Assembly: GCF_030913635.1 (NCBI RefSeq)
Contig: NZ_CP133188.1
Location: 1,612,001-1,676,000, forward strand
Source: Sedimentibacter sp. MB35-C1
GTDB taxonomy: Bacteria > Bacillota > Clostridia > Tissierellales > Sedimentibacteraceae
Length of the DNA: 64,000 nt
Reading direction: 5' to 3'
Shown one piece after another: positions 1-64,000 of the stretch (positions within the stretch are counted from its first letter, which is position 1; each line of letters begins with the position of its first letter). The notes under the pieces were generated by a model. It saw nothing but the letters and a program-made list of their open reading frames with translations, ran no database searches and was not told the DNA's origin. The position numbers were made by a program, and so were the translations under genes.

Positions 1-1176
1 GTAGATGTAATAACAATAGGAAATGGAACTGCATCAAGAGAAACAGAACAGGTTGTTGCAGATATGATTCCAAATCTTGATAAAAATACTACATACACAA
101 TAGTAAGTGAAGCAGGCGCTTCAGTATACTCTGCTTCAAAGCAGGCTCAGGAAGAATATCCAGACCTTGATGTTACAATAAGAGGTGCGATTTCAATAGG
201 TAGAAGGCTTCAAGATCCACTTGCCGAACTTGTAAAAATAGATCCAAAGAGTATAGGAGTAGGCCAGTACCAGCATGATGTTAACCAGACAAAGCTTGGC
301 CAGGAACTAGATGGAGTGGTAGAAGATTGTGTTAACAGCGTCGGAGTTGATTTGAACACTGCTTCAACTGCTCTGCTGCAATATGTTTCGGGAGTATCTA
401 AAACAATTGCAAAAAATGTTGTTAAATATAGAGAAGAAAACGGAAAGTTTACAGACAGGCAAGAGCTGATGAAGGTTAAAATGCTGGGGGAAAAGGCATT
501 TGAACAATGCGCTGGGTTTTTAAGAATTTCAGACGGAGACAACCCCCTTGATAAAACTGCGGTGCACCCTGAATCATATGAAATAGCATTAAATCTGTTG
601 GATAAGCTTGGATATAATGTTGATGACGTGAGAAGCGGAAATCTTAGAGATATCAATGAAAGAATTATGAAAATAAAGGTAAAAGAGGACAACAAAGTTC
701 AAATGTCCTCGAAGAACACTAGGTTGAAGGGATTGGCGGCTCTTTCTCAGATAAAATTTAAAGAAGAGAAAAAACCGGCCAGAGAAAAAATTAAAGAAAG
801 AATAAAAATTCTGTCTGAAGAGCTGAATATAGGAGTTCCAACATTAACCGATATAATCGAAGAAATCAGGAAACCTGGAAGAGACCCTAGGGATGAAATG
901 CCTAAGGTAATTTTTAGAAGCGATGTAATGAAATTCGAAGACATGGAAGTTGGAATGAAGCTTACAGGAACCGTAAGAAACGTAGTGGATTTTGGAGCTT
1001 TTGTAGATATAGGTGTAAAACAGGACGGACTTGTCCACATATCTGAAATGAGCGATAAATATATTAAGAATCCAATGGAAGCAGTGCAGGTTGGCGATAC
1101 GGTAAATGTTAGTATAATTAGCATTGACAAGGAAAGACAAAGAATAGGCTTGAGCATGAAGACAAAAAGGAATTAG
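1..1176 (+). CDS. tex: Tex-family RNA-binding transcription accessory protein, 3' part
   Basis: The reading frame is open from the first base, so this is the C-terminal 391 residues of a protein of usually 710-780 residues. It begins in the YqgF/RNase H-like domain (IGNGTASRETE, then SEAGASVYSAS). It continues through the hallmark GVGQYQHDVNQ, a helix-hairpin-helix part (VDLNTASTALLQYVSGVSKTIAKNVV) and a C-terminal S1 RNA-binding domain (GMKLTGTVRNVVDFGAFVDIGV). Tex proteins bind nucleic acid in the cytoplasm and affect transcription and virulence gene expression in several bacteria; the exact role here is unknown. The stop codon is followed after 8 bases by the HAD phosphatase gene, so the two are probably co-transcribed. 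The family assignment is secure; only the 5' end is missing. Confidence 0.95.
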   Translation, partial: VDVITIGNGTASRETEQVVADMIPNLDKNTTYTIVSEAGASVYSASKQAQEEYPDLDVTIRGAISIGRRLQDPLAELVKIDPKSIGVGQYQHDVNQTKLGQELDGVVEDCVNSVGVDLNTASTALLQYVSGVSKTIAKNVVKYREENGKFTDRQELMKVKMLGEKAFEQCAGFLRISDGDNPLDKTAVHPESYEIALNLLDKLGYNVDDVRSGNLRDINERIMKIKVKEDNKVQMSSKNTRLKGLAALSQIKFKEEKKPAREKIKERIKILSEELNIGVPTLTDIIEEIRKPGRDPRDEMPKVIFRSDVMKFEDMEVGMKLTGTVRNVVDFGAFVDIGVKQDGLVHISEMSDKYIKNPMEAVQVGDTVNVSIISIDKERQRIGLSMKTKRN

Positions 1177-1184
1177 GAGAAAAC

Positions 1185-1817
1185 ATGATAGATACTGTAA
1201 TATTTGACTTTGACGGAACACTTGCCAATACAAATCAAATGATCTTAAATTCATTTAGGCATATATACTCGGTATTTCATAAAAAAGAGTTAAGCGAAGA
1301 ATATGTTATGAGTACATTCGGAGAGCCGCTGGCATTAACTTTATCAAGAGATTTCGGACAATTTAATTTTGAAGATGTAATTGCTTCCTACAGAGATTAT
1401 CAAAAGGAAAGATTTAACGAAGAGGTTACACTTTATGAAACAGTTGAGGAAACTTTGGAATATTTGAAAAATAAAAATATAAAACTGGGCATCGCTACAT
1501 CAAGGCTTAAAAATTCTACTACACAGGCGTTGGAAAATTTCAACATCGACGGATACTTCAGTTCTGTTGTTTCTGCGGATGATGTGAAGAAGCACAAACC
1601 GGACAAAGAACCTCTAATAAAGGCGATAAAAGAGCTTGGAAGTTCTCCAGAGACAACATTGTATGTGGGGGATTCCAGATTTGATATGGAATGCGCAATA
1701 AATGCCGGAGTGACTCCTGTTTTGGCAGGCTGGCAGCATGGAGCAGATGAATTGGCTAAAATATATAACATTAAGCATGTGCTGAAAAAAATGTGGGATT
1801 TGACAGAAATGTTATAA
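1185..1817 (+). CDS. HAD-superfamily hydrolase, PpaX/Gph-like
   Basis: A cytoplasmic 210-residue haloacid-dehalogenase phosphatase. Motif I is VIFDFDGTLANT near residues 5-16 (nucleophile and acid/base Asp), motif II is the Ser of IATSR, motif III is the Lys in KKHKPDKEP, and motif IV is YVGDSRFDMECA. An alpha-helical cap lies between motifs I and II, as in subfamily IA. Length and motifs fit pyrophosphatase PpaX or phosphoglycolate phosphatase, but the substrate cannot be read from the sequence. The gene follows tex closely behind the weak site AGGAGAAA, and its transcript is probably ended by the hairpin at 1901-1945. Confidence 0.85.
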   Translation: MIDTVIFDFDGTLANTNQMILNSFRHIYSVFHKKELSEEYVMSTFGEPLALTLSRDFGQFNFEDVIASYRDYQKERFNEEVTLYETVEETLEYLKNKNIKLGIATSRLKNSTTQALENFNIDGYFSSVVSADDVKKHKPDKEPLIKAIKELGSSPETTLYVGDSRFDMECAINAGVTPVLAGWQHGADELAKIYNIKHVLKKMWDLTEML

Positions 1818-1900
1818 ATTATTTGAAAATTCTGAACTTTAAGTGTCACACAGATATAATAAATTAATCGAGAGTAATAGGCATGGGGTAACGTGAAAAG

Positions 1901-1945
1901 CAGAAGGTCAGCCACAATTTTTGTGACTGACTTTCTGTTTTTATA
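1901..1945. terminator. Bidirectional terminator between ppaX-like gene and S-layer gene
   Basis: Arms CAGAAGGTCAGCCACAA (1901-1917) and TTGTGACTGACTTTCTG (1921-1937) pair with one mismatch and one G-T pair, followed by TTTTTAT. It lies between two convergent genes and could serve both. Confidence 0.8.
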
Positions 1946-1965
1946 GTTTATCTTAGATTCTTAGA

Positions 1966-4900
1966 TTATTTACCCAGCAGATTATACAATACCTGCGCCA
2001 TTTCTGCTCTGGTGGTTGTGCTTGCAGGATATATATTGCCGCCGCTGCCTCCTATAGTGCCGGTATTAACCAACAGCGTCATGGCGTCCAGCGCCCAAGG
2101 ATTAATCTGTCCAGCATCGGCGAAATCAGAGAGAGTTCTGCCGGAATTGCCGGTGGGGATTTGATCGATGACCTTTAGGGCATTGTACAGCAAAGCGACC
2201 ATTTCCTGACGGGTGATTTCCTTGTCCGGAGCATACATATTGTTTCCTACGCCTGCGGAGATACCCAGTCTTTTTGCTGCTGCCAGATAGCCGGTGTAAT
2301 AGGTATCGCCGGCATCTGCAAAGTTGTGGGTGGTATTCTCGTCAGGTGATATGCCGTAGGTTTTCATCATCATGACCATGAATTCACCGCGGGTTAATCT
2401 TGCTTCGGGGCTGTAATTTCCGTCTCCTGTACCTCCGGTAATTTCTCTTGCTGCAATGAAGCTCACCGCATTGTTATACCACGCACTCTCAGCCACATCA
2501 TTGAAGCTTACATTGTTATATGCTACGGCGTAGTTGCTAAAATGGGTCGCATCAAAGGTAACCATGCCGGTTTCAAGGTCGTATCGACCGTTTGTAATGC
2601 ATTGCGGATTACCGCTGTTGTCGATGTACCATACGACGATGTTCTCCGTATTGTCAAGCTCCGCTTCGGTCGGTGTATAAGGTATGCTCACCGTTACAGG
2701 CGCAGTTGGATTAGACCAGTCGGTCTGTCTGCCGTCGATGGACAACGTAAGCCGGACGAGGGGTCTGTTGCCGATGGCGGCTTTCACATCATCAGAGAGA
2801 TTGCTCTTATCTCCATGACCAACAGAGATTTCCGCACGTCTTCCGCCTATGGCCGTTATGCCTGTAAGCATATTTGAAGGAACAGTTACGTTTCCGTAAT
2901 CGGTCTTGAACAATATTTCACTCTGCTCTTCCGGTGTATTCAGATTCGGAACAGGTACTCCCAGCAAATAAGTATCGGCGCCGGGTACTGACGGTACCGT
3001 AACAACTGCAGTTTGACCAACGGGTATGAGATTGCCGTCCGTGCTAATGTTTACGGCTGCACTGCCGCTATTTTTATCGACCGTAACCGGTAAAGTCGTA
3101 TTAGAACTATTGCCGGATTCCACGACCGCCTTATATTCCGGAGTTGAGGGTTTTGATGGAGAGCTGGCGTTGTTACCGCCTCCGCTTGACCTTGCCCTTA
3201 CTGACACGTTGATTTCGGTAGTTAACGGTACGTTGCTCGGGTTAATTACTCCGTTGGGAAGTGTCACGGTTCCTTTTACCGCAAAGGCCTGCGCTTTTGT
3301 GACAGATGGTTCATAAGAGCACGAATCCACATCCCAGGTTACGCTTGCCTGAATACTGCCGTCATCGGTGACAAGCGCCACTGTGGATGGCAGTCCCAAC
3401 GCGGAAGCTGTTTTTTCCGTTCTGTTGGCTATGCCTGTGATTGCTGCCGGTGTCGTTATGCTGACAAGTGTTTTATCTGTTGCGGCAGCCTCATTCACTG
3501 TAACGCTTATGCTTATATCCAGAGAAATGTTGTTTGAATTTACCACTCCATCCGGCAGAACCACGGTTCCGTCTACTACAAAAGTTTGCCCTGTTGTGAC
3601 GGACGTGTCATAAGAGCACGAATCCACATCCCAGGTTACACTTGCCTGAACACTGCCGTCATCTGTTATAAGAGTCACTGTTGAGGGCAGCCCCAATGAG
3701 GAAGCTGTTTTCTCCGTACCGTTTACCACACCCGTGATTGCCGTCTGGGTTGTGATACTGATTAGGGTCTTATCTGTGGAGACTGCCTCGTTTACCACCT
3801 GCGTAACCGTGAATCCGGTATCGCTCATATTATCAGCAGAAATTGTCACCACAGCCGTGTAGGTTTCAGCAGTCAGACCCATATTGGGAACTAACATGAA
3901 CGTAGTTGCATCACCTTGATTGGAAAGCTCTGTGGTCAGTGGATGCGTCGTCGTGAAGCTGTCGGAATTATTTCCACTCAGGGCTACAGCAAGATTGGAA
4001 AGCGTTCCGTTGCCGGCATTCTCAATAGTGACGGAAATTGTCTGTAGGTCGTCCGCCCCGTACCCCTCGGTCAGAGGTAAAAATGTCTGATTATCAATAG
4101 ATTTGATGCCGTATGTGACAACCTGCTTAACCCCCTCAATGTAGGAGCCTGCAAGGTCACCAGAGCCGTCGCCTGCGATCAGGCAGGTTCCCAATACCAG
4201 ATCAGATTCGTTGATACCGTCATTGTCAATCGTGACCTGAGCACGGCTTGACTCAGGGTCATAGGAAGGCGTAACCGAATCGCCGGTAAAGCCGATGTGG
4301 ATTGTGCCGGACGTACCTGCGTCTATGGCATGGTTTGTATATGGGCTGTTGCGTGAAATACTAAGCTCAGCCTGAGAAATAACTATTGTTCCGCTGCTGC
4401 CGGCAAGACCGACACCGATGCCTGCACCACCTCCTCCTGTGGCAGTAATATCCCCGCCTGTGATAATAATTGTGCCGGTACCGACTTTGTATCCGCCGCC
4501 GATGCCCGCGCCGTATTCTCCTCCTGTGGCAATGATTGTTCCGCCGGAAATCTCAATTGTGCCGCCGTCAAGGGGGTTTTCATCATTTGCGTAGCCGCCG
4601 CCGATGCCTGCACCTCCGCCGGAAGCGCCACCGGTGGCTGTAATGTCGCCGCCTGAGATTTCAATGGTGCCGCTGTTTTCCCAGTAGCGGCCGCCGATGC
4701 CGGCTGAACGGTCTCCTCCGTTAGCGATGACAGTTCCGTCTGTAATCGTAATAGATCCGTGTGTGCTGCCGATTCCAGCTCCGTTTGTACTGGTGGCATT
4801 AACGGTTCCGCCTGTAATTGTTACAGAAACCGGCATTCTTTGGCTAACATATTGGTAAGACCCGCTACCGATGCCGGAGCCTCCTGTGGATGTTGCCGTA

Positions 4901-6936
4901 ATGTCGCCGCCGGATATCAGGACAGAGCCGCCTGTATAAGTGGTAGTGATATTGCTTGTAATATAGCCGCCACCAATGCCTGCGCCGCCGTTTATTCCGG
5001 CAGCAATTACAGTTCCGCCCTCAATGGTAATACTGCCCATGGGTCGGCCATAACCGCCGCCGATACCAGCACTGTATTGTCCGCCGGTGGCTGTAATGTC
5101 GCCGCCCTTAATGAGAATAGCGCCGCCTGTTCCGGAAGTTCCGCCGCCGATACCGGACGCCCGATATCCGCCTGTAGCCGTTACGACTCCGCCTTCAATG
5201 GTAATAGAGCCTCCGTCTCCTCCTCTGCCGCCGCCTATGCCGGCTCCAGAACCGGTTCCTCCATCGGCATCTCCTCCTATTGCATTGATGACACCGCCTT
5301 TGATTGTAATAACGCCTGCCTGTGCCGGCGTACTGCTGTAGCCACCGCCGATACCGGCAGCATAGTATCCGCCCTGTGCGGTAAGCTCATCGTTGTCCGT
5401 CCCCAAAATTATAAGTTCTGTACCTGTGGGAACCTCAAGACCTGCCCTGTTGTTTCCGCTTGTCATGCTGTTAACTCCCGAAATGGTGAGCTCGACTTCA
5501 GAGGAGCCTGTCAGTGCAAATGCAGAATTGACGGCGCTACTGATGCTGGCATTATCCAAAAGAATTTTTACCGTTCCATCTGTTGCAGAAATAGTAACGT
5601 TATTGCTTCCGCTGCCGGTGATAGTGATGATCTGAGACTGCGGAATGTTATCCAGAACTGATGAAGCTCCGCAAGTTACCTTGTATGTTCCTGCATCAGT
5701 TCCATCGGCTATGGTGACATGTCCTTTGGAAATATCGAACACATAATCCTCCGGTTCAGGTGGCTCAGGGGTGTCGTCAGTCAGATAAAATTCAAGATTG
5801 TCGTAATAAGCCTGTGTATTGTTGGCCAAATTGCCGGCGCTTATGGCAAGACGGTTAATCCCGGAGGGCAGCGGTAACGCACCGTTGAGCAATTCTCCGT
5901 CCAAATAGACCGCATATGTGCTTGCGGCGGGGGTTGCCACGATTTTGACATGGTGCCACACATTTGCGGTGTAGTCATCCTTAAGCGTGACTGATCCAGA
6001 TTTAGTTGCGGTGGTTATTTTACCGCCGTTGAAAAATAGTCCGGCTTCATGATTGCCCTCATAGTTGCTGTCGGCAAAAGAAAGGCGCAGCTGGAAACCT
6101 GTGTCAAGCAAGGGATAGACATCGCCCTCAAAGACATAAGCACCTGCGGAAGCAAGAACTAACGAATTCAGTAGAATTTGTTGGTCCGAAGCCGCACCAC
6201 TGTTTGAAGCCAGCACAAGCATATTTGAGGAAGAATCGCTCACGTTTGCCACAACCTTCTGATTTCCGCTGCCTGTGCCGCCGTTTCTCTGTGCCAGCGG
6301 TGACATGGAGTTCGACGCAATATAAGTATTCAGCGGATAGGCCTCGAAATCCTCAAAATAATAGTAATCGCAGGGCAGAGAAATTGTAAGTGGTGCACTG
6401 ACGTTGCCCGCTCCGTCCTTTACAGCAAGATGGACATACTTTATCCCTTCCATCAGACCGCTAAGCGACACCGTAGTGGTATCCTCTGTTACCGAACCGC
6501 CGTTAGTGCCGCCGGATATTACGTCTGCAGGCGGTGTTTTGCTGTCGGTAATCTTATAATAACAGGTACCCGATTCATTTGACATAAAGCGAACCGTGGC
6601 TGTTTCGCTGCCGCTTCGCCATACTGAAGAGCCGGTTAGTTCCGGAGCGGTTGTGTCGGTAGCGGAATACAGGCGAACATTATCAAAATAAATCAGCCTA
6701 CTGCCGGCATTGCCGCTCCACCCCTGCAGTTTAACGGAATTGCCGGGACTTACACTGACATCCGTTGATATAACCACAGAACTAGATGTGCTCCAGCCCT
6801 CGGGCGCGCTTCCATGAGTCCCTGAATCAAAGGTATCATAAATACCGGTATATGCAGACGCCATGATCGGGAGTACCGCAAATAACAATAGGACCATGAA
6901 GGCTGATGTCAGCCAAATTGTTAGTTTTTTACTCAT
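1966..6936 (-). CDS. Large exported S-layer-anchored protein with beta-helix-like AGIGGG repeats
   Basis: A 1656-residue secreted wall protein. It starts at ATG 6936 behind GGAGGAGAG, with a signal peptide (KK, hydrophobic stretch, cut after ASA near residue 28). Next come a LamG-like region (about 195-390, ending YYDNLEFYL), a region like the Cthe_2159 carbohydrate-binding family (about 395-510), and about eleven glycine-rich units with (A/S)GIGGG (about 525-850). After these are a CARDB/Ig-like part, two tandem 99-residue Ig-like repeats (VTWDVDSCSY in both), a Pro/Ser linker, a ZU5-like segment and three SLH domains from about residue 1470 (FNDVAESAWY, FADAGDTYYTGY, FADAGQINPWA). SLH domains bind pyruvylated secondary wall polymer. 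The gene is clearly GC-richer than its surroundings, which suggests transfer. No catalytic motif was found; a role in binding polysaccharide or another surface is inference. Confidence 0.9.
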   Translation of the reverse strand: MSKKLTIWLTSAFMVLLLFAVLPIMASAYTGIYDTFDSGTHGSAPEGWSTSSSVVISTDVSVSPGNSVKLQGWSGNAGSRLIYFDNVRLYSATDTTAPELTGSSVWRSGSETATVRFMSNESGTCYYKITDSKTPPADVISGGTNGGSVTEDTTTVSLSGLMEGIKYVHLAVKDGAGNVSAPLTISLPCDYYYFEDFEAYPLNTYIASNSMSPLAQRNGGTGSGNQKVVANVSDSSSNMLVLASNSGAASDQQILLNSLVLASAGAYVFEGDVYPLLDTGFQLRLSFADSNYEGNHEAGLFFNGGKITTATKSGSVTLKDDYTANVWHHVKIVATPAASTYAVYLDGELLNGALPLPSGINRLAISAGNLANNTQAYYDNLEFYLTDDTPEPPEPEDYVFDISKGHVTIADGTDAGTYKVTCGASSVLDNIPQSQIITITGSGSNNVTISATDGTVKILLDNASISSAVNSAFALTGSSEVELTISGVNSMTSGNNRAGLEVPTGTELIILGTDNDELTAQGGYYAAGIGGGYSSTPAQAGVITIKGGVINAIGGDADGGTGSGAGIGGGRGGDGGSITIEGGVVTATGGYRASGIGGGTSGTGGAILIKGGDITATGGQYSAGIGGGYGRPMGSITIEGGTVIAAGINGGAGIGGGYITSNITTTYTGGSVLISGGDITATSTGGSGIGSGSYQYVSQRMPVSVTITGGTVNATSTNGAGIGSTHGSITITDGTVIANGGDRSAGIGGRYWENSGTIEISGGDITATGGASGGGAGIGGGYANDENPLDGGTIEISGGTIIATGGEYGAGIGGGYKVGTGTIIITGGDITATGGGGAGIGVGLAGSSGTIVISQAELSISRNSPYTNHAIDAGTSGTIHIGFTGDSVTPSYDPESSRAQVTIDNDGINESDLVLGTCLIAGDGSGDLAGSYIEGVKQVVTYGIKSIDNQTFLPLTEGYGADDLQTISVTIENAGNGTLSNLAVALSGNNSDSFTTTHPLTTELSNQGDATTFMLVPNMGLTAETYTAVVTISADNMSDTGFTVTQVVNEAVSTDKTLISITTQTAITGVVNGTEKTASSLGLPSTVTLITDDGSVQASVTWDVDSCSYDTSVTTGQTFVVDGTVVLPDGVVNSNNISLDISISVTVNEAAATDKTLVSITTPAAITGIANRTEKTASALGLPSTVALVTDDGSIQASVTWDVDSCSYEPSVTKAQAFAVKGTVTLPNGVINPSNVPLTTEINVSVRARSSGGGNNASSPSKPSTPEYKAVVESGNSSNTTLPVTVDKNSGSAAVNISTDGNLIPVGQTAVVTVPSVPGADTYLLGVPVPNLNTPEEQSEILFKTDYGNVTVPSNMLTGITAIGGRRAEISVGHGDKSNLSDDVKAAIGNRPLVRLTLSIDGRQTDWSNPTAPVTVSIPYTPTEAELDNTENIVVWYIDNSGNPQCITNGRYDLETGMVTFDATHFSNYAVAYNNVSFNDVAESAWYNNAVSFIAAREITGGTGDGNYSPEARLTRGEFMVMMMKTYGISPDENTTHNFADAGDTYYTGYLAAAKRLGISAGVGNNMYAPDKEITRQEMVALLYNALKVIDQIPTGNSGRTLSDFADAGQINPWALDAMTLLVNTGTIGGSGGNIYPASTTTRAEMAQVLYNLLGK
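3200..3785 (-). repeat. Two tandem 297-bp Ig-like repeats inside the S-layer gene
   Basis: The stretch at 3312-3341 recurs base for base at 3609-3638, exactly 297 bp (99 codons) away, and similarity extends through both units (ITDDGSVQASVTWDVDSCSY against VTDDGSIQASVTWDVDSCSY). This is an internal duplication that is still very similar at DNA level, so it is recent or kept alike by recombination. Confidence 0.85.
4395..5375 (-). repeat. About eleven AGIGGG glycine-rich units
   Basis: Each unit of roughly 28-40 codons has the pattern (G/S/A)(A/S)GIGGG(Y/R/T), a short loop, then (T/S)I.I.GG.(I/V).A.GG. Eight or nine units are well kept; units six, seven and eleven are degenerate (SGIGSGS, AGIGSTH, AGIGVGL). 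The regular T-I-x-I spacing resembles the rungs of a right-handed beta-helix. The structure is inferred from the pattern only. Confidence 0.8.
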
Positions 6937-6937
6937 T

Positions 6938-7243
6938 TTACTCTCCTCCTTTATATTCGCAGATGATTTTTGTTTTCAAATGCTCTTTTAAATAACTTGC
7001 AACTTCCTCGAAGTCAACGCCCTCCTCGAACACTCCGACATATACCGCATCCTGAGCCTGAATTTCCAGTTCCGGATATTTTCGCTGTGTCAGCGTGACG
7101 GAGAGGAGACCCTCCTGTTTGAGGATGATCTGTTCTGCATCCTCTGCCTTAGTGGGAATCAGGAGCAGATTGTTTCCCCTGGCTCCAAGACTATATGGTG
7201 TTTTCTTAAAAAATCCCGTCTTCATCCAAAGAATGAGTTTCAT
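6938..7243 (-). CDS. Small hypothetical protein upstream of the S-layer gene
   Basis: A 101-residue protein, MKLILWMKTGFFKKTP... ending ICEYKGGE. I chose the ATG at 7243 because GAGGTG (7255-7250) lies six bases upstream; longer in-frame starts lack a ribosome-binding site. The stop codon lies one base before the start of the S-layer gene, so the pair is translationally close and surely one operon. There is no clear signal peptide or membrane segment; the protein is acidic in its second half with alternating strand-like segments (QEGLLSVTLTQRKYPELEIQ, DAVYVGVFEEG). I do not recognise the family. It may be a regulator or chaperone of the surface protein, but nothing in the sequence proves this. 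Confidence 0.7.
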   Translation of the reverse strand: MKLILWMKTGFFKKTPYSLGARGNNLLLIPTKAEDAEQIILKQEGLLSVTLTQRKYPELEIQAQDAVYVGVFEEGVDFEEVASYLKEHLKTKIICEYKGGE

Positions 7244-7316
7244 ATACATCACCTCATAATAAGTATATTTGCAAATTCCAAACAGAACAATGATGCTTGG
7301 ATAATTGACAATGACA

Positions 7317-7348
7317 AAAGTGGCATAAGTCATGCCACTTTTTCTTAA
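7317..7348. terminator. Hairpin in the divergent region before crt
   Basis: Arms AAAAGTGGCAT (7317-7327) and ATGCCACTTTT (7333-7343) with a five-base loop, then TTCTT. It has a terminator shape on the plus strand, but no plus-strand gene lies directly upstream of it. The rest of 7244-7514 holds only the promoter region of the two divergent units, with TATAAT at 7471-7476 before crt. Confidence 0.6.
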
Positions 7349-7514
7349 AGCATTATGTAACCTTTTATATCCTAAAAATTAAGGGAGGAGTCATTATGAA
7401 ATTTTCTGACAACTTAAGGAGTTTTTTTTGATAATTAATAAAAATTAATGGAAATTAAACTTTTGAGTGGTATAATGATTAAAGTGCAAAAAATTTAAGA
7501 GAAGGAAGATATTT

Positions 7515-8288
7515 ATGAAGATTGAAAATCTATTGGTTGAAAAAAATGAAGGTGTAAGCACAGTAAGGATTAGCAGCCCTAAAACAATGAATGCATTAAA
7601 TTCTGAAATGCTTGCAGAGCTTGAGTATATTTTCAACCAATTAAATGAAGATGATGATACTAGAGTTATTGTGATAACTGGGGAAGGAAAGGCGTTTGTT
7701 GCTGGAGCTGATATAGCATACATGAGTACAATGACTCCTGCACAGGCAAAAAAGTTTTCAGAGGACGGTTCTAGATTGTTCAGGAAAATTGAAGTGCTAA
7801 GCAAAGTAGTAATTGCAGCGGTTAACGGTTATGCTTTGGGCGGAGGCTGTGAGCTTGCAATGGCCTGTGACATTAGAATTGCATCACGAAAGGCAAAATT
7901 TGGGCAGCCCGAGGTTGGACTAGGAATTATTCCAGGATTTTCGGGAACTCAAAGACTCTCTAGGATGGTAGGAATGGGAAGGGCAAAAGAACTGATTTAT
8001 GCCGGAGAGCACATTGATGCTGAAGAAGCGTACAGAATAGGTCTTGTTAATAAAGTGACAGAGAAAGACAATTTGATGGAAGAAACATATAAACTAGCCA
8101 ATAAAATTAAGTCGAATTCCGGAATTGCAGTTAAATATGCAAAAGAGTCCATAAATAGAGGAGTAGAGACGGATATTGAAACAGGAATAGCCTACGAAAC
8201 AAATATTTTCAGCTTATGCTTTGCTGCGGATGACCGAGAGGAAGGAATAGCTGCATTTATGGAGAAAAGAAAGCCTAATTTCAAATAG
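7515..8288 (+). CDS. crt: Enoyl-CoA hydratase / 3-hydroxybutyryl-CoA dehydratase (crotonase)
   Basis: A 257-residue crotonase-fold enzyme that reversibly hydrates short-chain enoyl-CoA, most likely crotonyl-CoA, in the cytoplasm. The oxyanion-hole segments are present: AFVAGADIAYMS and NGYALGGGCELAMACDIRIA. The two catalytic glutamates expected of crotonases are also there, in GGGCELAMA and in GQPEVGLGIIPG. Its length equals that of clostridial Crt (about 260). It starts at ATG 7515 behind AGAAGGAAG. It is transcribed separately from bcd-etfBA, 200 bp downstream, which has its own promoter. Thiolase and 3-hydroxybutyryl-CoA dehydrogenase are not in the window. The exact chain-length preference is inference from context. 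Confidence 0.9.
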   Translation: MKIENLLVEKNEGVSTVRISSPKTMNALNSEMLAELEYIFNQLNEDDDTRVIVITGEGKAFVAGADIAYMSTMTPAQAKKFSEDGSRLFRKIEVLSKVVIAAVNGYALGGGCELAMACDIRIASRKAKFGQPEVGLGIIPGFSGTQRLSRMVGMGRAKELIYAGEHIDAEEAYRIGLVNKVTEKDNLMEETYKLANKIKSNSGIAVKYAKESINRGVETDIETGIAYETNIFSLCFAADDREEGIAAFMEKRKPNFK

Positions 8289-8321
8289 TTGTACAAAAAT
8301 AAATATTAGTGTCACAAACAC

Positions 8322-8345
8322 GACAGAGACCAATTGGTCTCTGTC
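8322..8345. terminator. 24-bp perfect palindrome after crt
   Basis: GACAGAGACC-AATT-GGTCTCTGTC forms a strong hairpin 33 bp after the crt stop codon. Flanking CAAAC and GTTTG can extend the stem. The T-tract is poor (ATTGTTTGG), so it may be a weak terminator or an mRNA-stabilising hairpin. Confidence 0.5.
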
Positions 8346-8366
8346 ATTGTTTGGAAAAAATTGTGC

Positions 8367-8395
8367 TTGATATTTAATAAACAAAGGAGTATAAT
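8367..8395 (+). promoter_or_regulatory. Sigma-A-type promoter of bcd-etfBA
   Basis: TTGATA (8367-8372), a 17-bp spacer and a perfect TATAAT (8390-8395). Transcription would start near 8402, about 90 bases before the bcd start codon. Confidence 0.75.
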
Positions 8396-8448
8396 TTAAC
8401 CGTTAATGCTATGAAAATTTATAGCATTAACGGTTAAATTATTAACAA
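8391..8448. promoter_or_regulatory. 22-bp inverted repeat and Rex-like site over the bcd promoter
   Basis: Perfect arms run 8391-8412 and 8421-8442 (core TAACCGTTAATGCTAT / ATAGCATTAACGGTTA) with an 8-base loop, covering the -10 box and start point. The right arm also forms CGGTTAA-ATTA-TTAACAA (8431-8448), matching the Rex consensus TTGTTAA-N4-TTAACAA at 12 of 14 positions. Rex is the NADH/NAD-sensing repressor known to control bcd operons in clostridia. Its binding here is inferred. Confidence 0.6.
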
Positions 8449-8490
8449 TTGGGTAAAAAGGGTAGAGACAAAAAATTAAGGAGTGAAGAC

Positions 8491-9630
8491 ATGAATTTTC
8501 AATTAAGCAAGGAACATGAAATGGCTAGGCAGCTGTTCAGAGAATTTGCTGTCACTGAGGTGGAACCGTTGGCCCAGGAAGTTGATGAGGAAGAAAAATT
8601 TCCTGCTGAGACTGTTGAGAAAATGCATAAGTTTGGCTTTATGGGGATACCGTTTCCAAAAGAATACGGCGGCCAGGGCTGTGATAACTTAACATATGTT
8701 ATGGCAGTTGAAGAATTATCAAAGGTTTGTGCGACTACAGGTGTTATTTTGTCTGCACACACATCATTATGCGCATCTCCGATTTATGAATTTGGTACAG
8801 AAGAGCAAAAAAAGAAATATTTGACTAAACTGGCGTCGGGAGAATGGCTAGGCGCATTCGGACTTACAGAGCCAGGAGCAGGTACAGATGCTGCAGGGCA
8901 GCAGACTAAGGCTGTTCTGGACGGTGAGAATTATATTTTGAACGGAACTAAAATATTTATAACAAACGGTTCATATGCTGACGCATATATAATTATGGCT
9001 ATGACCGATAAATCGAAGGGAACAAGAGGAATCTCAGCATTTATAGTTGAAAAAGGCTTCCCAGGATTTTCAATAGGAAAAAAAGAGTTAAAAATGGGTA
9101 TCAGAGGATCGGCTACATGTGAGCTTATTTTTGAAGATTGCATAGTACCGAAGGAAAACCTTTTAGGGAAAGAAGGACAGGGCTTTAAAATTGCAATGAA
9201 AACTCTGGACGGAGGAAGAATAGGAATAGCTTCTCAGGCGCTTGGAATTGCTCAGGGAGCTATAGATGAAACTGTTAAGTATGTGAAAGAAAGAAAACAG
9301 TTCGGAAGATCTATCTCCAAGTTCCAGAATACGCAATTTCAACTGGCAGATATGCAAACAAGAGTGGATGCATCAAGACTGTTGGTGTACAGGGCTGCGG
9401 CCAGCAAGGACGCAGGTCAGCCTTATAGCGTAGATGCTGCAATGGCAAAGCTATTTGCTGCGGAAACTGCAATGGAGGTTACAACAAAGGCTGTTCAGCT
9501 CCATGGAGGATATGGATACACAAGAGACTATCCTGTTGAAAGAATGATGAGAGATGCAAAGATAACAGAAATCTATGAAGGAACTTCAGAGGTTCAGAGG
9601 ATGGTTATCAGTGCGAATATGTTGAAGTAG
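8491..9630 (+). CDS. bcd: Butyryl-CoA dehydrogenase (acyl-CoA dehydrogenase)
   Basis: A 379-residue FAD flavoprotein, the usual length of clostridial Bcd. I chose ATG 8491 because AAGGAG lies at 8478-8483; a start further upstream would add residues foreign to the family. Signatures are [14 protein letters not shown] and [11 protein letters not shown] in the middle domain, [19 protein letters not shown], and the C-terminal [10 protein letters not shown], whose Glu near residue 363 is the expected catalytic base. With EtfB and EtfA, encoded directly downstream, it reduces crotonyl-CoA to butyryl-CoA; in anaerobes this complex couples the reaction to ferredoxin reduction by electron bifurcation. 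A branched- or other short-chain substrate cannot be excluded. Confidence 0.93.
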
Positions 9631-9642
9631 GGAGGCAGAATA

Positions 9643-10425
9643 ATGAATATAGTAGTATGCATAAAACAAGTGCCTGACACAACAGAAGTAAGGCTTGATC
9701 CAAAAACGGGCACATTAATAAGAGAAGGTGTTCCAAGCATAATAAATCCTGACGATAAGGCAGGGCTTGAGGCAGCATTGAGATTAAAAGATGAAACAGG
9801 CGCGCATGTAACAGTGTTATCAATGGGACCGCCGCAGGCAGATCTGGCACTTCGAGAAGCACTGGCAATGGGTGCAGATGAAGCAATCCTATTAACTGAC
9901 AGAGCATTTGGCGGAGCTGATACATGGGCAACATCATCCACAATCGCAGCCGCAATTAAAAATTTGAAATATGATTTAATCATAACAGGAAGACAGGCAA
10001 TAGACGGAGATACAGCTCAAGTAGGCCCGCAAATTGCTGAACATCTTGGACTTGCTAATATAAGCTATGTCGAAGACATTAAAATAGAAGGCAATTATGT
10101 AATTATAAAAAGGCAATATGAAGACAGATACCACACAATTAAGGCTGAAATGCCTGTATTGATTACGGCACTGTCAGAGTTGAACAAACCAAGATATATG
10201 ACTCCGGGAGGAATATTTGACGCATTCAGAGCCAATAATCCAACGGTTTGGAATTTGAAAGATATAGATGTAGATACAGATAACATTGGTCTTAAGGGTT
10301 CTCCTACGAAGGTTAAAAAATCATTTACCAAGGGTGCAAAATCTGCAGGTAAGGTATTTAGCTTGGAACCACAGGAATCAGCTGAATTGATAGTTGATAA
10401 ATTAAAAGAGAAATTTATATTATAG
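9643..10425 (+). CDS. etfB: Electron transfer flavoprotein beta subunit
   Basis: A 260-residue protein starting MNIVVCIKQVPDTTEVRLDP, twelve bases after bcd and behind GGAGGCAG. It has the typical ETF beta signatures MGPPQADLALREALAMGADEAILL and IITGRQAIDGDTAQVGPQIAEHLGL. EtfB binds FAD (bifurcating type) or AMP and pairs with EtfA. The bcd-etfB-etfA order and the Bcd neighbour are those of the bifurcating butyryl-CoA dehydrogenase complex. Whether this EtfB carries the bifurcating FAD should be judged from the NADH-binding residues in an alignment. Confidence 0.95.
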   Translation: MNIVVCIKQVPDTTEVRLDPKTGTLIREGVPSIINPDDKAGLEAALRLKDETGAHVTVLSMGPPQADLALREALAMGADEAILLTDRAFGGADTWATSSTIAAAIKNLKYDLIITGRQAIDGDTAQVGPQIAEHLGLANISYVEDIKIEGNYVIIKRQYEDRYHTIKAEMPVLITALSELNKPRYMTPGGIFDAFRANNPTVWNLKDIDVDTDNIGLKGSPTKVKKSFTKGAKSAGKVFSLEPQESAELIVDKLKEKFIL

Positions 10426-10440
10426 TAGGAGGGCAGACGA

Positions 10441-11472
10441 ATGAATATTTCAGAATATAAAGGTGTATTTGTTTTTGCAGAACAAAGAGACTGCAAAGTA
10501 CAGAAAGTTGCCTTTGAGCTTATAGGCAAGGGAAGGGAACTAGCAAAAGAATTAAACACAACTGTAACGGCAGTATTACTGGGTAAAGATATGAAGGATG
10601 AAGCAAAAAAACTTTGCTATGCCGGAGCAGATGCTTGCATATATGCAGATGATGAGCTTTTGGACTTATATATGACAGAGCCGTATGTTTATGCTTTGAA
10701 TAAAATTATAACGGACAAAAAGCCCGAAGTTGTGTTGTTCGGAGCAACAGCAATAGGAAGAGACATGGCTCCGAGAGTATCAGCCAGAGTCCACACAGGA
10801 TTGACTGCTGATTGTACAGGTTTGGCAATAGAAAAGGATGACACAGATTCGGATAAATTAAATCTGATGATGACAAGACCAGCATTCGGAGGCAATATTA
10901 TGGCTACAATTGCATGCCCGAATCACAGACCTCAAATGGCTACTGTAAGACCTGGCGTTATGAAGACTGCTAAATTCTCAGAGCAGAATCCTGTTAACAT
11001 AGAAGAATACAAAATTGACATACCTAAAAAATGCAAAAATGTTGAAATATTGGATGTGATTCCGATAATTCAGCAGAGAATGAATATCGAAGATGCAAAA
11101 GTGTTGGTATCGGGCGGAAGAGGAATGCATGGTCCGGAAAACTATCCGATGCTTGAAGAACTGGCAGATCTGTTAGGCGGCACAATTTCGGCTTCAAGAG
11201 CTGCTGTTGATGCAGGCTGGGTTCCAAAAGACAGACAAGTAGGTCAGACAGGGAAAACCGTAAGACCAAATCTTTATATAGCATGCGGTATTTCCGGAGC
11301 AATACAGCACTTGGCAGGTATGGAGGAATCCGAATTTATAATTGCAATAAACAAGGATGAAACAGCTCCTATATTTGATGTTGCAGATGTGGGAATAGTG
11401 GGAGATGTTTTCAAGATAGTTCCTCTGCTGATTGATGAACTTAAAAAAGAAAGAGCAAGCGAAAACAAATAA
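10441..11472 (+). CDS. etfA: Electron transfer flavoprotein alpha subunit
   Basis: A 343-residue protein starting at ATG 10441 behind GGAGGGCAG, 15 bases after etfB. The N-terminal alpha/beta domain includes VVLFGATAIGRDMAPRVSAR and the segment TRPAFGGNIMATI. The C-terminal FAD-binding domain has VLVSGGRGMHGPENYPMLEELA, SRAAVDAGWVPKDRQVGQTGK and YIACGISGAIQH. It completes the Bcd/EtfAB set and is the last gene of the operon, which ends at the terminator just downstream. Confidence 0.95.
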   Translation: MNISEYKGVFVFAEQRDCKVQKVAFELIGKGRELAKELNTTVTAVLLGKDMKDEAKKLCYAGADACIYADDELLDLYMTEPYVYALNKIITDKKPEVVLFGATAIGRDMAPRVSARVHTGLTADCTGLAIEKDDTDSDKLNLMMTRPAFGGNIMATIACPNHRPQMATVRPGVMKTAKFSEQNPVNIEEYKIDIPKKCKNVEILDVIPIIQQRMNIEDAKVLVSGGRGMHGPENYPMLEELADLLGGTISASRAAVDAGWVPKDRQVGQTGKTVRPNLYIACGISGAIQHLAGMEESEFIIAINKDETAPIFDVADVGIVGDVFKIVPLLIDELKKERASENK

Positions 11473-11475
11473 AAC

Positions 11476-11515
11476 AAAATGGTGAGCAGCATAGCCGCTC
11501 ACCATTTTTTATTTT
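11476..11515 (+). terminator. Rho-independent terminator of bcd-etfBA
   Basis: AAAATGGTGAGC (11476-11487), nine-base loop, GCTCACCATTTT (11497-11508), then TTATTTT. It also lies at the 3' end of the convergent spore-protein gene. Confidence 0.9.
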
Positions 11516-11523
11516 AACTTGGT

Positions 11524-11763
11524 TTATTTCATTCCGCCAGTTCCGCTGGATCCGCTCATTTGTCTCTGAGCCATTTCAACTAATCTTTTTGTCATGTAAC
11601 CGCCAACATATCCATTTTGTCTAGCTGTCAAATTACCTTTGTCAACCTGCTCATAATTTGTTAATCCCAATTCATTAGCTATTTCAGTCTTCATTTGATT
11701 CAAAGCTTGTTTTGCTTCAGGAACAACTATATTGTTGCTTCCGCTGTTATTGTTTGATGCCAT
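11524..11763 (-). CDS. Alpha/beta-type small acid-soluble spore protein, copy 1
   Basis: A 79-residue DNA-binding spore protein. ATG 11763 is chosen because AAAGGAG lies about ten bases upstream and gives the normal length. The body VPEAKQALNQMKTEIANELG and the second motif NGYVGGYMTKRLVEMA are the two conserved segments of the family. The GPR protease cleaves near the TEIA segment at germination. These proteins coat spore DNA and protect it from UV and heat. They are normally made in the forespore under sigma-G. The gene is monocistronic; its tail SGSSGTGGMK is rich in Gly and Ser. It closely resembles the second copy at 22552. Confidence 0.96.
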   Translation of the reverse strand: MASNNNSGSNNIVVPEAKQALNQMKTEIANELGLTNYEQVDKGNLTARQNGYVGGYMTKRLVEMAQRQMSGSSGTGGMK

Positions 11764-12056
11764 TTTGTTTTCTCCTTTCATAGATGTATTATTAGTATTG
11801 TCCTTGATTTCTAATTTAATCATGTAAGATAATGTTACGGTGGTAAATTATACTATTGGGCCCAATCAACCTGAATAACTATGTAAAGTTCAGGTCAATC
11901 TTAATTTACAAGATTAAATTTCAAGAAAGCCTTTTTGAATGACTTTCTAACATTATTATTAACAGCGATTTTTTAATAATACATGGCAAATAATTGAACA
12001 AAAGGATGAGAATTGGCAAGAAAAAATTGCTTCATACAACAATAAATAAAAAAGTA

Positions 12057-12085
12057 TAGACGTTTTCCATTTTTTATGGTAAAAT
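12057..12085 (+). promoter_or_regulatory. Candidate glmS promoter
   Basis: TAGACG (12057-12062), 17-bp spacer and TAAAAT (12080-12085). Transcription would begin about 85 bases before the ribozyme cleavage point. The interval 11764-12056 holds nothing else I can identify besides the upstream region of the spore-protein gene. Confidence 0.45.
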
Positions 12086-12176
12086 GTGAAAAGTGAAGTA
12101 ACTTTTTTTATTTTTTTTCATAATTTAATAAATAGAAAAGGAGGTATTCAGGGAGTCAGGACAAAAAAGTATTATA

Positions 12177-12325
12177 GCGCCAGAACTAAATTAGTTGACG
12201 AGGACAGAGTTATCGAAAATTCGGCGGATGCTCTGCGGTGCGGCTTCATCGATATGGTTTTTACAAATCCGGCAGGTGACTGTTGAGACAAAATAAAACC
12301 GTTAGCCAACATATCCATTACTGAA
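12177..12325 (+). ncRNA. glmS ribozyme: glmS ribozyme (glucosamine-6-phosphate-activated self-cleaving riboswitch)
   Basis: The sequence carries the conserved ribozyme core: AGCGCCAGAACT at the cleavage site, GTTGACGAGGA, then TATCGAAAATTCGGCGGATG, and later the P4 part GGCAGGTGACTGTTGAGACAAA. Cleavage should fall between A12176 and G12177. GlcN6P binding triggers self-cleavage and then decay of the glmS mRNA, giving feedback control. The 3' boundary near 12325 is approximate. An ATG-initiated frame crossing 12086-12286 is spurious. The location upstream of glmS confirms the call. Confidence 0.95.
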
Positions 12326-12630
12326 ATAATATTATCTTTCCTGAAAATTCCCAATTTAATCAAATTAGAAAAATAATTTTTTATTAATAGTATTTAGGTT
12401 TTGTACCATTTTGCTGTGGTTCTTATTTCCCAAGAACTTCTTGTTTTTATGCATATTTTATATTATTGCTAAAAATAAAAATGCAATGCTAATGGTTATG
12501 ATTTTATGCCCTAAAGAATATTAATTTAATATCGTTGCTTTATTAGAAAAGCAGGAATATCCTGCGTAAAATTTCATGTGTCTGCAAAAAGCAGGCGGAA
12601 AATATTATAATATAAGAATGGAGAAATATT
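12326..12630 (+). other. Unusually long leader between ribozyme and glmS
   Basis: About 305 bases separate the ribozyme from the glmS start codon. The stretch is AT-rich, without an ORF. It holds a weak hairpin (GTTCTT 12419-12424 with AAGAAC 12432-12437, then TTCTTGTTTTT) and a second hairpin GCAGGA-ATA-TCCTGC (12551-12565) without a T-tract. Confidence 0.6.
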
Positions 12631-14421
12631 ATGTGCGGAATAGTTGGTTATATAGGATTTGAAGATGTTAAGGAAATTATTTTAGGTGGATTGGAAAAGC
12701 TGGAATACAGAGGTTACGATTCGGCAGGTATAGCGGTTGCATATAACAATAACGTATATATATGTAAGGAAAAAGGAAGAATATCCAATTTAAGAGAATG
12801 TTTTGACAACAGTATTTCAGGAAATCTTGGAATAGGTCATACCAGATGGGCGACACACGGTGTGCCGAATAAAATTAATTCTCATCCCCACCAAAGCAGC
12901 TCTACAAGATTTACACTGGTTCATAACGGTATAATAGAAAATGAGGATGAATTGAGACATAAATACTTAAATGGAAGTAAATTTACAAGCGATACAGATT
13001 CAGAAGTTATAGTGCAGCTTATTGAAAAGTTCGTTAATGACGGAGAAGATGTCCCTTTGGCAATCAGACACACCATGAGTGAATTGGATGGGTCATATGC
13101 TCTTGCCATTCTTGATAAGGAAGATATGAATACGCTGTATGCGGCTAAAAATAAGACGCCTTTGCTGGCCGGAAAGGGAGAAGGCTTTAACATGCTCGGC
13201 AGTGATGCAATGGCAATGATTAACTATACAAACCAGTTTTATGAAATAGAAGATAAGGAATTTCTTAAAATTACAAAAGATGACATAGAAATATATACAA
13301 TTTACGGGAACAGAGTATCAAGAGAGCCATATAAAACGGATATTGATGCGTCTGACACTGAAAAAGGAACATACCCTCATTACATGATGAAAGAGATAGA
13401 AGAACAACCTTTTGTAATCAGAAAAATAATGTCTCAATATGTAGATGAAAACGGAAATATGTACATTGCTCCGGAAATTATTGAAAATATTAGAGAATGC
13501 GACAAACTATACATTATCGCCTGCGGAACCAGCTACCATGCCGGCCTTATAGGGAAACAATTTTTTGAAAAAATAGCCGGAAAGCCTACGGAAGTTATAA
13601 TTGCCAGTGAATTCATATACAATATGCCGCTTTTATCCAACAAGCCCCTGTTTATGTTTATTTCCCAAAGCGGAGAAACTGCAGACTGCAGAGCGGTGCT
13701 TGTAAAGGTTAAAGAGATGGGCTTCAAAACGCTTACAGTGACAAATGTAAAGGGATCAACACTGTCAAGAGAGGCAGACAATACTCTCCTCCTATATGCA
13801 GGTCCTGAAATTGCCGTTGCTTCAACAAAGGCATACACTGCACAAATAGCTGTATTATCAATTGTTGCTGCATTGGTTGATAATAAAATTGACATAAACA
13901 TTTTTAAAGAATTGAGCAAAATTGCATACACAATGGAAACCCTATGCGATGATAAAGATAAATATAAAGAACTTGCGGAAAAATATCTTGCAGACAGCAG
14001 GAGCTGCTTCTATATAGGAAGAAGCATGGACTACTTTGTATGCTTAGAAGCGGCACTCAAGCTAAAGGAAATTTCATATATACAGACAGAGGGCTTCGCT
14101 GCAGGCGAGTTAAAACACGGAACAATTGCATTAATTGAGCAGAACACTCCTGTTATTGCAGTCATTACACAGGAAAATATAAACCTTAACACAAGAAGTA
14201 ACATCAAGGAAGTTAAGGCAAGAGGAGCTGCTACAATGGTAATATCTATGAGAAAATTAAGCCAGGAAACAGATGATATAGTAATTGACGATATCAACGA
14301 ACTATTATCACCTCTTGCAGCCATAATACCGGCACAGTACCTAGCTTACTACGCAGCACTCATTAAAGGCTGCGACATAGATAAGCCGAGGAACCTGGCA
14401 AAATCGGTAACGGTTGAGTAA
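12631..14421 (+). CDS. glmS: Glutamine:fructose-6-phosphate aminotransferase (isomerizing)
   Basis: A 596-residue cytoplasmic enzyme that makes glucosamine-6-phosphate from fructose-6-phosphate and glutamine, the first step of peptidoglycan amino-sugar supply. The N-terminal glutaminase starts MCGIVGYIG with the nucleophile Cys2 and has GHTRWATHG and HNGIIEN. Two SIS isomerase domains follow (YIIACGTSYHAG and FISQSGETADCRA in the first; FYIGRSMDYFVCLEAALKLKEISY with the nearby EGFAAGELKHG in the second), and the protein ends DKPRNLAKSVTVE as usual. It starts at ATG 12631 behind ATGGAGAAA. It is regulated by the ribozyme upstream and ends at the terminator at 14545. Confidence 0.97.
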   Translation: MCGIVGYIGFEDVKEIILGGLEKLEYRGYDSAGIAVAYNNNVYICKEKGRISNLRECFDNSISGNLGIGHTRWATHGVPNKINSHPHQSSSTRFTLVHNGIIENEDELRHKYLNGSKFTSDTDSEVIVQLIEKFVNDGEDVPLAIRHTMSELDGSYALAILDKEDMNTLYAAKNKTPLLAGKGEGFNMLGSDAMAMINYTNQFYEIEDKEFLKITKDDIEIYTIYGNRVSREPYKTDIDASDTEKGTYPHYMMKEIEEQPFVIRKIMSQYVDENGNMYIAPEIIENIRECDKLYIIACGTSYHAGLIGKQFFEKIAGKPTEVIIASEFIYNMPLLSNKPLFMFISQSGETADCRAVLVKVKEMGFKTLTVTNVKGSTLSREADNTLLLYAGPEIAVASTKAYTAQIAVLSIVAALVDNKIDINIFKELSKIAYTMETLCDDKDKYKELAEKYLADSRSCFYIGRSMDYFVCLEAALKLKEISYIQTEGFAAGELKHGTIALIEQNTPVIAVITQENINLNTRSNIKEVKARGAATMVISMRKLSQETDDIVIDDINELLSPLAAIIPAQYLAYYAALIKGCDIDKPRNLAKSVTVE

Positions 14422-14544
14422 AGCGGTTTTGCTGTTTTGCGATATGTGTTCAGCCACAATTAAGTTATGAAAAAAACAACTATGTTGTGAAAAAATTGAA
14501 TTAGCATAAAATACAAAAATGCATAAAAGATATTCTTATAATAG

Positions 14545-14585
14545 AAAATTCTGTAGAAGATAAACCGCTACAGAATTTTTTTATT
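14545..14585 (+). terminator. Terminator of glmS
   Basis: AAAATTCTGTAG (14545-14556), eleven-base loop, CTACAGAATTTT (14568-14579) followed by TTTATT. Confidence 0.85.
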
Positions 14586-14720
14586 AAGTAAAATTAATAA
14601 TTTTAAAGGTAGGAAACCAATATTTGTATAATTTATATAAAAGGTATGGTATAATTTAATGGAAACGATTACGCATTTATGAAATTCGGCGAACTAAAAC
14701 GATAACGGAGGAAAGCTGCT

Positions 14721-14867
14721 ATGGAAAATAAAGGGATAAGGGCAATCTGGCACGGTTGGTCTGTAGCATTTTTGTGGTTAAATGTTCTTACAGATATACC
14801 CTATATTTTTGCAGCATTAGCATCTTGTTGCATTATTATTGGTAATATACGCAGTAGGCAACTATGA
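14721..14867 (+). CDS. Short putative membrane protein
   Basis: A 48-residue ORF, MENKGIRAIWHGWSVAFLWL...IGNIRSRQL, preceded by a good ribosome-binding site (CGGAGGAAA at 14706-14714) and by TATAAT at 14651-14656 in an otherwise gene-poor stretch. One hydrophobic segment covers most of the length (FLWLNVLTDIPYIFAALASCCIIIG). I do not recognise a family. It may be a real small membrane protein or a decayed remnant; the strong ribosome-binding site favours the first. Confidence 0.4.
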   Translation: MENKGIRAIWHGWSVAFLWLNVLTDIPYIFAALASCCIIIGNIRSRQL

Positions 14868-14909
14868 AAAGTTAATATAACCTGTATTTGGGCAAGAAGA
14901 ATTTGATAC

Positions 14910-15035
14910 ATGGGTAATAGGATATGTGTGAGCATAAGCAAAGAAGATTATTTAAAGATAGATGATGAAATATTTGATGAAATGTCTTTGGAAAAGATAT
15001 ATGACAACGCAAAGAAACATTGGGATAATGTGTAG
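14910..15035 (+). CDS. Short hypothetical ORF
   Basis: A 41-residue frame, MGNRICVSISKEDYLKIDDE...NAKKHWDNV, acidic and lysine-rich, followed by a good terminator. It has no convincing ribosome-binding site, so it may be the 3' remnant of a longer gene. A stop lies two codons upstream in the same frame. No family recognised. Confidence 0.3.
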   Translation: MGNRICVSISKEDYLKIDDEIFDEMSLEKIYDNAKKHWDNV

Positions 15036-15063
15036 AAAATTTTAAAAATAATGATAAAAAGTC

Positions 15064-15095
15064 AACACGGATAAAAAATCCGTGTTTATTTTTTT
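15064..15095 (+). terminator. Rho-independent terminator
   Basis: AACACGGAT (15064-15072), AAAAA loop, ATCCGTGTT (15078-15086), then TATTTTTTT. Confidence 0.85.
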
Positions 15096-15591
15096 GCAAT
15101 TAAACGTCCGAAGAAACTTTTGCGCCAAACTATATTTATAATAGAACAAGCTGTAACAACTTATGCATTGAAGAATACAATGATAGCAATACTATACAGG
15201 AGTTATGTTCATGCTGAAAATACTGTTGTACGGCAGTGCACGGAGCGTAAAATACCTACGGTGTCTATGCCGCAAAAAACGCAAAAACTTCCCGTCTGAT
15301 CCTGCACGAAGATATCAAATTTATTTATAAACAAAAAAACAAAATCGATATTTTACCTTAGAAACGGAGAAACTATGGAAATACGGGATTACCAATAAAT
15401 TATTCTAAATAAAATGGTGGATAAGTCCCCCAGTACACTCGAAAAATCACTTAAGGAAATTATAATTTCATTAGGTATTTTTTTGTGAGCATTTTTTACG
15501 TATTGGAATTTAGTGTAATTTGTGTTATAATTTACAAACAGGTAAAAATTGATTAAGAAAAATATTTTGTAATGAAAGGAAATACATAGTA
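15096..15591 (+). other. Gene-poor stretch with a decayed coding fragment
   Basis: An ORF from ATG 15205 behind ACAGGAG encodes only about 42 residues. A second frame overlapping it reads YGVYAAKNAKTSRLILHEDI up to a stop at 15358-15360 and looks more protein-like. Together this resembles a short gene broken by a frameshift, but I cannot name a parent family. The remainder is AT-rich upstream sequence of the S41 peptidase gene. Confidence 0.35.
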
Positions 15592-17055
15592 ATGATAAAG
15601 GTATTGTGTGCTGTGATGAGTTTATTAATGTTGGTTCTTCCTGTATATGGATATAATGGTCAGGATGACTTTTACAGTGAGGTAAAAGTGATTAACGAGC
15701 AGCATGCACTTGAAACTATGTGTGTACCTGGCGTAGATATTAAGGCTTATACACCTGATATGAAAGCATTTGAAGTAGGGTTTACAGCCGAAGAGCTTGA
15801 AGGTATTACGGAATATAGCAAGTTCAAGGGAAGTGCAAGCCGTCTAACATATGAAGAAGCAGAGGGTGATGCAGACATTATATTCCGAGTCTTGAAAAAT
15901 TGCTATGGGGCATACTTCTATTTCGGAGGAGATAAGACCTTTGAAAGAGCAAAGGAAGATGTGCTCTCAGATTGTAAGGCTGCGGGAGAGAAGTTGTCTG
16001 TCAGTATTTTGCGTGAATCACTTAAAAGGAATCTCAGCTTTGTAAAGGATGGTCATTTTCGGATTGGCAATGAGCCCGTTTTAGAAAAAGCAGTATATTA
16101 TTCTAACGAAGAAACGGTATTCCTTAAGGATAAAAAGGGATATTATGTTGAGGAAGGCGGAAAGAGAAGCTATGTTTCCATGGTAGATGGCAGCCATGAG
16201 ATTGAAAAATACATGAAGCGTTCCATAAATGATAAAGGAATGCTTGTCTATAAGATAGGCATGCTTTCTGCGGATGTAATAGGAGTGGCAGAGGTTGTGT
16301 TTGATAACAGGACCGAAAAATTTGTATTGGTGCCTCCAAAATTTGAAAATCATACAGATAACGGTACATATTATTCTGACTATGAAGTAAATGGTATTCC
16401 GGTTATTTCTGTACGTTCATTCATGTATGAACAGGACGGAAGAAGATTTGTCAGGTCGGCAGATACTGTGAAAAATAGTAAGGTTTCAGTTTTAGATATG
16501 CGTGGAAACTGCGGGGGAATGTCCAAATATGTTATAGACTGGCTGGATATATATGATCCGGTGCTGTCAAAATATGCTACAGGCAATGTGTACGCATATC
16601 GAATAAGCAGGGCAGCGGATTATCTGAAATACAAAAATCTTGGGCAATATTTATCAGATCAGGAATCAGAACAGTTGCTGAATAACTACAGTTCGGGAAG
16701 CAACGGTTGGGAAATAAAAGAAGCATCGGCTTTTGTGCGCAGTAAAAACAGTAATTTATTATTTGTTCTTGTTGACAATTATACATTTTCCGCCGGCGAA
16801 TGGCTTATTGCGGCTCTGCGTAATAAGGACAACGTGATTTTTGTGGGAACCAACAGCGGCGGAGGCTTGATGAGTGACAGCTCTGTTAAGATTGTGCTTC
16901 CCAATTCGAGAATCAATATCGAGTGTGGCTCCGGATTAGGCTTTTATTATGATGAAGCAGTGTTTACTGAAGAAACCGGATTTTCACCGGATATTTGGGT
17001 AAATGATGACGCAATGATGCATACACTGAATATGATTTCGTACTACGGGTTATAG
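15592..17055 (+). CDS. Exported S41-family serine peptidase
   Basis: A 487-residue protein with an N-terminal signal peptide (MIKVLCAVMSLLMLVLPVYGY). The C-terminal half has the S41 (tail-specific protease/C-terminal processing) fold: VLDMRGNCGG near residue 305 and FVLVDNYTFSAGEWLIAAL, in which Ser of SAGE (about residue 400) is the expected nucleophile, followed by GTNSGGGLM. No PDZ domain is evident, so it is of the non-CtpA type found as single exported peptidases in Firmicutes. It stands alone between gene-poor DNA and the terminator at 17124. The substrate is unknown. Confidence 0.85.
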   Translation: MIKVLCAVMSLLMLVLPVYGYNGQDDFYSEVKVINEQHALETMCVPGVDIKAYTPDMKAFEVGFTAEELEGITEYSKFKGSASRLTYEEAEGDADIIFRVLKNCYGAYFYFGGDKTFERAKEDVLSDCKAAGEKLSVSILRESLKRNLSFVKDGHFRIGNEPVLEKAVYYSNEETVFLKDKKGYYVEEGGKRSYVSMVDGSHEIEKYMKRSINDKGMLVYKIGMLSADVIGVAEVVFDNRTEKFVLVPPKFENHTDNGTYYSDYEVNGIPVISVRSFMYEQDGRRFVRSADTVKNSKVSVLDMRGNCGGMSKYVIDWLDIYDPVLSKYATGNVYAYRISRAADYLKYKNLGQYLSDQESEQLLNNYSSGSNGWEIKEASAFVRSKNSNLLFVLVDNYTFSAGEWLIAALRNKDNVIFVGTNSGGGLMSDSSVKIVLPNSRINIECGSGLGFYYDEAVFTEETGFSPDIWVNDDAMMHTLNMISYYGL

Positions 17056-17123
17056 AGAAAGATGTATGATGTGTGAAAGACTAATTTATTGATATTATAA
17101 AGAATGAATATAATAAGATTAGA

Positions 17124-17165
17124 AACCCTTGAGAAGCTGTTTAGGCTATCAAGGGTTATTTTGTA
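17124..17165. terminator. Terminator between convergent S41 peptidase and Mo-hydroxylase operon
   Basis: AACCCTTGA (17124-17132) and TCAAGGGTT (17149-17157), then ATTTTGT on the plus strand. It can act in both directions. Confidence 0.75.
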
Positions 17166-17172
17166 ATGTTTC

Positions 17173-17645
17173 TTAAATACTTTCTGTTAAAATTGAATTT
17201 ATGGCTTCCTTTATTTCCTGATAACTCGTGCACCTGCATAAATTAGATTGGAGCCACTGTTCTGTTATATAATCATCTGCATTTTTGTGCTGTGTAGCTA
17301 AAGAATGACATACCATTAAAAATCCTGATGTGCAAAATCCACATTGAAATCCCCATTTTTCTACAAATGCTTTTTGAATAGGAGCATTTTTAAGACCTTC
17401 AATTGTTGTTATTTTATGACCTATCATTTTTCTACAGTTAGAGTTAAACAGGATTTTATAGGCCATCCGTCTACAATAACAGTGCATGCACCACAATCAC
17501 CATTTTCACAGCCAGGTTTTGCACCCGTAAGATTTAATTCATTTCTAAGAGTATAAAGCAATGTATCAGAAGGGTTTACTACAACTTTCCTTTTTTCATC
17601 ATTTACATCAAGCTCTATTATACTGGTATCTAAAATTTTAAACAT
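17173..17645 (-). pseudogene. Mo-hydroxylase [2Fe-2S] subunit, interrupted by a frameshift
   Basis: Two overlapping frames together give a CoxS/XdhC-type [2Fe-2S] subunit of the normal length, about 157 residues. The first part, from ATG 17645 (GAGGTG four bases upstream), has the plant-ferredoxin cluster ligands CENGDCGACTVIVDG...SC and stops at TGA (17424-17426) directly after a run of five A. One extra A at 17427-17431 would join LTVEK to MIGHKITTIEG, and the second frame carries the C-terminal cluster CGFCTSGF and NLCRCTSY. Both halves are otherwise well preserved, so this is a recent mutation, ribosomal slippage or an assembly error at a homopolymer. It is the last gene of the operon. 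Confidence 0.85.
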
Positions 17646-17646
17646 A

Positions 17647-18480
17647 TCACACCTCATTTAACATTTTAAAAGTATTTTCAAGGGTATTTTTAAGCACAAA
17701 TTTTCTATACTCGGATGATCCTTCAGTGTCATTTAATATTGAAGATGATACTTGATTAATAATTTGGCTTATTTTATTTTTATGACTTATTCCCTCATCG
17801 TTAATATAATTTTCTATTTCTTTATTTCTAAAAGGATAAGAATATAACCCGCTAAAAGCAATTCTGACTTTATTATCCTTTTTAAGTGCTGCTACTGTCA
17901 TAAGCGGATAAGCAATTTTATCGCTTTTAGTTTTTTTAACGTGGACATATGGAAGTGAAAAATATCTTTCATCTATTTTTAAACTAACTAATATTTCACC
18001 AGGTAAAAGGTTTAGTTTCTCATTAAATATTTGATTAAATTGAACTTCTCGTCTGCCATTTTTTCCAAAAATGACAACATGGCTGTCACAAAGCATTAAG
18101 GGAAGTGATGTTTCTCTATATATTATAGTTCCACATAAATTGCCCCCAATTGTCAATTTACACTGAATAGTGTGGTCAGCTATTCGGGCAGCAGTTTGGC
18201 CAAGGAGTGGAAATATTTTTGATTCTGATATTTGGCTAAGTGTTATTGCACTACCAATGTTTAATGTAGTATCATTTATTTCCATAGTACAGCATTCTGG
18301 AATTCCTTTTATATCTATGACTGCACCTATGTGAATGTTATTTGCTCTTGCCATCGTTATAATTTCAGTTCCACCACTATAATACATGGGGTTTTTACCC
18401 TGTGAATTTAGTTCATTAAATACTTGGAAGGCTTCTTCTAATGAGTCCACCATATAATATTCAAATTTAGTAGGTATCAT
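17647..18480 (-). CDS. Mo-hydroxylase FAD-binding subunit
   Basis: A 277-residue CoxM/XdhB-type medium subunit. It starts at ATG 18480 behind CAGGAGG, overlapping the end of the large-subunit gene by 14 bp. The FAD-binding part has YYSGGTEIITMAR near residues 33-45 and TIGGNLCGTI near 110, the usual two signatures. It passes electrons between the iron-sulfur clusters and FAD in an enzyme of the xanthine dehydrogenase family. The gene order large - FAD - FeS is common in clostridia. Length is typical (270-300). The physiological substrate (purine, nicotinate or other heterocycle) is not determined by this subunit. Confidence 0.9.
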   Translation of the reverse strand: MIPTKFEYYMVDSLEEAFQVFNELNSQGKNPMYYSGGTEIITMARANNIHIGAVIDIKGIPECCTMEINDTTLNIGSAITLSQISESKIFPLLGQTAARIADHTIQCKLTIGGNLCGTIIYRETSLPLMLCDSHVVIFGKNGRREVQFNQIFNEKLNLLPGEILVSLKIDERYFSLPYVHVKKTKSDKIAYPLMTVAALKKDNKVRIAFSGLYSYPFRNKEIENYINDEGISHKNKISQIINQVSSSILNDTEGSSEYRKFVLKNTLENTFKMLNEV

Positions 18481-20803
18481 TTTTGCCTCCTGTTTTTTTT
18501 CTCCAAATGTATTCCGGTGTTATAGGTAGTTTGTCAACATCGATATCAGCTGCTAAGGATATGGCATTTCCTAATGCACCAGGAATTCCAATGATGCCAT
18601 GTTCAGCTACTCCTCTTGCACCATATGGCGCTGATAAATCAGGTGTTTCTACAAAATCAACAACATATTCAGGATTCTCTCCGTATCTCATCATCTTATA
18701 TGTTCTAAAACTTGTACTTTGCATGATACCATTTTTATCGTATAAAAACTCTTCTCTGCTTCCTATTCCAAGTCCCATGTTCATACCGCCCATTAAAAGA
18801 CCCATAGCTGATTTTGGATTTATAAGTTTACCTACATCAATTACAGTTGCAGCTTTAACAAATCTATATGTGCATTCTGTTTTATCATATTCAATTTCAA
18901 CTGCTTGAGCGCCAAGTGTCCAAGAAGGAGCTGCTTTACCTATCCCGGTAGCAGGATCAAGATGTGTAAGTCTGCTCATAACAAAACTTCCTCTTCCAAA
19001 TATATGACCACCAACTGTATTTCCGTTGTCATATTGAAATCCATAAACTAAATCTTTGAATGATATATATGTTGTAGGATCTTCGTTTAAAAATACTCTC
19101 ATATTGCCAACATCTAAATCCTCCGAAGAACATTTGAGTGCAACTGCAGCAGCTTTTTTTAACTGCATGATTAAGTCTTCAGCAGCTCTTAATACTGCGC
19201 TTCCTGCCATATAGGTGCTCATGCTCGCCACTGTTTTCCAATGTGTAGGACTTGTTTGAGTATTTATATTCATAACTACATTAATTTTATTTATAGGCAT
19301 TTTCATTTTTTCTGCTAGAATTTGAGCTAATGTTGTTTTTGAACCGGGGCCTATTTCAACAACACCACAGTTCAAATTGATACTTCCATCAGAATTAAAG
19401 GTGAGCAAAACGCCTGAGGATGCATCAGTGGGTGAATCAGATGTTTTCCAAAAGCAACTGATGCCCTTAGTTCTAACTTTTCCATTGTCTAATTCAATTT
19501 TGTTTCCTTCCTGCCAATTCATAATCTGTTTAAGTTTTTCTAAACACGAAACAAGGTCGCCGGAATTGCTTTTAGTTATTTTTACCTGTGTTGGTGAAGT
19601 CTTGCCTACAGTTATAGCATTATTTATTCTTAACTGAATAGGGTCCATGCCTAGTTTGAGTGCTAATTTATCCATCAATCTTTCTAAACAAAAAGCGTGG
19701 CTCGCGTGGCTAAAACCTCTAAATGATGTGGAATAACTATGATTTGTATAAATGCTCATGGCATCACATGATAAATTTTCTATTGCGTAAGGTCCAGAAC
19801 AATCAACTGCAATAGCCTTTGCTAAACGTGGAGATATGTTGGAATAGGCTCCGCCATCAACTAAATAAGTCATTTCTGCAGCCTTTAACTTTCCATTATT
19901 GTCAGCTCCAAGCCTAATTTTAACTTCAGCTCCCATTTTACATGGTGAAGTAGCAATATCTTCTTCACGGCTGTTTGAAATTTTTACTGGTCTTCCATCA
20001 ACTGACCGTGAAGCAAGATATGCTAAAATTTCTAATTGAACACATGCTTTTCCTCCAAAAGCGCCACCTACAAGGGGGGTGTGTACAACCACTTTGCTTT
20101 CTTCTAGCTTAAAATATTTGCTTATGTATTTTTTTACAGTAAAAGGAGTTTGTGTCGAAGTATTGATTAGAACTGTTCCATCTGGCAATATTTCAGCTCT
20201 TGCATTTCTTACTTCCATGGCAGCATGATCCGCTTGCGACTCTGTAAAGCTTCCTTCCACAACGACTTTGCTCTCCAGCCATCCCTTATTTACATCACCT
20301 TTTCTAATTTTTACAATGTGTGAAATATTGGTGTTTTTTTGTGGATATACATATTTAGATTCAAATGTATAATCTGTTAAATTTTCATGAATTAATGTAG
20401 CGTTTTCTTTTGTTGCTTCAGAAACTGAATTCACAACAGGTAGTTGTTCATATTCAATTTTTATTAAGTTTGCTGCTCGCATTGCAGTTTGATCACAATC
20501 TGCCACTACTAAAGCAACCGGTTCCCCGTAGTATCTAACTTTATCTTTTGCAATAGGAGGTCTGTCATCGATGAGTTCACCAAATAAAATTTCGCAATCA
20601 TTTCCTGTTAAAATAGATTTGACACCAGGCTCTATTAATGCCTGAGAAATATCAATGGATTTAATTTTAGCATGTGCACATGTACTACATAACATCTTCG
20701 CATGAAAAATATTTTTAACAACTTCATCCACGTTATATTTCGCTGCCCCGGTTACTTTATCCCAGGCTTCTTTTTTAAGAATGCTATTGCCTAAAACCGT
20801 CAA
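18467..20803 (-). CDS. Mo-hydroxylase large (molybdopterin-binding) subunit
   Basis: A 778-residue catalytic subunit of the xanthine dehydrogenase / aldehyde oxidase family. It starts at TTG 20803, seven bases after AGGAGG; the nearest ATG is out of frame. Motifs are VGGAFGGKACVQLE, FRGFSHASHAFCLERLMD, the glycine-rich GMNMGLGIGSREEF, and near the C-terminus PYGARGVAEHGIIGIPGALGNA, in which the Glu of VAEHG is the expected catalytic base at the molybdenum. The cofactor site is buried and is matured by XdhC-type proteins; one is encoded far away at 48356. The substrate is unknown: the residues that separate purine from other substrates need an alignment. Confidence 0.9.
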   Translation of the reverse strand: MTVLGNSILKKEAWDKVTGAAKYNVDEVVKNIFHAKMLCSTCAHAKIKSIDISQALIEPGVKSILTGNDCEILFGELIDDRPPIAKDKVRYYGEPVALVVADCDQTAMRAANLIKIEYEQLPVVNSVSEATKENATLIHENLTDYTFESKYVYPQKNTNISHIVKIRKGDVNKGWLESKVVVEGSFTESQADHAAMEVRNARAEILPDGTVLINTSTQTPFTVKKYISKYFKLEESKVVVHTPLVGGAFGGKACVQLEILAYLASRSVDGRPVKISNSREEDIATSPCKMGAEVKIRLGADNNGKLKAAEMTYLVDGGAYSNISPRLAKAIAVDCSGPYAIENLSCDAMSIYTNHSYSTSFRGFSHASHAFCLERLMDKLALKLGMDPIQLRINNAITVGKTSPTQVKITKSNSGDLVSCLEKLKQIMNWQEGNKIELDNGKVRTKGISCFWKTSDSPTDASSGVLLTFNSDGSINLNCGVVEIGPGSKTTLAQILAEKMKMPINKINVVMNINTQTSPTHWKTVASMSTYMAGSAVLRAAEDLIMQLKKAAAVALKCSSEDLDVGNMRVFLNEDPTTYISFKDLVYGFQYDNGNTVGGHIFGRGSFVMSRLTHLDPATGIGKAAPSWTLGAQAVEIEYDKTECTYRFVKAATVIDVGKLINPKSAMGLLMGGMNMGLGIGSREEFLYDKNGIMQSTSFRTYKMMRYGENPEYVVDFVETPDLSAPYGARGVAEHGIIGIPGALGNAISLAADIDVDKLPITPEYIWRKKTGGKNDTY

Positions 20804-20814
20804 TTCATTTCCTC

Positions 20815-21003
20815 CTATTTTATTATGATATAATCACCACAACTTAGTTGTGAAACATTGGCCCTCATGGCTTTTCCAATATCTCTGCACAATATTTTTT
20901 GTTCTTCAACGTTATTTGCTATTAGTATTAATGGATTTCCTCCAAAAACTCTTTCTTTATTTAATGTAATATAAGCAATTATTTCAGCTTTTTCTTTTGC
21001 CAT
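20815..21003 (-). CDS. Small YIEGIA-associated protein
   Basis: A 62-residue protein, MAKEKAEIIAYITLNKERVF...CGDYIIIK, starting at ATG 21003 behind AAAGGAG. It follows the YIEGIA gene by 25 bp and precedes the large Mo subunit by 11 bp. From memory, short proteins in this position are annotated as capping complex subunit for YIEGIA, and its size and placement fit; I cannot confirm this by search. It has no signal peptide or membrane segment. It is probably a cytoplasmic partner of the membrane protein upstream. Confidence 0.65.
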   Translation of the reverse strand: MAKEKAEIIAYITLNKERVFGGNPLILIANNVEEQKILCRDIGKAMRANVSQLSCGDYIIIK

Positions 21004-21028
21004 TATAATTTCTCCTTTAATTTTCTAA

Positions 21029-21937
21029 TTATTTATCTTCAAGCGGATCTTTTATTAGTTCAGGATTCTTTTTGACATTTTCTAAAATTGGCGTTTGTTT
21101 TATTGTATCAACAAAAGCACCTTTATCTCTTATAATTGGCACTATGGCTAAAGCAATTTTACCTGTACTAAATTGTTTCCTTATGAAGTTATATCTTTTA
21201 ACACCAAGTCTTCTACAAACTTCAAAAAGTATTGCCTGCCTTTGGCCATAATTATCTAAAGTGATTCGGAAATGTTCTTTTTTTGGAGTTATTACAGCAC
21301 CAATACCTTCAGATTGTACTAATTTTCTTGAATTATCAGTTCCTAATAAATTAGTAACAAATATATTATCCACGTAAAGTTCAGAATTTCTAACTTCAAT
21401 TTTACCGATTTTAACATCTGCGAGATCACCAACATTATGTCCTTTTGAAAATCTTCTTAAAATTAAGAATGTTATTGCACCGGCTATTACACCAATTACA
21501 ATATTCACCCATATTACTTTGCTGTTAACGACATGCATGGTTATTCCAGTAATTAAAGATACTAATAGAGCAAAATAATTTCTTGCTTCATATGTTTTCG
21601 AAATACCATCTATGTAAGCATCACCTCTTTTAGCATATTCAGAGCTATCAACATCTTTTAAACTCTCTTTTTCTAATTTCCTAATGTCCCTAAAATGCTG
21701 GATACCCAATGTTAAAAAAGTAATAGCTGAATAATTCTTAGTTAGAAAAGCAGGAACGACAACAGCTCCTAAACCTGCAGCAACTATTCCTGAAACTAAA
21801 TTTAATAAATAACCATTAGGATAACTTGGGTATTGCCTATAATCTTGTATTATGGTTAATATCCTTGCTAAACTCCCCATAATGACAGCAGTACCTATAA
21901 AAATAAGTTGCTGCTGAGATATAATTTCTTCTTTCAT
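21029..21937 (-). CDS. YIEGIA-family membrane protein
   Basis: A 302-residue protein. I prefer ATG 21937 because GGAGGTC lies just upstream; the TTG at 21949 would begin inside that site. The N-terminal half is hydrophobic with four or five membrane segments (LIFIGTAVIMGSLARIL, LLNLVSGIVAAGLGAVVVPAF, YFALLVSLITGITMHVV, IVIGVIAGAITFLILRRF). Between segments it has GDAYIDGISKTYEARNYFA, the local form of the YIEGIA signature. The C-terminal 120 residues are soluble. The family occurs in spore-forming Firmicutes; its function is not established. It heads the operon with the small partner and the molybdenum hydroxylase. Confidence 0.75.
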   Translation of the reverse strand: MKEEIISQQQLIFIGTAVIMGSLARILTIIQDYRQYPSYPNGYLLNLVSGIVAAGLGAVVVPAFLTKNYSAITFLTLGIQHFRDIRKLEKESLKDVDSSEYAKRGDAYIDGISKTYEARNYFALLVSLITGITMHVVNSKVIWVNIVIGVIAGAITFLILRRFSKGHNVGDLADVKIGKIEVRNSELYVDNIFVTNLLGTDNSRKLVQSEGIGAVITPKKEHFRITLDNYGQRQAILFEVCRRLGVKRYNFIRKQFSTGKIALAIVPIIRDKGAFVDTIKQTPILENVKKNPELIKDPLEDK

Positions 21938-22278
21938 TATGACCTCCAATTAAATTATTCGTTTGTAATGGGATATTACTTCAGCAATACCTATATAGGG
22001 ATAAACATAGTAGTATCTCGGTTTTTATGTACAAGGATTGACCTATAAAAATTATTATTCTATTTATAATTTTAATTATTCACAAAAACTTGTTAAAATA
22101 AAGGTAATCTATTTGGATGAAAAAGGTGAGTATAATGAAAAAGAGTGGGAATTGTTTTGGCTGATAACTAAAGGCCTCATTATAAATAAATTATTCTTTA
22201 GGCAAAATAAGATTAAGAAACTATTTTTATAACTAATAAACTTGTTTGACGAGAATCTCGGTATAAGGAGAGATGATA
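21938..22278. other. Upstream region of the YIEGIA operon
   Basis: AT-rich stretch. A TTG-started frame at 22038-22232 (64 residues, core VKIKVIYLDEKGEYNEKEWELFW) has no ribosome-binding site and matches no family I know. Nothing else is identified. Confidence 0.4.
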
Positions 22279-22413
22279 ATGCCTAAAGCTAACTAGCAAC
22301 CTGTTACCCCATATTTAATGAATATTAAAACACAATACACTGGATTACCAGTTATTGTTATTAAAGATGGAAAAGTTTCTGATGAAAATTTAAAAAAAAT
22401 AAAAAATGGATAA
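22279..22413 (+). pseudogene. DUF421 (YetF-like) gene remnant
   Basis: In one frame the DNA reads MPKAN, a TAG stop, QPVTPYLMNIKTQYTGLP, then VIVIKDGKVSDENLKK before a final stop. The PVTP...GLP..VIKDGK...ENLKK pattern is that of the soluble part of DUF421 membrane proteins, which are normally above 200 residues. The membrane segments and C-terminus are missing and a nonsense codon interrupts the rest, so this is a decayed copy. A ribosome-binding site (AAGGAGAG at 22265-22272) still stands before it. Confidence 0.55.
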
Positions 22414-22551
22414 TGTATAGATTTATTATAAAATTTATCAAATATATTTTTTAAAAAAAAGGGTACAATAAACTTTAATCTCAATAAAAAGAGATAATTG
22501 TTCTCCGCTGACAATTAAATTTTTTTCTAGAATGAAAGGAGAAATAAAATT

Positions 22552-22785
22552 ATGTCATCAAATAATAATGGTAACAACAGAGTGAAAGTTCCAGAAGCGA
22601 AACAGGCTTTAAATCAAATGAAGTTAGAAATAGCTAATGAATTAGGCTTAAGTGATTATGATAAGATTGACAAAGGAAACTTGACATCTAGACAGAATGG
22701 CTATGTTGGTGGATACATGGTAAGAAATTTAGTAGAATTGGCCCAAAAACAGATGGCAGGTCAAAACGGTACACAAATTAAATAA
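22552..22785 (+). CDS. Alpha/beta-type small acid-soluble spore protein, copy 2
   Basis: A 77-residue spore DNA-binding protein behind AAAGGAG. It has the same two conserved segments as copy 1 (VPEAKQALNQMKLEIANELG and NGYVGGYMVRNLVELA) with conservative changes only, and the N-terminus MSSNNNGNN mirrors MASNNNSGSNN. The short tail GQNGTQIK differs. It is monocistronic. As for all members, expression in the forespore and DNA protection are expected from family knowledge. Confidence 0.96.
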   Translation: MSSNNNGNNRVKVPEAKQALNQMKLEIANELGLSDYDKIDKGNLTSRQNGYVGGYMVRNLVELAQKQMAGQNGTQIK

Positions 22786-23008
22786 TTAAATATAATATTT
22801 CCTATGAGTATTTTAGTCATAGGAAATATTTTGTATTTAAAGTCTTTTTAGCACTTTTAAATATTAACTTTTTACATTAAAAATCTTAATTTGGTTAACT
22901 TTAATAATTTCGCTAAAATATACTGATAGAATACTCATGCTTTTTTTACAAATACTAATTGATGTAAGTAGGACTTACAAATTTAAAGAATATTAATGGA
23001 GGCAATAC

Positions 23009-23284
23009 ATGACAAATATAAATGGAAATATTCCTAGTATTAAAAATTCAAAATCAATAGAACAGGCAGAAATTCAAAATGCTATGCAAAATATGAACTC
23101 TCCTGCAAGTAAAAATATGATTTTAGGTGCTGAATTAACTTCAAATATTTCAAATACAGCAAGCCTAGGGAACATGACCAATTCTGTTCCTAGCTTAAAT
23201 AGTTCTACATCTGTAGGATCTGAAAAAATACAAAGTGTAAAAAATAAACTGCAAGAAAGTGGTAATAATAACAACGTTTATTAG
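23009..23284 (+). CDS. Asn/Ser-rich hypothetical protein
   Basis: A 91-residue protein, MTNINGNIPSIKNSKS...GNNNNVY, behind a strong GGAGG nine bases from ATG 23009. It is low in complexity and hydrophilic, with repeated short N-S-T-rich stretches and no signal peptide, membrane segment or cysteine. I recognise no family. The position directly downstream of a spore protein gene and the composition would fit a spore-associated protein, but that is a guess. Confidence 0.55.
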   Translation: MTNINGNIPSIKNSKSIEQAEIQNAMQNMNSPASKNMILGAELTSNISNTASLGNMTNSVPSLNSSTSVGSEKIQSVKNKLQESGNNNNVY

Positions 23285-23667
23285 TATGTTTTAGCAAATT
23301 AAAGAATGGGCTGTCTCGATAAGGGGCGGCCCTCTTACCATATTTAGAATTACCCCTATTTAATTTTAATATTGCGGTTACACGTATTATAATAATATTA
23401 TTAAACAACATTATTATAACACTAGCACGAAAAAAATCCATATATTTACACTAATTCAATAACATGGTACAATAAAGTGAACTGACTATAATAAACTGGA
23501 TAAACATAATAAGGTCATCTAAATCAGCTCTAATGAGCATAAATTATTTGGATAAGTTAGATATTGGTATTACTGAAAAACTATATTTGATAGGTATCCA
23601 CTAATGGTAAGGTTCAACCTAGATTTAAAATTAACTAAGCCAATAAAACAGGAGATACAGAATAGTT
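23285..23667. other. Intergenic, no gene seen
   Basis: Contains an AT-rich imperfect inverted repeat around 23385-23420 (TTATAATAATATT and AACATTATTATAA) and no supported ORF. Confidence 0.5.
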
Positions 23668-24246
23668 ATGAATAAAATATTAGTGTTTATTTTTGACGGA
23701 ATGACAGATTATGAAATAACATTTATTACCCACTTATTGAGTGCAGATGCTGGTAAAAAAATAATTACAATTTCGTATGAAAATAAAATTATTAAAGGCA
23801 GCTCTGGTTTTTTATATAAGCCGTTAAAATTAATAACAGATGTAAAATATGAGGATGTAGAAGGTTTGATAATTCCAGGTGGGTGGTATGGAGATTCTAA
23901 ACCTGAATTAATAGAACTAATAAATAACCTGAATTCAAAAGGGAAATTAATAGGTGGCATTTGTGGTGCTGGAACAGTATTTTTAGCAAAGTCAGGTATC
24001 CTGAAAAATGTTAAATATACTTCGCCCGTTGTAGAATGGACGCAAAAACATATTGAGGCATTTGGAGAAGAAGACCCCTTCCCAAGAGAAAATTTTGTTT
24101 GGGAAAGGGTTGTAAAAGATAAAAACATTATAACTGCTCAAGGAATAGCTTTTATCGACTTTGCAATAGAAATATGCGATTGGTTTAATTTATTTAAAAA
24201 TAAAGAAGAAAAAAATAACTTTGCTAAGCATATCAAGGGAACATAA
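23668..24246 (+). CDS. DJ-1/PfpI family protein
   Basis: A 192-residue cytoplasmic protein of the DJ-1/ThiJ/PfpI superfamily. GGICGAGTVFLAKSGIL places the reactive Cys near residue 99 at the nucleophile elbow; LIIPGGWYGD near residue 68 is the other conserved loop. Members act as glyoxalases, chaperones, peptidases or regulators; here it lacks the AraC-type DNA-binding domain and resembles the stand-alone type. It begins at ATG 23668 behind AGGAGATA. The neighbours give no clue, so the biochemical role is open. Confidence 0.8.
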   Translation: MNKILVFIFDGMTDYEITFITHLLSADAGKKIITISYENKIIKGSSGFLYKPLKLITDVKYEDVEGLIIPGGWYGDSKPELIELINNLNSKGKLIGGICGAGTVFLAKSGILKNVKYTSPVVEWTQKHIEAFGEEDPFPRENFVWERVVKDKNIITAQGIAFIDFAIEICDWFNLFKNKEEKNNFAKHIKGT

Positions 24247-24723
24247 AAGAATTAAATATTACGTGGACTGACCTTTGAATTCCAATTAACTTTTGTATGA
24301 ATTTTTTAAGTCGTTTTAAGCTCCGTCCCCAGAATACATGTTAACTTCAGGAGAATATTGGGACTATGTAAATGAGATATGCCCTAACAAGGATGATAAA
24401 TAATTAGGAAAGACAAAATAGACATTTCACATCTATTGATTCACAATATTCAAATATTACGACACAATTGTAGAAAAAAGCGAACAAGAATCGCTTTAAT
24501 AATTATGAGGATTTTTTTCTCGTTTTAATTTGTACTAATTCTTGACATAGGACCATTTCAAATTTTTATAAACGTGATATAATATAATATATACAAGCAT
24601 AAGCTTGTATCAAACTGTTCTTGAGGAAGTAAGGAGTTGTGGTAAATAACTGAACTAATTGCTATATTTAAATTCATTTAGGCTTATTTAGAAAACACTA
24701 TATTGAGAAAGCGAGAGTATGTT
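24247..24723. other. Intergenic with hairpins and a coding remnant
   Basis: A 21-residue frame (MLTSGEYWDYVNEICPNKDDK, 24338-24403) looks like the 3' remnant of a lost gene. A hairpin AAAGCGA / TCGCTTT lies at 24477-24497. TTGACA stands at 24542-24547 with TTATAA 18 bases on. A palindrome ATACAAGC-ATAA-GCTTGTAT lies at 24591-24610, near the expected transcript start of the cyclase gene. Confidence 0.5.
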
Positions 24724-25371
24724 ATGAAAGTTATTGATTTAACACGCACAATTTCTGAAAGTATGCCGGTTTATCCGGGAACAGAAGGACCAAAATTAAA
24801 AATTGCAAACACTTATGAAAAAGACGGTTTTAAAGAAACTTTAATTACAATGTTTTCACATACAGGAACTCACATGGATGCACCAGTGCATTTATTTTCC
24901 CACAGAACTACGTTGGACACTTTTCCCATAGAACAATTTGTCGGCAAAGGAATAGTTATTGATTGCAGTGATTTGAGAGAAGGCCAAAGAATTACTATGA
25001 GTTACATTAATGATGTAAAAGAAAAAGCAGATCAGGCAGAATATATTTTATTCCATACAGGTTGGGATAAGTATTGGGGGACAAGTTCTTATTTTGGAGA
25101 ATATCCATATATAACAGAAGAAGTAGCAGAATATTTAATACATAATAATAAAAAAGGAATCGGATTAGATGTAATAGGATTAGACCCTATCTCAGATGAG
25201 AATTTGACACTCCATCGAAAACTTTTCTCTGAAACTGATATAGTCGTTATAGAAAATCTTGCTCGCTTAGGTGATGTGGGAAATGAAATCTTCACATTCT
25301 GCGCTCTTCCGCTTAAATACGAAAATGCAGATGGAGCGCCTATTAGGGCAGTTGCTATTCTAAGTGAGTAG
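24724..25371 (+). CDS. Cyclase-family (kynurenine formamidase-like) metal-dependent hydrolase
   Basis: A 215-residue cytoplasmic protein starting MKVIDLTRTISESMPVYPG at ATG 24724; the TTG frame start at 24703 would add residues not seen in the family. The metal-binding motif HTGTHMDAP lies near residues 46-54, and the conserved LFHTGWDKYWG and VIGLDPIS segments follow. Homologues hydrolyse N-formylkynurenine, isatin or cyclic amides, or have unknown substrates. No tryptophan-degradation gene is nearby, so the substrate is unknown. The gene is single, between the operator-like palindrome at 24591 and a strong terminator. Confidence 0.85.
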   Translation: MKVIDLTRTISESMPVYPGTEGPKLKIANTYEKDGFKETLITMFSHTGTHMDAPVHLFSHRTTLDTFPIEQFVGKGIVIDCSDLREGQRITMSYINDVKEKADQAEYILFHTGWDKYWGTSSYFGEYPYITEEVAEYLIHNNKKGIGLDVIGLDPISDENLTLHRKLFSETDIVVIENLARLGDVGNEIFTFCALPLKYENADGAPIRAVAILSE

Positions 25372-25412
25372 AAGTGAGCGTATTTTATATTGAATAAAAC
25401 TTTATGAATGTT

Positions 25413-25446
25413 AGCCACACCCTTCAAGGAGGGTGTGGCTTTTTCA
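25413..25446 (+). terminator. Terminator of the cyclase gene
   Basis: AGCCACACCCT (25413-25423), six-base loop, AGGGTGTGGCT (25430-25440), then TTTTTC. Confidence 0.92.
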
Positions 25447-25543
25447 ATGGAAATGTTTTCTGAATTGATGTATAATGGTTTAGAGATGATTTGATTGCTT
25501 TCTTGTAAAATATAATTCTTTCTTTGTGAAAGGAACTGAGAAT

Positions 25544-27544
25544 ATGACAAAGATAAATAAAAAAATAGTGTACTCTATTATGGCTTTTACAGTTCTAGTA
25601 ATCCTTATTGCCGTAAATCAGATTATAATAAACAATTATGACTTGAGTGTGTATGAGTACATAGAGTATTCACTTCCTTTAACTGAAAGGGAAGTCAATT
25701 TTTTGTCTGAAAAAGAGACCCTATATTTTTCATCTGACAAGAATGCTCCGCCTTTTGCATATATAGATAATAATAGCGGACAGTACAAAGGACTTGTTCT
25801 TGATTATGTTAATGCACTTTCAATAGAACTTGAAGCAGATATAGAATTTTTGCCCAAAACATGGGGAGATGTAGCTCCCAGCGTGATTGAAGGCAGTTCG
25901 GATATGTGTGATATATTTCCCAGCGACGAGAGAAAGAAAAACTTTATATTTTCTGAGCCTATTTACAGGCTGAGAGCTGTTGTTATGACTGGAGATTCAA
26001 GCAATATATCAGTACCGGCTGATTTGTCGGGATGCAGGGTGGCAGTTCCATCTGGCGACTATGCAGTTGAATATATTAGAAACAATATACCTGGCGTTGA
26101 AGTAGTAGAAGTAGCAGACCTGCTTGAGTCTATAAAACTTTTCGATAAGGGAAGTGTTGATGCCGTAGTAGGAGATGAACCGGTATTACTTTATTTTTTG
26201 AATCAGCTGGATATGAAGGACAGTATTAATATTTTGGACACAGTTTTGTATGATAGCCAGGTAAGTATTGGTGTTAATAAGTCTAACCCTTTACTGGCTA
26301 AGATAATTAATAAGGGGATATTGAGTCTAAAGAAGAAAAACTATGTTCAAAAAATACAGCAGAAATGGTTTGGAATTTCAGCCCCTATAATGGAACACAG
26401 GGTTCCTGCCAGACTGATGCTGATACTTACTGCAGTTATAAGCGGGCTTATATTGATTTTTTCTGTAATGCTTTTATGGAGCTACACATTAAAATTGCAA
26501 GTAATAAAGCGGACAGAGGAATTAAATAAAAGCAGAAACAATCTGCAAATGACAGTAGATGCTCTTTCAAGTTTTTTAATATGCGTTGATTCAGAAGATA
26601 GAATTACAAGCGCAAACAAATCTTTTTGTGAGTATGTTAACATTAGTAGCAGCTCTATGCATGGGCAGTATTATAAAAATATTCCTCTTTTAAGCAATAT
26701 TGGAATTAAAACAAGCTCGGTGAAGAATAACGAATTTTCATTTCTAGGTAAATACTACTTGTATTCATTGTTAGAGATGAATTATAAAGAATGCAGTTAT
26801 CTTATAGTCATTGAAGATATTACAGATCAAAAAATAAGTCAACAGCAGGTATTGCAACAGAATAAAATGATAGCTTTGGGGCAACTTGCAGCAGGCGTGG
26901 CGCATGAGATAAGAAACCCTTTAGGCCTTATCCAAAATTACTGCTATATTTTAAAGACATATGTTATGACCAGCAATCCTGTTGCCAAGGACTCAATAGA
27001 AGTAATCGAATCTTCAGTTGAGAGAATGGATGGAATTGTAAATAATCTTCTAAACTTTTCTCGATCAGGCAACGGTAAATTATCATGTATTGATATTAAG
27101 AAATTTATTAATGATATTACTTCAATGGAAAATAAGTTCAGGCTAAAAAGTAATATTACAGTAAGCATAAACTGTAGCAAAGACATTAAATTTCTTACAA
27201 TTGAAGAGAGTATGAAGCACATATTTTTAAACCTTTTTTCAAATGCTGCAGATGCCATGCCTGATGGTGGGAAAATAATAATTGACTGTGTAATGGAAGA
27301 GGACTATTTGTATGTTGATTTTAGCGATGCAGGATGTGGGATAAGCGATGAAAGCATTGAACGAATCTTTAATCCATTTTTTACTACCAAGAGTTCGGGT
27401 CATGGAACAGGGTTGGGATTGTATATAGTATATAACGAGGTTCAGAAGCTGGGAGGAGAAATTAGGGTTGAAAGCCACATGGGAAAGGGAACTGTATTTA
27501 AGATGAAATTTCCAGTTGTTAAGGAGATGCGAGAAAATGTATGA
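25544..27544 (+). CDS. Sensor histidine kinase with periplasmic-binding-protein-like input domain
   Basis: A 666-residue membrane kinase. ATG 25544 is chosen for AAAGGA nine bases upstream. Order: a membrane segment (about 10-30), an extracellular SBP_bac_3 amino-acid-binding-type domain (about 55-285, LYFSSDKNAPPFAYIDN to WFGISAP), a second membrane segment (LILTAVISGLILIFSVMLLW), a PAS-like part, a HisKA motif GVAHEIRNP with His near 454, and an ATPase domain (NAADAMPDGG, DAGCGISDES, GHGTGLGLYIV). It should autophosphorylate in response to an outside ligand and pass phosphate to the NtrC-type regulator that overlaps its 3' end by 8 bp. The symporter downstream suggests an amino-acid ligand (inference). 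Confidence 0.92.
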   Translation: MTKINKKIVYSIMAFTVLVILIAVNQIIINNYDLSVYEYIEYSLPLTEREVNFLSEKETLYFSSDKNAPPFAYIDNNSGQYKGLVLDYVNALSIELEADIEFLPKTWGDVAPSVIEGSSDMCDIFPSDERKKNFIFSEPIYRLRAVVMTGDSSNISVPADLSGCRVAVPSGDYAVEYIRNNIPGVEVVEVADLLESIKLFDKGSVDAVVGDEPVLLYFLNQLDMKDSINILDTVLYDSQVSIGVNKSNPLLAKIINKGILSLKKKNYVQKIQQKWFGISAPIMEHRVPARLMLILTAVISGLILIFSVMLLWSYTLKLQVIKRTEELNKSRNNLQMTVDALSSFLICVDSEDRITSANKSFCEYVNISSSSMHGQYYKNIPLLSNIGIKTSSVKNNEFSFLGKYYLYSLLEMNYKECSYLIVIEDITDQKISQQQVLQQNKMIALGQLAAGVAHEIRNPLGLIQNYCYILKTYVMTSNPVAKDSIEVIESSVERMDGIVNNLLNFSRSGNGKLSCIDIKKFINDITSMENKFRLKSNITVSINCSKDIKFLTIEESMKHIFLNLFSNAADAMPDGGKIIIDCVMEEDYLYVDFSDAGCGISDESIERIFNPFFTTKSSGHGTGLGLYIVYNEVQKLGGEIRVESHMGKGTVFKMKFPVVKEMRENV

Positions 27545-28892
27545 TTTTAAAGTGCTTATTGTAGATGATGAAGAAGATTTCAGAAAGGTATATAAGCTAA
27601 TGCTTGAATATAAAGGCTATTCTGTTTCGACGGCTGAATCGGGTGAACAATGTTTAGATTTTCTTAAAACAGAGTCATATGATTTGGTTTTGACAGATTT
27701 GAAGATGAACGGGATAGACGGTGTTGAGCTCTTAAAAAAAATAAAAGAGCTGGGCTACGGGTGTGAAGTGATTTTGGTAACTGCGTTCAGCACTGTGGAA
27801 AACGCGGTTACAGCAATGAAGTTAGGAGCTTTTGGATATTTTATTAAAGGACAGGATCCTCAAATATTGCTTAAAGAAATAGAAAAGCTTGTAACAATTT
27901 TACGTTTAAAAGACGAAAATGCAAGAAACAGTCAGACGAATTTTAAATACCTTCTCGATACTAAAAGTGAAAAGTTTCGAGAGGTTCTTCGAATATCAAA
28001 AAAAGCTGCTGAGGGAAATTCTAATATCCTTATCCTTGGAGAATCCGGAACAGGCAAAGAAGTAATTGCCAAGTTTATACACAGTTGCAGCAGCAGAAGA
28101 GATAAGAATTTTGTTGCTGTGAATTGTCAGGCATTTTCAGAAAATCTTCTTGAATCAGAGCTTTTTGGGCATGAAAAAGGTGCTTTTACAGGAGCAACTG
28201 AAAAAAGAATAGGAAGATTTGAAGAGGCAGATAAAGGGATGTTATTTCTTGATGAAATAGGAGAAATATCACAAAGTATACAAGTAAAGCTTTTGAGAGT
28301 AATCGAAAATAAGATTATAGAAAGAATAGGAAGCAATAAGGAAATAGATATTGACATAAAGCTGATCAGCGCCACAAATAAAGATCTATTTAAAGAAATA
28401 TGCCAAGGTGGTTTTAGGGAAGATCTTTTTTATAGGATAAATACAATTACTGTTTATGTTCCACCCTTGAGGGAAAGAAGAGAAGACATTCCTGCTTTTA
28501 TAGATTTTTTTCTGAAATATTATGAAAATGAGATGAAGAAAAAAATAATAAGTATTGACAGCAGTCTTATGGAAATACTGATCAATTATAATTATCCGGG
28601 TAATATAAGGGAGTTAAAAAATATAATTGAGAGATTGGTAGTGCTAAGTGATAACGGAATTTTGGAAAAAAGAGATTTGCCTGTTATTCGAGAAAGAAAT
28701 GATAATATGGATGAAACAGGTTCAAGATTGAAAACTTTGAGAGATGTTAGACAAGATGCAGAAATTAAACACATCAAGCATGTGCTAATGAAGTGCGGCA
28801 ATAATATCAGTGAGGCTTCAAGAATTTTAGATATTAGTAGAAGGCAACTGTATAATAAATTACATGAGTATAATATTGAACTTAAATTATGA
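27537..28892 (+). CDS. NtrC-family sigma-54-dependent response regulator
   Basis: A 451-residue transcription activator. ATG 27537 lies inside the last codons of the kinase gene, with AAGGAG upstream, so translation is coupled. The receiver domain has Asp54 (VLTDLKM) as phosphorylation site. The AAA+ domain has Walker A GESGTGKE (168-175), the sigma-54-contact loop GAFTGA (215-220) and Walker B LFLDEIGE. The C-terminal Fis-type helix-turn-helix is NISEASRILDISRRQLYNKL. It almost surely activates the -24/-12 promoter at 29012, probably from the repeats at 28891-28928. Confidence 0.94.
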   Translation: MYDFKVLIVDDEEDFRKVYKLMLEYKGYSVSTAESGEQCLDFLKTESYDLVLTDLKMNGIDGVELLKKIKELGYGCEVILVTAFSTVENAVTAMKLGAFGYFIKGQDPQILLKEIEKLVTILRLKDENARNSQTNFKYLLDTKSEKFREVLRISKKAAEGNSNILILGESGTGKEVIAKFIHSCSSRRDKNFVAVNCQAFSENLLESELFGHEKGAFTGATEKRIGRFEEADKGMLFLDEIGEISQSIQVKLLRVIENKIIERIGSNKEIDIDIKLISATNKDLFKEICQGGFREDLFYRINTITVYVPPLRERREDIPAFIDFFLKYYENEMKKKIISIDSSLMEILINYNYPGNIRELKNIIERLVVLSDNGILEKRDLPVIRERNDNMDETGSRLKTLRDVRQDAEIKHIKHVLMKCGNNISEASRILDISRRQLYNKLHEYNIELKL

Positions 28893-28928
28893 GAAATTTA
28901 TTATACATAATGTGAAATTAATTATACA
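28891..28928 (+). promoter_or_regulatory. Candidate enhancer: two direct repeats 21 bp apart
   Basis: GAGAAATTTATTATACA (28891-28907) and GTGAAATTAATTATACA (28912-28928) agree at 15 of 17 positions and are offset by 21 bp, two helical turns. They lie about 85-120 bp before the sigma-54 promoter, a normal place for activator sites. Confidence 0.6.
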
Positions 28929-29011
28929 CTTTCCGAAAACGTTTCTCTGTTTTATATTTGTTTAGAACCTTCATACATTCAAATTAAGGCAATTGTTAAA
29001 TAATGCTCATC

Positions 29012-29028
29012 TTGGCATGCTAATTGCT
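29012..29028 (+). promoter_or_regulatory. Sigma-54 (-24/-12) promoter of the AGCS symporter
   Basis: TTGGCATGCTAATTGCT against the consensus YTGGCACGRNNNTTGCW: GG and GC are exactly 10 bases apart, and the only differences are T for C and C for R. Confidence 0.85.
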
Positions 29029-29063
29029 CTATGTAATTGTAACAATGTTAAGGAGGAATTAGC

Positions 29064-30434
29064 ATGGAAAAGATTTTGCAAATCAATGATTTTGTGAACA
29101 GCATTGTGTGGGGGCCGTACATGATTGCTCTGCTGGTAGGAACCGGAATTTTTTTGAGTATTCGCTTAGGCTTTCCGCAGGTTGTTGATTTCAAAGACAT
29201 AATGAACAAAACTGTTGGCAAAATGTTCAAAAAGAAGTCAGGAATAGAGGGAGACATTACTTCGGGCCAGGCAGGCCTTACTGCAATAGCTGCTGTGGTT
29301 GGAACAGGAAATATTGCAGGAATTGCTACTGCTATAGCGATTGGCGGACCTGGAGCTGTATTTTGGATGTGGGTATCTGCATTTTTTGGAATGGCTACTA
29401 AGTTTTCTGAGATAGCCCTCGGTATTAAATACCGTGAGAGGATGAAAGATGGTTCAATAGCCGGAGGCGCAATGTACTATCTTGATAAAGGACTTCATAA
29501 TAAATTTTTATCTTATTTTTTCAGCATAATGGTTATTATAACATATTTTATAATGGGAGCAGTGGTAGATACAAACTCCGTGGCACTATCTGTACAAGAG
29601 CAATGGGGAATTAAACCGTTAATCACTGGTATAGTGTTGTCTATTGCAACTGGAATAGTAATATTGGGAGGAATTAAGAGAATGGGGCAGGTATGTGAGT
29701 TCCTTACACCTTTTATGGGAGGACTTTATATACTCGCTGGAATATTTGTTCTAATTCTTAATTTCAAAGAAGTCCCGGGAGCATTGGGAGCGATATTTTC
29801 AAATGCATTCACCCCAATATCAGCAACAGGTGGTTTTGCAGGAGCTACTTTAGGAAAAATTATTAAAATTGGTTTTGCTCGAGGGCTTTTTTCAAATGAA
29901 GCAGGAATGGGAAGTTCCCCTATTATTCACAGTAGTGCCCAAGTTGACCACCCGGTTGAACAAGCTATTTGGGGTGTAGCGGAGGTATTTATTGATACAA
30001 TTATCATTGGCACTATAACAGCGGTTACAATCATTATTTCCGGCGAATGGACAACCGGAGTATCCGGCGTTGCTCTAACAATGAGAGCATTCAATGTGGC
30101 TCTACCTGGGAACATAGGAAGTTATATAGTACTTGGGTCTGCGCTGTTATTTGGGTACTCATGCCTTATATCTGTTAACTATTATTGTGAAAGAGCAGGG
30201 GAGTATATCTTTGGACCAAAATGTATTAAACCTATAAGATATTTATGGATAATCTTCATAGTTATAGGATCAATGGGTGGCTTAGAGTTTGTATGGTCTC
30301 TTGCGGATACAGCAAATGGTTTGATGGCAATACCGAACCTTATAGGTCTTATATTCCTCAGTGGGATAGTAGTAAAACTTAAAAAAGAGTATTTTCAAAA
30401 AAACAATGAAGAAAATGATTTATCAACTAATTAG
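29064..30434 (+). CDS. Sodium:alanine/glycine symporter, AGCS family
   Basis: A 456-residue inner-membrane transporter with about ten or eleven hydrophobic segments. Family signatures are FKDIMNKTVGKMF, SGQAGLTAIAAVVGTGNIAGIATAIAIGGPGAVFWMW and FSNEAGMGSSPIIHSSAQVDHPVEQAIWGV. It should import a small neutral amino acid, typically alanine or glycine, with sodium. It starts at ATG 29064 behind AAGGAGG. It is the only gene between the sigma-54 promoter and the terminator at 30471, so it is the apparent target of the two-component system encoded upstream. Confidence 0.93.
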   Translation: MEKILQINDFVNSIVWGPYMIALLVGTGIFLSIRLGFPQVVDFKDIMNKTVGKMFKKKSGIEGDITSGQAGLTAIAAVVGTGNIAGIATAIAIGGPGAVFWMWVSAFFGMATKFSEIALGIKYRERMKDGSIAGGAMYYLDKGLHNKFLSYFFSIMVIITYFIMGAVVDTNSVALSVQEQWGIKPLITGIVLSIATGIVILGGIKRMGQVCEFLTPFMGGLYILAGIFVLILNFKEVPGALGAIFSNAFTPISATGGFAGATLGKIIKIGFARGLFSNEAGMGSSPIIHSSAQVDHPVEQAIWGVAEVFIDTIIIGTITAVTIIISGEWTTGVSGVALTMRAFNVALPGNIGSYIVLGSALLFGYSCLISVNYYCERAGEYIFGPKCIKPIRYLWIIFIVIGSMGGLEFVWSLADTANGLMAIPNLIGLIFLSGIVVKLKKEYFQKNNEENDLSTN

Positions 30435-30470
30435 TTGAAGTCAAAATTTATTAATACAATCTGTGTGTAG

Positions 30471-30512
30471 AAATCTGATAATTGATTTTATATCATATTA
30501 TCAGATTTTTTG
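30471..30512 (+). terminator. Terminator of the AGCS symporter gene
   Basis: AAATCTGATAA (30471-30481) and TTATCAGATTT (30498-30508), then TTTTG. Confidence 0.8.
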
Positions 30513-30595
30513 CTATGATATTCAATGGTGCATGGGATAATTTTATGAAATATTAATCATATAATAAATTTTACGAATTATTTACACGCTATATA

Positions 30596-30625
30596 TTGAC
30601 GTATGAGCATATACTCATATACAAT
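30596..30625 (+). promoter_or_regulatory. ars promoter with ArsR-type operator in the spacer
   Basis: TTGACG (30596-30601), an 18-bp spacer and TACAAT (30620-30625). The spacer is entirely an inverted repeat, TATGAG-CATATA-CTCATA (30602-30619), the expected position for an ArsR dimer that blocks RNA polymerase. Confidence 0.75.
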
Positions 30626-30656
30626 GTTTATAAATTTTAATAGTAGGAGTAAAATA

Positions 30657-31070
30657 ATGAGCAATAAACCAAAGGTAGCATTTATATGTGTTCACAATTC
30701 ATGCAGAAGTCAGATAGCAGAAGCACTGGGCAAACATCTGGCAAGTGATGTTTTTGAAAGTTATTCAGCTGGAACGGAGACTAAAGCAAGGATTAACCAA
30801 GATGCTGTTAGGTTAATGAAAAAGATTTATGGTATAGATATGGAAAAAACACAGTATTCTAAGTTAGTTACTGAGCTTTCCGACATTGACATAACAATTA
30901 AAATGGGGTGCAATGTAGTCTGCCCGTTTCTTCCAAGCAAATATGAAGAAGACTGGGGATTGGAAGACCCTACAGGCAAAAGCGATGCGGATTTTGAAAT
31001 GGTTATAGCTGAAATAGATAAAAAAGTGATTGAACTCGCAGAGAAAATTAGAAATGGAAATTTGTATTGA
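30657..31070 (+). CDS. arsC: Arsenate reductase, thioredoxin-coupled (LMW-PTPase fold)
   Basis: A 137-residue cytoplasmic enzyme reducing arsenate to arsenite. ATG 30657 follows GTAGGAG; longer starts would run into the promoter. The phosphatase loop is CVHNSCRSQ (CX5R) near residue 10, and the redox pair lies in MGCNVVCPFLPSKYEEDWGLEDP near residues 81-88, giving the three cysteines of the thioredoxin-dependent class. It is the first gene of arsC-arsR-acr3; arsenite made here leaves through Acr3. Confidence 0.92.
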   Translation: MSNKPKVAFICVHNSCRSQIAEALGKHLASDVFESYSAGTETKARINQDAVRLMKKIYGIDMEKTQYSKLVTELSDIDITIKMGCNVVCPFLPSKYEEDWGLEDPTGKSDADFEMVIAEIDKKVIELAEKIRNGNLY

Positions 31071-31133
31071 TAAGCAAATCGAAGGTAAAAATAAGGAAAT
31101 CAAGCACTTGCGGCTTGAAGATTTCTGGAGGAA

Positions 31134-31469
31134 ATGATGATAGATATTTTAAAGGCGTTAGCTGATGAAACAAGGTTAAGGATTTTATCACAAGTATTTA
31201 AAGGTGAAATGTGCGTGTGTGAAATTGAGCATTGTCTTGGACTTACTCAGTCTAACGCATCAAGACATTTGACGGTACTTAAAAAGGCGGGTATTTTAGA
31301 TAGCTATAAAAATGCGCAGTGGACATATTACAAAATAAGTGATGGATTTATAGATGACAATAAAGAGCTATATGATTATCTAAAAAGAAAAATATGCACA
31401 CTTTCCAGCTATGAAGATGATGGTGCTAAATTTGAATGCTGCAAGCAGCAGGATTTGTGCAATAAATAA
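31134..31469 (+). CDS. arsR: ArsR-family arsenite-responsive repressor
   Basis: A 111-residue winged-helix repressor. The metalloid site is in MCVCEIEHCL (helix alpha-3, CxC with a further Cys), as in classical ArsR proteins. The recognition helix is LTQSNASRHLTVLKKAGIL. Two adjacent ATG codons (31134, 31137) are possible behind GGAGGAA. The C-terminal tail FECCKQQDLC adds three cysteines that might also bind metalloid. It should bind the operator at 30602-30619 and let go on arsenite binding. Its gene end lies 14 bp before acr3. Confidence 0.92.
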   Translation: MMIDILKALADETRLRILSQVFKGEMCVCEIEHCLGLTQSNASRHLTVLKKAGILDSYKNAQWTYYKISDGFIDDNKELYDYLKRKICTLSSYEDDGAKFECCKQQDLCNK

Positions 31470-31482
31470 AGAGAGGAATATT

Positions 31483-32532
31483 ATGAGCAAAAAAAATGCA
31501 TCCGGAATAGGATTTTTTCAAAAATATTTAACAGTATGGGTTGCGCTGTGTATGGCTGCAGGTGTGCTTATAGGAAGATTTATCCCTATAATTCCTGAGA
31601 TTTTAGGCATGTTTGAATATGCCAATGTGTCGATACCAACTGCAATATTAATATGGATAATGATTTATCCAATGATGATGAAAGTAGATTTTGAGAGCAT
31701 AAAAAATGTAGGTAAGAACCCGAAAGGTTTATATGTTGTATGGGTGATAAACTGGCTTGTGAAGCCGTTTACAATGTATGCAATAGTGTCATTTTTCTTG
31801 TTTGCTGTTTTTAAAAATTTTATAACCCCTGAACTTGCAACTAATTATCTGGCAGGTGCTGTATTGCTGGGGGCTGCTCCGTGCACAGCAATGGTTTTTG
31901 TGTGGAGTACATTAACAAAGGGGGATCCTGCATATACGGTGGTTCAGGTTGCCACAAATGATTTAATTATATTGGTGGCATTTATTCCAATAGTAAAATT
32001 TTTGCTTGGGGTAAGCAACGTTTCTGTTCCTTGGGATACATTGGTTTTATCGGTTGTTCTTTTTGTAGTGATACCATTGACAGCCGGTGTTTTAACCAGA
32101 TTGAATATAGTTAAGAAAAAGGGATTGGAATACTTTGAAAGTGAATTCTTGCAAAAGTTTGACGGAGTTACTACAGTCGGTTTATTATTAATGTTAGTAT
32201 TGCTATTTTCATTCCAAGGGGAAACTATATTAAATAATCCTTTGCATATTTTACTAATTGCGGTACCGCTTATAATACAAACACTTTTCATATTTTTTAT
32301 TGCATATTTTGCCTGTAAACTGCTTAAGCTTCCATATGATATAGCAGCACCGGCCGGTATGATTGGGGCATCAAATTTTTTTGAACTTTCTGTAGCAGTA
32401 GCGATAGCATTATTTGGAATGGATTCACCGGCTGCTCTAGCCACAACTGTAGGTGTTCTGACAGAGGTGCCTACAATGCTGCTTCTTGTATATGTTGCTA
32501 ATAGAACAGCTGACTTGTTTCCAAAATATTGA
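31483..32532 (+). CDS. acr3: ACR3-family arsenite efflux permease
   Basis: A 349-residue inner-membrane protein with about ten hydrophobic segments. ATG 31483 follows GAGAGGAAT. The conserved cysteine of the family lies in GAAPCTAMVFVWS, and VQVATNDLIILVAFIPI and GASNFFELSVAVAI are further family segments. It expels arsenite (and possibly antimonite) driven by the membrane potential. It is the last gene of the ars operon, which ends at 32580-32617. Confidence 0.95.
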   Translation: MSKKNASGIGFFQKYLTVWVALCMAAGVLIGRFIPIIPEILGMFEYANVSIPTAILIWIMIYPMMMKVDFESIKNVGKNPKGLYVVWVINWLVKPFTMYAIVSFFLFAVFKNFITPELATNYLAGAVLLGAAPCTAMVFVWSTLTKGDPAYTVVQVATNDLIILVAFIPIVKFLLGVSNVSVPWDTLVLSVVLFVVIPLTAGVLTRLNIVKKKGLEYFESEFLQKFDGVTTVGLLLMLVLLFSFQGETILNNPLHILLIAVPLIIQTLFIFFIAYFACKLLKLPYDIAAPAGMIGASNFFELSVAVAIALFGMDSPAALATTVGVLTEVPTMLLLVYVANRTADLFPKY

Positions 32533-32579
32533 TTTTTCACTTTTATAAACAACGGAATATTGCTAATTCACTAATGAAG

Positions 32580-32617
32580 AATAATTACTCTGCTGAGAGC
32601 AGTGTAATTATTTTTTT
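32580..32617 (+). terminator. Terminator of the ars operon
   Basis: AATAATTAC (32580-32588) and CTGCT pair with AGCAG and GTAATTATT (32604-32612) around one mismatch, loop GAG, then TTTTTT. Confidence 0.85.
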
Positions 32618-32733
32618 GCCAACCATAGAGTATTAGATTTTGGTAGCAATAATTAGCTAATTGATATATAATGAGCTAATTAATTCAATTAGTTATTTTT
32701 TAGAAAGGAACAGGAGCATTTTCTGACATAAAT

Positions 32734-33705
32734 ATGAATAAAATTTTGAAATTTACAAACCAGATGTTTTCAGGCGAAATTATTGGATATTTAATGATTT
32801 TGACTGCCGGAACATTGTGGGGAACAATAGGGTTATTTGTGAAATTATTGAATGGTGTTGGAGCCACATCTTCACTAACTTCATTTATGAGGCTGTTTAT
32901 GGGGTTTTGCATTTTAATTCCCATAATGTTTTTCAAGGGCGGAACAAAGTTATTTAAAATAGACGGGAAGGGGTTGTTTCAGTGTTTTTTACTGGGAACA
33001 CTGTCTCAGGCGCTGTTTAACTATTGCTATACTGTAAGCATAGGAAGCGTAGGGGTTGCTACGGCTTCCATACTTTTATATACCGCACCCGTATTTGTGT
33101 GCGTTATGTCAAAAATTTTCTTTAAAGAATTAATAGGAATACAAAAGGTTTTTGCACTTGCATTAAATATTACGGGATGTTTTCTAATGGTAACCGGCGG
33201 AAACTTGTCAAATTTAAAAATATCTTCAGCAGGAATAATTTTCGGCCTTACGGCGGCTTTTATGTACAGCCTTGTAACAATTATAGGGAAAATTACATCC
33301 GGCAATATTAATCCGTTTACGGTTGTATTTTACAGCTTCTTGTTTGGCTGGATTGTGCTTGGAATTTTTACGTCGCCGTGGAAGGATATTGCGGATGCGT
33401 GGAGCTTTAGATTTTTGGTTTATTCAATTGGGTACGGTTTTATACCTACAGTGGGCTCTTACCTGCTTTATATGGGTGGTTTGTGCAGGAAACTGGAGCT
33501 TTCCAAAGTGCCGGTAATTGCTTCTGTGGAGACGGTGGTTGCATCGCTTATAGGAGTAATTGTGTTTAAGGAAAAAATAGGACTAATTAATATGTTTGGA
33601 ATTATTATTCTTATCATGTCTATTGCTATAATGAATCTAAATTCAAAAAAAACAAACAGAGAAATTGCACATTGCAATATAACCGAGGTTGATAAGATAA
33701 AATAA
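32734..33705 (+). CDS. EamA/DMT-family transporter
   Basis: A 323-residue inner-membrane protein with ten predicted hydrophobic segments arranged as two EamA repeats (AGTLWGTIGLFVKLL in the first, SAGIIFGLTAAFMYSLVTIIGKI in the second). Such drug/metabolite transporters move amino acids, nucleosides or toxic compounds, mostly outwards; the substrate cannot be told. The start is uncertain: ATG 32734 has only a distant CAGGAG about 17 bases upstream. It stands alone between the ars operon and an SDR gene. Confidence 0.85.
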   Translation: MNKILKFTNQMFSGEIIGYLMILTAGTLWGTIGLFVKLLNGVGATSSLTSFMRLFMGFCILIPIMFFKGGTKLFKIDGKGLFQCFLLGTLSQALFNYCYTVSIGSVGVATASILLYTAPVFVCVMSKIFFKELIGIQKVFALALNITGCFLMVTGGNLSNLKISSAGIIFGLTAAFMYSLVTIIGKITSGNINPFTVVFYSFLFGWIVLGIFTSPWKDIADAWSFRFLVYSIGYGFIPTVGSYLLYMGGLCRKLELSKVPVIASVETVVASLIGVIVFKEKIGLINMFGIIILIMSIAIMNLNSKKTNREIAHCNITEVDKIK

Positions 33706-33824
33706 TAGAATAAGTATTCATGTTATGATTCTTTCGGATTTAATAATAAATAATTGCTTTAATTTTTAAATCAAGGGTATAATACAATATATCACATTTT
33801 ATCGGAAAAAAGAAAGGAGAAAAC

Positions 33825-34592
33825 ATGAGTGATTTATTTAGTCTGAAAGGTAAGATAGCTTTGGTGACAGGCGCTTCTTCAGGTTTGGGCGTGCAATTTG
33901 CAACAGCGTTGGCAAGACAGGGTGCAGATGTTGCCGTTCTGGCAAGAAGAGTTGAAAAATTAAATAGAGTAAAGGAAGAATTGGAAAAGCTGGGAGTAAG
34001 AAGCTTTGCGGTTCAATGCGATGTAAGCGATGTTGAACAGATTAAGACTGCAGTGGCAAAGGTTAAAGAACATTTTGGCAGAATAGATATTCTTGTAAAC
34101 AACGCAGGCATAGCTCTTGTTGAACCTGCAGAGTCTCAATCTGACGAAACTTGGGAAAAGATGATTAAGGTTAATTTAAATGCAGTTTATTATTTTGCAA
34201 GAGAAGTCGGGAAAATAATGGTAGAGCAAAAATACGGAAAAATAATAAATACAGGATCAATACACAGCACAGTTGCCATGACCGGCCTTCCTATTTCAGC
34301 GTATGCAACTACTAAGGGCGGAGTTATGATGATGTCCAAGGCATTAGCAAATGAATGGGCTAAGTATAATATTACGGTTAATACCATCGGGCCAGCTTAT
34401 TTTGAAAGTGAGATGACTGCTGGGATTGTTTCTGATAAATCATTTTCAGATGCGGTTAAGGCTTACTGCCCTATGGGAAGAATAGGCAAAAAAGGAGAGC
34501 TTGACGGAGCGGTAGTTTATTTTGCTTCAGATGCATCAAGCTATACAACGGGTCAATATCTTGCAGTAGACGGCGGGTGGACGTCGATCTAA
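33825..34592 (+). CDS. SDR-family oxidoreductase (gluconate 5-dehydrogenase-like)
   Basis: A 255-residue NAD(P)-dependent short-chain dehydrogenase. The cofactor motif TGASSGLG lies near residues 16-23 and NNAG near 90. The catalytic Ser is in TGSIHS near 145, with Tyr and Lys in YATTKGG near 158-164. The C-terminal TGQYLAVDGGWTSI is typical. Overall it is most like gluconate 5-dehydrogenase or related sugar-acid reductases, but SDR substrates cannot be assigned reliably from motifs. It starts at ATG 33825 behind AAAGGAG. Confidence 0.9.
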   Translation: MSDLFSLKGKIALVTGASSGLGVQFATALARQGADVAVLARRVEKLNRVKEELEKLGVRSFAVQCDVSDVEQIKTAVAKVKEHFGRIDILVNNAGIALVEPAESQSDETWEKMIKVNLNAVYYFAREVGKIMVEQKYGKIINTGSIHSTVAMTGLPISAYATTKGGVMMMSKALANEWAKYNITVNTIGPAYFESEMTAGIVSDKSFSDAVKAYCPMGRIGKKGELDGAVVYFASDASSYTTGQYLAVDGGWTSI

Positions 34593-34616
34593 TAATTGAA
34601 ATTTAAGTTAATTATT

Positions 34617-34648
34617 AAGCCTGCCCTTTTTTAAAGGGCAGGCTTTTG
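34617..34648 (+). terminator. Terminator of the SDR gene
   Basis: AAGCCTGCCCTTT (34617-34629), TTT loop, AAAGGGCAGGCTT (34633-34645), then TTG. Confidence 0.88.
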
Positions 34649-34777
34649 ATGTGCCCAAAAGCATAATGTTATTCAGTCTCGTATTTTAAAGTATTTTAAT
34701 ATTAGAAATTGATTTTGTGATTCAAATAATATAAAATTGAAAGTAAATATATGGATAAAAAATTAAAGAGGTAGTGA

Positions 34778-35284
34778 ATGGAGCATATAGTTGAAAATAT
34801 GAAGCCATCTGATTGGAAGCAGGTTAAAAACATTTACATAGAAGGAATAAAGACAGGCATTGCAACATTCCAGTCAGATGCACCTAGCTGGGAGGAGTGG
34901 GACAAATCCCATATAAGTACCTGCAGACTTGTTGCCCGCTCGTCTAACAATGATATTTCCGGATGGGCTGCGCTAAGCCCTACATCAAGTAGAGAATGCT
35001 ACAATGGAGTTGTGGAGGTAAGCATTTATGTAAGCGAAAAATTCAAGGGACAGGGTGTCGGAAAATCTTTGCTGACAAAACTAGTTAAAGAATCCGAAGC
35101 GAATGGTTTTTGGACATTGTATTGTGCGATCATAAGAGAAAATGCTGCCAGTATAGCTTTGCATAAGAAATGCGGCTTCAGAGAAATAGGCATAAGAGAA
35201 AAAATAGCAAAAATGAATGATGGCATTTGGCATGATGTAATGCTTATGGAACGTAGAAGTTCAGTTGTAGGTGTAAATCAATAA
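34778..35284 (+). CDS. GNAT acetyltransferase, phosphinothricin/methionine sulfoximine N-acetyltransferase type
   Basis: A 168-residue acetyl-CoA-dependent N-acetyltransferase. The family pattern is visible throughout: MKPSDWKQVKNIYIEGIKTGIATFQ, GWAALSPTS, VEVSIYVSEKFKGQGVGKSLLTKLV (acetyl-CoA loop) and GFREIGIREKIAKMNDGIWHDVMLMER. Members acetylate phosphinothricin, methionine sulfoximine or related amino-acid analogues, giving resistance or detoxification. ATG 34778 is preceded by AAAGAGGTAG. The gene is single. Confidence 0.88.
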   Translation: MEHIVENMKPSDWKQVKNIYIEGIKTGIATFQSDAPSWEEWDKSHISTCRLVARSSNNDISGWAALSPTSSRECYNGVVEVSIYVSEKFKGQGVGKSLLTKLVKESEANGFWTLYCAIIRENAASIALHKKCGFREIGIREKIAKMNDGIWHDVMLMERRSSVVGVNQ

Positions 35285-35343
35285 AGAAATTGTGATTTAA
35301 AATCACGAGATTTTTAATAAGTATAAAAAAATCCCGATTTAAT

Positions 35344-35454
35344 GTAAAGTATGCTTGACAAAAGCAAAATCATGTGCTATTATTAACGTAAAGTTAACTT
35401 TACAACATGCATAAGCATGTTATATTTTCAAACTGTACGTAAAGCGCACTTTAC
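35344..35454 (+). promoter_or_regulatory. Promoter with three GTAAAG-N4-CTTTAC operators before the Xre gene
   Basis: TTGACA (35355-35360), 17-bp spacer, TATTAT (35378-35383). Operators: GTAAAG-TTAA-CTTTAC (35388-35403) over the start point, GTAAAG-CGCA-CTTTAC (35439-35454) just before the ribosome-binding site, and the degenerate GTAAAG-TATG-CTTGAC (35344-35359) over the -35 box. A hairpin ACATGC-ATAA-GCATGT lies at 35405-35420. The layout indicates autoregulation. Confidence 0.8.
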
Positions 35455-35467
35455 ATGGAGGTAATAA

Positions 35468-35671
35468 ATGAAAAATCGATTGGAAAAAATACGAAATGAG
35501 CGCGGAATAAACCAGGAAGATCTGGCAAAAGCATTGTCGGTATCACGCCAGACAATAAGCTCATTGGAGAATGGTCGTTACAATCCTTCAATTTTGCTTG
35601 CTTTTAAAATAGCAAAATACTTTTCAATGGCAATTGAAGATATTTTTATTTATGAGGAGGACATAAAATGA
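35468..35671 (+). CDS. Xre-family DNA-binding regulator
   Basis: A 67-residue protein that is almost only a helix-turn-helix: IRNERGINQEDLAKALSVSRQTISSLENGRYNPSILLAFKIAKYF. It is the short, cytoplasmic type that usually partners a small membrane protein, as here. ATG 35468 follows ATGGAGGTAA. It likely binds the three palindromic operators upstream and represses its own operon. Its stop overlaps the next start codon (ATGA at 35668-35671). Confidence 0.92.
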   Translation: MKNRLEKIRNERGINQEDLAKALSVSRQTISSLENGRYNPSILLAFKIAKYFSMAIEDIFIYEEDIK

Positions 35672-36075
35672 ATCAAATAAGGAAAAGAATAATTGAATAT
35701 ATCTTGATTGGAAGCGTCGGTGTAATTTTGTTTGTTATTGCGGCAATACTTGGATTTGAAGATTCAGCCTGGAGTGGGATGGGTGCAGGATTAGCAGCCG
35801 TATCTGCAGTTAGGCTTGTTCAATTGTATCGCTATAAAAACAATGAAGATTATGCTGAAAAGATAAATATAGAAAACAGTGATGAAAGAAACAGATTTTT
35901 AGCCGAAAAAGCTAGAGGTATGACATTTGTTTATTCCATTATAATCGAAGCGGTTGCTGTTGTCGCTTTCAGATTTCTGGGTCATTCTGAAGCAAGTACA
36001 TTTATAGGTTTTTTAATTTGTATTCAGCTGGTTATATACTGGTTAAGCTATATATGGCTTAAGAAAAAATATTGA
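35668..36075 (+). CDS. Membrane protein coupled to the Xre regulator
   Basis: A 135-residue protein with four hydrophobic segments (YILIGSVGVILFVIAAILGF, SGMGAGLAAVSAVRLV, MTFVYSIIIEAVAVVAFRFL, FIGFLICIQLVIYWLSYIWL). Between the second and third lies the soluble stretch NIENSDERNRFLAEKARG, a pattern shared by many small membrane proteins encoded next to Xre regulators in Firmicutes. The function is unknown. It is translationally coupled to the regulator by a 4-bp overlap, and it could sense membrane state and tether or modulate the repressor (inference). Confidence 0.8.
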   Translation: MNQIRKRIIEYILIGSVGVILFVIAAILGFEDSAWSGMGAGLAAVSAVRLVQLYRYKNNEDYAEKINIENSDERNRFLAEKARGMTFVYSIIIEAVAVVAFRFLGHSEASTFIGFLICIQLVIYWLSYIWLKKKY

Positions 36076-36169
36076 TTATTTAAATTTATTTAGTGTATTG
36101 GAGCCAACTATAAATTGAAGCAGCGTAAGAAAATTTGAGGTGTCTATAATAATTAAATAAATTGTAGGT

Positions 36170-36206
36170 GGAGAAAATTATGAATTAGTATGATTTTCTC
36201 CTTTTG
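36170..36206 (+). terminator. Terminator of the Xre operon
   Basis: GGAGAAAAT (36170-36178) and ATTTTCTCC (36193-36201) with TTTTGC behind. Confidence 0.7.
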
Positions 36207-36225
36207 CATTTTAGATAATTATAGT

Positions 36226-36243
36226 AGTGCAAACATTTGCACT
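36226..36243. promoter_or_regulatory. 18-bp palindrome upstream of acoR
   Basis: AGTGCAAA-CA-TTTGCACT is a perfect palindrome about 65 bp before the acoR start codon and may be an operator for acoR transcription. Confidence 0.45.
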
Positions 36244-36305
36244 TTGTGATAAAATATAAAATACATAATACTGAGCTGAATAATATGATATTTTGAGGTG
36301 ATGTT

Positions 36306-38243
36306 ATGTTAGCTGGAATGAAGGAAAGATGGATGGGATACATGAATAATGAAATAAATTCAAAAGATATAAGAGCAGATATATTTGAATCATGGGAAAG
36401 ATGCAGGAAAATGAAAGTAAATCATCTTGCCGGATATGGAAAAAAAGCAGGCGAATCTCAGCTTAAGGAAAGCGTATTGAAAAGGCAGGAGCTTATTAAG
36501 CTTTCCAGGCCCATAATGGAAAATGTGTTTGAAATGGTCAAAAACACTAGCTACAGTGTTGTACTTACAGATGAAAATGGAATAATTATTGATTTAATCA
36601 TTAACAAGGACATTATGGATTTTCACAGCAGCTTGAATTTTGTCAAAGGTTCCTTGTGGGATGAAAAAAGTGTCGGTACCAATGCAATAGGAACTTGCCT
36701 GGCTATAAATAAGCCTATTCAGGTAATCGGTGCAGAGCATTATTGCGAATATCATCATAAATGGACATGCTCGGCGGCTCCTATACATAATAGCAAGGGA
36801 GAAATAATAGGCTCATTTGACATATCAGGACGTGCGGAGGATGTGCAGACACATACGTTCGGTATAGCCGCATCAAGTGCAGAATGCATAGAAAAACAGC
36901 TTGTAATTTCAGAATCATACAACCTCATGGATACAACTTTCGATTCCATACTTGATGGAGTTATGGTGATTGACAGTAATATGAAAATAGTAAAAATAAA
37001 TAATAAAATACCTGAGCTTTTTCATATGGATGAAAAGGATATTTTTAACATTAATGTAAATAAAATGCTCAATGGTGTAGAGATTGAAAAAGATATTTTT
37101 GAAAGTAAGAATAAGCTGAGCTTTTCTGATTTAACTATTTCAATAGATAATAAAAAGATAGAATGTTCACTGAGTATTTCGCCTTTGACAGAAGGAAAAG
37201 TAGTTACAGGTGCGGTTATCCTTATGAGAGAAGCTAAGCAGGTTATAAAGGAAGTAAGTAAACTGGCAGGATTTAAAGCTAACTTTACTTTCGACAATAT
37301 TATAACTGTAAATGATAGAATGAATGAAATAATTAATAGTGCAAAGAAAATTTCCAAGACAAATTGTTCTGTTTTAATAGAGGGAGAAAGCGGCGTCGGG
37401 AAGGAATTATATGCTCAATCTATACACAACGAGAGTTACAGGAGAAAAGGCCCGTTTGTAGCAATAAACTGTTCAGCAATTCCGAAAGAATTATTTGAAA
37501 GCGAGTTGTTCGGCTACGAAAGCGGTTCATTTACCGGAGCTATGAAAGGCGGAAGACCTGGAAAATTTGAGCTGGCAAGAGGAGGTACGATTTTTCTGGA
37601 TGAAATCGGTGAAATACCGCAGGAGGTTCAGCCAAAACTTCTGAGAGTGCTGGATAACAATAAAATAGTAAGAATAGGCGGAACCTATGAAAGAGAGCTT
37701 GATGTAAGGGTTATTTCAGCTACCAACAGAAATTTATTTGAAGAAGTAGCAAAGGGTTCCTTCAGGCAGGATTTATACTTTAGATTAAACGTTATAAATT
37801 TAAGAGTACCTCCTTTAAGAAAAAGGAAAGAAGATATTTTAGAATTGGCTAGATATTTTCTGAAAAGTCTTAATTATGAGAATAGAGATGTTAATAACAA
37901 AAAAACATTCAGTAAAGGATTTGAAAATAAGCTGGTAGAGTATGAATGGACCGGAAATGTAAGAGAGTTGAAAAATATAATTCAAAGGGCTTATTACATG
38001 GCTGAAGGGGAAATAATAAAAAATGTTTCACTTCCTTTAAATAAAGCTGCCAAATCTGTCAGAGAGACAGCGAATTTGAATCTCAAGGACATCGAAAGGG
38101 ACAGTATAGTGCAGGCATTGTCATTTAATAACAGAAATGTTCTGAAGGCGGCAAAGGACTTAAATATCAGCAAGGCTACAATATACAGAAAAATAAAAGC
38201 GTATTCTATTGATTTAGATGATATTGAAAGATTGGCACAGTAA
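36306..38243 (+). CDS. acoR: AcoR-like sigma-54-dependent activator of acetoin catabolism
   Basis: A 645-residue transcription activator. Order: a GAF-type input region (about 60-200, with SLWDEKSVGTNAIGTCLAINKPIQVIGAEHY, typical of AcoR), a PAS domain (about 205-315), an AAA+ domain (Walker A GESGVGKE near 360, GSFTGA near 407 as a variant of GAFTGA, Walker B IFLDEIGE), and a Fis-type helix-turn-helix at the C-terminus (NVLKAAKDLNISKATIYRKI). It has no receiver domain, so a small molecule, expected to be acetoin, controls it. It starts at ATG 36306 behind GAGGTGA. Its target is the sigma-54 promoter at 38434 before the acetoin dehydrogenase operon. Confidence 0.92.
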   Translation: MLAGMKERWMGYMNNEINSKDIRADIFESWERCRKMKVNHLAGYGKKAGESQLKESVLKRQELIKLSRPIMENVFEMVKNTSYSVVLTDENGIIIDLIINKDIMDFHSSLNFVKGSLWDEKSVGTNAIGTCLAINKPIQVIGAEHYCEYHHKWTCSAAPIHNSKGEIIGSFDISGRAEDVQTHTFGIAASSAECIEKQLVISESYNLMDTTFDSILDGVMVIDSNMKIVKINNKIPELFHMDEKDIFNINVNKMLNGVEIEKDIFESKNKLSFSDLTISIDNKKIECSLSISPLTEGKVVTGAVILMREAKQVIKEVSKLAGFKANFTFDNIITVNDRMNEIINSAKKISKTNCSVLIEGESGVGKELYAQSIHNESYRRKGPFVAINCSAIPKELFESELFGYESGSFTGAMKGGRPGKFELARGGTIFLDEIGEIPQEVQPKLLRVLDNNKIVRIGGTYERELDVRVISATNRNLFEEVAKGSFRQDLYFRLNVINLRVPPLRKRKEDILELARYFLKSLNYENRDVNNKKTFSKGFENKLVEYEWTGNVRELKNIIQRAYYMAEGEIIKNVSLPLNKAAKSVRETANLNLKDIERDSIVQALSFNNRNVLKAAKDLNISKATIYRKIKAYSIDLDDIERLAQ

Positions 38244-38251
38244 ATATTTTT

Positions 38252-38289
38252 AAGTCTCAAAATGAAACTCATTTTGAGACTTCTTTTTA
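38252..38289 (+). terminator. Terminator of acoR that shares the enhancer motif
   Basis: AAGTCTCAAAATGA (38252-38265), loop AAC, TCATTTTGAGACTT (38269-38282), then CTTTTTAT. The arms contain the motif TCTCAAAATGA that reappears in the palindrome at 38313. Confidence 0.75.
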
Positions 38290-38312
38290 TTTATACAGGC
38301 TATTTTGCTTGT

Positions 38313-38350
38313 AAGTATCAATTTGAGAAAAAAGTCTCAAATTGATACTT
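38313..38350. promoter_or_regulatory. Candidate AcoR enhancer: 16-bp inverted repeat
   Basis: AAGTATCAATTTGAGA (38313-38328) and its exact reverse complement (38335-38350), about 85-120 bp before the sigma-54 promoter. The core TCTCAAATTGA resembles TCTCAAAATGA of the preceding hairpin. Confidence 0.65.
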
Positions 38351-38433
38351 ATTTTGCTTTAAAACTAAATTTATAAAATTCTTTAATTTTGCCATAAGGT
38401 TTAAATTTCAACAATATTTAATTAAATTGAATT

Positions 38434-38450
38434 ATGGCATGTTAATTGCT
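38434..38450 (+). promoter_or_regulatory. Sigma-54 promoter of the acetoin operon
   Basis: ATGGCATGTTAATTGCT: GG and GC exactly 10 bases apart, TTGCT intact. It is closely similar to the promoter at 29012. Confidence 0.85.
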
Positions 38451-38481
38451 TTATATGTATTCATAATGGGAGGTGATAGCG

Positions 38482-38847
38482 ACGAGCAGGTTTATAATTG
38501 AATTTGGTATGGGAATGGATTTTCACGGACAGGATGTAACAAAAGCTGCTGTCAAGGCGGCAAGCGATGCCATATCTAAAAGCTGTCTGGTCGGACTGAG
38601 AGAGGTTTGCGGATTTTCTCACGATGACATTAATAAAAAAGTACTTATTGATGTTACGGTTGGAGTAACAAGACCGGAGGAAGTAAAAACTGGAGAGGTT
38701 TCAAAGTGCTTTCCTGTGGGAAGAGTGACAGTAAAGGCGGTAAAAGGAGGCTTAAAAACAGAAGGACTTTATTTTGAAGAGTTCGGAGACAAAGATGATT
38801 CTATTGAAGTCGCTGTAGCAAGTGTAAAGGTTGAAATCAAAAATTGA
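38482..38847 (+). CDS. Lin0512-family protein, first gene of the acetoin operon
   Basis: About 121 residues, RFIIEFGMGMDFHGQDVTKAAVKAA to KVEIKN. It matches the conserved Lin0512 family, small proteins of unknown function often found with dehydrogenase-complex genes. The start is odd. The GTG at 38473 overlaps the only ribosome-binding site (GGGAGG, 38468-38473). The in-frame ACG at 38482 has correct spacing and would give the usual N-terminus, so it may be a non-standard start or a mutated ATG. The stop lies 14 bases before the E1-alpha start. There is no catalytic motif I can name; co-expression suggests a role in acetoin dehydrogenase function. Confidence 0.75.
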   Translation, partial: TSRFIIEFGMGMDFHGQDVTKAAVKAASDAISKSCLVGLREVCGFSHDDINKKVLIDVTVGVTRPEEVKTGEVSKCFPVGRVTVKAVKGGLKTEGLYFEEFGDKDDSIEVAVASVKVEIKN

Positions 38848-38861
38848 TGGGAGGTAGTATT

Positions 38862-39848
38862 TTGAAAATTACGAATGAGCAAGTAAAAAACATGTATGAA
38901 ACAATGTTAAAAATCCGTAAGTTTGAAACAAGAGCAAAGGATTTATTTGCTGAAGGAAAGGTAGGCGGATTTGTTCATCTGTACATAGGTGAAGAAGCGG
39001 TGGCAACAGGAGCCTGTGCCAATCTGAAGGATGATGATTATATAACCAGCACTCATAGAGGGCATGGTCATATAATTGCCAAAGGCGGAGATTTAAAACA
39101 TATGATGGCAGAGTTGTATCAAAAGGAGACCGGTTATTGCAAGGGCAAAGGTGGTTCGATGCATATAGCTGATGCAACTAAGGGCATACTGGGAGCTAAT
39201 GGTATTGTTGGTGCCGGTCACAATATTGCAGCTGGAGCAGGACTTGCAATTCAATACAAAAAAACTGACCAGGTTTGCGTGTGCTTCTTTGGGGATGCGT
39301 CGACAAATCAAAGTACGTTTCATGAGGCTTTAAATTTAGCCAGTGTTTGGAAGCTTCCGGTAATATTCGTCTGCGAAAATAACGGCTACGGTATTTCGGT
39401 TAGTCAGGCAAGGCATCAGGCCATAACCGATGTTTCGGTGAGAGCGTCGGCTTACAACATGCCTGGAGTAACAGTTGATGGTAATGATGTGTTTGCGGTT
39501 CATGAAGCTGTAGGTGAAGCTGTATCAAGAGCCAGAAAGGGACAAGGGCCTACTCTCATTGAATGCAAAACATATAGATGGCGAGGACATTTCGAAGGAG
39601 ACCCTACAGTTTACAGGCCTGAAGGTGAATTAGATATGTGGATTAAGAAGGATCCGATTCCAAAGATAGAAAAATACATGGTAGAGAACAGTATTATGAC
39701 GAAAGAAGAAATTGACCAAAAAAATGAAGATGTAGACAAAATGATTAATGAAGCAGAAAAATTTGCGGATGAAAGCAGTATGCCGTCACTAAAATCGGCG
39801 CTAGAGGATGTTTATACTGATATAGTTGAGGAGGGCAGAATAAGATGA
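38862..39848 (+). CDS. acoA: Acetoin dehydrogenase E1 component, alpha subunit
   Basis: A 328-residue thiamine-diphosphate enzyme subunit. I chose TTG 38862, seven bases after GGAGG; earlier in-frame codons lie inside that site. The TPP motif is CVCFFGDASTNQSTFHEALNLA...VIFVCENNGYGIS. Also typical are GFVHLYIGEEAVATGA, RGHGHIIAKG and GKGGSMHIADATKG. With E1-beta it cleaves acetoin, releasing acetaldehyde and passing an acetyl group to the lipoyl arm of E2. Pyruvate dehydrogenase E1 is similar, but AcoX and AcoR in the same locus point to acetoin. The gene overlaps acoB by ATGA. Confidence 0.92.
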   Translation: MKITNEQVKNMYETMLKIRKFETRAKDLFAEGKVGGFVHLYIGEEAVATGACANLKDDDYITSTHRGHGHIIAKGGDLKHMMAELYQKETGYCKGKGGSMHIADATKGILGANGIVGAGHNIAAGAGLAIQYKKTDQVCVCFFGDASTNQSTFHEALNLASVWKLPVIFVCENNGYGISVSQARHQAITDVSVRASAYNMPGVTVDGNDVFAVHEAVGEAVSRARKGQGPTLIECKTYRWRGHFEGDPTVYRPEGELDMWIKKDPIPKIEKYMVENSIMTKEEIDQKNEDVDKMINEAEKFADESSMPSLKSALEDVYTDIVEEGRIR

Positions 39849-40816
39849 GAAAAATGACTTATGCTGAGGGTATAAGAGAAGGTATGGGCGTTAGGATGAG
39901 AGAAAATCCTGATGTATTCCTTTTTGGAGAAGATGTTGGAAAGTTCGGAGGATGCTTTGGAGTTTCAGCAGGAATGTTTGACGAGTTCGGAGAAATGAGA
40001 GTCAGAGACACACCTATATCAGAAGGTGCGATAATAGGCGCGGCTGTAGGATCAGCTGCATGCGGCCTGAGGCCTATAGCAGAATTAATGTTTGTAGATT
40101 TTGTTACTGTGGGAATGGATCAATTAGTAAATCAGGCAGCTAAAATGAGATATATGTTCGGAGGGAAAATTACGCTTCCAATGGTGGTGAGACTTCCAGG
40201 TGGCGGCGGTGCAAGCGCAGCGGCTCAGCATTCACAGTCTCTTGAAGCATGGCTTGCTCATGTGCCTGGATTAAAAGTTGTATATCCGTCAAACGCTCAG
40301 GATGCATACGGATTGATGCTAACTGCAATAGACGACGATAATCCCGTAATATTTTTAGAAAATAAAATACTGTACTCCGTAAAAAGCGATGTAGAGGACG
40401 AAGTAAAGCCTATACCTTTTGGCAAGGCTGCTGTTAAAAAGGAAGGAAAAGATGTAACGATTATAAGTTACGGAAGACAGGTGCTGGATTCTTTGAAGGC
40501 AGCAGACACACTGGCAAAAGAGGGGATTGATGCCGAAGTGATTGACATAAGGAGTTTATTCCCGCTGGACAAGGAATCAATTTTTAAATCCCTTGAAAAA
40601 ACGCATAAAGTTTTAATTGTGAGCGAGGAAGCTAAACGGGGAGCATTCACCGGAGAAATTGCATCCTTAATTGCTGAAGAATGCTTTTATGAATTAGATG
40701 CTCCAATAAAAAGAATAGGATCTTTGAACACACCGGTACCATTTGCTACAAATTTGGAAAGTTATGTCCTGCCTAATGATCAAGATATTGTTTTGGCAGT
40801 TAAATCTTTACTTTAG
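39845..40816 (+). CDS. acoB: Acetoin dehydrogenase E1 component, beta subunit
   Basis: A 323-residue partner of AcoA starting MRKMTYAEGIREGMGVRMRE at ATG 39845, inside a 4-bp overlap with acoA. Signatures are FLFGEDVGKFGG, DTPISEGAIIGAAVGSAACGLRPIAELMFVDF and RLPGGGGASAAAQHSQSLEAW, followed by the C-terminal transketolase domain (VTIISYGRQVLDSLKAAD, EVIDIRSLFPLDKE). It binds TPP together with the alpha subunit in an alpha2beta2 E1. It is followed by a hairpin at 40824-40851. Confidence 0.95.
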   Translation: MRKMTYAEGIREGMGVRMRENPDVFLFGEDVGKFGGCFGVSAGMFDEFGEMRVRDTPISEGAIIGAAVGSAACGLRPIAELMFVDFVTVGMDQLVNQAAKMRYMFGGKITLPMVVRLPGGGGASAAAQHSQSLEAWLAHVPGLKVVYPSNAQDAYGLMLTAIDDDNPVIFLENKILYSVKSDVEDEVKPIPFGKAAVKKEGKDVTIISYGRQVLDSLKAADTLAKEGIDAEVIDIRSLFPLDKESIFKSLEKTHKVLIVSEEAKRGAFTGEIASLIAEECFYELDAPIKRIGSLNTPVPFATNLESYVLPNDQDIVLAVKSLL

Positions 40817-40823
40817 CAAAATT

Positions 40824-40851
40824 GTGTGACTTTAATCTTTTAAAGTCACAC
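40824..40851 (+). other. Intercistronic hairpin between acoB and acoX
   Basis: GTGTGACTTTA (40824-40834) and TAAAGTCACAC (40841-40851) pair perfectly. There is no T-tract, so it is more likely an mRNA-stability or processing element than a terminator. Confidence 0.5.
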
Positions 40852-40915
40852 TCTGCATTGTAACAGTATTAAACGGTGTACTATTCCGTTAATTATAGTA
40901 AAGGAGGCAACAGGC

Positions 40916-41911
40916 GTGATTTCAATAGGAATAATAGCAAATCCCGCTTCGGGAAAGGATATAAGAAGGCTTGTCTCTCATGCTACAGTAATTGACAACA
41001 ATGAAAAAATAAATATAGTGGAAAGAGTTGTATTGGGTGCTCAGGCACTTGGTGTGGAAAGAATCTATATGATGCCGGACTCTTACAATATGGGATACAG
41101 AGTCGAGGATAAGCTGAATACATGCAGCGAATTAGAATGTGAAATAAATGTAATAAATATGATGCGCTATGACGGAATAGAAGATACTCTGAAAGCAGCA
41201 GAGTACATGGAAAATGCAAAGGTGGGGTGTATTGTTACTTTAGGCGGAGACGGCACAAATCGCGCAGTTGCAAAGGTAATAAAAAATACGCCTGTTATAA
41301 CAATATCTACAGGAACCAATAATGCTTATCCGGTCATGATGGAGGGGACTGTTGCAGGAATGGCTGCTGCTGCAGTCGCTTCCGGCCGTTTCAATAAAAG
41401 CTTATTTGTAAGAAAGGATAAGCGGATAGAAATTTATAAGGATAATGCTTTGAAAGACATTGCTCTTATTGATGCAGTTATATCTAAAGATATATTCGTA
41501 GGATCAAAGGCAATATGGAATATGGATAATATTGAAAAAATATTTGTATCCAGATGCCATCCTGCATCTATAGGTTTTTCTTCCATAGCAGGATGTAAAA
41601 AAATAATTTTTCCTGATGATGATTTTGGTGCCTGCATTGATATTAATGTAGATAACAGCAAGGTTGCTGCTGCAGTAGCTGCCGGAGTTGTAGTTCCTAT
41701 TTCAATTTCAGAGCCGACCATACTAGATATAGACGAAGAGTATGAATATACAACGTGCTGCAGAGGTACTATAGCGCTGGACGGGGAAAGAGAAATACAG
41801 TTTTCAGAAAATCAAAAGTATGTGTTTAAGATTACCAGAAACGGTCCATATCATGTAAATGTAAAAAAAGCTTTAGAAACGGCACAGTTGAATGGTTTTT
41901 TCAGCATATAG
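40916..41911 (+). CDS. acoX: AcoX, NAD-kinase-like protein of acetoin catabolism
   Basis: A 331-residue protein with the ATP-NAD kinase fold: IGIIANPASGKDIRRLV at the N-terminus, and VGCIVTLGGDGTNRAVAKV with TISTGTNNAYP in the middle. AcoX is always linked to acetoin dehydrogenase genes, but its reaction is not established. The start is GTG 40916, 10 bases after AAGGAGG. The conserved GGDGT of NAD kinases is intact, so it may phosphorylate a cofactor or the acetoin product. It stands between the E1 and E2 genes. Confidence 0.9.
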   Translation: MISIGIIANPASGKDIRRLVSHATVIDNNEKINIVERVVLGAQALGVERIYMMPDSYNMGYRVEDKLNTCSELECEINVINMMRYDGIEDTLKAAEYMENAKVGCIVTLGGDGTNRAVAKVIKNTPVITISTGTNNAYPVMMEGTVAGMAAAAVASGRFNKSLFVRKDKRIEIYKDNALKDIALIDAVISKDIFVGSKAIWNMDNIEKIFVSRCHPASIGFSSIAGCKKIIFPDDDFGACIDINVDNSKVAAAVAAGVVVPISISEPTILDIDEEYEYTTCCRGTIALDGEREIQFSENQKYVFKITRNGPYHVNVKKALETAQLNGFFSI

Positions 41912-41955
41912 CATATACAATGCAGTTCATTTTAAGTTTAAATCAGGAGGAAAAT

Positions 41956-43269
41956 ATGGCAAATTTTATAGTAATGCCCAAAATGGGACTGACCATGACG
42001 GAAGGTGTCATTTTAAACTGGAGAAAGCAAGAGGGGGATACGATTAAAAAGGGGGACATCATTTTTGATGTTGAAACAGATAAATTAACAAATGAATATG
42101 ATTCTAAAGCGGAAGGTGTATTAAGGAAAATACTGGTTGAGGAAGGCACGGTTCCGGTTTTGGCGCCTGTTGCAATAATAGGTAACGAGAATGAGGATAT
42201 AACAGATTTACTTAATCAGGCGAGTGGAACTGCTGAGCCTTCACTTGAAACGGAACAGTCAGCAGAAGTGCAGCCTGAGATTTCTACAGGTTCAATTGAT
42301 TCTAATAAAGGGGGAAGAGTCAAAGCATCTCCGAGAGCAAAAAAAATTGCCAGGGAATTAGGTGTGGACATTTCATTTGTAAAATCTACCGGTCCTGATG
42401 GTTCAGTTACAGAAAATGATGTTAAAAATTATGCGGATAAACTAAAGAACGAATCGAAAAAAGCATCTCCCACAGCTGCTGTTGTGGCATCACAGCTTGG
42501 TGTCGATACAAATGAAATAGAAAAAGATACAAGAATAATGAAAGATGACGTTATAAAATACAAGCTCAGCAAGGAATTGACCAAGTATGCAGCTCCTCAG
42601 GAGTTCAGAAAACCAATGAGCAGCATGAGAAAGGTTATTGCCAAAAGAATGCTGGAAAGCAAGCAGGTATCACCGACAGTTACATATAATCTAAAGGTTG
42701 ATACTACTGCTATGAAAAAGCTGAGAGAAGATATTAAGGATGAAATGAAGATTTCATATAATGATATACTTGTGAAAGTGCTGTCTAAAGTACTGCTTGA
42801 GTTCCCTGTTTTAAACAGCTCTGTGGACGGAAATGAAGTAGTTACGAGGAATTATGTTAATATGGGTGTAGCTGTGGCTTTGCCTGAAGGCTTGCTTGTA
42901 CCTGTAGTAAAATATGCCAATGTAAAAGGACTTAAAGAGATTTCGGAAGAGGTTAAGGCCCTTGCATCTAAAGCCAAAAGCAATGAGTTGACATCTGATG
43001 ATCTTACGGGAGGAACATTCACTATCAGCAATATTGGCATGTATGGAATGGAATCATTCACACCTATAGTCAACCAGCCGGAGGTTGCAATACTGGGAGT
43101 TAATGCTATTAACGAAGAAGTAAAGGTGGTTAATGGTGAAATAACAATAAAACCCATGATGAATTTAAGTCTGACAGCAGATCACAGAGTTGTTGACGGA
43201 GCGGAAGCGGCCAGGTTTATGGCCAAACTAAAGGAATACATAGAGAAGCCGGGACTTCTTTTATTATAG
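41956..43269 (+). CDS. acoC: Acetoin dehydrogenase E2, dihydrolipoamide acetyltransferase
   Basis: A 437-residue core subunit. ATG 41956 follows CAGGAGG. The lipoyl domain has Lys43 in VETDKLTNE as lipoylation site. Two E3/E1-binding segments follow: RVKASPRAKKIARELGVDI near 119 and a second, less conserved one, KASPTAAVVASQLGVD, near 169. The C-terminal acyltransferase domain ends with the catalytic ADHRVVDGAEAARF. It moves the acetyl group from the lipoyl arm to CoA. The second binding segment is unusual. The gene ends 11 bp before the E3 gene. Confidence 0.93.
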   Translation: MANFIVMPKMGLTMTEGVILNWRKQEGDTIKKGDIIFDVETDKLTNEYDSKAEGVLRKILVEEGTVPVLAPVAIIGNENEDITDLLNQASGTAEPSLETEQSAEVQPEISTGSIDSNKGGRVKASPRAKKIARELGVDISFVKSTGPDGSVTENDVKNYADKLKNESKKASPTAAVVASQLGVDTNEIEKDTRIMKDDVIKYKLSKELTKYAAPQEFRKPMSSMRKVIAKRMLESKQVSPTVTYNLKVDTTAMKKLREDIKDEMKISYNDILVKVLSKVLLEFPVLNSSVDGNEVVTRNYVNMGVAVALPEGLLVPVVKYANVKGLKEISEEVKALASKAKSNELTSDDLTGGTFTISNIGMYGMESFTPIVNQPEVAILGVNAINEEVKVVNGEITIKPMMNLSLTADHRVVDGAEAARFMAKLKEYIEKPGLLLL

Positions 43270-43280
43270 GAGGTGTGACA

Positions 43281-44669
43281 GTGAAGATAGCGATATTAGG
43301 AGGGGGTCCGGCAGGTTATGTAGCTGCTGTAAGAGCTGCCCAGCTTGGGGCAGAGGTAGTGCTTATAGAAAAGAAAAAGGTAGGAGGAACCTGTTTAAAC
43401 AGAGGGTGCATTCCTACTAAGGTTTTGCTTCATACGGCAGTTGAAATAGAAAAAGCTAACAATGATTTTAAGGAAATGGGAATTGAAATTGCGGGAGCCA
43501 AAGTGAACTGGAAACAGTTGCAAAAAAGAAAAGATAAAATAATAAGCAGGTTAGTAGGTGGAGTAGAAGGCCTATTAAAGAGCAATAAAATTATAAAAAT
43601 AGCTGGTGAAGGAAGGTTTAAGAGCACAAGAGAAATTATTGTGAAAAATGGATCGGAGGAAACAATTGTCGATTTTGATTATGCAGTGATTGCAACAGGC
43701 TCAAAGCCTGCGCGTATTCCGTTGCCGGGAATAAATTTGCCAGGAGTAATAACAAGTGATGAGGTGCTTTCCTTAAATGCTGTTCCAAAAAGCATGGCTA
43801 TAATAGGCGGAGGAGTTATCGGCACAGAAATAGCCGGTGTTTATTCAGCGTTGGGCTGCAAGGTATCAATAATTGAGATGCTTCCTGACATAGTAGAAGC
43901 GATGGATAAGGATATTGTAAAACCTCTAAAGGAAAAACTTATAAGCAGCGGGGTGGATATTTTCCTAAATACAAGGGTAGCATCTATTACAGAATCACAG
44001 GATGGCCTTGTGCTGAATGCAGAATCGGCTAATGGCAGCATATCTATTACTGCTGAAAAAGTGCTTTTATCAATAGGAAGAATACCGGTTACAGATAATC
44101 TTTCTTTAGACAGTGTAGGAATTAAAACAGACAGAGGAAGAATATCGGTAAATAAAAACATGCAGACAAGCATAGAAAATATATATGCCGTAGGAGATTG
44201 TATAGGAGGAGTAATGCTTGCTCATGTGGCATCAGCTGAAGGAATAATGGCTGTTGAAGCTATAATGAACAAAAAACCTCAAATTGATTTTAAAACAACT
44301 CCTTATTGTGTCTATACAAGACCAGAACTGGCCGGAGTCGGACTGACCGAAGAACAGGCGATTAAAAAGGGATATGATGTAAGAGTAGGTGCTGTTCCCA
44401 TGTATATAAATGGCAAATCGATGATAGAGGGAGAAACAGAAGGAATTGCAAAATATATTTCCGATGCAGATACAGGTGAAATTTTAGGACTTCATATTGC
44501 AGGACCGAGAGCAACTGATTTAATTGTTGAAGGAGCACTTGCTATAAGGCTTGAAGCTACAGTGGATGAAATTACTTCGACAATACATGCTCATCCAACT
44601 GTGGGAGAAATTCTTCACGAAGCAGCTCATGCAGTACATGGAAATGCTATCCACATTCCGAAGAGATAA
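43281..44669 (+). CDS. acoL: Dihydrolipoamide dehydrogenase (E3) of the acetoin complex
   Basis: A 462-residue FAD disulfide oxidoreductase. GTG 43281 is chosen for GGAGGT six bases upstream. FAD motif ILGGGPAGYVAA at the N-terminus; redox-active disulfide C38/C43 in GGTCLNRGCIPTK; NAD-binding AIIGGGVIGTEIAGVYSALG; second FAD motif IYAVGDCIGG; and the C-terminal catalytic dyad in HAHPTVGEILHEAAH. It reoxidises the lipoyl arm with NAD. It is the last gene of the operon, and the terminator at 44686 follows. Confidence 0.95.
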   Translation: MKIAILGGGPAGYVAAVRAAQLGAEVVLIEKKKVGGTCLNRGCIPTKVLLHTAVEIEKANNDFKEMGIEIAGAKVNWKQLQKRKDKIISRLVGGVEGLLKSNKIIKIAGEGRFKSTREIIVKNGSEETIVDFDYAVIATGSKPARIPLPGINLPGVITSDEVLSLNAVPKSMAIIGGGVIGTEIAGVYSALGCKVSIIEMLPDIVEAMDKDIVKPLKEKLISSGVDIFLNTRVASITESQDGLVLNAESANGSISITAEKVLLSIGRIPVTDNLSLDSVGIKTDRGRISVNKNMQTSIENIYAVGDCIGGVMLAHVASAEGIMAVEAIMNKKPQIDFKTTPYCVYTRPELAGVGLTEEQAIKKGYDVRVGAVPMYINGKSMIEGETEGIAKYISDADTGEILGLHIAGPRATDLIVEGALAIRLEATVDEITSTIHAHPTVGEILHEAAHAVHGNAIHIPKR

Positions 44670-44685
44670 AGTAATTATGAGAAGG

Positions 44686-44730
44686 AAAAAGAGGAAACCA
44701 GACATTTATGATTTTCTCTTTTTTATTTAG
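44686..44730 (+). terminator. Terminator of the aco operon
   Basis: AAAAAGAGGAAA (44686-44697) and TTTTCTCTTTTT (44712-44723) pair with one G-T. Confidence 0.65.
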
Positions 44731-44832
44731 AAAAGCTACTAAATAGTATGACATTTATAATATGTATGGTATAATATAAATATAGATCATGTGAATACTC
44801 TAGAAATAAAATATCTTATTAAGGAGAGTGTC

Positions 44833-46830
44833 ATGCAATATTCAATTGAAGACGCGGTTCAGGATTTGAATGAAGAATTGCGGTATTTAAAGCTTTTATC
44901 AAAGCAATTTCCAACTATTGCTTCTTGCTGTACGGAAATAATCAATTTGCAGGCAATATTAAATCTTCCTAAAGGAACCGAACATTTTTTATCAGACATA
45001 CATGGTGAGTATGAATCGTTTAACCATGTGTTAAAGAACGGATCAGGCAATATAAAACGAAAAATTACCGAGGTTTTTGGTGAAATAATGAGTGAAAAGG
45101 ATATAAAAAGTCTGGCTACACTTATATATTACCCTGAACAGAAGCTTGAAATTATACGTAAGCAGGAAGAAAACATAGAGGAATGGTATAAACTTACTAT
45201 TTACAGGCTTATAGTTGTAAGCAGAAAGGCTGCCTTCAAGTACACAAGAATGAAGGTAAGGAAGGCTTTACCAAAGGAGTTTGCATATATAATCGAGGAA
45301 CTCATGCACAAGGGCCCCGAAGAATATGACAAGGAAGAATACTACTGTGAAATAATAAACTCCATAATAAAAGTTGGAAGAGCCGATGAATTTATTGTTG
45401 CTATGTCTAAGCTGATTCAAAGGCTGGTCATTGACAGACTACATATTGTAGGCGATATTTTTGACAGAGGTCCGGGTGCAGAAAAGGTTATGGATACACT
45501 GCTGAACTATCATGCTGTGGATATTCAGTGGGGAAATCATGATGCGCTGTGGATGGGCGCTGCAGCAGGTCATGAGGCATGTATAGCGACAGTTCTGAGA
45601 ATATGTACCAGGTATGCTAATCTTGATACTGTAGAAGATGGATACGGAATTAATCTGCTTCCGCTTGCTACATTTGCACTTGAGTTTTACGGAGACGATG
45701 ACTGCGTACAATTTAAACCTAAAGTGGAAGGAAATACTGATTTTAAGGATAATCAGCTTAAACTTATAGCAAAAATGCATAAAGCTATTTCAATTATACA
45801 GTTTAAGCTTGAAGGCGAAGTAATAAGAAGACGTCCGCATTTTGGCATGGAAGACAGGCTGCTGCTTAATAAAATAAATTTCGAGGACGGAACGATTGAT
45901 TTGTGTGGCAGCACGTATAAATTAAATGATACTAATTTCCCAACGGTAGATCCAAAAAATCCGTATCTCATTACAAAAGAAGAAAGAGAAATAATTGATA
46001 AATTAAAATCATCATTTTTAAATAGTGAAAAACTTCAAAAACATATAAGGTTTCTGCTGGCTAATGGAAGCATGTACCTGAAGGTTAATTCAAATCTTCT
46101 ATATCATGGATGCATTCCTGTGAATGAAGACGGAACATTTAAAAAGGTAAGAATAGGATCATCGGGAAAAGAATACAGCGGCAAAGCTTTTTTTGACAGA
46201 CTTGAAATCTTAGTCAGAGAGGGATATTTTCATAAGAACAATCTTGAAGGAAAACTTTACGGAATGGATATGACATGGTATCTTTGGACCGGTCCTGACT
46301 CACCGCTGTTCGGTAAGGATAAGATGACTACATTTGAAAGATATTTTATTGATGATGTTAAAACTCATAAGGAAAAGAAAAATGCATACTTTAAGCTTGA
46401 AGACAGTGAAGAAATGTGCAGCTTGATATTTAAAGAGTTCGAATTGAATTCAGATTCTTCCCATATTATTAACGGTCATGTGCCTGTTAAATTTAAAAAC
46501 GGAGAAAGTCCGTTAAAGGCTAATGGAAAGCTGCTGGTTATTGATGGAGGTTTTTCAAAAGCATATCAGGGAACAACGGGTATTGCAGGATATACGCTTA
46601 TATATAATTCATACGGTTTGATTCTTGTATCTCACGATCCATTTGAATCTACTCAAAAAGCAATTGAAGAGGAAAAGGACATACATTCCACAACGATAGT
46701 TTTGCAAAAAGAGGTTGAAAGAAAAAGAGTGGGTGATACAGACAACGGTGAAGAGCTTAAGGAGCAAATAAAGGATCTGCAGATGCTTTTAGATGCTTAC
46801 AGGATAGGGATGATAAAAGAGCAGAGCTAG
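44833..46830 (+). CDS. fbp: Fructose-1,6-bisphosphatase class III
   Basis: A 665-residue cytoplasmic gluconeogenic phosphatase. ATG 44833 follows AAGGAGAG; a GTG further upstream would add non-family residues. The metallophosphatase motifs are [14 protein letters not shown] near the N-terminus, [31 protein letters not shown] and, near the end, IINGHVPVK. Length and sequence are those of the manganese-dependent class III enzymes of Firmicutes. TATAAT (44770-44775) with ATGACA 16 bp upstream is a likely promoter. The mRNA probably ends at the large hairpin at 46879, which overlaps ytrH. Confidence 0.95.
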
Positions 46831-46878
46831 AAATTCTGTATTGATAAATAAATTGTATAAATAGAACCATAGTATCAT

Positions 46879-46945
46879 AAAGACATTTAATCATACATAC
46901 CTTGTAAAAAGAAATATAAAGGTATGGTGATTAAATGTCTTCTTT
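46879..46945 (+). terminator. fbp terminator-like stem that covers the ytrH start
   Basis: The left arm, AAGACATTTAATCATAC... (46880-46903), pairs with AAGGTATGGTGATTAAATGTCTT (46919-46941) around one bulge, followed by CTTTTTAT. The right arm contains the ytrH translation start (ATG 46935) and its weak ribosome-binding site. Confidence 0.65.
46892..46899 (+). promoter_or_regulatory. Candidate sigma-E -10 element for ytrH
   Basis: CATACATA resembles the sporulation sigma-E -10 consensus CATACANT, with ATCATAA upstream at 46874-46880 as possible -35. A transcript from here would lack the left arm of the stem. This call is tentative. Confidence 0.35.
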
Positions 46946-47273
46946 TTATATAAGTGCCATTCACAATTTTTTGACTGCATTTGGTGTGGTTGTAGGAGCA
47001 AGTTTATTTTCAGGATTGGGAGCTGTCCTTTCAAACCAGCCGCCGTACAAAATTATGGTTGAGACGGCAAACTCCATAAAAATATGGGCAATAGCAGCGT
47101 CCTTGGGAGGAACATTTGCATCATTTACGGTAATTGAAAAAGGGATATTTGACGGCGAAATACGCACGTTAATTAAGCAGCTGCTTTACATATTGATTTC
47201 TCTGACAGGCGCTAATGTGGGGTATGAATTTATCAGGCTGCTTCAAAGGTGTGGTATAATATGGGGAAGATAA
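46935..47273 (+). CDS. ytrH: Sporulation protein YtrH
   Basis: A 112-residue membrane protein, MSSFYISAIHNFLTAFGVVVGASLFSGLGAVL..., matching YtrH of Bacillus, which is made in the mother cell and needed for normal spore formation. It has three hydrophobic segments (FLTAFGVVVGASLFSGLGAVL, IWAIAASLGGTFASF, LLYILISLTGANVGYEF). The ribosome-binding site is weak and lies in the stem described above. ytrI overlaps its 3' end, as in other spore formers. Confidence 0.88.
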   Translation: MSSFYISAIHNFLTAFGVVVGASLFSGLGAVLSNQPPYKIMVETANSIKIWAIAASLGGTFASFTVIEKGIFDGEIRTLIKQLLYILISLTGANVGYEFIRLLQRCGIIWGR

Positions 47274-47755
47274 AGCAGAAGGGGTATCCTTTTATAATAT
47301 GCTTCATGACAGGCCTGCTGTGGGGAGTAATACTGGGAGCAATATCCATAAGCCTGCTTGTAAGCTATAGGATGGATTCGTTTTATGAGAAAATTGCGTA
47401 TCTTGAAAATACAATAGCTGATAAAGATGAAAAGCTTGCAAAGCTGGAGAAGTCTATAAATAATAAAGAGACTGTTCTGAAAGACGTTGAGATTGTATTG
47501 GAGTTTACTGACTTCAACGAAGAGCAGATCCACCAAATTAATAGTATGGAAATTGAAAAATCCATCAAGGAAAAATACAGATCTTTGCTGGGAAAGGAAA
47601 TTAAAGGACTGGATGCGGAGATACTTTTTCAGGTTATAAATAAAAGGATATTAAGGCTTGGTGGGACAGAGTATCAATTGACTGTGAACAAGTTAGTTCT
47701 GACTGATATATTAAAATTATGGGTTCAGGTGTCTAAAATAGAAGTAGAATCCTAA
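47261..47755 (+). CDS. ytrI: Sporulation protein YtrI-like
   Basis: A 164-residue protein. ATG 47261 is chosen (AAAGGTG upstream); it overlaps the last 13 bases of ytrH. One membrane segment (FIICFMTGLLWGVILGAISISLLV) is followed by a coiled-coil stretch rich in Lys and Glu (YLENTIADKDEKLAKLEKSINNKE) and a small soluble C-terminal domain. Size, topology and position after ytrH fit YtrI, a sporulation membrane protein. Sequence identity with the Bacillus protein is not obvious by eye, so the name rests largely on synteny. Confidence 0.75.
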   Translation: MGKIKQKGYPFIICFMTGLLWGVILGAISISLLVSYRMDSFYEKIAYLENTIADKDEKLAKLEKSINNKETVLKDVEIVLEFTDFNEEQIHQINSMEIEKSIKEKYRSLLGKEIKGLDAEILFQVINKRILRLGGTEYQLTVNKLVLTDILKLWVQVSKIEVES

Positions 47756-48000
47756 TTCAATATAGTTATTTGTATATAAGCAAAAAAATATTTTTTTATA
47801 TTTTTAATTTGCTTATGAAAATGCAGTTAAAAAATTAATTCATTGGAAAAATAATATATGTATCAAACTAAAGTTTAAGGTAAAAATAAGACTACAGAAA
47901 TAAAAGTGCTAATAAATTTTTAAGCAACACCACATAGAACATTGTATATAAGAAAGACACATATCACACTTTTATTTTAACCGTTATTCAGGAGACTTAT

Positions 48001-48165
48001 ATGACAGACAACAAAATGAAAAGCACAAGAAATAACAAAAAGCATGATGGTAAATTCCGCTCTAAGCATATTACGCATAATCCTCAAGCGGAAAGTGCCA
48101 GAGCAGTATTTGGATTAAAAGATGATAATTATCAGGATAGAGTTGATCATCAAAATGAAAGGTAG
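48001..48165 (+). CDS. Small basic protein, CPC_1213-like
   Basis: A 54-residue ORF, MTDNKMKSTRNNKKHDGKFR...VDHQNER, behind CAGGAG eight bases upstream and followed by a strong terminator, so it is a real short gene. The centre KFRSKHITHNPQAESARAVFG recalls, from memory, a small clostridial family named CPC_1213. It is hydrophilic and basic in the first half and has no cysteine. Function unknown; such proteins are often sporulation-related or stress-related, but nothing here shows it. Confidence 0.65.
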   Translation: MTDNKMKSTRNNKKHDGKFRSKHITHNPQAESARAVFGLKDDNYQDRVDHQNER

Positions 48166-48171
48166 CTGCAG

Positions 48172-48204
48172 AAAGGCTGTTGCGAAGAGTAACAGCCTTT
48201 TTTT
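48172..48204 (+). terminator. Terminator of the small basic protein gene
   Basis: AAAGGCTGTT (48172-48181), nine-base loop, AACAGCCTTT (48191-48200), then TTTTA. Confidence 0.92.
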
Positions 48205-48355
48205 ATTGTGAAATTTATGGCAAAACTTAGTGATGAACGGCATGATATCATTGACTTGTAATGAATGAAGATATATAATTTAAGAATAGAATAGTCTATT
48301 TTAAGCCAAAGGCTTTCTAAGTACGGAATTAATAAAAACAGGGCAGGTGTGAATT

Positions 48356-49381
48356 ATGGAATTTTATAAAATTTTACAGGATCTTGACAGCAGCAAGGAC
48401 AACGTGGTTTTTACATATTTGACAGGCAAAAATAAGGGAGCAAAGCTGATTTTATCAGATGGTGAAAAAATATATTCTGAATCAAATGATAGCGTAGATT
48501 GGAAAAAAGCGGCTGAGTCCATGCCTGTAAATAAAAAAAGTCAGACTGTTTTAGTGGATGGTGAAAAAATATACATTGAATTTTTAAGAAAGAGCTACAG
48601 TGCAGTAGTGTGTGGGGCTGGTCATGTTTCAATTGCGATAATTAAAATGTGCAATCTCATGGATTTACCAGTTACAGTAATTGATGACAGAATGATTTTT
48701 ACAAACAATGCAAAGGCGGCTGGAGCTGACAATGTTATGTATGAGCCATTTGAGGATGCATTGGACAAGATTGAAGGTGACAGCGGAACGTTTTTCATAA
48801 TCGTTACCAGAGGACACAGATATGATCAAATGTGTCTGGAAAAAATTATTAACAAAGAAAACGCATATATAGGAATGATTGGCAGCAGACTTCGCGTAGG
48901 CAAGGTGCTTGATTATTTGGAAGAAAAAGGAGTTCCCAGAGAAAAGCTTGACATGGTTCATACTCCTATTGGATTGAAAATAGGTGCAGAAACACCTGCT
49001 GAGATTGCTGTTTCTATAATGGCTGAGATAATAGAAATAAAAAATAAGAAGTCAGGAATGAGCTCATTTGATAAAGAGCTGGTAGATGCAATATCCGGTG
49101 AAAAGTTAAAAAACATCCCAAAAGCCGTAGTAACAATTGTTTCAAGAAAGGGTTCTTCGCCGAGAGACGTAGGGACTAAAATGATTGTGTGCAAGGACGG
49201 CACAATGATCGGTACTATCGGAGGAGGCTGCGTTGAGGCTGAGCTAAGACAAAAGGCGTTTAACGCTCTAGACGCTCAAAGATGCGAGTTGGTCAAGGTG
49301 GATATGACAGGTCAGGAAGCCGAGGATGACGGAATGGTCTGCGGTGGCATAATCGAGGTGTTTATAGACCCTATTATGTAA
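48356..49381 (+). CDS. XdhC/CoxI-family protein
   Basis: A 341-residue cytoplasmic protein of the XdhC/CoxI family, which delivers and sulfurates molybdenum cofactor for hydroxylases. A Rossmann part comes first (SAVVCGAGHVSIAIIKMCNLMDLPVTVIDDR near 80-110, TRGHRYDQ, IGMIGSRLR), and the XdhC_CoxI signature is C-terminal (KAVVTIVSRKGSSPRDVGTKMIV and GTIGGGCVEAELRQKA near 260-305). This order is the reverse of the classical XdhC. Its client may be the molybdenum hydroxylase at 17173-20803, 27 kb away. ATG 48356 follows CAGGTG. Confidence 0.85.
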   Translation: MEFYKILQDLDSSKDNVVFTYLTGKNKGAKLILSDGEKIYSESNDSVDWKKAAESMPVNKKSQTVLVDGEKIYIEFLRKSYSAVVCGAGHVSIAIIKMCNLMDLPVTVIDDRMIFTNNAKAAGADNVMYEPFEDALDKIEGDSGTFFIIVTRGHRYDQMCLEKIINKENAYIGMIGSRLRVGKVLDYLEEKGVPREKLDMVHTPIGLKIGAETPAEIAVSIMAEIIEIKNKKSGMSSFDKELVDAISGEKLKNIPKAVVTIVSRKGSSPRDVGTKMIVCKDGTMIGTIGGGCVEAELRQKAFNALDAQRCELVKVDMTGQEAEDDGMVCGGIIEVFIDPIM

Positions 49382-49592
49382 TAACAATTGTAATGCAAGC
49401 TGTTTAAAAATTTAATCGGCTTGCATTTTTATTTTATACTTCCAAAGCTCAATTTTTTACTTTTGTTGATGAAATTAGTAGATATGTGGCGAATCGTAAT
49501 TTCTAGTGACAGCATAATAATTATATTTATTGAAAATTTTATTGATTTAATATATAATTCCTTGTAAAAGAGGAAATTAAGAGGAGAAAAAT

Positions 49593-50537
49593 ATGTCAAC
49601 GGAAGAGTTTTGTTACAGCTCATCAGACGGAAAAACTAAAATACATGCGGTTAAATGGGTGCCCGAAGGTGAAATTAAGGCTGTAATGCAGATTTCCCAC
49701 GGAATGCTTGAACATATAGAAAGATATGACGAATTTGCCGGATATATGGCGGAACATGGGGTACTTGTAGCAGGCAACGATCATCTGGGGCATGGAAAGT
49801 CTGTCTTAAGCGAAAATAACAGAGGTTATTTCGGAGAGGGCGGAAGCAGATTTCTTATTGAGGATATGCATAAACTGATGAATATTTTGAAAAATGACTA
49901 TCCTGATTTACCATTTTTCATATTGGGTCACAGCATGGGGTCATTTCTCACCAGACAGTTTATAAATTTGTACGGGAACAAAATTGATGGAGCAGTAATT
50001 TCAGGAACAGGTCAGCCTCCGTATTGGGTTATAAAGTCTGGGATTTTTATTACTAAATTTATAGCTTCATTTAAAAGTTGGAGATATAGAAGCAGATTTG
50101 TAAACTATTTGTCGGTTGGCAGTAACAATAAGAAATTTAAACCTAGCAGGACAAAATTTGATTGGCTCACAAGAGATGATGATAAGGTTGACGAATATGT
50201 TTCAGACCCGAGAATAAGTTTTATATTTACCCTGAACGCATTTTACAATATGTTTGAAGTTATGATTTCTATGAATGAAAAAGAAAGAATTGAAGCCATT
50301 CCCAACAATCTTCCGTTGATATTTATATCCGGAGATAATGATCCTGTGGGCAAATTCGGCAACGATGTGAGAAGGGTGTCAGGATTATATAGACAGTTTG
50401 GTAAGAAAAATATTTCGGTAAAAATATATAGTGGAGACAGGCATGAAGTCCTGAACGAATTGGACAGAGAGCAGGTTTACGAAGATGTTTTGATGTGGAT
50501 GGATGAACTTTTTGCAGAGAATGAGTCTATGCACTGA
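49593..50537 (+). CDS. Alpha/beta hydrolase, monoacylglycerol lipase / lysophospholipase type
   Basis: A 314-residue Hydrolase_4-type enzyme without signal peptide. The nucleophile elbow is GHSMGS with Ser114; the oxyanion segment is QISHGMLEHIERYDEFA; the Asp is expected in ISGDNDPVG near 250 and the His in YSGDRHEVLNE near 290. Homologues cleave monoacylglycerols or lysophospholipids in the cytoplasm. ATG 49593 follows AAGAGGAGA. It is a single gene and the true ester substrate is open. Confidence 0.88.
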   Translation: MSTEEFCYSSSDGKTKIHAVKWVPEGEIKAVMQISHGMLEHIERYDEFAGYMAEHGVLVAGNDHLGHGKSVLSENNRGYFGEGGSRFLIEDMHKLMNILKNDYPDLPFFILGHSMGSFLTRQFINLYGNKIDGAVISGTGQPPYWVIKSGIFITKFIASFKSWRYRSRFVNYLSVGSNNKKFKPSRTKFDWLTRDDDKVDEYVSDPRISFIFTLNAFYNMFEVMISMNEKERIEAIPNNLPLIFISGDNDPVGKFGNDVRRVSGLYRQFGKKNISVKIYSGDRHEVLNELDREQVYEDVLMWMDELFAENESMH

Positions 50538-50712
50538 TTAGCTATACATCTAAATGTGTATTGACAGCCGGAGCGCAGCAGGAGTTTAGAAAGCAGTAGA
50601 TATATATGCCAAGATGGTTCATTTCATGGTAATACTCTATATTTTTAATATATTGTTGATTAATTGTGTCAGTAAGTATAATATTATATATAATAATAAT
50701 TGGGGTGATATT

Positions 50713-51390
50713 ATGCTTAATGAAATTGATCTTGAATATTTAGAATACAACTTACCATTTTGGAACAATCTTGACAAATCGGAAAAAGCTCTGATAAAAA
50801 ACAATACTACAAAAGTATTTTATGATAAAGATGAAATTTTGCATAGCGCAGAAAACGAATGTCTTGGCCTGCTCCTTATTCAAAAGGGAGGCCTGCGCGT
50901 CTATATAATGTCTGAGGATGGAAGAGAAGTTACGTTATACAGGCTTTCAGAAGGAGATACCTGTGTTTTGTCGGCGTCATGCATATTAAATAATATAACA
51001 TTTGACGTTATGATAAACTCAGAGACAAAAACTGAAGTTCTGCAGCTGAATGTAGGAACATTCAGTCAGCTTAACAATCAAAACATATATGTTGAGAATT
51101 TTGCTTACAAGAATACAGTAGAAAGATTTTCGGACGTAATGTGGGCTATTGAGCAAATTTTATTTATGAGCTTTGACAAAAGGCTTGCTACATTTCTTAT
51201 AGACGAAATTGCTAAAAATAGAACAACAGATATAAGCCTTACACACGAGCAGATAGCAAAGTATCTTGGCAGTGCTAGAGAAGTTGTTTCAAGGATGCTC
51301 AAAACTTTTGAGTCCCAGGGAATACTTAAGTTGTCCAGAGGATTGATACGTGTTACGGATAAAGAAAAACTCAAAGAAATGGTAATATAA
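50713..51390 (+). CDS. Crp/Fnr-family transcription regulator
   Basis: A 225-residue regulator. ATG 50713 follows GGGGTGAT; an earlier frame start lacks a ribosome-binding site. An N-terminal cyclic-nucleotide-binding-type beta-barrel (YDKDEILHSAENECLGLLLIQKGGLRVYIMSEDGREVTL) is followed by a C-terminal winged helix (SLTHEQIAKYLGSAREVVSRMLKTFESQGIL). Cysteines in ECLG and in GDTCVLSASC could bind a cluster or heme or act as redox sensors, but the classical FNR N-terminal Cys cluster is absent. The effector and targets are unknown. Confidence 0.87.
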   Translation: MLNEIDLEYLEYNLPFWNNLDKSEKALIKNNTTKVFYDKDEILHSAENECLGLLLIQKGGLRVYIMSEDGREVTLYRLSEGDTCVLSASCILNNITFDVMINSETKTEVLQLNVGTFSQLNNQNIYVENFAYKNTVERFSDVMWAIEQILFMSFDKRLATFLIDEIAKNRTTDISLTHEQIAKYLGSAREVVSRMLKTFESQGILKLSRGLIRVTDKEKLKEMVI

Positions 51391-51433
51391 GCAGAATAGT
51401 AATTATTTCAATATGATTATTTATATCTAAAAC

Positions 51434-51472
51434 AAAGCCGTAAGATAGAAATAGCTCTTACGGCTTTGTTAT
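51434..51472. terminator. Terminator after the Crp/Fnr gene
   Basis: AAAGCCGTAAGA (51434-51445) and TCTTACGGCTTT (51456-51467), then GTTATA. It lies between convergent genes. Confidence 0.8.
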
Positions 51473-51510
51473 ATTATAATATTTGATTGTGTTTCTTTAA
51501 ACTTTCTATT

Positions 51511-51930
51511 CTATCGAATCCTTCCGTATCCTCTACCTTGGCCAAATCCATTTCCATAATTGCAGCCCATACGACCGCCACCGATGCCATAACCATCACA
51601 GTATTCCGTTCTTTCGAGAATACCTGAATATATTTCATCAGCTTCTTCCTGTGTTAGATAACCATTGGCAACTCTTTCGTCAAGTAAACTTTTTTTACCT
51701 TCCAGCATTTCTGTATTGAATTCTTCCCACACTCCCTCATCAGATGCCAGCTGACCGAATGTCTTGCCAGATTCGTATCTTAGATCTATTGCTTCATCTA
51801 CGGTTTTTTCTGTTAACCCCGCAAAAATTTCAGCCGGTGAACCAGTTGTGAATGCAAATGCAGTTACGGAAGTTATAGCCAAAGTGAATGCTGCTACTCC
51901 TGCAAGTATAATTTTTTTAGATTTTTTCAT
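51511..51930 (-). CDS. Exported DUF2680-type protein with Gly-rich tail
   Basis: A 139-residue secreted protein. ATG 51930 is chosen for GGAGGT seven bases upstream. The signal peptide MKKSKKIILAGVAAFTLAITSVTAFA is cut near residue 26. The body (EIFAGLTEKTVDEAIDLRYESGKTFGQLASDEGVWEEFNTEMLEGKKSLLDERVANGYLTQEEADEIY) matches the small DUF2680 repeat found in clostridial exported proteins. The end is Gly/Tyr/Arg-rich with two Cys. It is divergent from a two-component system at 52105 and may be its target (inference). Confidence 0.75.
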   Translation of the reverse strand: MKKSKKIILAGVAAFTLAITSVTAFAFTTGSPAEIFAGLTEKTVDEAIDLRYESGKTFGQLASDEGVWEEFNTEMLEGKKSLLDERVANGYLTQEEADEIYSGILERTEYCDGYGIGGGRMGCNYGNGFGQGRGYGRIR

Positions 51931-52104
51931 TTTTTGTACCTCCATTTATTTTGTTTTGTTCTATGTAATTAAGATAACCTATAATTATGGCGAAATTTTG
52001 TCAAAAGTATTTATTTTTTATGAAAATTAATTTTAAAAAGACATAAATTAGTCACACATTTATTTTAATATGGTATAATTATCAAAACAAAATGAGGTGA
52101 TTGT

Positions 52105-52788
52105 ATGCCAACAATTCTGATTGCAGATGACAACAGACAGATAACTTCAATTTTAAAGGAGTATGCTCTAAGCGAAGGATTTGAAGTCAAAATAGCTTAT
52201 GACGGAAATTCAGCTGTGGAAGCATTTGATAAATATGCTCCGGATATTGTATTACTTGATGTAATGATGCCTCAAAAGGACGGATTTGAGGTCTGCCGTG
52301 AAATACGCAAAAAGTCAAATGTACCTGTTATTATGATAACTGCCAGAGGAGAGGATTTTGAAAAAATTATGGGACTTGATATAGGAGCGGATGATTATAT
52401 AGTTAAACCGTTTTCTCCTGGTGAAGTCATGGCAAGAGTAAGGGCAATTATGCGCAGGATATTTTCTGATGATAAGGTGAACAAACAACTGATAACATAT
52501 TCAAACCTGGTAATTGATATGGACGATTACAATGTAACGATTAATGATGAGAAAGTATCATTAACAAAAAAAGAAATAGAAATACTTTGGACGCTTGCTT
52601 CAAGTAAAAATAAGGTTTTTACCAGAGAAAACCTGCTTAACAGCTTATGGGGATATGATTATTACGGAGATAACAGAACTGTTGATTCCCATATAAAAAG
52701 GCTGCGTTCAAAGCTTGATGAATTTGAACACGATGGTTGGGAAATAAAAACCATATGGGGTGTGGGATATAAATTTGAGGTGAGATAA
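52105..52788 (+). CDS. OmpR/PhoB-family response regulator
   Basis: A 227-residue DNA-binding regulator. Receiver with Asp52 (IVLLDVMMPQKDG), Lys in YIVKPFSPGE; C-terminal winged helix (SLTKKEIEILWTLASSKNKVFTRENLLNSLWGYDYYGDNRTVDSHIKRLRSKL). ATG 52105 follows GAGGTGA. Its stop overlaps the kinase start by one base, so the two form a coupled operon. The targets could include the divergent DUF2680 gene and the aldo/keto reductase downstream. Confidence 0.94.
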   Translation: MPTILIADDNRQITSILKEYALSEGFEVKIAYDGNSAVEAFDKYAPDIVLLDVMMPQKDGFEVCREIRKKSNVPVIMITARGEDFEKIMGLDIGADDYIVKPFSPGEVMARVRAIMRRIFSDDKVNKQLITYSNLVIDMDDYNVTINDEKVSLTKKEIEILWTLASSKNKVFTRENLLNSLWGYDYYGDNRTVDSHIKRLRSKLDEFEHDGWEIKTIWGVGYKFEVR

Positions 52789-54263
52789 TGAAAAATAAAA
52801 TTGCGTTTAAGCTGACTATATATTTTTCTGCAGCCCTTATTGTGTTTGCTGTCATAATAGGAATAATTTTTATCAGTCTATTTAAAAATAATACAGTAGA
52901 TTTGCATAAAACGGAAATGGAAAACAGGGCACTGACAATTGCGGATACAATATCTGAACTGACTGAAGGCTCGGGGTTAGATTTCGGGGGTATGCATGGG
53001 AAAATGGGCATGAATGGTATGATGACCATGAGAGGCGGAATAGGAACATATCTGAAAAATATAGATGATATTGCAATGGCTGATGCATGGATTGTAGATG
53101 AAGATTTGAACTTGCTCACAACTGGAACTATGGCACATATGAATTACAGTTATGCTGACCTGCCTGAAGATGCGGATTCAGTAGTAAGAGAAGTGTTTAA
53201 TGGAGTTACAACGTTCAGCGAGGGATTCAGTGATCTTTTAGATTCGCCTACTATTACTGTGGGAACACCTATTAAGTCAGGGAATGAAATTATTGGAGCT
53301 TTACTTTTACATTCGCCTGTAAAGGGGATTGATGAAGGTGTTAAGGAAGGATATAAAGTATTAGTGCTGAGTATTCTTGTCTCCCTTGTTTTATCCATTA
53401 TTCTGTCAACGGTACTTGCGGTTACATTTGCAAAGCCTTTAAAAAATATGAAGGATACAGCATTTAAGCTTGCTCAAGGACAGTATTCCGCAAGGACGGA
53501 AGTAAATCAGAACGACGAAATTGGAGAGCTTGCAAACACTTTGGACTGGTTAAGCCATAAACTTTATCTAGCAAGTCTTGAGAGCGAAAATCTTCAAAAG
53601 CAGAGGCAGGAATTCATATCCAACATCTCACATGAACTTAGGACGCCAGTAACAGTTATCAGGGGATCTCTTGAAGCTTTGTGCGATGGTATAATTAAGG
53701 ATCCGGAAAAAATATCGGAGTATTACATGCAGATGCTCAGTGAAAGCAAAGGGTTGGAAAGGCTGGTTAATGATCTGCTTGAGTTGTCAAGGCTTCAGAA
53801 TACAGACTTTAAAATAGAAACAGAAGATGTTAATATATTTGATATTTTAGAAGATGTTGTACGAAGTGCTTCAAAAATTGCACAGCGCAAAAACATTAAA
53901 ATAGAGTACGTGCATGATACGAATTTGTTTATTATTAACGGTGACTACGGGCGTCTTCGACAGATGTTCATGGTTGTAGTAGATAATGCAATTAAATTTT
54001 CTAAGGAAAATGAAACGGTCAGCATTAATATGGAAAAACAAAAAGTAATTATAAAAGATACAGGTATCGGTATTTCAAAAGAAAATCTTCCTCATATATT
54101 TGATCGTTATTTTAAAGATGAATCAGACAACAACAAGACAGGAACAGGACTGGGGCTGACAATTGCAAAGCAAATAGCATTAAGGCATGGCATTAGCTTA
54201 ACAGCAGCCAGCGAACAAAATAAAGGAACGAGCTTTATATTTGACTTATCAGATGTGAAGTAA
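52788..54263 (+). CDS. Sensor histidine kinase with Met/Gly-rich extracellular domain
   Basis: A 491-residue membrane kinase. First membrane segment about 8-30; extracellular domain about 31-185; second membrane segment VLVLSILVSLVLSIILSTVLAVTF; HAMP; HisKA with His282 in ISHELRTPVT; ATPase domain (DNAIKFSKENE, DTGIGISKENLPHIFDRYF, GTGLGLTIAKQI). The extracellular part contains GGMHGKMGMNGMMTMRGG, six methionines and one histidine in a short loop, then AHMNYSYADL. Such Met/His loops can bind copper or silver ions, but this is inference. Encoded directly after its response regulator. Confidence 0.93.
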   Translation: MKNKIAFKLTIYFSAALIVFAVIIGIIFISLFKNNTVDLHKTEMENRALTIADTISELTEGSGLDFGGMHGKMGMNGMMTMRGGIGTYLKNIDDIAMADAWIVDEDLNLLTTGTMAHMNYSYADLPEDADSVVREVFNGVTTFSEGFSDLLDSPTITVGTPIKSGNEIIGALLLHSPVKGIDEGVKEGYKVLVLSILVSLVLSIILSTVLAVTFAKPLKNMKDTAFKLAQGQYSARTEVNQNDEIGELANTLDWLSHKLYLASLESENLQKQRQEFISNISHELRTPVTVIRGSLEALCDGIIKDPEKISEYYMQMLSESKGLERLVNDLLELSRLQNTDFKIETEDVNIFDILEDVVRSASKIAQRKNIKIEYVHDTNLFIINGDYGRLRQMFMVVVDNAIKFSKENETVSINMEKQKVIIKDTGIGISKENLPHIFDRYFKDESDNNKTGTGLGLTIAKQIALRHGISLTAASEQNKGTSFIFDLSDVK

Positions 54264-54278
54264 AAAGTGAAGGTGTAT

Positions 54279-55454
54279 ATGCTTACTAGAACAAACATAA
54301 AAAATGGTGATGAACTTTCAATACTTGGCTTTGGCTGCCTTCGGTTGCCATCGAATGAAACTGAAGCAATCAGCCTGATTCGAAGTGCAATTGAGCAAGG
54401 TATAAATTATTTTGATACTGCTTACGTATATCAGGCAGGGAAAAATGAAGTGCTATTAGGTAAGGCTCTGACTGACGGATACAGAGAAAGGGTGAAAATT
54501 GCGACTAAACTTCCTCCTTACATGGTAAATAGTTTGAACAGAGCAGTAAAAATATTTGAAACACAGCTTGACAGTCTGAGAACTGAATGCATAGATTACT
54601 ATCTGCTTCACATGTTAACTGACAAGGCAATGTTTGACAAGATGGTATCACTGGGTGTGATGGAATGGCTTGAGGAAGAAAAGAAAAAAGGAACTATTAA
54701 AAACCTGGGCTTTTCTTTCCATGGGAGCAAAATAGATTTTGAAATGATTGTAAAGTCATATGACTGGGATTTTTGCCAGATACAGTACAATTATATGGAT
54801 GAGTATAACCAGGCCGAGAGATCAGGGTTGGAGCTTGCTTATTCACTGAATATACCTGTAATAATAATGGAACCTCTGAGAGGCGGAAAGCTTGTTACAA
54901 ATCTTCCGGAAGAAGTTATTTCAGCGTTTAATGACTTTGATGAAAAAAGATCTCCTGCAGAATGGGCACTTAGATGGGTGTGGAATCACAAAGAGGTTAC
55001 AGTCGTGCTGTCAGGTATGAATGCTGAAAGCCAGCTTGCGGAAAATATAGATACGGCCCAATCAGCACATGCTGGTTCATTATCTTTTGAGGAGCTTAGG
55101 GTGTATGATGAGGTTAAAAAAATAATGGCTGAAAAAACTAAAATTCCATGCACAGCCTGCGGCTACTGTATGCCTTGTCCTCACGGGGTAAATATACCAG
55201 GGTGTTTTTCTGCATACAATGATAAATATTTGCTATCAGGTAAAAGATTTAGATGGAAATACGTACAGACGCTTGGTGGATTTTCTTCAAAGTCGGCATT
55301 TGCATCACAATGTGTTGAATGCGGAAAATGTGAAGTTCATTGTCCTCAAAAAATAGAAATAAGAAAAGAATTGAAAAATGTCTCTAAGGAAATGGAGGGA
55401 ATATTGTTCAGACCAATCATAAAAATAGCAAGAAAAATGCTAAGAATTAAATAA
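54279..55454 (+). CDS. Aldo/keto reductase with C-terminal 4Fe-4S segment
   Basis: A 391-residue oxidoreductase. The N-terminal TIM-barrel AKR domain has LGFGCLRLP, YFDTAYVYQAGKNEVLLGKAL (catalytic Asp and Tyr) and ATKLPPYM. The C-terminal region carries cysteine groups CTACGYCMPCPHGVNIPGC and CVECGKCEVHCPQKIEIRKEL, i.e. a ferredoxin-like domain. ATG 54279 is the best start, though only AAGGTG stands close before it. This type of fused reductase is common in clostridia; substrates are mostly unknown. It follows the kinase gene by 15 bases and may be part of that operon. Confidence 0.9.
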   Translation: MLTRTNIKNGDELSILGFGCLRLPSNETEAISLIRSAIEQGINYFDTAYVYQAGKNEVLLGKALTDGYRERVKIATKLPPYMVNSLNRAVKIFETQLDSLRTECIDYYLLHMLTDKAMFDKMVSLGVMEWLEEEKKKGTIKNLGFSFHGSKIDFEMIVKSYDWDFCQIQYNYMDEYNQAERSGLELAYSLNIPVIIMEPLRGGKLVTNLPEEVISAFNDFDEKRSPAEWALRWVWNHKEVTVVLSGMNAESQLAENIDTAQSAHAGSLSFEELRVYDEVKKIMAEKTKIPCTACGYCMPCPHGVNIPGCFSAYNDKYLLSGKRFRWKYVQTLGGFSSKSAFASQCVECGKCEVHCPQKIEIRKELKNVSKEMEGILFRPIIKIARKMLRIK

Positions 55455-55488
55455 AGCCACAAGCAGCATATGCTACTTGTGGTTTTTA
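55453..55488. terminator. Terminator between convergent aldo/keto reductase and CAP-domain genes
   Basis: GCCACAAG...AGC and GCT...CTTGTGGT pair around one mismatch, with TTTTT behind and A-rich sequence in front. Confidence 0.78.
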
Positions 55489-55501
55489 AATACATTGTAG
55501 A

Positions 55502-56119
55502 TTAATTTGTGAACATCTGTGTCCAATATGGTGTTCCGTTTGAATCAGTAACATATCCAACGCCTATTTTTCCAAAGTTGGTTGAAAGTATGTTTGCTCT
55601 ATGACCTTCGGAATTCATCCATGCGTTAACTACCTGTTCAGGTGTATTTTGGCCTGATGCTATATTTTCACCCCATGCTGACCAGTTAATTCCAAAGTTT
55701 CTTAACATGTCACCGGCACTTCCGTATGTGGGAGACTGGTGAGCAAAATAGTTGTTATCGGCCATGTCCTTTGATTTAGCTCTTGCTACATTAGAAATAG
55801 ATGAATCCAATACCAAAGGGTTAAGTCCGTTTTTTTCTCTCTCAACATTTACTAATTGTACAACTCTCTGCTCATAGCTCGAATTTGAAGATTTAGTAGA
55901 TGAATTTGCAGTTTGTTTAGTTTCTGCCTGTGAATTTTCAGCAGGTTGCTTTTGTGCGCTAGATTCCGCTTGATTATAATCTGTATTCGTATAATTAATA
56001 TTATTATTAAACAAGTCATAGAAATTGAAGTTAAAAGCGTTCATATCAGCTGCGAAAGCAGTATTTGATGATAGTGCTAAAATTGTTGCTAAAGTTAATG
56101 CTAAAATTTTATTTCTCAT
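55502..56119 (-). CDS. Exported CAP/SCP-domain protein (YkwD-like)
   Basis: A 205-residue secreted protein: signal peptide MRNKILALTLATILALSSNTAFAAD, a low-complexity Asn/Ser/Gln linker (about 25-80), then a CAP domain from about residue 80: QRVVQLVNVEREKNGLNPLVLDSSISNVARAKSKDMADNNYFAHQSP, WGENIASGQ, WMNSEGHRANIL and GVGYVTDSNGTPYWTQMFT. The His and Glu of the CAP cavity are present (YFAHQSP, WGENIA, SEGHR). Proteins of this kind occur in vegetative cells and spore coats of Firmicutes; their function is unresolved. ATG 56119 follows AGGAGA. Confidence 0.9.
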   Translation of the reverse strand: MRNKILALTLATILALSSNTAFAADMNAFNFNFYDLFNNNINYTNTDYNQAESSAQKQPAENSQAETKQTANSSTKSSNSSYEQRVVQLVNVEREKNGLNPLVLDSSISNVARAKSKDMADNNYFAHQSPTYGSAGDMLRNFGINWSAWGENIASGQNTPEQVVNAWMNSEGHRANILSTNFGKIGVGYVTDSNGTPYWTQMFTN

Positions 56120-56555
56120 TATATTCTCCTTTTGTTTTATATAATTACCCCTAACCTTAACGAACGTAATCTATTTTGATATTATCCTTTCGTTGTGAAT
56201 AAATTATAGCATGTACAATTATGAAATGTAACCCTCAAATACTTGAACAGTTGGAAAATATGACAAATATATTACACAATTATCAACTGAAAATAAATAT
56301 TACAAGTTTATTACAAAATTCTAAGTGTTTGACCTAGAGGCACAATGTTTGTATTTCAGCATTTATTATAATTTTGAAATGCAAAATACAATATAAAATA
56401 ACTTTTATATAAAATAATATTTTAACAAATGATATATACATCAGCATATACAACAAAACCAAGCAAATAATATTCGAACAAATGTTTGACAAGCAAATCA
56501 TATTGTAGTATTATTGAGTAAATTACTTTACTGATTAATAGGTGCGTGGTGAAAT
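56120..56555. other. Divergent intergenic region
   Basis: AT-rich, about 435 bp, with the upstream region of the CAP gene on one side and the LexA-box promoter (56475-56514) on the other. No ORF is supported. Confidence 0.6.
56475..56514 (+). promoter_or_regulatory. Promoter with LexA-like box for the radical SAM pair
   Basis: TTGACA (56486-56491), 17-bp spacer, TATTAT (56509-56514). CGAAC-AAAT-GTTTG (56475-56488) overlaps the -35 box and differs from the Firmicute SOS box CGAAC-N4-GTTCG by one base; clostridial LexA boxes often have GTTT here. Confidence 0.75.
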
Positions 56556-57803
56556 ATGAATGAAAGCTTGTTTAATAAACTAAGAATATTGTCAGATGCC
56601 GCAAAATATGATGTTTCATGTGTTTCAAGCGGGGTTGAAAGAAAGAATAAAACAGTAGGGGGAATAGGGAATGCTTCGTCTGCCGGTATATGCCATGCTT
56701 GGTCGTCAGACGGCAGATGTATTTCTCTGCTTAAGATTTTACTTACAAATGATTGCATCTATGACTGCAGCTACTGTCTTAACAGAGTGACGAATAATAC
56801 TGAAAGAGCAACTTTCACACCCGAAGAGGTTGCCGAGCTGACAATTCAGTTTTACAGGAGAAACTATATAGAAGGATTATTTTTAAGTTCTGCTGTGGAG
56901 AAAAGTCCCGACCATACAATGGAAAACATATATAAAGTTTTGGAACTACTGAGATATAAATATAATTTTTGGGGTTATGTGCATGTTAAGGTTATTCCGG
57001 GAGCAGATCCAATGCTTGTTCAAAAAGCAGGAATGCTGGCAGATAGAATGAGTGTTAATATAGAGCTTCCCACAGAAAAAAGTTTAAGAGCGCTTGCTCC
57101 TCAGAAAAAAATTGAAAATATTATTAAACCTATGTCAGTAATAAATAATGAAATAACCCGCACAATTGAAGATGAAAAATTTTTTCGCAGCACACCTAGA
57201 TTTGTGCCGGGAGGGCAGTCCACACAAATGATTATTGGGGCAACTCCGGATAGCGACAAAACCATCCTTGGATTGTCACAGAATTTATATGATAGATTTA
57301 ATATGAAGAGAGTTTTCTTTTCTGCATACATTCCTGTGATTTCATCGCCCAATCTGCCGGCTATAAGCACAATGCCACCTCTTTTGAGAGAACACAGGCT
57401 TTATCAGGCAGATTGGCTCATGCGCTTTTATTATTTTAATTGTGAGGAATTATTTACGGAAACCGACCAAAATCTCGATTTGGATTTCGATCCTAAAATG
57501 ATGTATGCACTTAGAAATTTGAACAGGTTTCCCTTAGAAATTAATAAGGCTCCTTACGAAGAACTTCTGAGAATTCCCGGACTTGGAGTAAAGAGTGCCC
57601 AAAAAATTGTTAGAGAAAGGAAAAATGCGCAACTGTCCTATGATTCGCTAAAAAAAATGCGCACAGTTTTAAAAAGAGCAAAATATTTTATAACTGTTAA
57701 AGGAAAATACTATGGGAATGTTAAATTTGATCCTGAGATTATAAAAACGGAACTGAGAAGAATGGAAGTTCAACAACAGCTTTCAATTTACGATTTAATA
57801 TAG
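56556..57803 (+). CDS. Putative DNA modification/repair radical SAM protein
   Basis: A 415-residue protein. The radical SAM cluster motif is C67-IYD-C71-SY-C74 (CX3CX2C). SCVSSG, SSAGICHAWSSDGRCISLLKILLTND precedes it. The C-terminal 90 residues form helix-hairpin-helix repeats (NRFPLEINKAPYEELLRIPGLGVKSAQKIVRE), which bind DNA. This is the family known from genome annotation as putative DNA modification/repair radical SAM protein, always paired with the DUF4130 protein encoded next (8 bp downstream). The enzymatic reaction is unknown. ATG 56556 has a poor ribosome-binding site (GTGGTG). Confidence 0.9.
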   Translation: MNESLFNKLRILSDAAKYDVSCVSSGVERKNKTVGGIGNASSAGICHAWSSDGRCISLLKILLTNDCIYDCSYCLNRVTNNTERATFTPEEVAELTIQFYRRNYIEGLFLSSAVEKSPDHTMENIYKVLELLRYKYNFWGYVHVKVIPGADPMLVQKAGMLADRMSVNIELPTEKSLRALAPQKKIENIIKPMSVINNEITRTIEDEKFFRSTPRFVPGGQSTQMIIGATPDSDKTILGLSQNLYDRFNMKRVFFSAYIPVISSPNLPAISTMPPLLREHRLYQADWLMRFYYFNCEELFTETDQNLDLDFDPKMMYALRNLNRFPLEINKAPYEELLRIPGLGVKSAQKIVRERKNAQLSYDSLKKMRTVLKRAKYFITVKGKYYGNVKFDPEIIKTELRRMEVQQQLSIYDLI

Positions 57804-57810
57804 GTGTACT

Positions 57811-58539
57811 ATGGATTATTTATATGATGGGACTTTTGAAGGATTGCTAACCTGTATCTATTATCATTATAAAAATGAGGCGGCCTCAGGAATATATGAA
57901 ATTTCAAAATATCAGCATTCAATGCTGAATGAAAGCGAAGTGATTGAAACTGATATATTAAAGGCATCGATTGTGTCGGAATCGATATTGAAAAAAATTT
58001 CCAGAGAAGCATATGTTGATATATATTATTGCTATTTGTCTTTTTTGGAAAATAAAGAAAATTATATACTTGATTTTTTAGTATTTGCTTTTAAATATGG
58101 TAAAAACACAATGAATTTCTATACTCATGATAAGGTTCTTCCTATAAAAGAGGCTTCTCTTAAGGTTACCAGAGAGGTTCATAGATTTCTTGGAATTTTA
58201 CGCTTTTCAGATATTGATGGAATTCTTTTTGCAAAATTTTCTCCCGACAATGATGTATTATTATTAGTTGTTGATCATTTTGCAGATAGATATAGATTTG
58301 AGAAATTCTTAATTTATGATGAGAAAAGAAAAAAAGCTGCAATATATGCTGATGAAACATGGGAAATCAAGGAAAACATTAATATAGAAAGTATTGAATA
58401 TTCTGAAGACGAAGCAATGATTCAAGGGTTGTGGAAGCAGTATTTTACAGACATGGCAATTAAGGAGAGAAAGAATTTTAATTTGCAGTTTCAATTTGTT
58501 CCTGCCAGATACAGAAAAAACATGTCTGAATTTAAATGA
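57811..58539 (+). CDS. TIGR03915/DUF4130 putative DNA-repair partner
   Basis: A 242-residue cytoplasmic protein, MDYLYDGTFEGLLTCIYYHYKNE..., the usual partner of the radical SAM protein upstream. The C-terminal half is the DUF4130 domain (REVHRFLGILRFSDIDGILFAKFSPDNDVLLLVVDHFADRYRFEKFLIYDEKRKKAAIYAD). The set resembles a DNA-base repair pair in which this protein may carry the glycosylase-like or substrate-holding part. The LexA-like box ahead of the operon supports a DNA-damage role. No catalytic residue is assigned. Confidence 0.85.
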   Translation: MDYLYDGTFEGLLTCIYYHYKNEAASGIYEISKYQHSMLNESEVIETDILKASIVSESILKKISREAYVDIYYCYLSFLENKENYILDFLVFAFKYGKNTMNFYTHDKVLPIKEASLKVTREVHRFLGILRFSDIDGILFAKFSPDNDVLLLVVDHFADRYRFEKFLIYDEKRKKAAIYADETWEIKENINIESIEYSEDEAMIQGLWKQYFTDMAIKERKNFNLQFQFVPARYRKNMSEFK

Positions 58540-58657
58540 ACATAAGAAAAGTTCAATTTTTTATTTAGAAAAAGTTGTGACTTTTAGATGAATATGCTTT
58601 TATTTTGAAATGAAAATAAGTATGCAATAAAGTTCATGCAACAAATAAGCTAAAAAC

Positions 58658-58695
58658 ATGAAACATAATGAAACGCGGTAGCAACAACATGAAAC
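58658..58695 (+). promoter_or_regulatory. Candidate enhancer: ATGAAAC repeats
   Basis: ATGAAAC occurs at 58658-58664, 58668-58674 and 58689-58695, that is, offsets of 10 and 21 bp, so all three lie on the same face of the helix. They are about 130-165 bp before the sigma-54 promoter, where an activator would bind. Confidence 0.5.
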
Positions 58696-58822
58696 AATGC
58701 CGTGCTTTTTTTATTATTATATTTTAAAAAAATCTTTTATAAAAATTAAAACATGGCAGTTATAAATATTTATTTGTTGAAAAATCAATGATATATTAAA
58801 ATATAAAAAATAATTATTTACG

Positions 58823-58839
58823 TTGGCATGAGGTTTGCT
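58823..58839 (+). promoter_or_regulatory. Sigma-54 promoter of the DASS-CoA transferase-lyase operon
   Basis: TTGGCATGAGGTTTGCT: GG and GC are 10 bases apart, and only one base differs from the consensus YTGGCACGRNNNTTGCW. Confidence 0.88.
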
Positions 58840-58941
58840 TATAATATTTTGTACTTGCTTGTACTACAGTTTTATAAATGCGCGTTTATAAAAAACTTAT
58901 TAAAATTTATTACTAATAACTAAGAAAATACGGAGGATTCA

Positions 58942-60384
58942 ATGGGTGAATTTAAAGTTAGGAAAATAGGTCTTATAGCGGGAGTTATTTTAAGTGCTAT
59001 ATTGTTAGCAATGCCTGCTCCGGCAGGTCTGACAGTTTTAGGTCAAAAAGTATTGGCGGTATCAGTGCTGATGATAGTTTTTTGGATGACGGAGGCAATA
59101 CCGATTCCAATGACTGCGTTATTACCCATATTACTGTATCCGCTTCTGGGGATTACAGGATCAAAGGGTCAAAACGAAATTGAACTATTCAGGCATTATG
59201 CTTACCCGACAGTATATCTGGTGCTGGGAGTTGGATTTTTAGCTTCTGCAATGCAGAAATGGGGATTGCACAGAAGAATGGCACTTGGAATTGTAAAAAA
59301 AGTGGGAAGTAAGCCAAGCAGAATTATTTTAGGATTTATACTTGCAACGGCATTTATATCAATGTGGATGTCAAATACTACCGCTACAGCTATGATGCTG
59401 CCGGTTGCAATATCAATAATCGCAACAATGGGTGATCAAATAACCGGAGGGTTTAAAAAAGCATTAGTTCTTGCTATACCGTTTGCGGCTACTTTGGGAG
59501 GTATTGCTACTGTAATAGGTACAACTACCAACCCTACAGGAATAGGCATAATTCAAGAAACTCTTGGATTGGAGATCAGCTTCCTGGAATGGATGAAGAT
59601 AGGGCTTCCGTTTACAGCTATTATGCTTCCGGTAGTATGGATTTATCTTCGTAAATTTTATAAAACAGACAAAATGGAAGATATAAACATAGATGTTGTA
59701 AACAATGAATATGAAGCATTGGGACCTATGAACAAAGGAGAAAAGCTGACAGCAGTAGTTTTTGCAGTTTCAGTTCTCTGCTGGGTTACCCGCTCTCTCT
59801 GGAAATCATATATACCGTTTGCTACTGATGAAACAATAGCAATAGCTATAGCAATTTCAACAATGGTTATTCCGGTTGATTACAAAAAAGGAGTATATCT
59901 TCTTGAAGGTAAGCAGGCATTATCAGAAGCACCATGGGGGACAATGCTGCTGTTAGGCGGTTCAATGGTTATGGGAAATGCCTTTACGGATGCCGGTGTT
60001 GCAAAATGGGTTGCATCTAACCTGGGAGCACTCAGCAGTATGTCGCCTATAGTGATTATTATTGCAGTAGGTTTAGTAACTGCAATACTTACGGAAGTTA
60101 CAACAAACGCAGTTGTTGTTGCGTCTTTCCTTCCTGTCTTGGCAGGTATTGCAAAAGGAATAGGAATGGATCCGCTTCAGCTGATGCTGACTTGTATGAT
60201 TGCATCAAACTTTGCATTCATGCTTCCTCCTTCAACACCTCCAAATGCAATTGCTTACAGTACAGGTGCATTTGAAATATCAGATTTAATGAAGGCAGGC
60301 CTTGGATTAAAAATAATAGGACTAGTTTTATTCCCGCTTATAATGTATTTTATAACGTTTGGTTTATTGGGCGTAGGAATGTAA
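58942..60384 (+). CDS. DASS-family (SLC13-type) anion:sodium symporter
   Basis: A 480-residue inner-membrane transporter with about 11-13 hydrophobic segments. Family signatures: FWMTEAIPIPMTALLPILLYPLLGI at the N-terminus; FISMWMSNTTATAMMLPVA and GTTTNPTGIGI, the SNT sodium/substrate motifs of the first repeat; and the second repeat ILTEVTTNAVVVASFLPVL with NFAFMLPPSTPPNAIAYSTGAF. Family members carry C4-dicarboxylates, citrate or sulfate; together with the CoA-transferase downstream, a carboxylic acid is likely. First gene of the sigma-54-driven operon. ATG 58942 follows CGGAGGA. Confidence 0.92.
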   Translation: MGEFKVRKIGLIAGVILSAILLAMPAPAGLTVLGQKVLAVSVLMIVFWMTEAIPIPMTALLPILLYPLLGITGSKGQNEIELFRHYAYPTVYLVLGVGFLASAMQKWGLHRRMALGIVKKVGSKPSRIILGFILATAFISMWMSNTTATAMMLPVAISIIATMGDQITGGFKKALVLAIPFAATLGGIATVIGTTTNPTGIGIIQETLGLEISFLEWMKIGLPFTAIMLPVVWIYLRKFYKTDKMEDINIDVVNNEYEALGPMNKGEKLTAVVFAVSVLCWVTRSLWKSYIPFATDETIAIAIAISTMVIPVDYKKGVYLLEGKQALSEAPWGTMLLLGGSMVMGNAFTDAGVAKWVASNLGALSSMSPIVIIIAVGLVTAILTEVTTNAVVVASFLPVLAGIAKGIGMDPLQLMLTCMIASNFAFMLPPSTPPNAIAYSTGAFEISDLMKAGLGLKIIGLVLFPLIMYFITFGLLGVGM

Positions 60385-60513
60385 TAAATAAATCATGGAG
60401 CAGGGGTACCTGCTCCATATCCTTGAGATTAGAGAGAAAATTTAATATCAATAAAAAATAAAATTTGTACAATAAACATTGACAGAAAGATTATTTGTAA
60501 AGGAGAAATAAAG

Positions 60514-61707
60514 ATGAGCAAAGGAATATTAGACGGTGTAGTAGTACTTGATCTGACAAGAGTTTTAGCAGGACCTTACTGCGGAATGATGCTTGCTGAC
60601 ATGGGTGCTACCGTGTATAAAATAGAGCAGCCTAAGAAGGGGGACGACAGCAGAGCTTTTGGCCCGTTTATCAATGGTGAAAGCGCGTACTACATGAATT
60701 TAAACAGGAATAAACTTGGAGTGACTTTAAATCTAAAAGCGCCTGAGGGAAAAGAAGTTTTTAAGAAGATGGTTAAAAAAGCTGATGTGGTAATTGAAAA
60801 TTATCGACCTGGTACAATGGAAAAACTTGGTTTGGGTTATGAAACACTGAAAGAAATCAATCCCGGAATTGTATATGGATGTGTCAGTGGTTTTGGACAT
60901 TACGGACCCTACAGCCAAAGAGCAGGTTACGATATAATCGGACAGGCAATGGGTGGGCTGATGAGCACAACAGGATGGCCTGGAGGACAGCCTACAAGGA
61001 CAGGAACAGCAATGGGAGATGTATTAGGCGGACTTGGATGTACAATAGGTGTTTTAGCTGCTGTGGTAAATAAAATAAAGACCGGAGAAGGGCAAAAAGT
61101 TGATGTTGCTTTGGTTGATTCAGTTGTATCTTCATTGGAAATAATTACTCAAATATATCTTGCAACTGGAAGAATTCCAGAAAGAATAGGAAACAGATAT
61201 GAATCTGCATATCCTTATGATTCATTTAAGGCTAAGGACGGTGATGTAATAATAGGCTGTGGAAATGACAAGCTTTACAAACTTTTGGTAGAAGCTATGA
61301 ATCAAGAAGAACTGGTTAATGACGAAAGATTTGCAACAAATGCATTGAGAGTTAAAAATCATGAGTTACTGAAGCCTATTATTGAAGAGTGGACAAAAAA
61401 ATTTGAGGTAGATGAAATAGTTGAAAAGTTATTAAATGTAGGAGTTCCTTCATCTCCGATAAATACAATAGATAGAGTTGTTAAAGACCCTCACATAGCA
61501 GTTGCCAGAGAAATGTTCGTCGAAGTTGAACACCCTGTAGCCGGGAAGACCACATTGACTGGAGAGCATATAAAATTTAGTGATAAAAAAGCTGAAATAA
61601 GAACGCCTGCACCAACACTTGGACAGCACAATTTTAATGTGTACGAGGATTTTATAGGCTTAAGCGAAGAAATAATTAAAGAATATATAGACAAAGGTGT
61701 ATTCTAA
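60514..61707 (+). CDS. Class III (CaiB/BaiF) CoA-transferase
   Basis: A 397-residue CoA-transferase. The N-terminal part reads DGVVVLDLTRVLAGPYCGMMLADMGATVYKIE, the CoA-binding region SAYYMNLNRNKLGVTLNLK follows, and GTAMGDVLGGLGC near residue 170 has the Asp that forms the covalent intermediate. The family moves CoA from acyl-CoA to carboxylates such as carnitine, formate, benzylsuccinate, citramalate, itaconate or HMG. Between a dicarboxylate-type transporter and an HMG-CoA-lyase family enzyme it probably activates the imported acid. ATG 60514 follows AAAGGAG. Confidence 0.92.
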   Translation: MSKGILDGVVVLDLTRVLAGPYCGMMLADMGATVYKIEQPKKGDDSRAFGPFINGESAYYMNLNRNKLGVTLNLKAPEGKEVFKKMVKKADVVIENYRPGTMEKLGLGYETLKEINPGIVYGCVSGFGHYGPYSQRAGYDIIGQAMGGLMSTTGWPGGQPTRTGTAMGDVLGGLGCTIGVLAAVVNKIKTGEGQKVDVALVDSVVSSLEIITQIYLATGRIPERIGNRYESAYPYDSFKAKDGDVIIGCGNDKLYKLLVEAMNQEELVNDERFATNALRVKNHELLKPIIEEWTKKFEVDEIVEKLLNVGVPSSPINTIDRVVKDPHIAVAREMFVEVEHPVAGKTTLTGEHIKFSDKKAEIRTPAPTLGQHNFNVYEDFIGLSEEIIKEYIDKGVF

Positions 61708-61724
61708 CAACAAAGGAGCATATT

Positions 61725-62624
61725 ATGAATAAAGTACAAATTGTAGAAGTAGGGCCAAGAGATGGATTTCAAAATCTTAAGGACTATATACCTGTGGAGA
61801 CGAAGCTTAAAGTTATTGATGATTTGATTGAGGCGGGTGTTAAGTCAATGCAGCATACGTCCTTTGTAAGTCCTAAAGCAATCCCTCAGCTTAGAGATGC
61901 GGGAGAAATATCAAAAATACTGTTGGAAAAATATCCGGCATATGATTTTTTTGCATTAGTACCAAATCTGTATGGTGCAAGAAAAGCTTATGAATTAGGG
62001 CTTAGAAAAGTATCATATGTGGTATCGCTGAGTGCAAGTCACAATAAAGCAAACATAAATAGAACTCATGACGAATCATTTGCTGAGTTAAAGACAATCA
62101 TGGACAACTACAAGGATTTAGATGTCTGCGTAGATGTTGCCACAACATTTGGATGCCCGTTTGAAGGCAAGTATTCAACTGATACGGTTCTAAGGTTTTT
62201 AGACCGGATTGCAAAAATGGGTGTAAAGGAAATGTCTTTGGCTGATACAATTGGAATTGCCAATCCGAAGCAGGTAAGAGAAATTGTAACAGCAGCAGTA
62301 AAAAAATTTCCCGAAATAGAATTTCAAGTGCATATTCATGACACAAGAAATATGGGTATGGTTAATACATTGACTGCTATTGAATCAGGGATAACAAAGG
62401 TTCAATCTACTCTTGGCGGATTGGGAGGCTGCCCTTTTGCACCGGGAGCTTCAGGAAATACAGCAACAGAAGATTTGGCATACATGCTGAGTGACATGGG
62501 ATATGAAACTGGAATTGATGTGGATAAACTTATTGAAGCTGCAAAATATGAAAAAAGCATCATATCCGGAAACTTTAGCGGACACCTTGTAAATATACAA
62601 AAAGGAACACAATGCATTAACTAA
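61725..62624 (+). CDS. HMG-CoA lyase family protein
   Basis: A 299-residue TIM-barrel lyase with VEVGPRDGFQN at the N-terminus (Arg and Asp of the active site), QHTSFVSPKAIPQ, the metal-binding HIHDTRNMGM near 205 and GGLGGCPFAPGASGNTATED near 240 with the catalytic loop Cys. This is the complete set for 3-hydroxy-3-methylglutaryl-CoA lyase, giving acetoacetate and acetyl-CoA; related enzymes use citramalyl-CoA-like or other 3-hydroxy acyl-CoAs. ATG 61725 follows AAAGGAG, 18 bases after the CoA-transferase stop. Together with that gene it suggests a full activation-cleavage route. Confidence 0.9.
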   Translation: MNKVQIVEVGPRDGFQNLKDYIPVETKLKVIDDLIEAGVKSMQHTSFVSPKAIPQLRDAGEISKILLEKYPAYDFFALVPNLYGARKAYELGLRKVSYVVSLSASHNKANINRTHDESFAELKTIMDNYKDLDVCVDVATTFGCPFEGKYSTDTVLRFLDRIAKMGVKEMSLADTIGIANPKQVREIVTAAVKKFPEIEFQVHIHDTRNMGMVNTLTAIESGITKVQSTLGGLGGCPFAPGASGNTATEDLAYMLSDMGYETGIDVDKLIEAAKYEKSIISGNFSGHLVNIQKGTQCIN

Positions 62625-62627
62625 TAT

Positions 62628-62668
62628 AAATTGCGGATATTAAAGATAAATATCCGCAATTTTCTTGT
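62628..62668 (+). terminator. Terminator of the DASS-CoA transferase-lyase operon
   Basis: AAATTGCGGATATT (62628-62641), seven-base loop, AATATCCGCAATTT (62649-62662), then TCTTGTTTT. Confidence 0.9.
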
Positions 62669-62810
62669 TTTGGTAAAAAACGAAAAAAATGATAGGGCTT
62701 ATATATTTTGGTGCATATGGTATAATATTATTATAATTTTTATGATTAACAAAATCTGAACCAGCTTATGCTGATAAATATTTTACAAAAAATGAAAGGA
62801 TGTTTTTTGA

Positions 62811-64000
62811 TTGATACAATTGGAAAAGAACCTGACTAAACAAAACAAGAAGGTTACTGAAATTACGATGATAGCACCAACTGTGCAGCTTGCTCAGAGA
62901 ACTATGAAAATAATTAAGCAAAGAAATGAAGACATTAATGTATTTGTGCCTGCTTCAAAGGAGGATGTTCTTCATGATGCTGTTAGAATGGCTAAAAATC
63001 TTGTAAACGAAGGGGCTATGGTATTAATAAGCAGGAAAGGAACGGCTGCAGCATTTAGAGAAACTAAGTTAAATATTCCCGTAATCGCCATAAATGTATT
63101 ATTGTCAGATTACATTGAAGCTATAGAGATTGCTGAGAAGGAAAAAGGGATTATAGCTTTTTTTTCATATGATGAGATGGCAGAAGATGTTAAGAGCATA
63201 TGCAGAATGCTCCATATTGACGCCAGATTTTATACCTTTAAGAATGACAGTGACTGTAAAATAGTTGTAGAGCAAGCCATTGAAGAAGGGTCCGTTTTGG
63301 GGATCGGTGGTGTTATGACACAAAAATATGCAGATAAGTATAAACTCAGGCATATTACCCTAGAAAATTCAGAGGCTACGATAAACAATGCAATTGATAC
63401 AGCAAAACAAATTTTAGAAATACAAAAGGAAGAATTAAAAAAGCAAAACGAGTTGAAAATTCAGCTTGAAAGATACAAGGCAGTCCTTAATTTCACCCAT
63501 GATGCTATAATTGCCGTGGATGAAAAAGGCACAATAGACGTGATAAACTCAATAGCAGAAAATATAATTAACGTAAGCCCGGGATATGCAGTGGGCAAAA
63601 ACATAAAGCAAATTATACGAAATACTGACATGATACAGGCTCTTGAATCGAGAGAAAAAGAACTAAATCAGCTTATGAATATTAACGGAACTATGGTTTC
63701 TACAAACAGGATACCGATAATAGTAAACGACGATGTTAAAGGTGTAGTTGCCACATTTCAGGATGTGAAGGTAATTCAGGAAAATGAAAACAAGATAAGA
63801 AGAAGCCTTCATGAAAAAGGACTGGTTGCAAAATATAATTTTAAAGATATTAAGGGCGAATCTAAGAAACTAAAGAGTGCAATATCTATAGCAAAAAGCT
63901 ACGCATCTTCAGATTCCACGGTTCTAATAAGAGGAGAAACAGGTACGGGAAAAGAGCTTTTTGCCCAAAGTATTCACAATTTAAGCAAAAGAAAGAATGG
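62811..64000 (+). CDS. PrpR-type sigma-54-dependent activator, 5' part
   Basis: The frame is open to the window end (396 residues present). TTG 62811, ten bases after GAAAGGA, is the likeliest start; a stop codon lies immediately before it and TTG 62820 is the alternative. The N-terminal PrpR_N domain (about 15-190; TQKYADKYKLRHITLENSEATINNAIDTAKQIL at its end) binds a small ligand. A coiled linker (EELKKQNELKIQLERYKAV) and a PAS domain (NFTHDAIIAVDEKGTIDVINSIAENI) follow. The AAA+ domain begins with Walker A GETGTGKE near residue 375. It is probably the activator of the sigma-54 operon at 58823 (ligand: a carboxylate or its CoA-derived product). Confidence 0.9.
   Translation, partial: MIQLEKNLTKQNKKVTEITMIAPTVQLAQRTMKIIKQRNEDINVFVPASKEDVLHDAVRMAKNLVNEGAMVLISRKGTAAAFRETKLNIPVIAINVLLSDYIEAIEIAEKEKGIIAFFSYDEMAEDVKSICRMLHIDARFYTFKNDSDCKIVVEQAIEEGSVLGIGGVMTQKYADKYKLRHITLENSEATINNAIDTAKQILEIQKEELKKQNELKIQLERYKAVLNFTHDAIIAVDEKGTIDVINSIAENIINVSPGYAVGKNIKQIIRNTDMIQALESREKELNQLMNINGTMVSTNRIPIIVNDDVKGVVATFQDVKVIQENENKIRRSLHEKGLVAKYNFKDIKGESKKLKSAISIAKSYASSDSTVLIRGETGTGKELFAQSIHNLSKRKN

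Follow-up and report, generated by a model that had tools for sequence, protein, structure and literature searches.

A candidate LexA operator on the promoter of a radical SAM/DUF4130 gene pair in Sedimentibacter, and its association with lexA in Clostridia

The DNA analysed here (the window) is a stretch of 64,000 nucleotides from Sedimentibacter sp. MB35-C1 (contig NZ_CP133188.1, positions 1,612,001 to 1,676,000), and all coordinates below are positions within it unless stated otherwise. It contains a pair of adjacent genes on the forward strand. Gene 1 (56556-57803, + strand) encodes a radical SAM protein of 415 residues belonging to TIGR03916 (rSAM_link_UDG), with a profile score of 624.2 bits against a cut-off of 343.5. 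Gene 2 (57811-58539, + strand) lies 7 bases downstream and encodes a TIGR03915/DUF4130 protein of 242 residues, which scores 226.7 bits against TIGR03915 (cut-off 112.25) and 150.4 bits against the Pfam DUF4130 profile (cut-off 27). Both genes are far above their family cut-offs, and the identification of a radical SAM/DUF4130 pair in the original prediction is therefore sound. The radical SAM motif CX3CX2C of gene 1 is formed by C67, C71 and C74, which are invariant in all 47 aligned sequences. Residues 327-366 of the same protein make up a helix-hairpin-helix region, which at 26.1 bits scores slightly below Pfam's threshold of 27.

Both families are widespread and are labelled 'putative repair'. 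No paper on their reaction was found by searching a library of open-licence papers. The pairing was followed in 80 named loci, these being the best 80 of at least 590 confirmed relatives and including near-duplicates (for example L132 and L138, or L142 and L144). Of the 80, 77 have a DUF4130 frame in the neighbourhood of the radical SAM gene. In 68 the open frame overlaps that gene or starts no more than 100 bases past its end, and in three loci the distance exceeds 1 kb.

The candidate LexA operator (SOS box) is CGAACAAATGTTTG, at 56475-56488 on the + strand, and is proposed on the basis of its sequence and its conservation at orthologs. It fits the palindrome RAAC-N4-GTTY and is sited on the core promoter. 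Its last three bases (TTG) are also the first three of a -35 element, TTGACA (56486-56491, + strand), which is separated by a 17-base spacer from a -10 element, TATTAT (56509-56514, + strand). The ATG of gene 1 follows at 56556, 41 bases past the -10 element. With 11 of 12 matches, TTGACA-17-TATTAT is the top promoter among 24 identified between 55500 and 59500, a total close to that obtained by shuffling (mean 19.0, sd 5.4). Both the near-ideal promoter and the LexA-like box overlapping it are thus present as had been described.

Taken by itself, the box does not stand out from chance expectation and is weak evidence. When up to one mismatch to CGAACRNRYGTTYG is allowed, the window contains one site (0.34 expected), and at least one turns up in 25 of 100 shuffles. 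Across the genome, sites for a reversed control pattern equal or outnumber those for the motif, which makes motif counting useless for defining a regulon. These counts, no higher in window or genome than in the controls, are what would be seen if the box were a chance palindrome near a promoter at which LexA is inactive. What makes the box significant is that it sits on a promoter and recurs upstream of orthologs.

Conservation was measured using a strict site, defined as RAAC-N4-GTTY plus one base on each side and lying no more than 250 bases upstream of the radical SAM gene. A sample of relatives comprised 61 genomes, including that of Sedimentibacter sp. MB35-C1 itself, and the gene scores above cut-off in 37 of them. 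Among 30 loci, 28 carry the strict box, against 0.5 expected from shuffles; the other seven genomes have it too, six of them scored by script and one (G040) by eye. The total is therefore 35 of 37 genomes, again with our own included. The two genomes that lack the box are G059 and G006. G059 is 99% complete and no LexA match was found in it: the only protein that matches LexA is a repressor of XRE/S24 type beside an integrase-like gene, as read by eye. G006 is 74% complete, has no clear LexA, and offers only 159 upstream bases in its locus.

A strict box is present in 51 of the 80 named loci, where shuffles predict 1.9, while the same site occurs in 31 of 2360 other 250-base stretches of these loci. 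One of the named loci (L113) apparently comes from the same genome as a member of the relatives sample (G026). Of the 29 loci that lack a strict box, several have a version with one mismatch at the promoter, and others are, by title, records from Bacteroidetes, Chlorobi or Elusimicrobia. Outside Firmicutes, other LexA motifs are to be expected. A good promoter was found in 45 of the 51 box-bearing loci, and in 43 of these 45 the box falls on the -35 element, the spacer, the -10 element or the next 25 bases, at varying positions (a count made without a shuffle control). A box that shifts in place and yet stays on the promoter is the outcome to be expected under selection for repression.

The association with lexA was examined in a sample of the class, made up of 195 genomes for which a completeness of at least 95 was requested. 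The radical SAM gene is above cut-off in 80 of them and lexA (E 1e-20 or better) is present in 167. Where the gene is above cut-off, the strict box is found in 71 of the 75 genomes that have lexA, as against one of the five that do not. The exception among the five is G137, which keeps the box; G059, G117, G194 and G199 do not have it. The list of genomes without lexA was drawn by hand from the match table, G194 being taken as one of eight genomes with no match, and two of the five (G059 and G199) belong to one family. For a subset (66 of 70 with lexA, one of five without), Fisher's test gives p = 2.7e-4, a figure that, like those from shuffling, ignores relatedness. The four genomes with lexA and no box are G120, G170, G174 and G248. 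The box is also present in G244, whose lexA match is weak (E 2.2e-24) and which is counted here as having lexA; if it is counted as lacking lexA, the second group becomes two of six. Among five divergent radical SAM members that score below the cut-off, only that of G068 (L294) has the box, and those of G088 (L292), G111 (L291), G113 (L290) and G090 (L289) do not. Four genomes (G000, G029, G047 and G059) are common to this sample and that of the relatives.

Absence of the box from orthologous promoters had been named as grounds for refutation; in both samples most of these promoters have it. The box is also mostly absent where lexA has been lost, on the evidence of the five genomes above cut-off that lack lexA, with G137 as the exception. 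It is worth adding that lexA was not detected in G137 (96% complete) or in G005, a member of the relatives sample that is 88% complete, and that both have the box on the pair. This is perhaps a matter of assembly gaps, or of another LexA-like repressor.

A second type of operator is seen in Alphaproteobacteria. Matches were obtained in 158 plasmid records (25 of them listed), and the set looked at is eight of the 158. The eight include repeats: two Leisingera boxes are alike, as are three boxes from Rhizobiaceae. In all eight there is a direct repeat, GAAC-N7-GAAC or GTTC-N7-GTTC, 16-28 bases before the start of the radical SAM gene. Shuffling predicts 0.03 such repeats, and none is found in 170 other stretches. 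We take this direct repeat to be the alphaproteobacterial SOS box. It was not found in one Acinetobacter record and one Parabacteroides record. On a 538 kb 'plasmid' of Acinetobacter baumannii (CP040042.1, our locus L211) the pair adjoins glycyl-tRNA ligase genes, and the record looks chromosomal despite its label. The radical SAM gene is also present in two 240 kb records named Acinetobacter phage MD-2021a.

These results make a chance palindrome very hard to credit as an explanation. The box is present in 35 of 37 genomes of the relatives sample and in 71 of the 75 lexA-bearing ones of the class sample, where about 2% would be expected; it is associated with lexA; and a different LexA-type box takes the same place in Alphaproteobacteria. 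LexA control, the reading we prefer, is further favoured by the other boxes in the Sedimentibacter genome, which encodes one LexA. The lexA promoter itself has two boxes, AGAACATAAGTTCG and CAAACAAATGTTTG. The recA box is AGAACAAATGTTCT and the uvrB box CGAACATACGTTTA, each of them directly after a -10-like TATAAT (read by eye), and CGAACATAAGTTCG is found immediately ahead of the start of a Y-family polymerase gene, named by eye from its sequence. CGAACAAATGTTTG therefore matches the boxes that core SOS genes carry in the same genome. A further LexA-like sequence, AAACAAATGTTTG (C1:2064866-2064878 in the genome), precedes what appears by eye to be a LUD-domain gene.

The 13-base core of the box, GAACAAATGTTTG, also occurs letter for letter in the recA and lexA operators of C. 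difficile, for which surface plasmon resonance showed LexA binding (PMC4234289). The words 'Radical SAM' have no occurrence in the main text of that paper on the C. difficile LexA regulon (PMC4234289).

On the basis of these observations, we consider it highly probable that the two genes form an operon belonging to the SOS regulon, repressed by LexA at CGAACAAATGTTTG and induced by DNA damage. Such control by LexA is common in Clostridia. By analogy with established LexA biology, we infer binding, repression and cleavage at this operon as follows. A LexA dimer would sit on CGAACAAATGTTTG, over the -35 element, and block RNA polymerase. On DNA damage, RecA assembled on single-stranded DNA would bring about the self-cleavage of LexA, and the pair would then be expressed alongside RecA, UvrB and the Y-family polymerase. 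A LexA placed over the -35 element would explain repression, and its cleavage after damage would explain induction.

SOS control of the pair is not new in kind, because it has been predicted for CAC3343-CAC3344 of Clostridium acetobutylicum and reported for the COG1573-COG4277 operon, in which we take COG4277 to correspond to TIGR03916. The first of these predictions is due to Wang et al. 2013, who derived it from footprinting and expression data (PMC3828012). In their description CAC3343-CAC3344 consists of a radical SAM gene for repair and a second gene whose function is not known (PMC3828012), and it is by this description that we liken it to the pair studied here. Their prediction concerns one species, whereas the present analysis covers a genome of the Tissierellales and many families, with a lexA-minus control. 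The COG1573-COG4277 or 'UDG' operon is reported from the SOS regulons of three groups, Bacteroidetes, Verrucomicrobia and Alphaproteobacteria, and the authors term it base excision repair (PMC8565304). It too consists of two genes and is reported to be under LexA, through operators of other types (PMC8565304). Its partner gene differs, being a uracil-DNA glycosylase-type protein (COG1573), whereas here the partner is DUF4130 alone. PMC3765255 calls DUF4130 a predicted mutagenesis-related enzyme and ties it to both radical SAM proteins and uracil-DNA glycosylases. The radical SAM protein is also named in PMC9611098, in a table. What is added here is breadth, a lexA-minus control, and a side-by-side view of the operator switch.

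It had been proposed that SOS control would be direct support for a repair role. The part of this that stands is a role in the damage response: a lexA-linked box spread over many families, together with another operator type in Alphaproteobacteria, makes such a role very likely. Repair itself does not follow from it. SOS regulons contain non-repair genes too, and the pair might be under LexA and act in damage tolerance, in signalling, or in the synthesis of a modified base or nucleotide. The genes reported for C. difficile, for example, include some for ABC transporters and one spore gene (PMC4234289). The predicted structures discussed below lean in the same direction, in that the radical SAM model is closest, among the matches listed, to biosynthetic enzymes, and the DUF4130 model resembles nucleotide-handling DHH proteins. 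Against this are the helix-hairpin-helix region of gene 1, with its score just under the Pfam threshold, the annotation of the alphaproteobacterial downstream partner as a UdgX-family uracil-DNA binding protein, and the like boxes carried by recA and uvrB in the same genome. We regard a function outside repair as unlikely, if less so than the other alternatives considered here.

The model for gene 1 has a mean pLDDT of 88.8 and a radical SAM fold. Among the 50 matches listed, it is nearest to lipoyl synthase (Z 17.8, rmsd 3.5, 231 residues aligned), and it also matches HydE (Z 16.7, rmsd 2.6, 213 aligned). The biosynthetic enzymes closest to it among these matches are LipA, HydE, BioB and ThiH. 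Six cysteines are invariant in all 47 aligned sequences, these being the CX3CX2C set and also C22, C46 and C55; H47 is invariant in all 47 as well. The three extra cysteines and H47 fall within 56619-56723 (residues 22-56 of gene 1), ahead of the radical SAM motif. C22, C46 and C55 could hold a second metal (iron-sulfur) cluster, but residues 21-41 are poorly modelled.

These features bear on the literature label 'SplB-like radical SAM photolyase', according to which the pair would be a photoproduct lyase of the SplB kind. DUF4130 has indeed been linked with SplB-like radical SAM proteins (PMC3765255). Among the 50 matches listed in either structure search, however, there is no spore photoproduct lyase, which is not proof; the best of those listed are lipoyl synthase, HydE and biotin synthase, and the three extra invariant cysteines in the 47 aligned sequences also speak against it. 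An enzyme of the SplB kind thus seems improbable.

The DUF4130 model has a pLDDT of 92.0. Its best match is PAP phosphatase (8a8k; Z 9.0, rmsd 5.0, 191 aligned). RecJ proteins are matched with Z up to 7.9 (for 2zxo: Z 7.8, rmsd 3.7, 176 aligned), and Cdc45 is also matched; these scores, 9.0 at best and 7.9 next, are near background. Nearly all of the 50 matches listed belong to what we take, by name or by family, to be the DHH/DHHA1 superfamily, and in several of them the match is confined to residues 121-196 of DUF4130 and the C-terminal region of the DHH/DHHA1 protein.

The superfamily (RecJ, Cdc45, PAP phosphatase) may thus resemble DUF4130 in predicted fold; no similarity in sequence was detected. 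Foldseek gave no match to the model at E 0.001 or better. A Pfam scan of 41 DUF4130 members and a profile search of PDB sequences gave no sign of a DHHA1 relation. Profile-profile comparison was negative both for the whole of DUF4130 against RecJ-, NrnA- and AlaRS-type proteins and for residues 104-200 against DHHA1 segments and RecJ- and NrnA-type proteins; in the latter comparison the control, NrnA-type against RecJ-type profiles, reached a probability of 92. With sequence methods negative, the resemblance of the DUF4130 model to DHH/DHHA1 phosphoesterases is to be treated as a lead. Position 6, which is presumably where the first DHH metal ligand would be expected, is D in 35 of 41 members and so is not invariant. 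This would fit a non-catalytic, Cdc45-like role for DUF4130.

The fold lead and the three extra cysteines provide concrete biochemical hypotheses. Our tentative suggestion, which is bolder than the case for LexA control and considerably less secure, is that the pair may be an SOS-induced two-subunit enzyme of an undescribed kind, which would repair or remodel a lesion directly by radical chemistry. It would combine a radical SAM subunit of the LipA/HydE type, having a second iron-sulfur cluster at C22, C46 and C55, and a catalytically dead, RecJ/Cdc45-like DUF4130 that presents the DNA, and in Alphaproteobacteria it would be combined with UdgX. Going by the protein features, the helix-hairpin-helix region would carry the radical SAM subunit to DNA, the DUF4130 subunit would hold the DNA or the lesion, and a 5'-deoxyadenosyl radical generated by the radical SAM subunit would reverse or remodel the lesion. 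If this is true, the lesion would be one that neither excision repair nor photolyases handle. The part assigned to UdgX comes from the plasmid records, where in six of the eight the downstream protein is annotated 'UdgX family uracil-DNA binding protein'. This downstream protein has about 470-490 residues, compared with 242 for gene 2, a length that would fit a UdgX-DUF4130 fusion.
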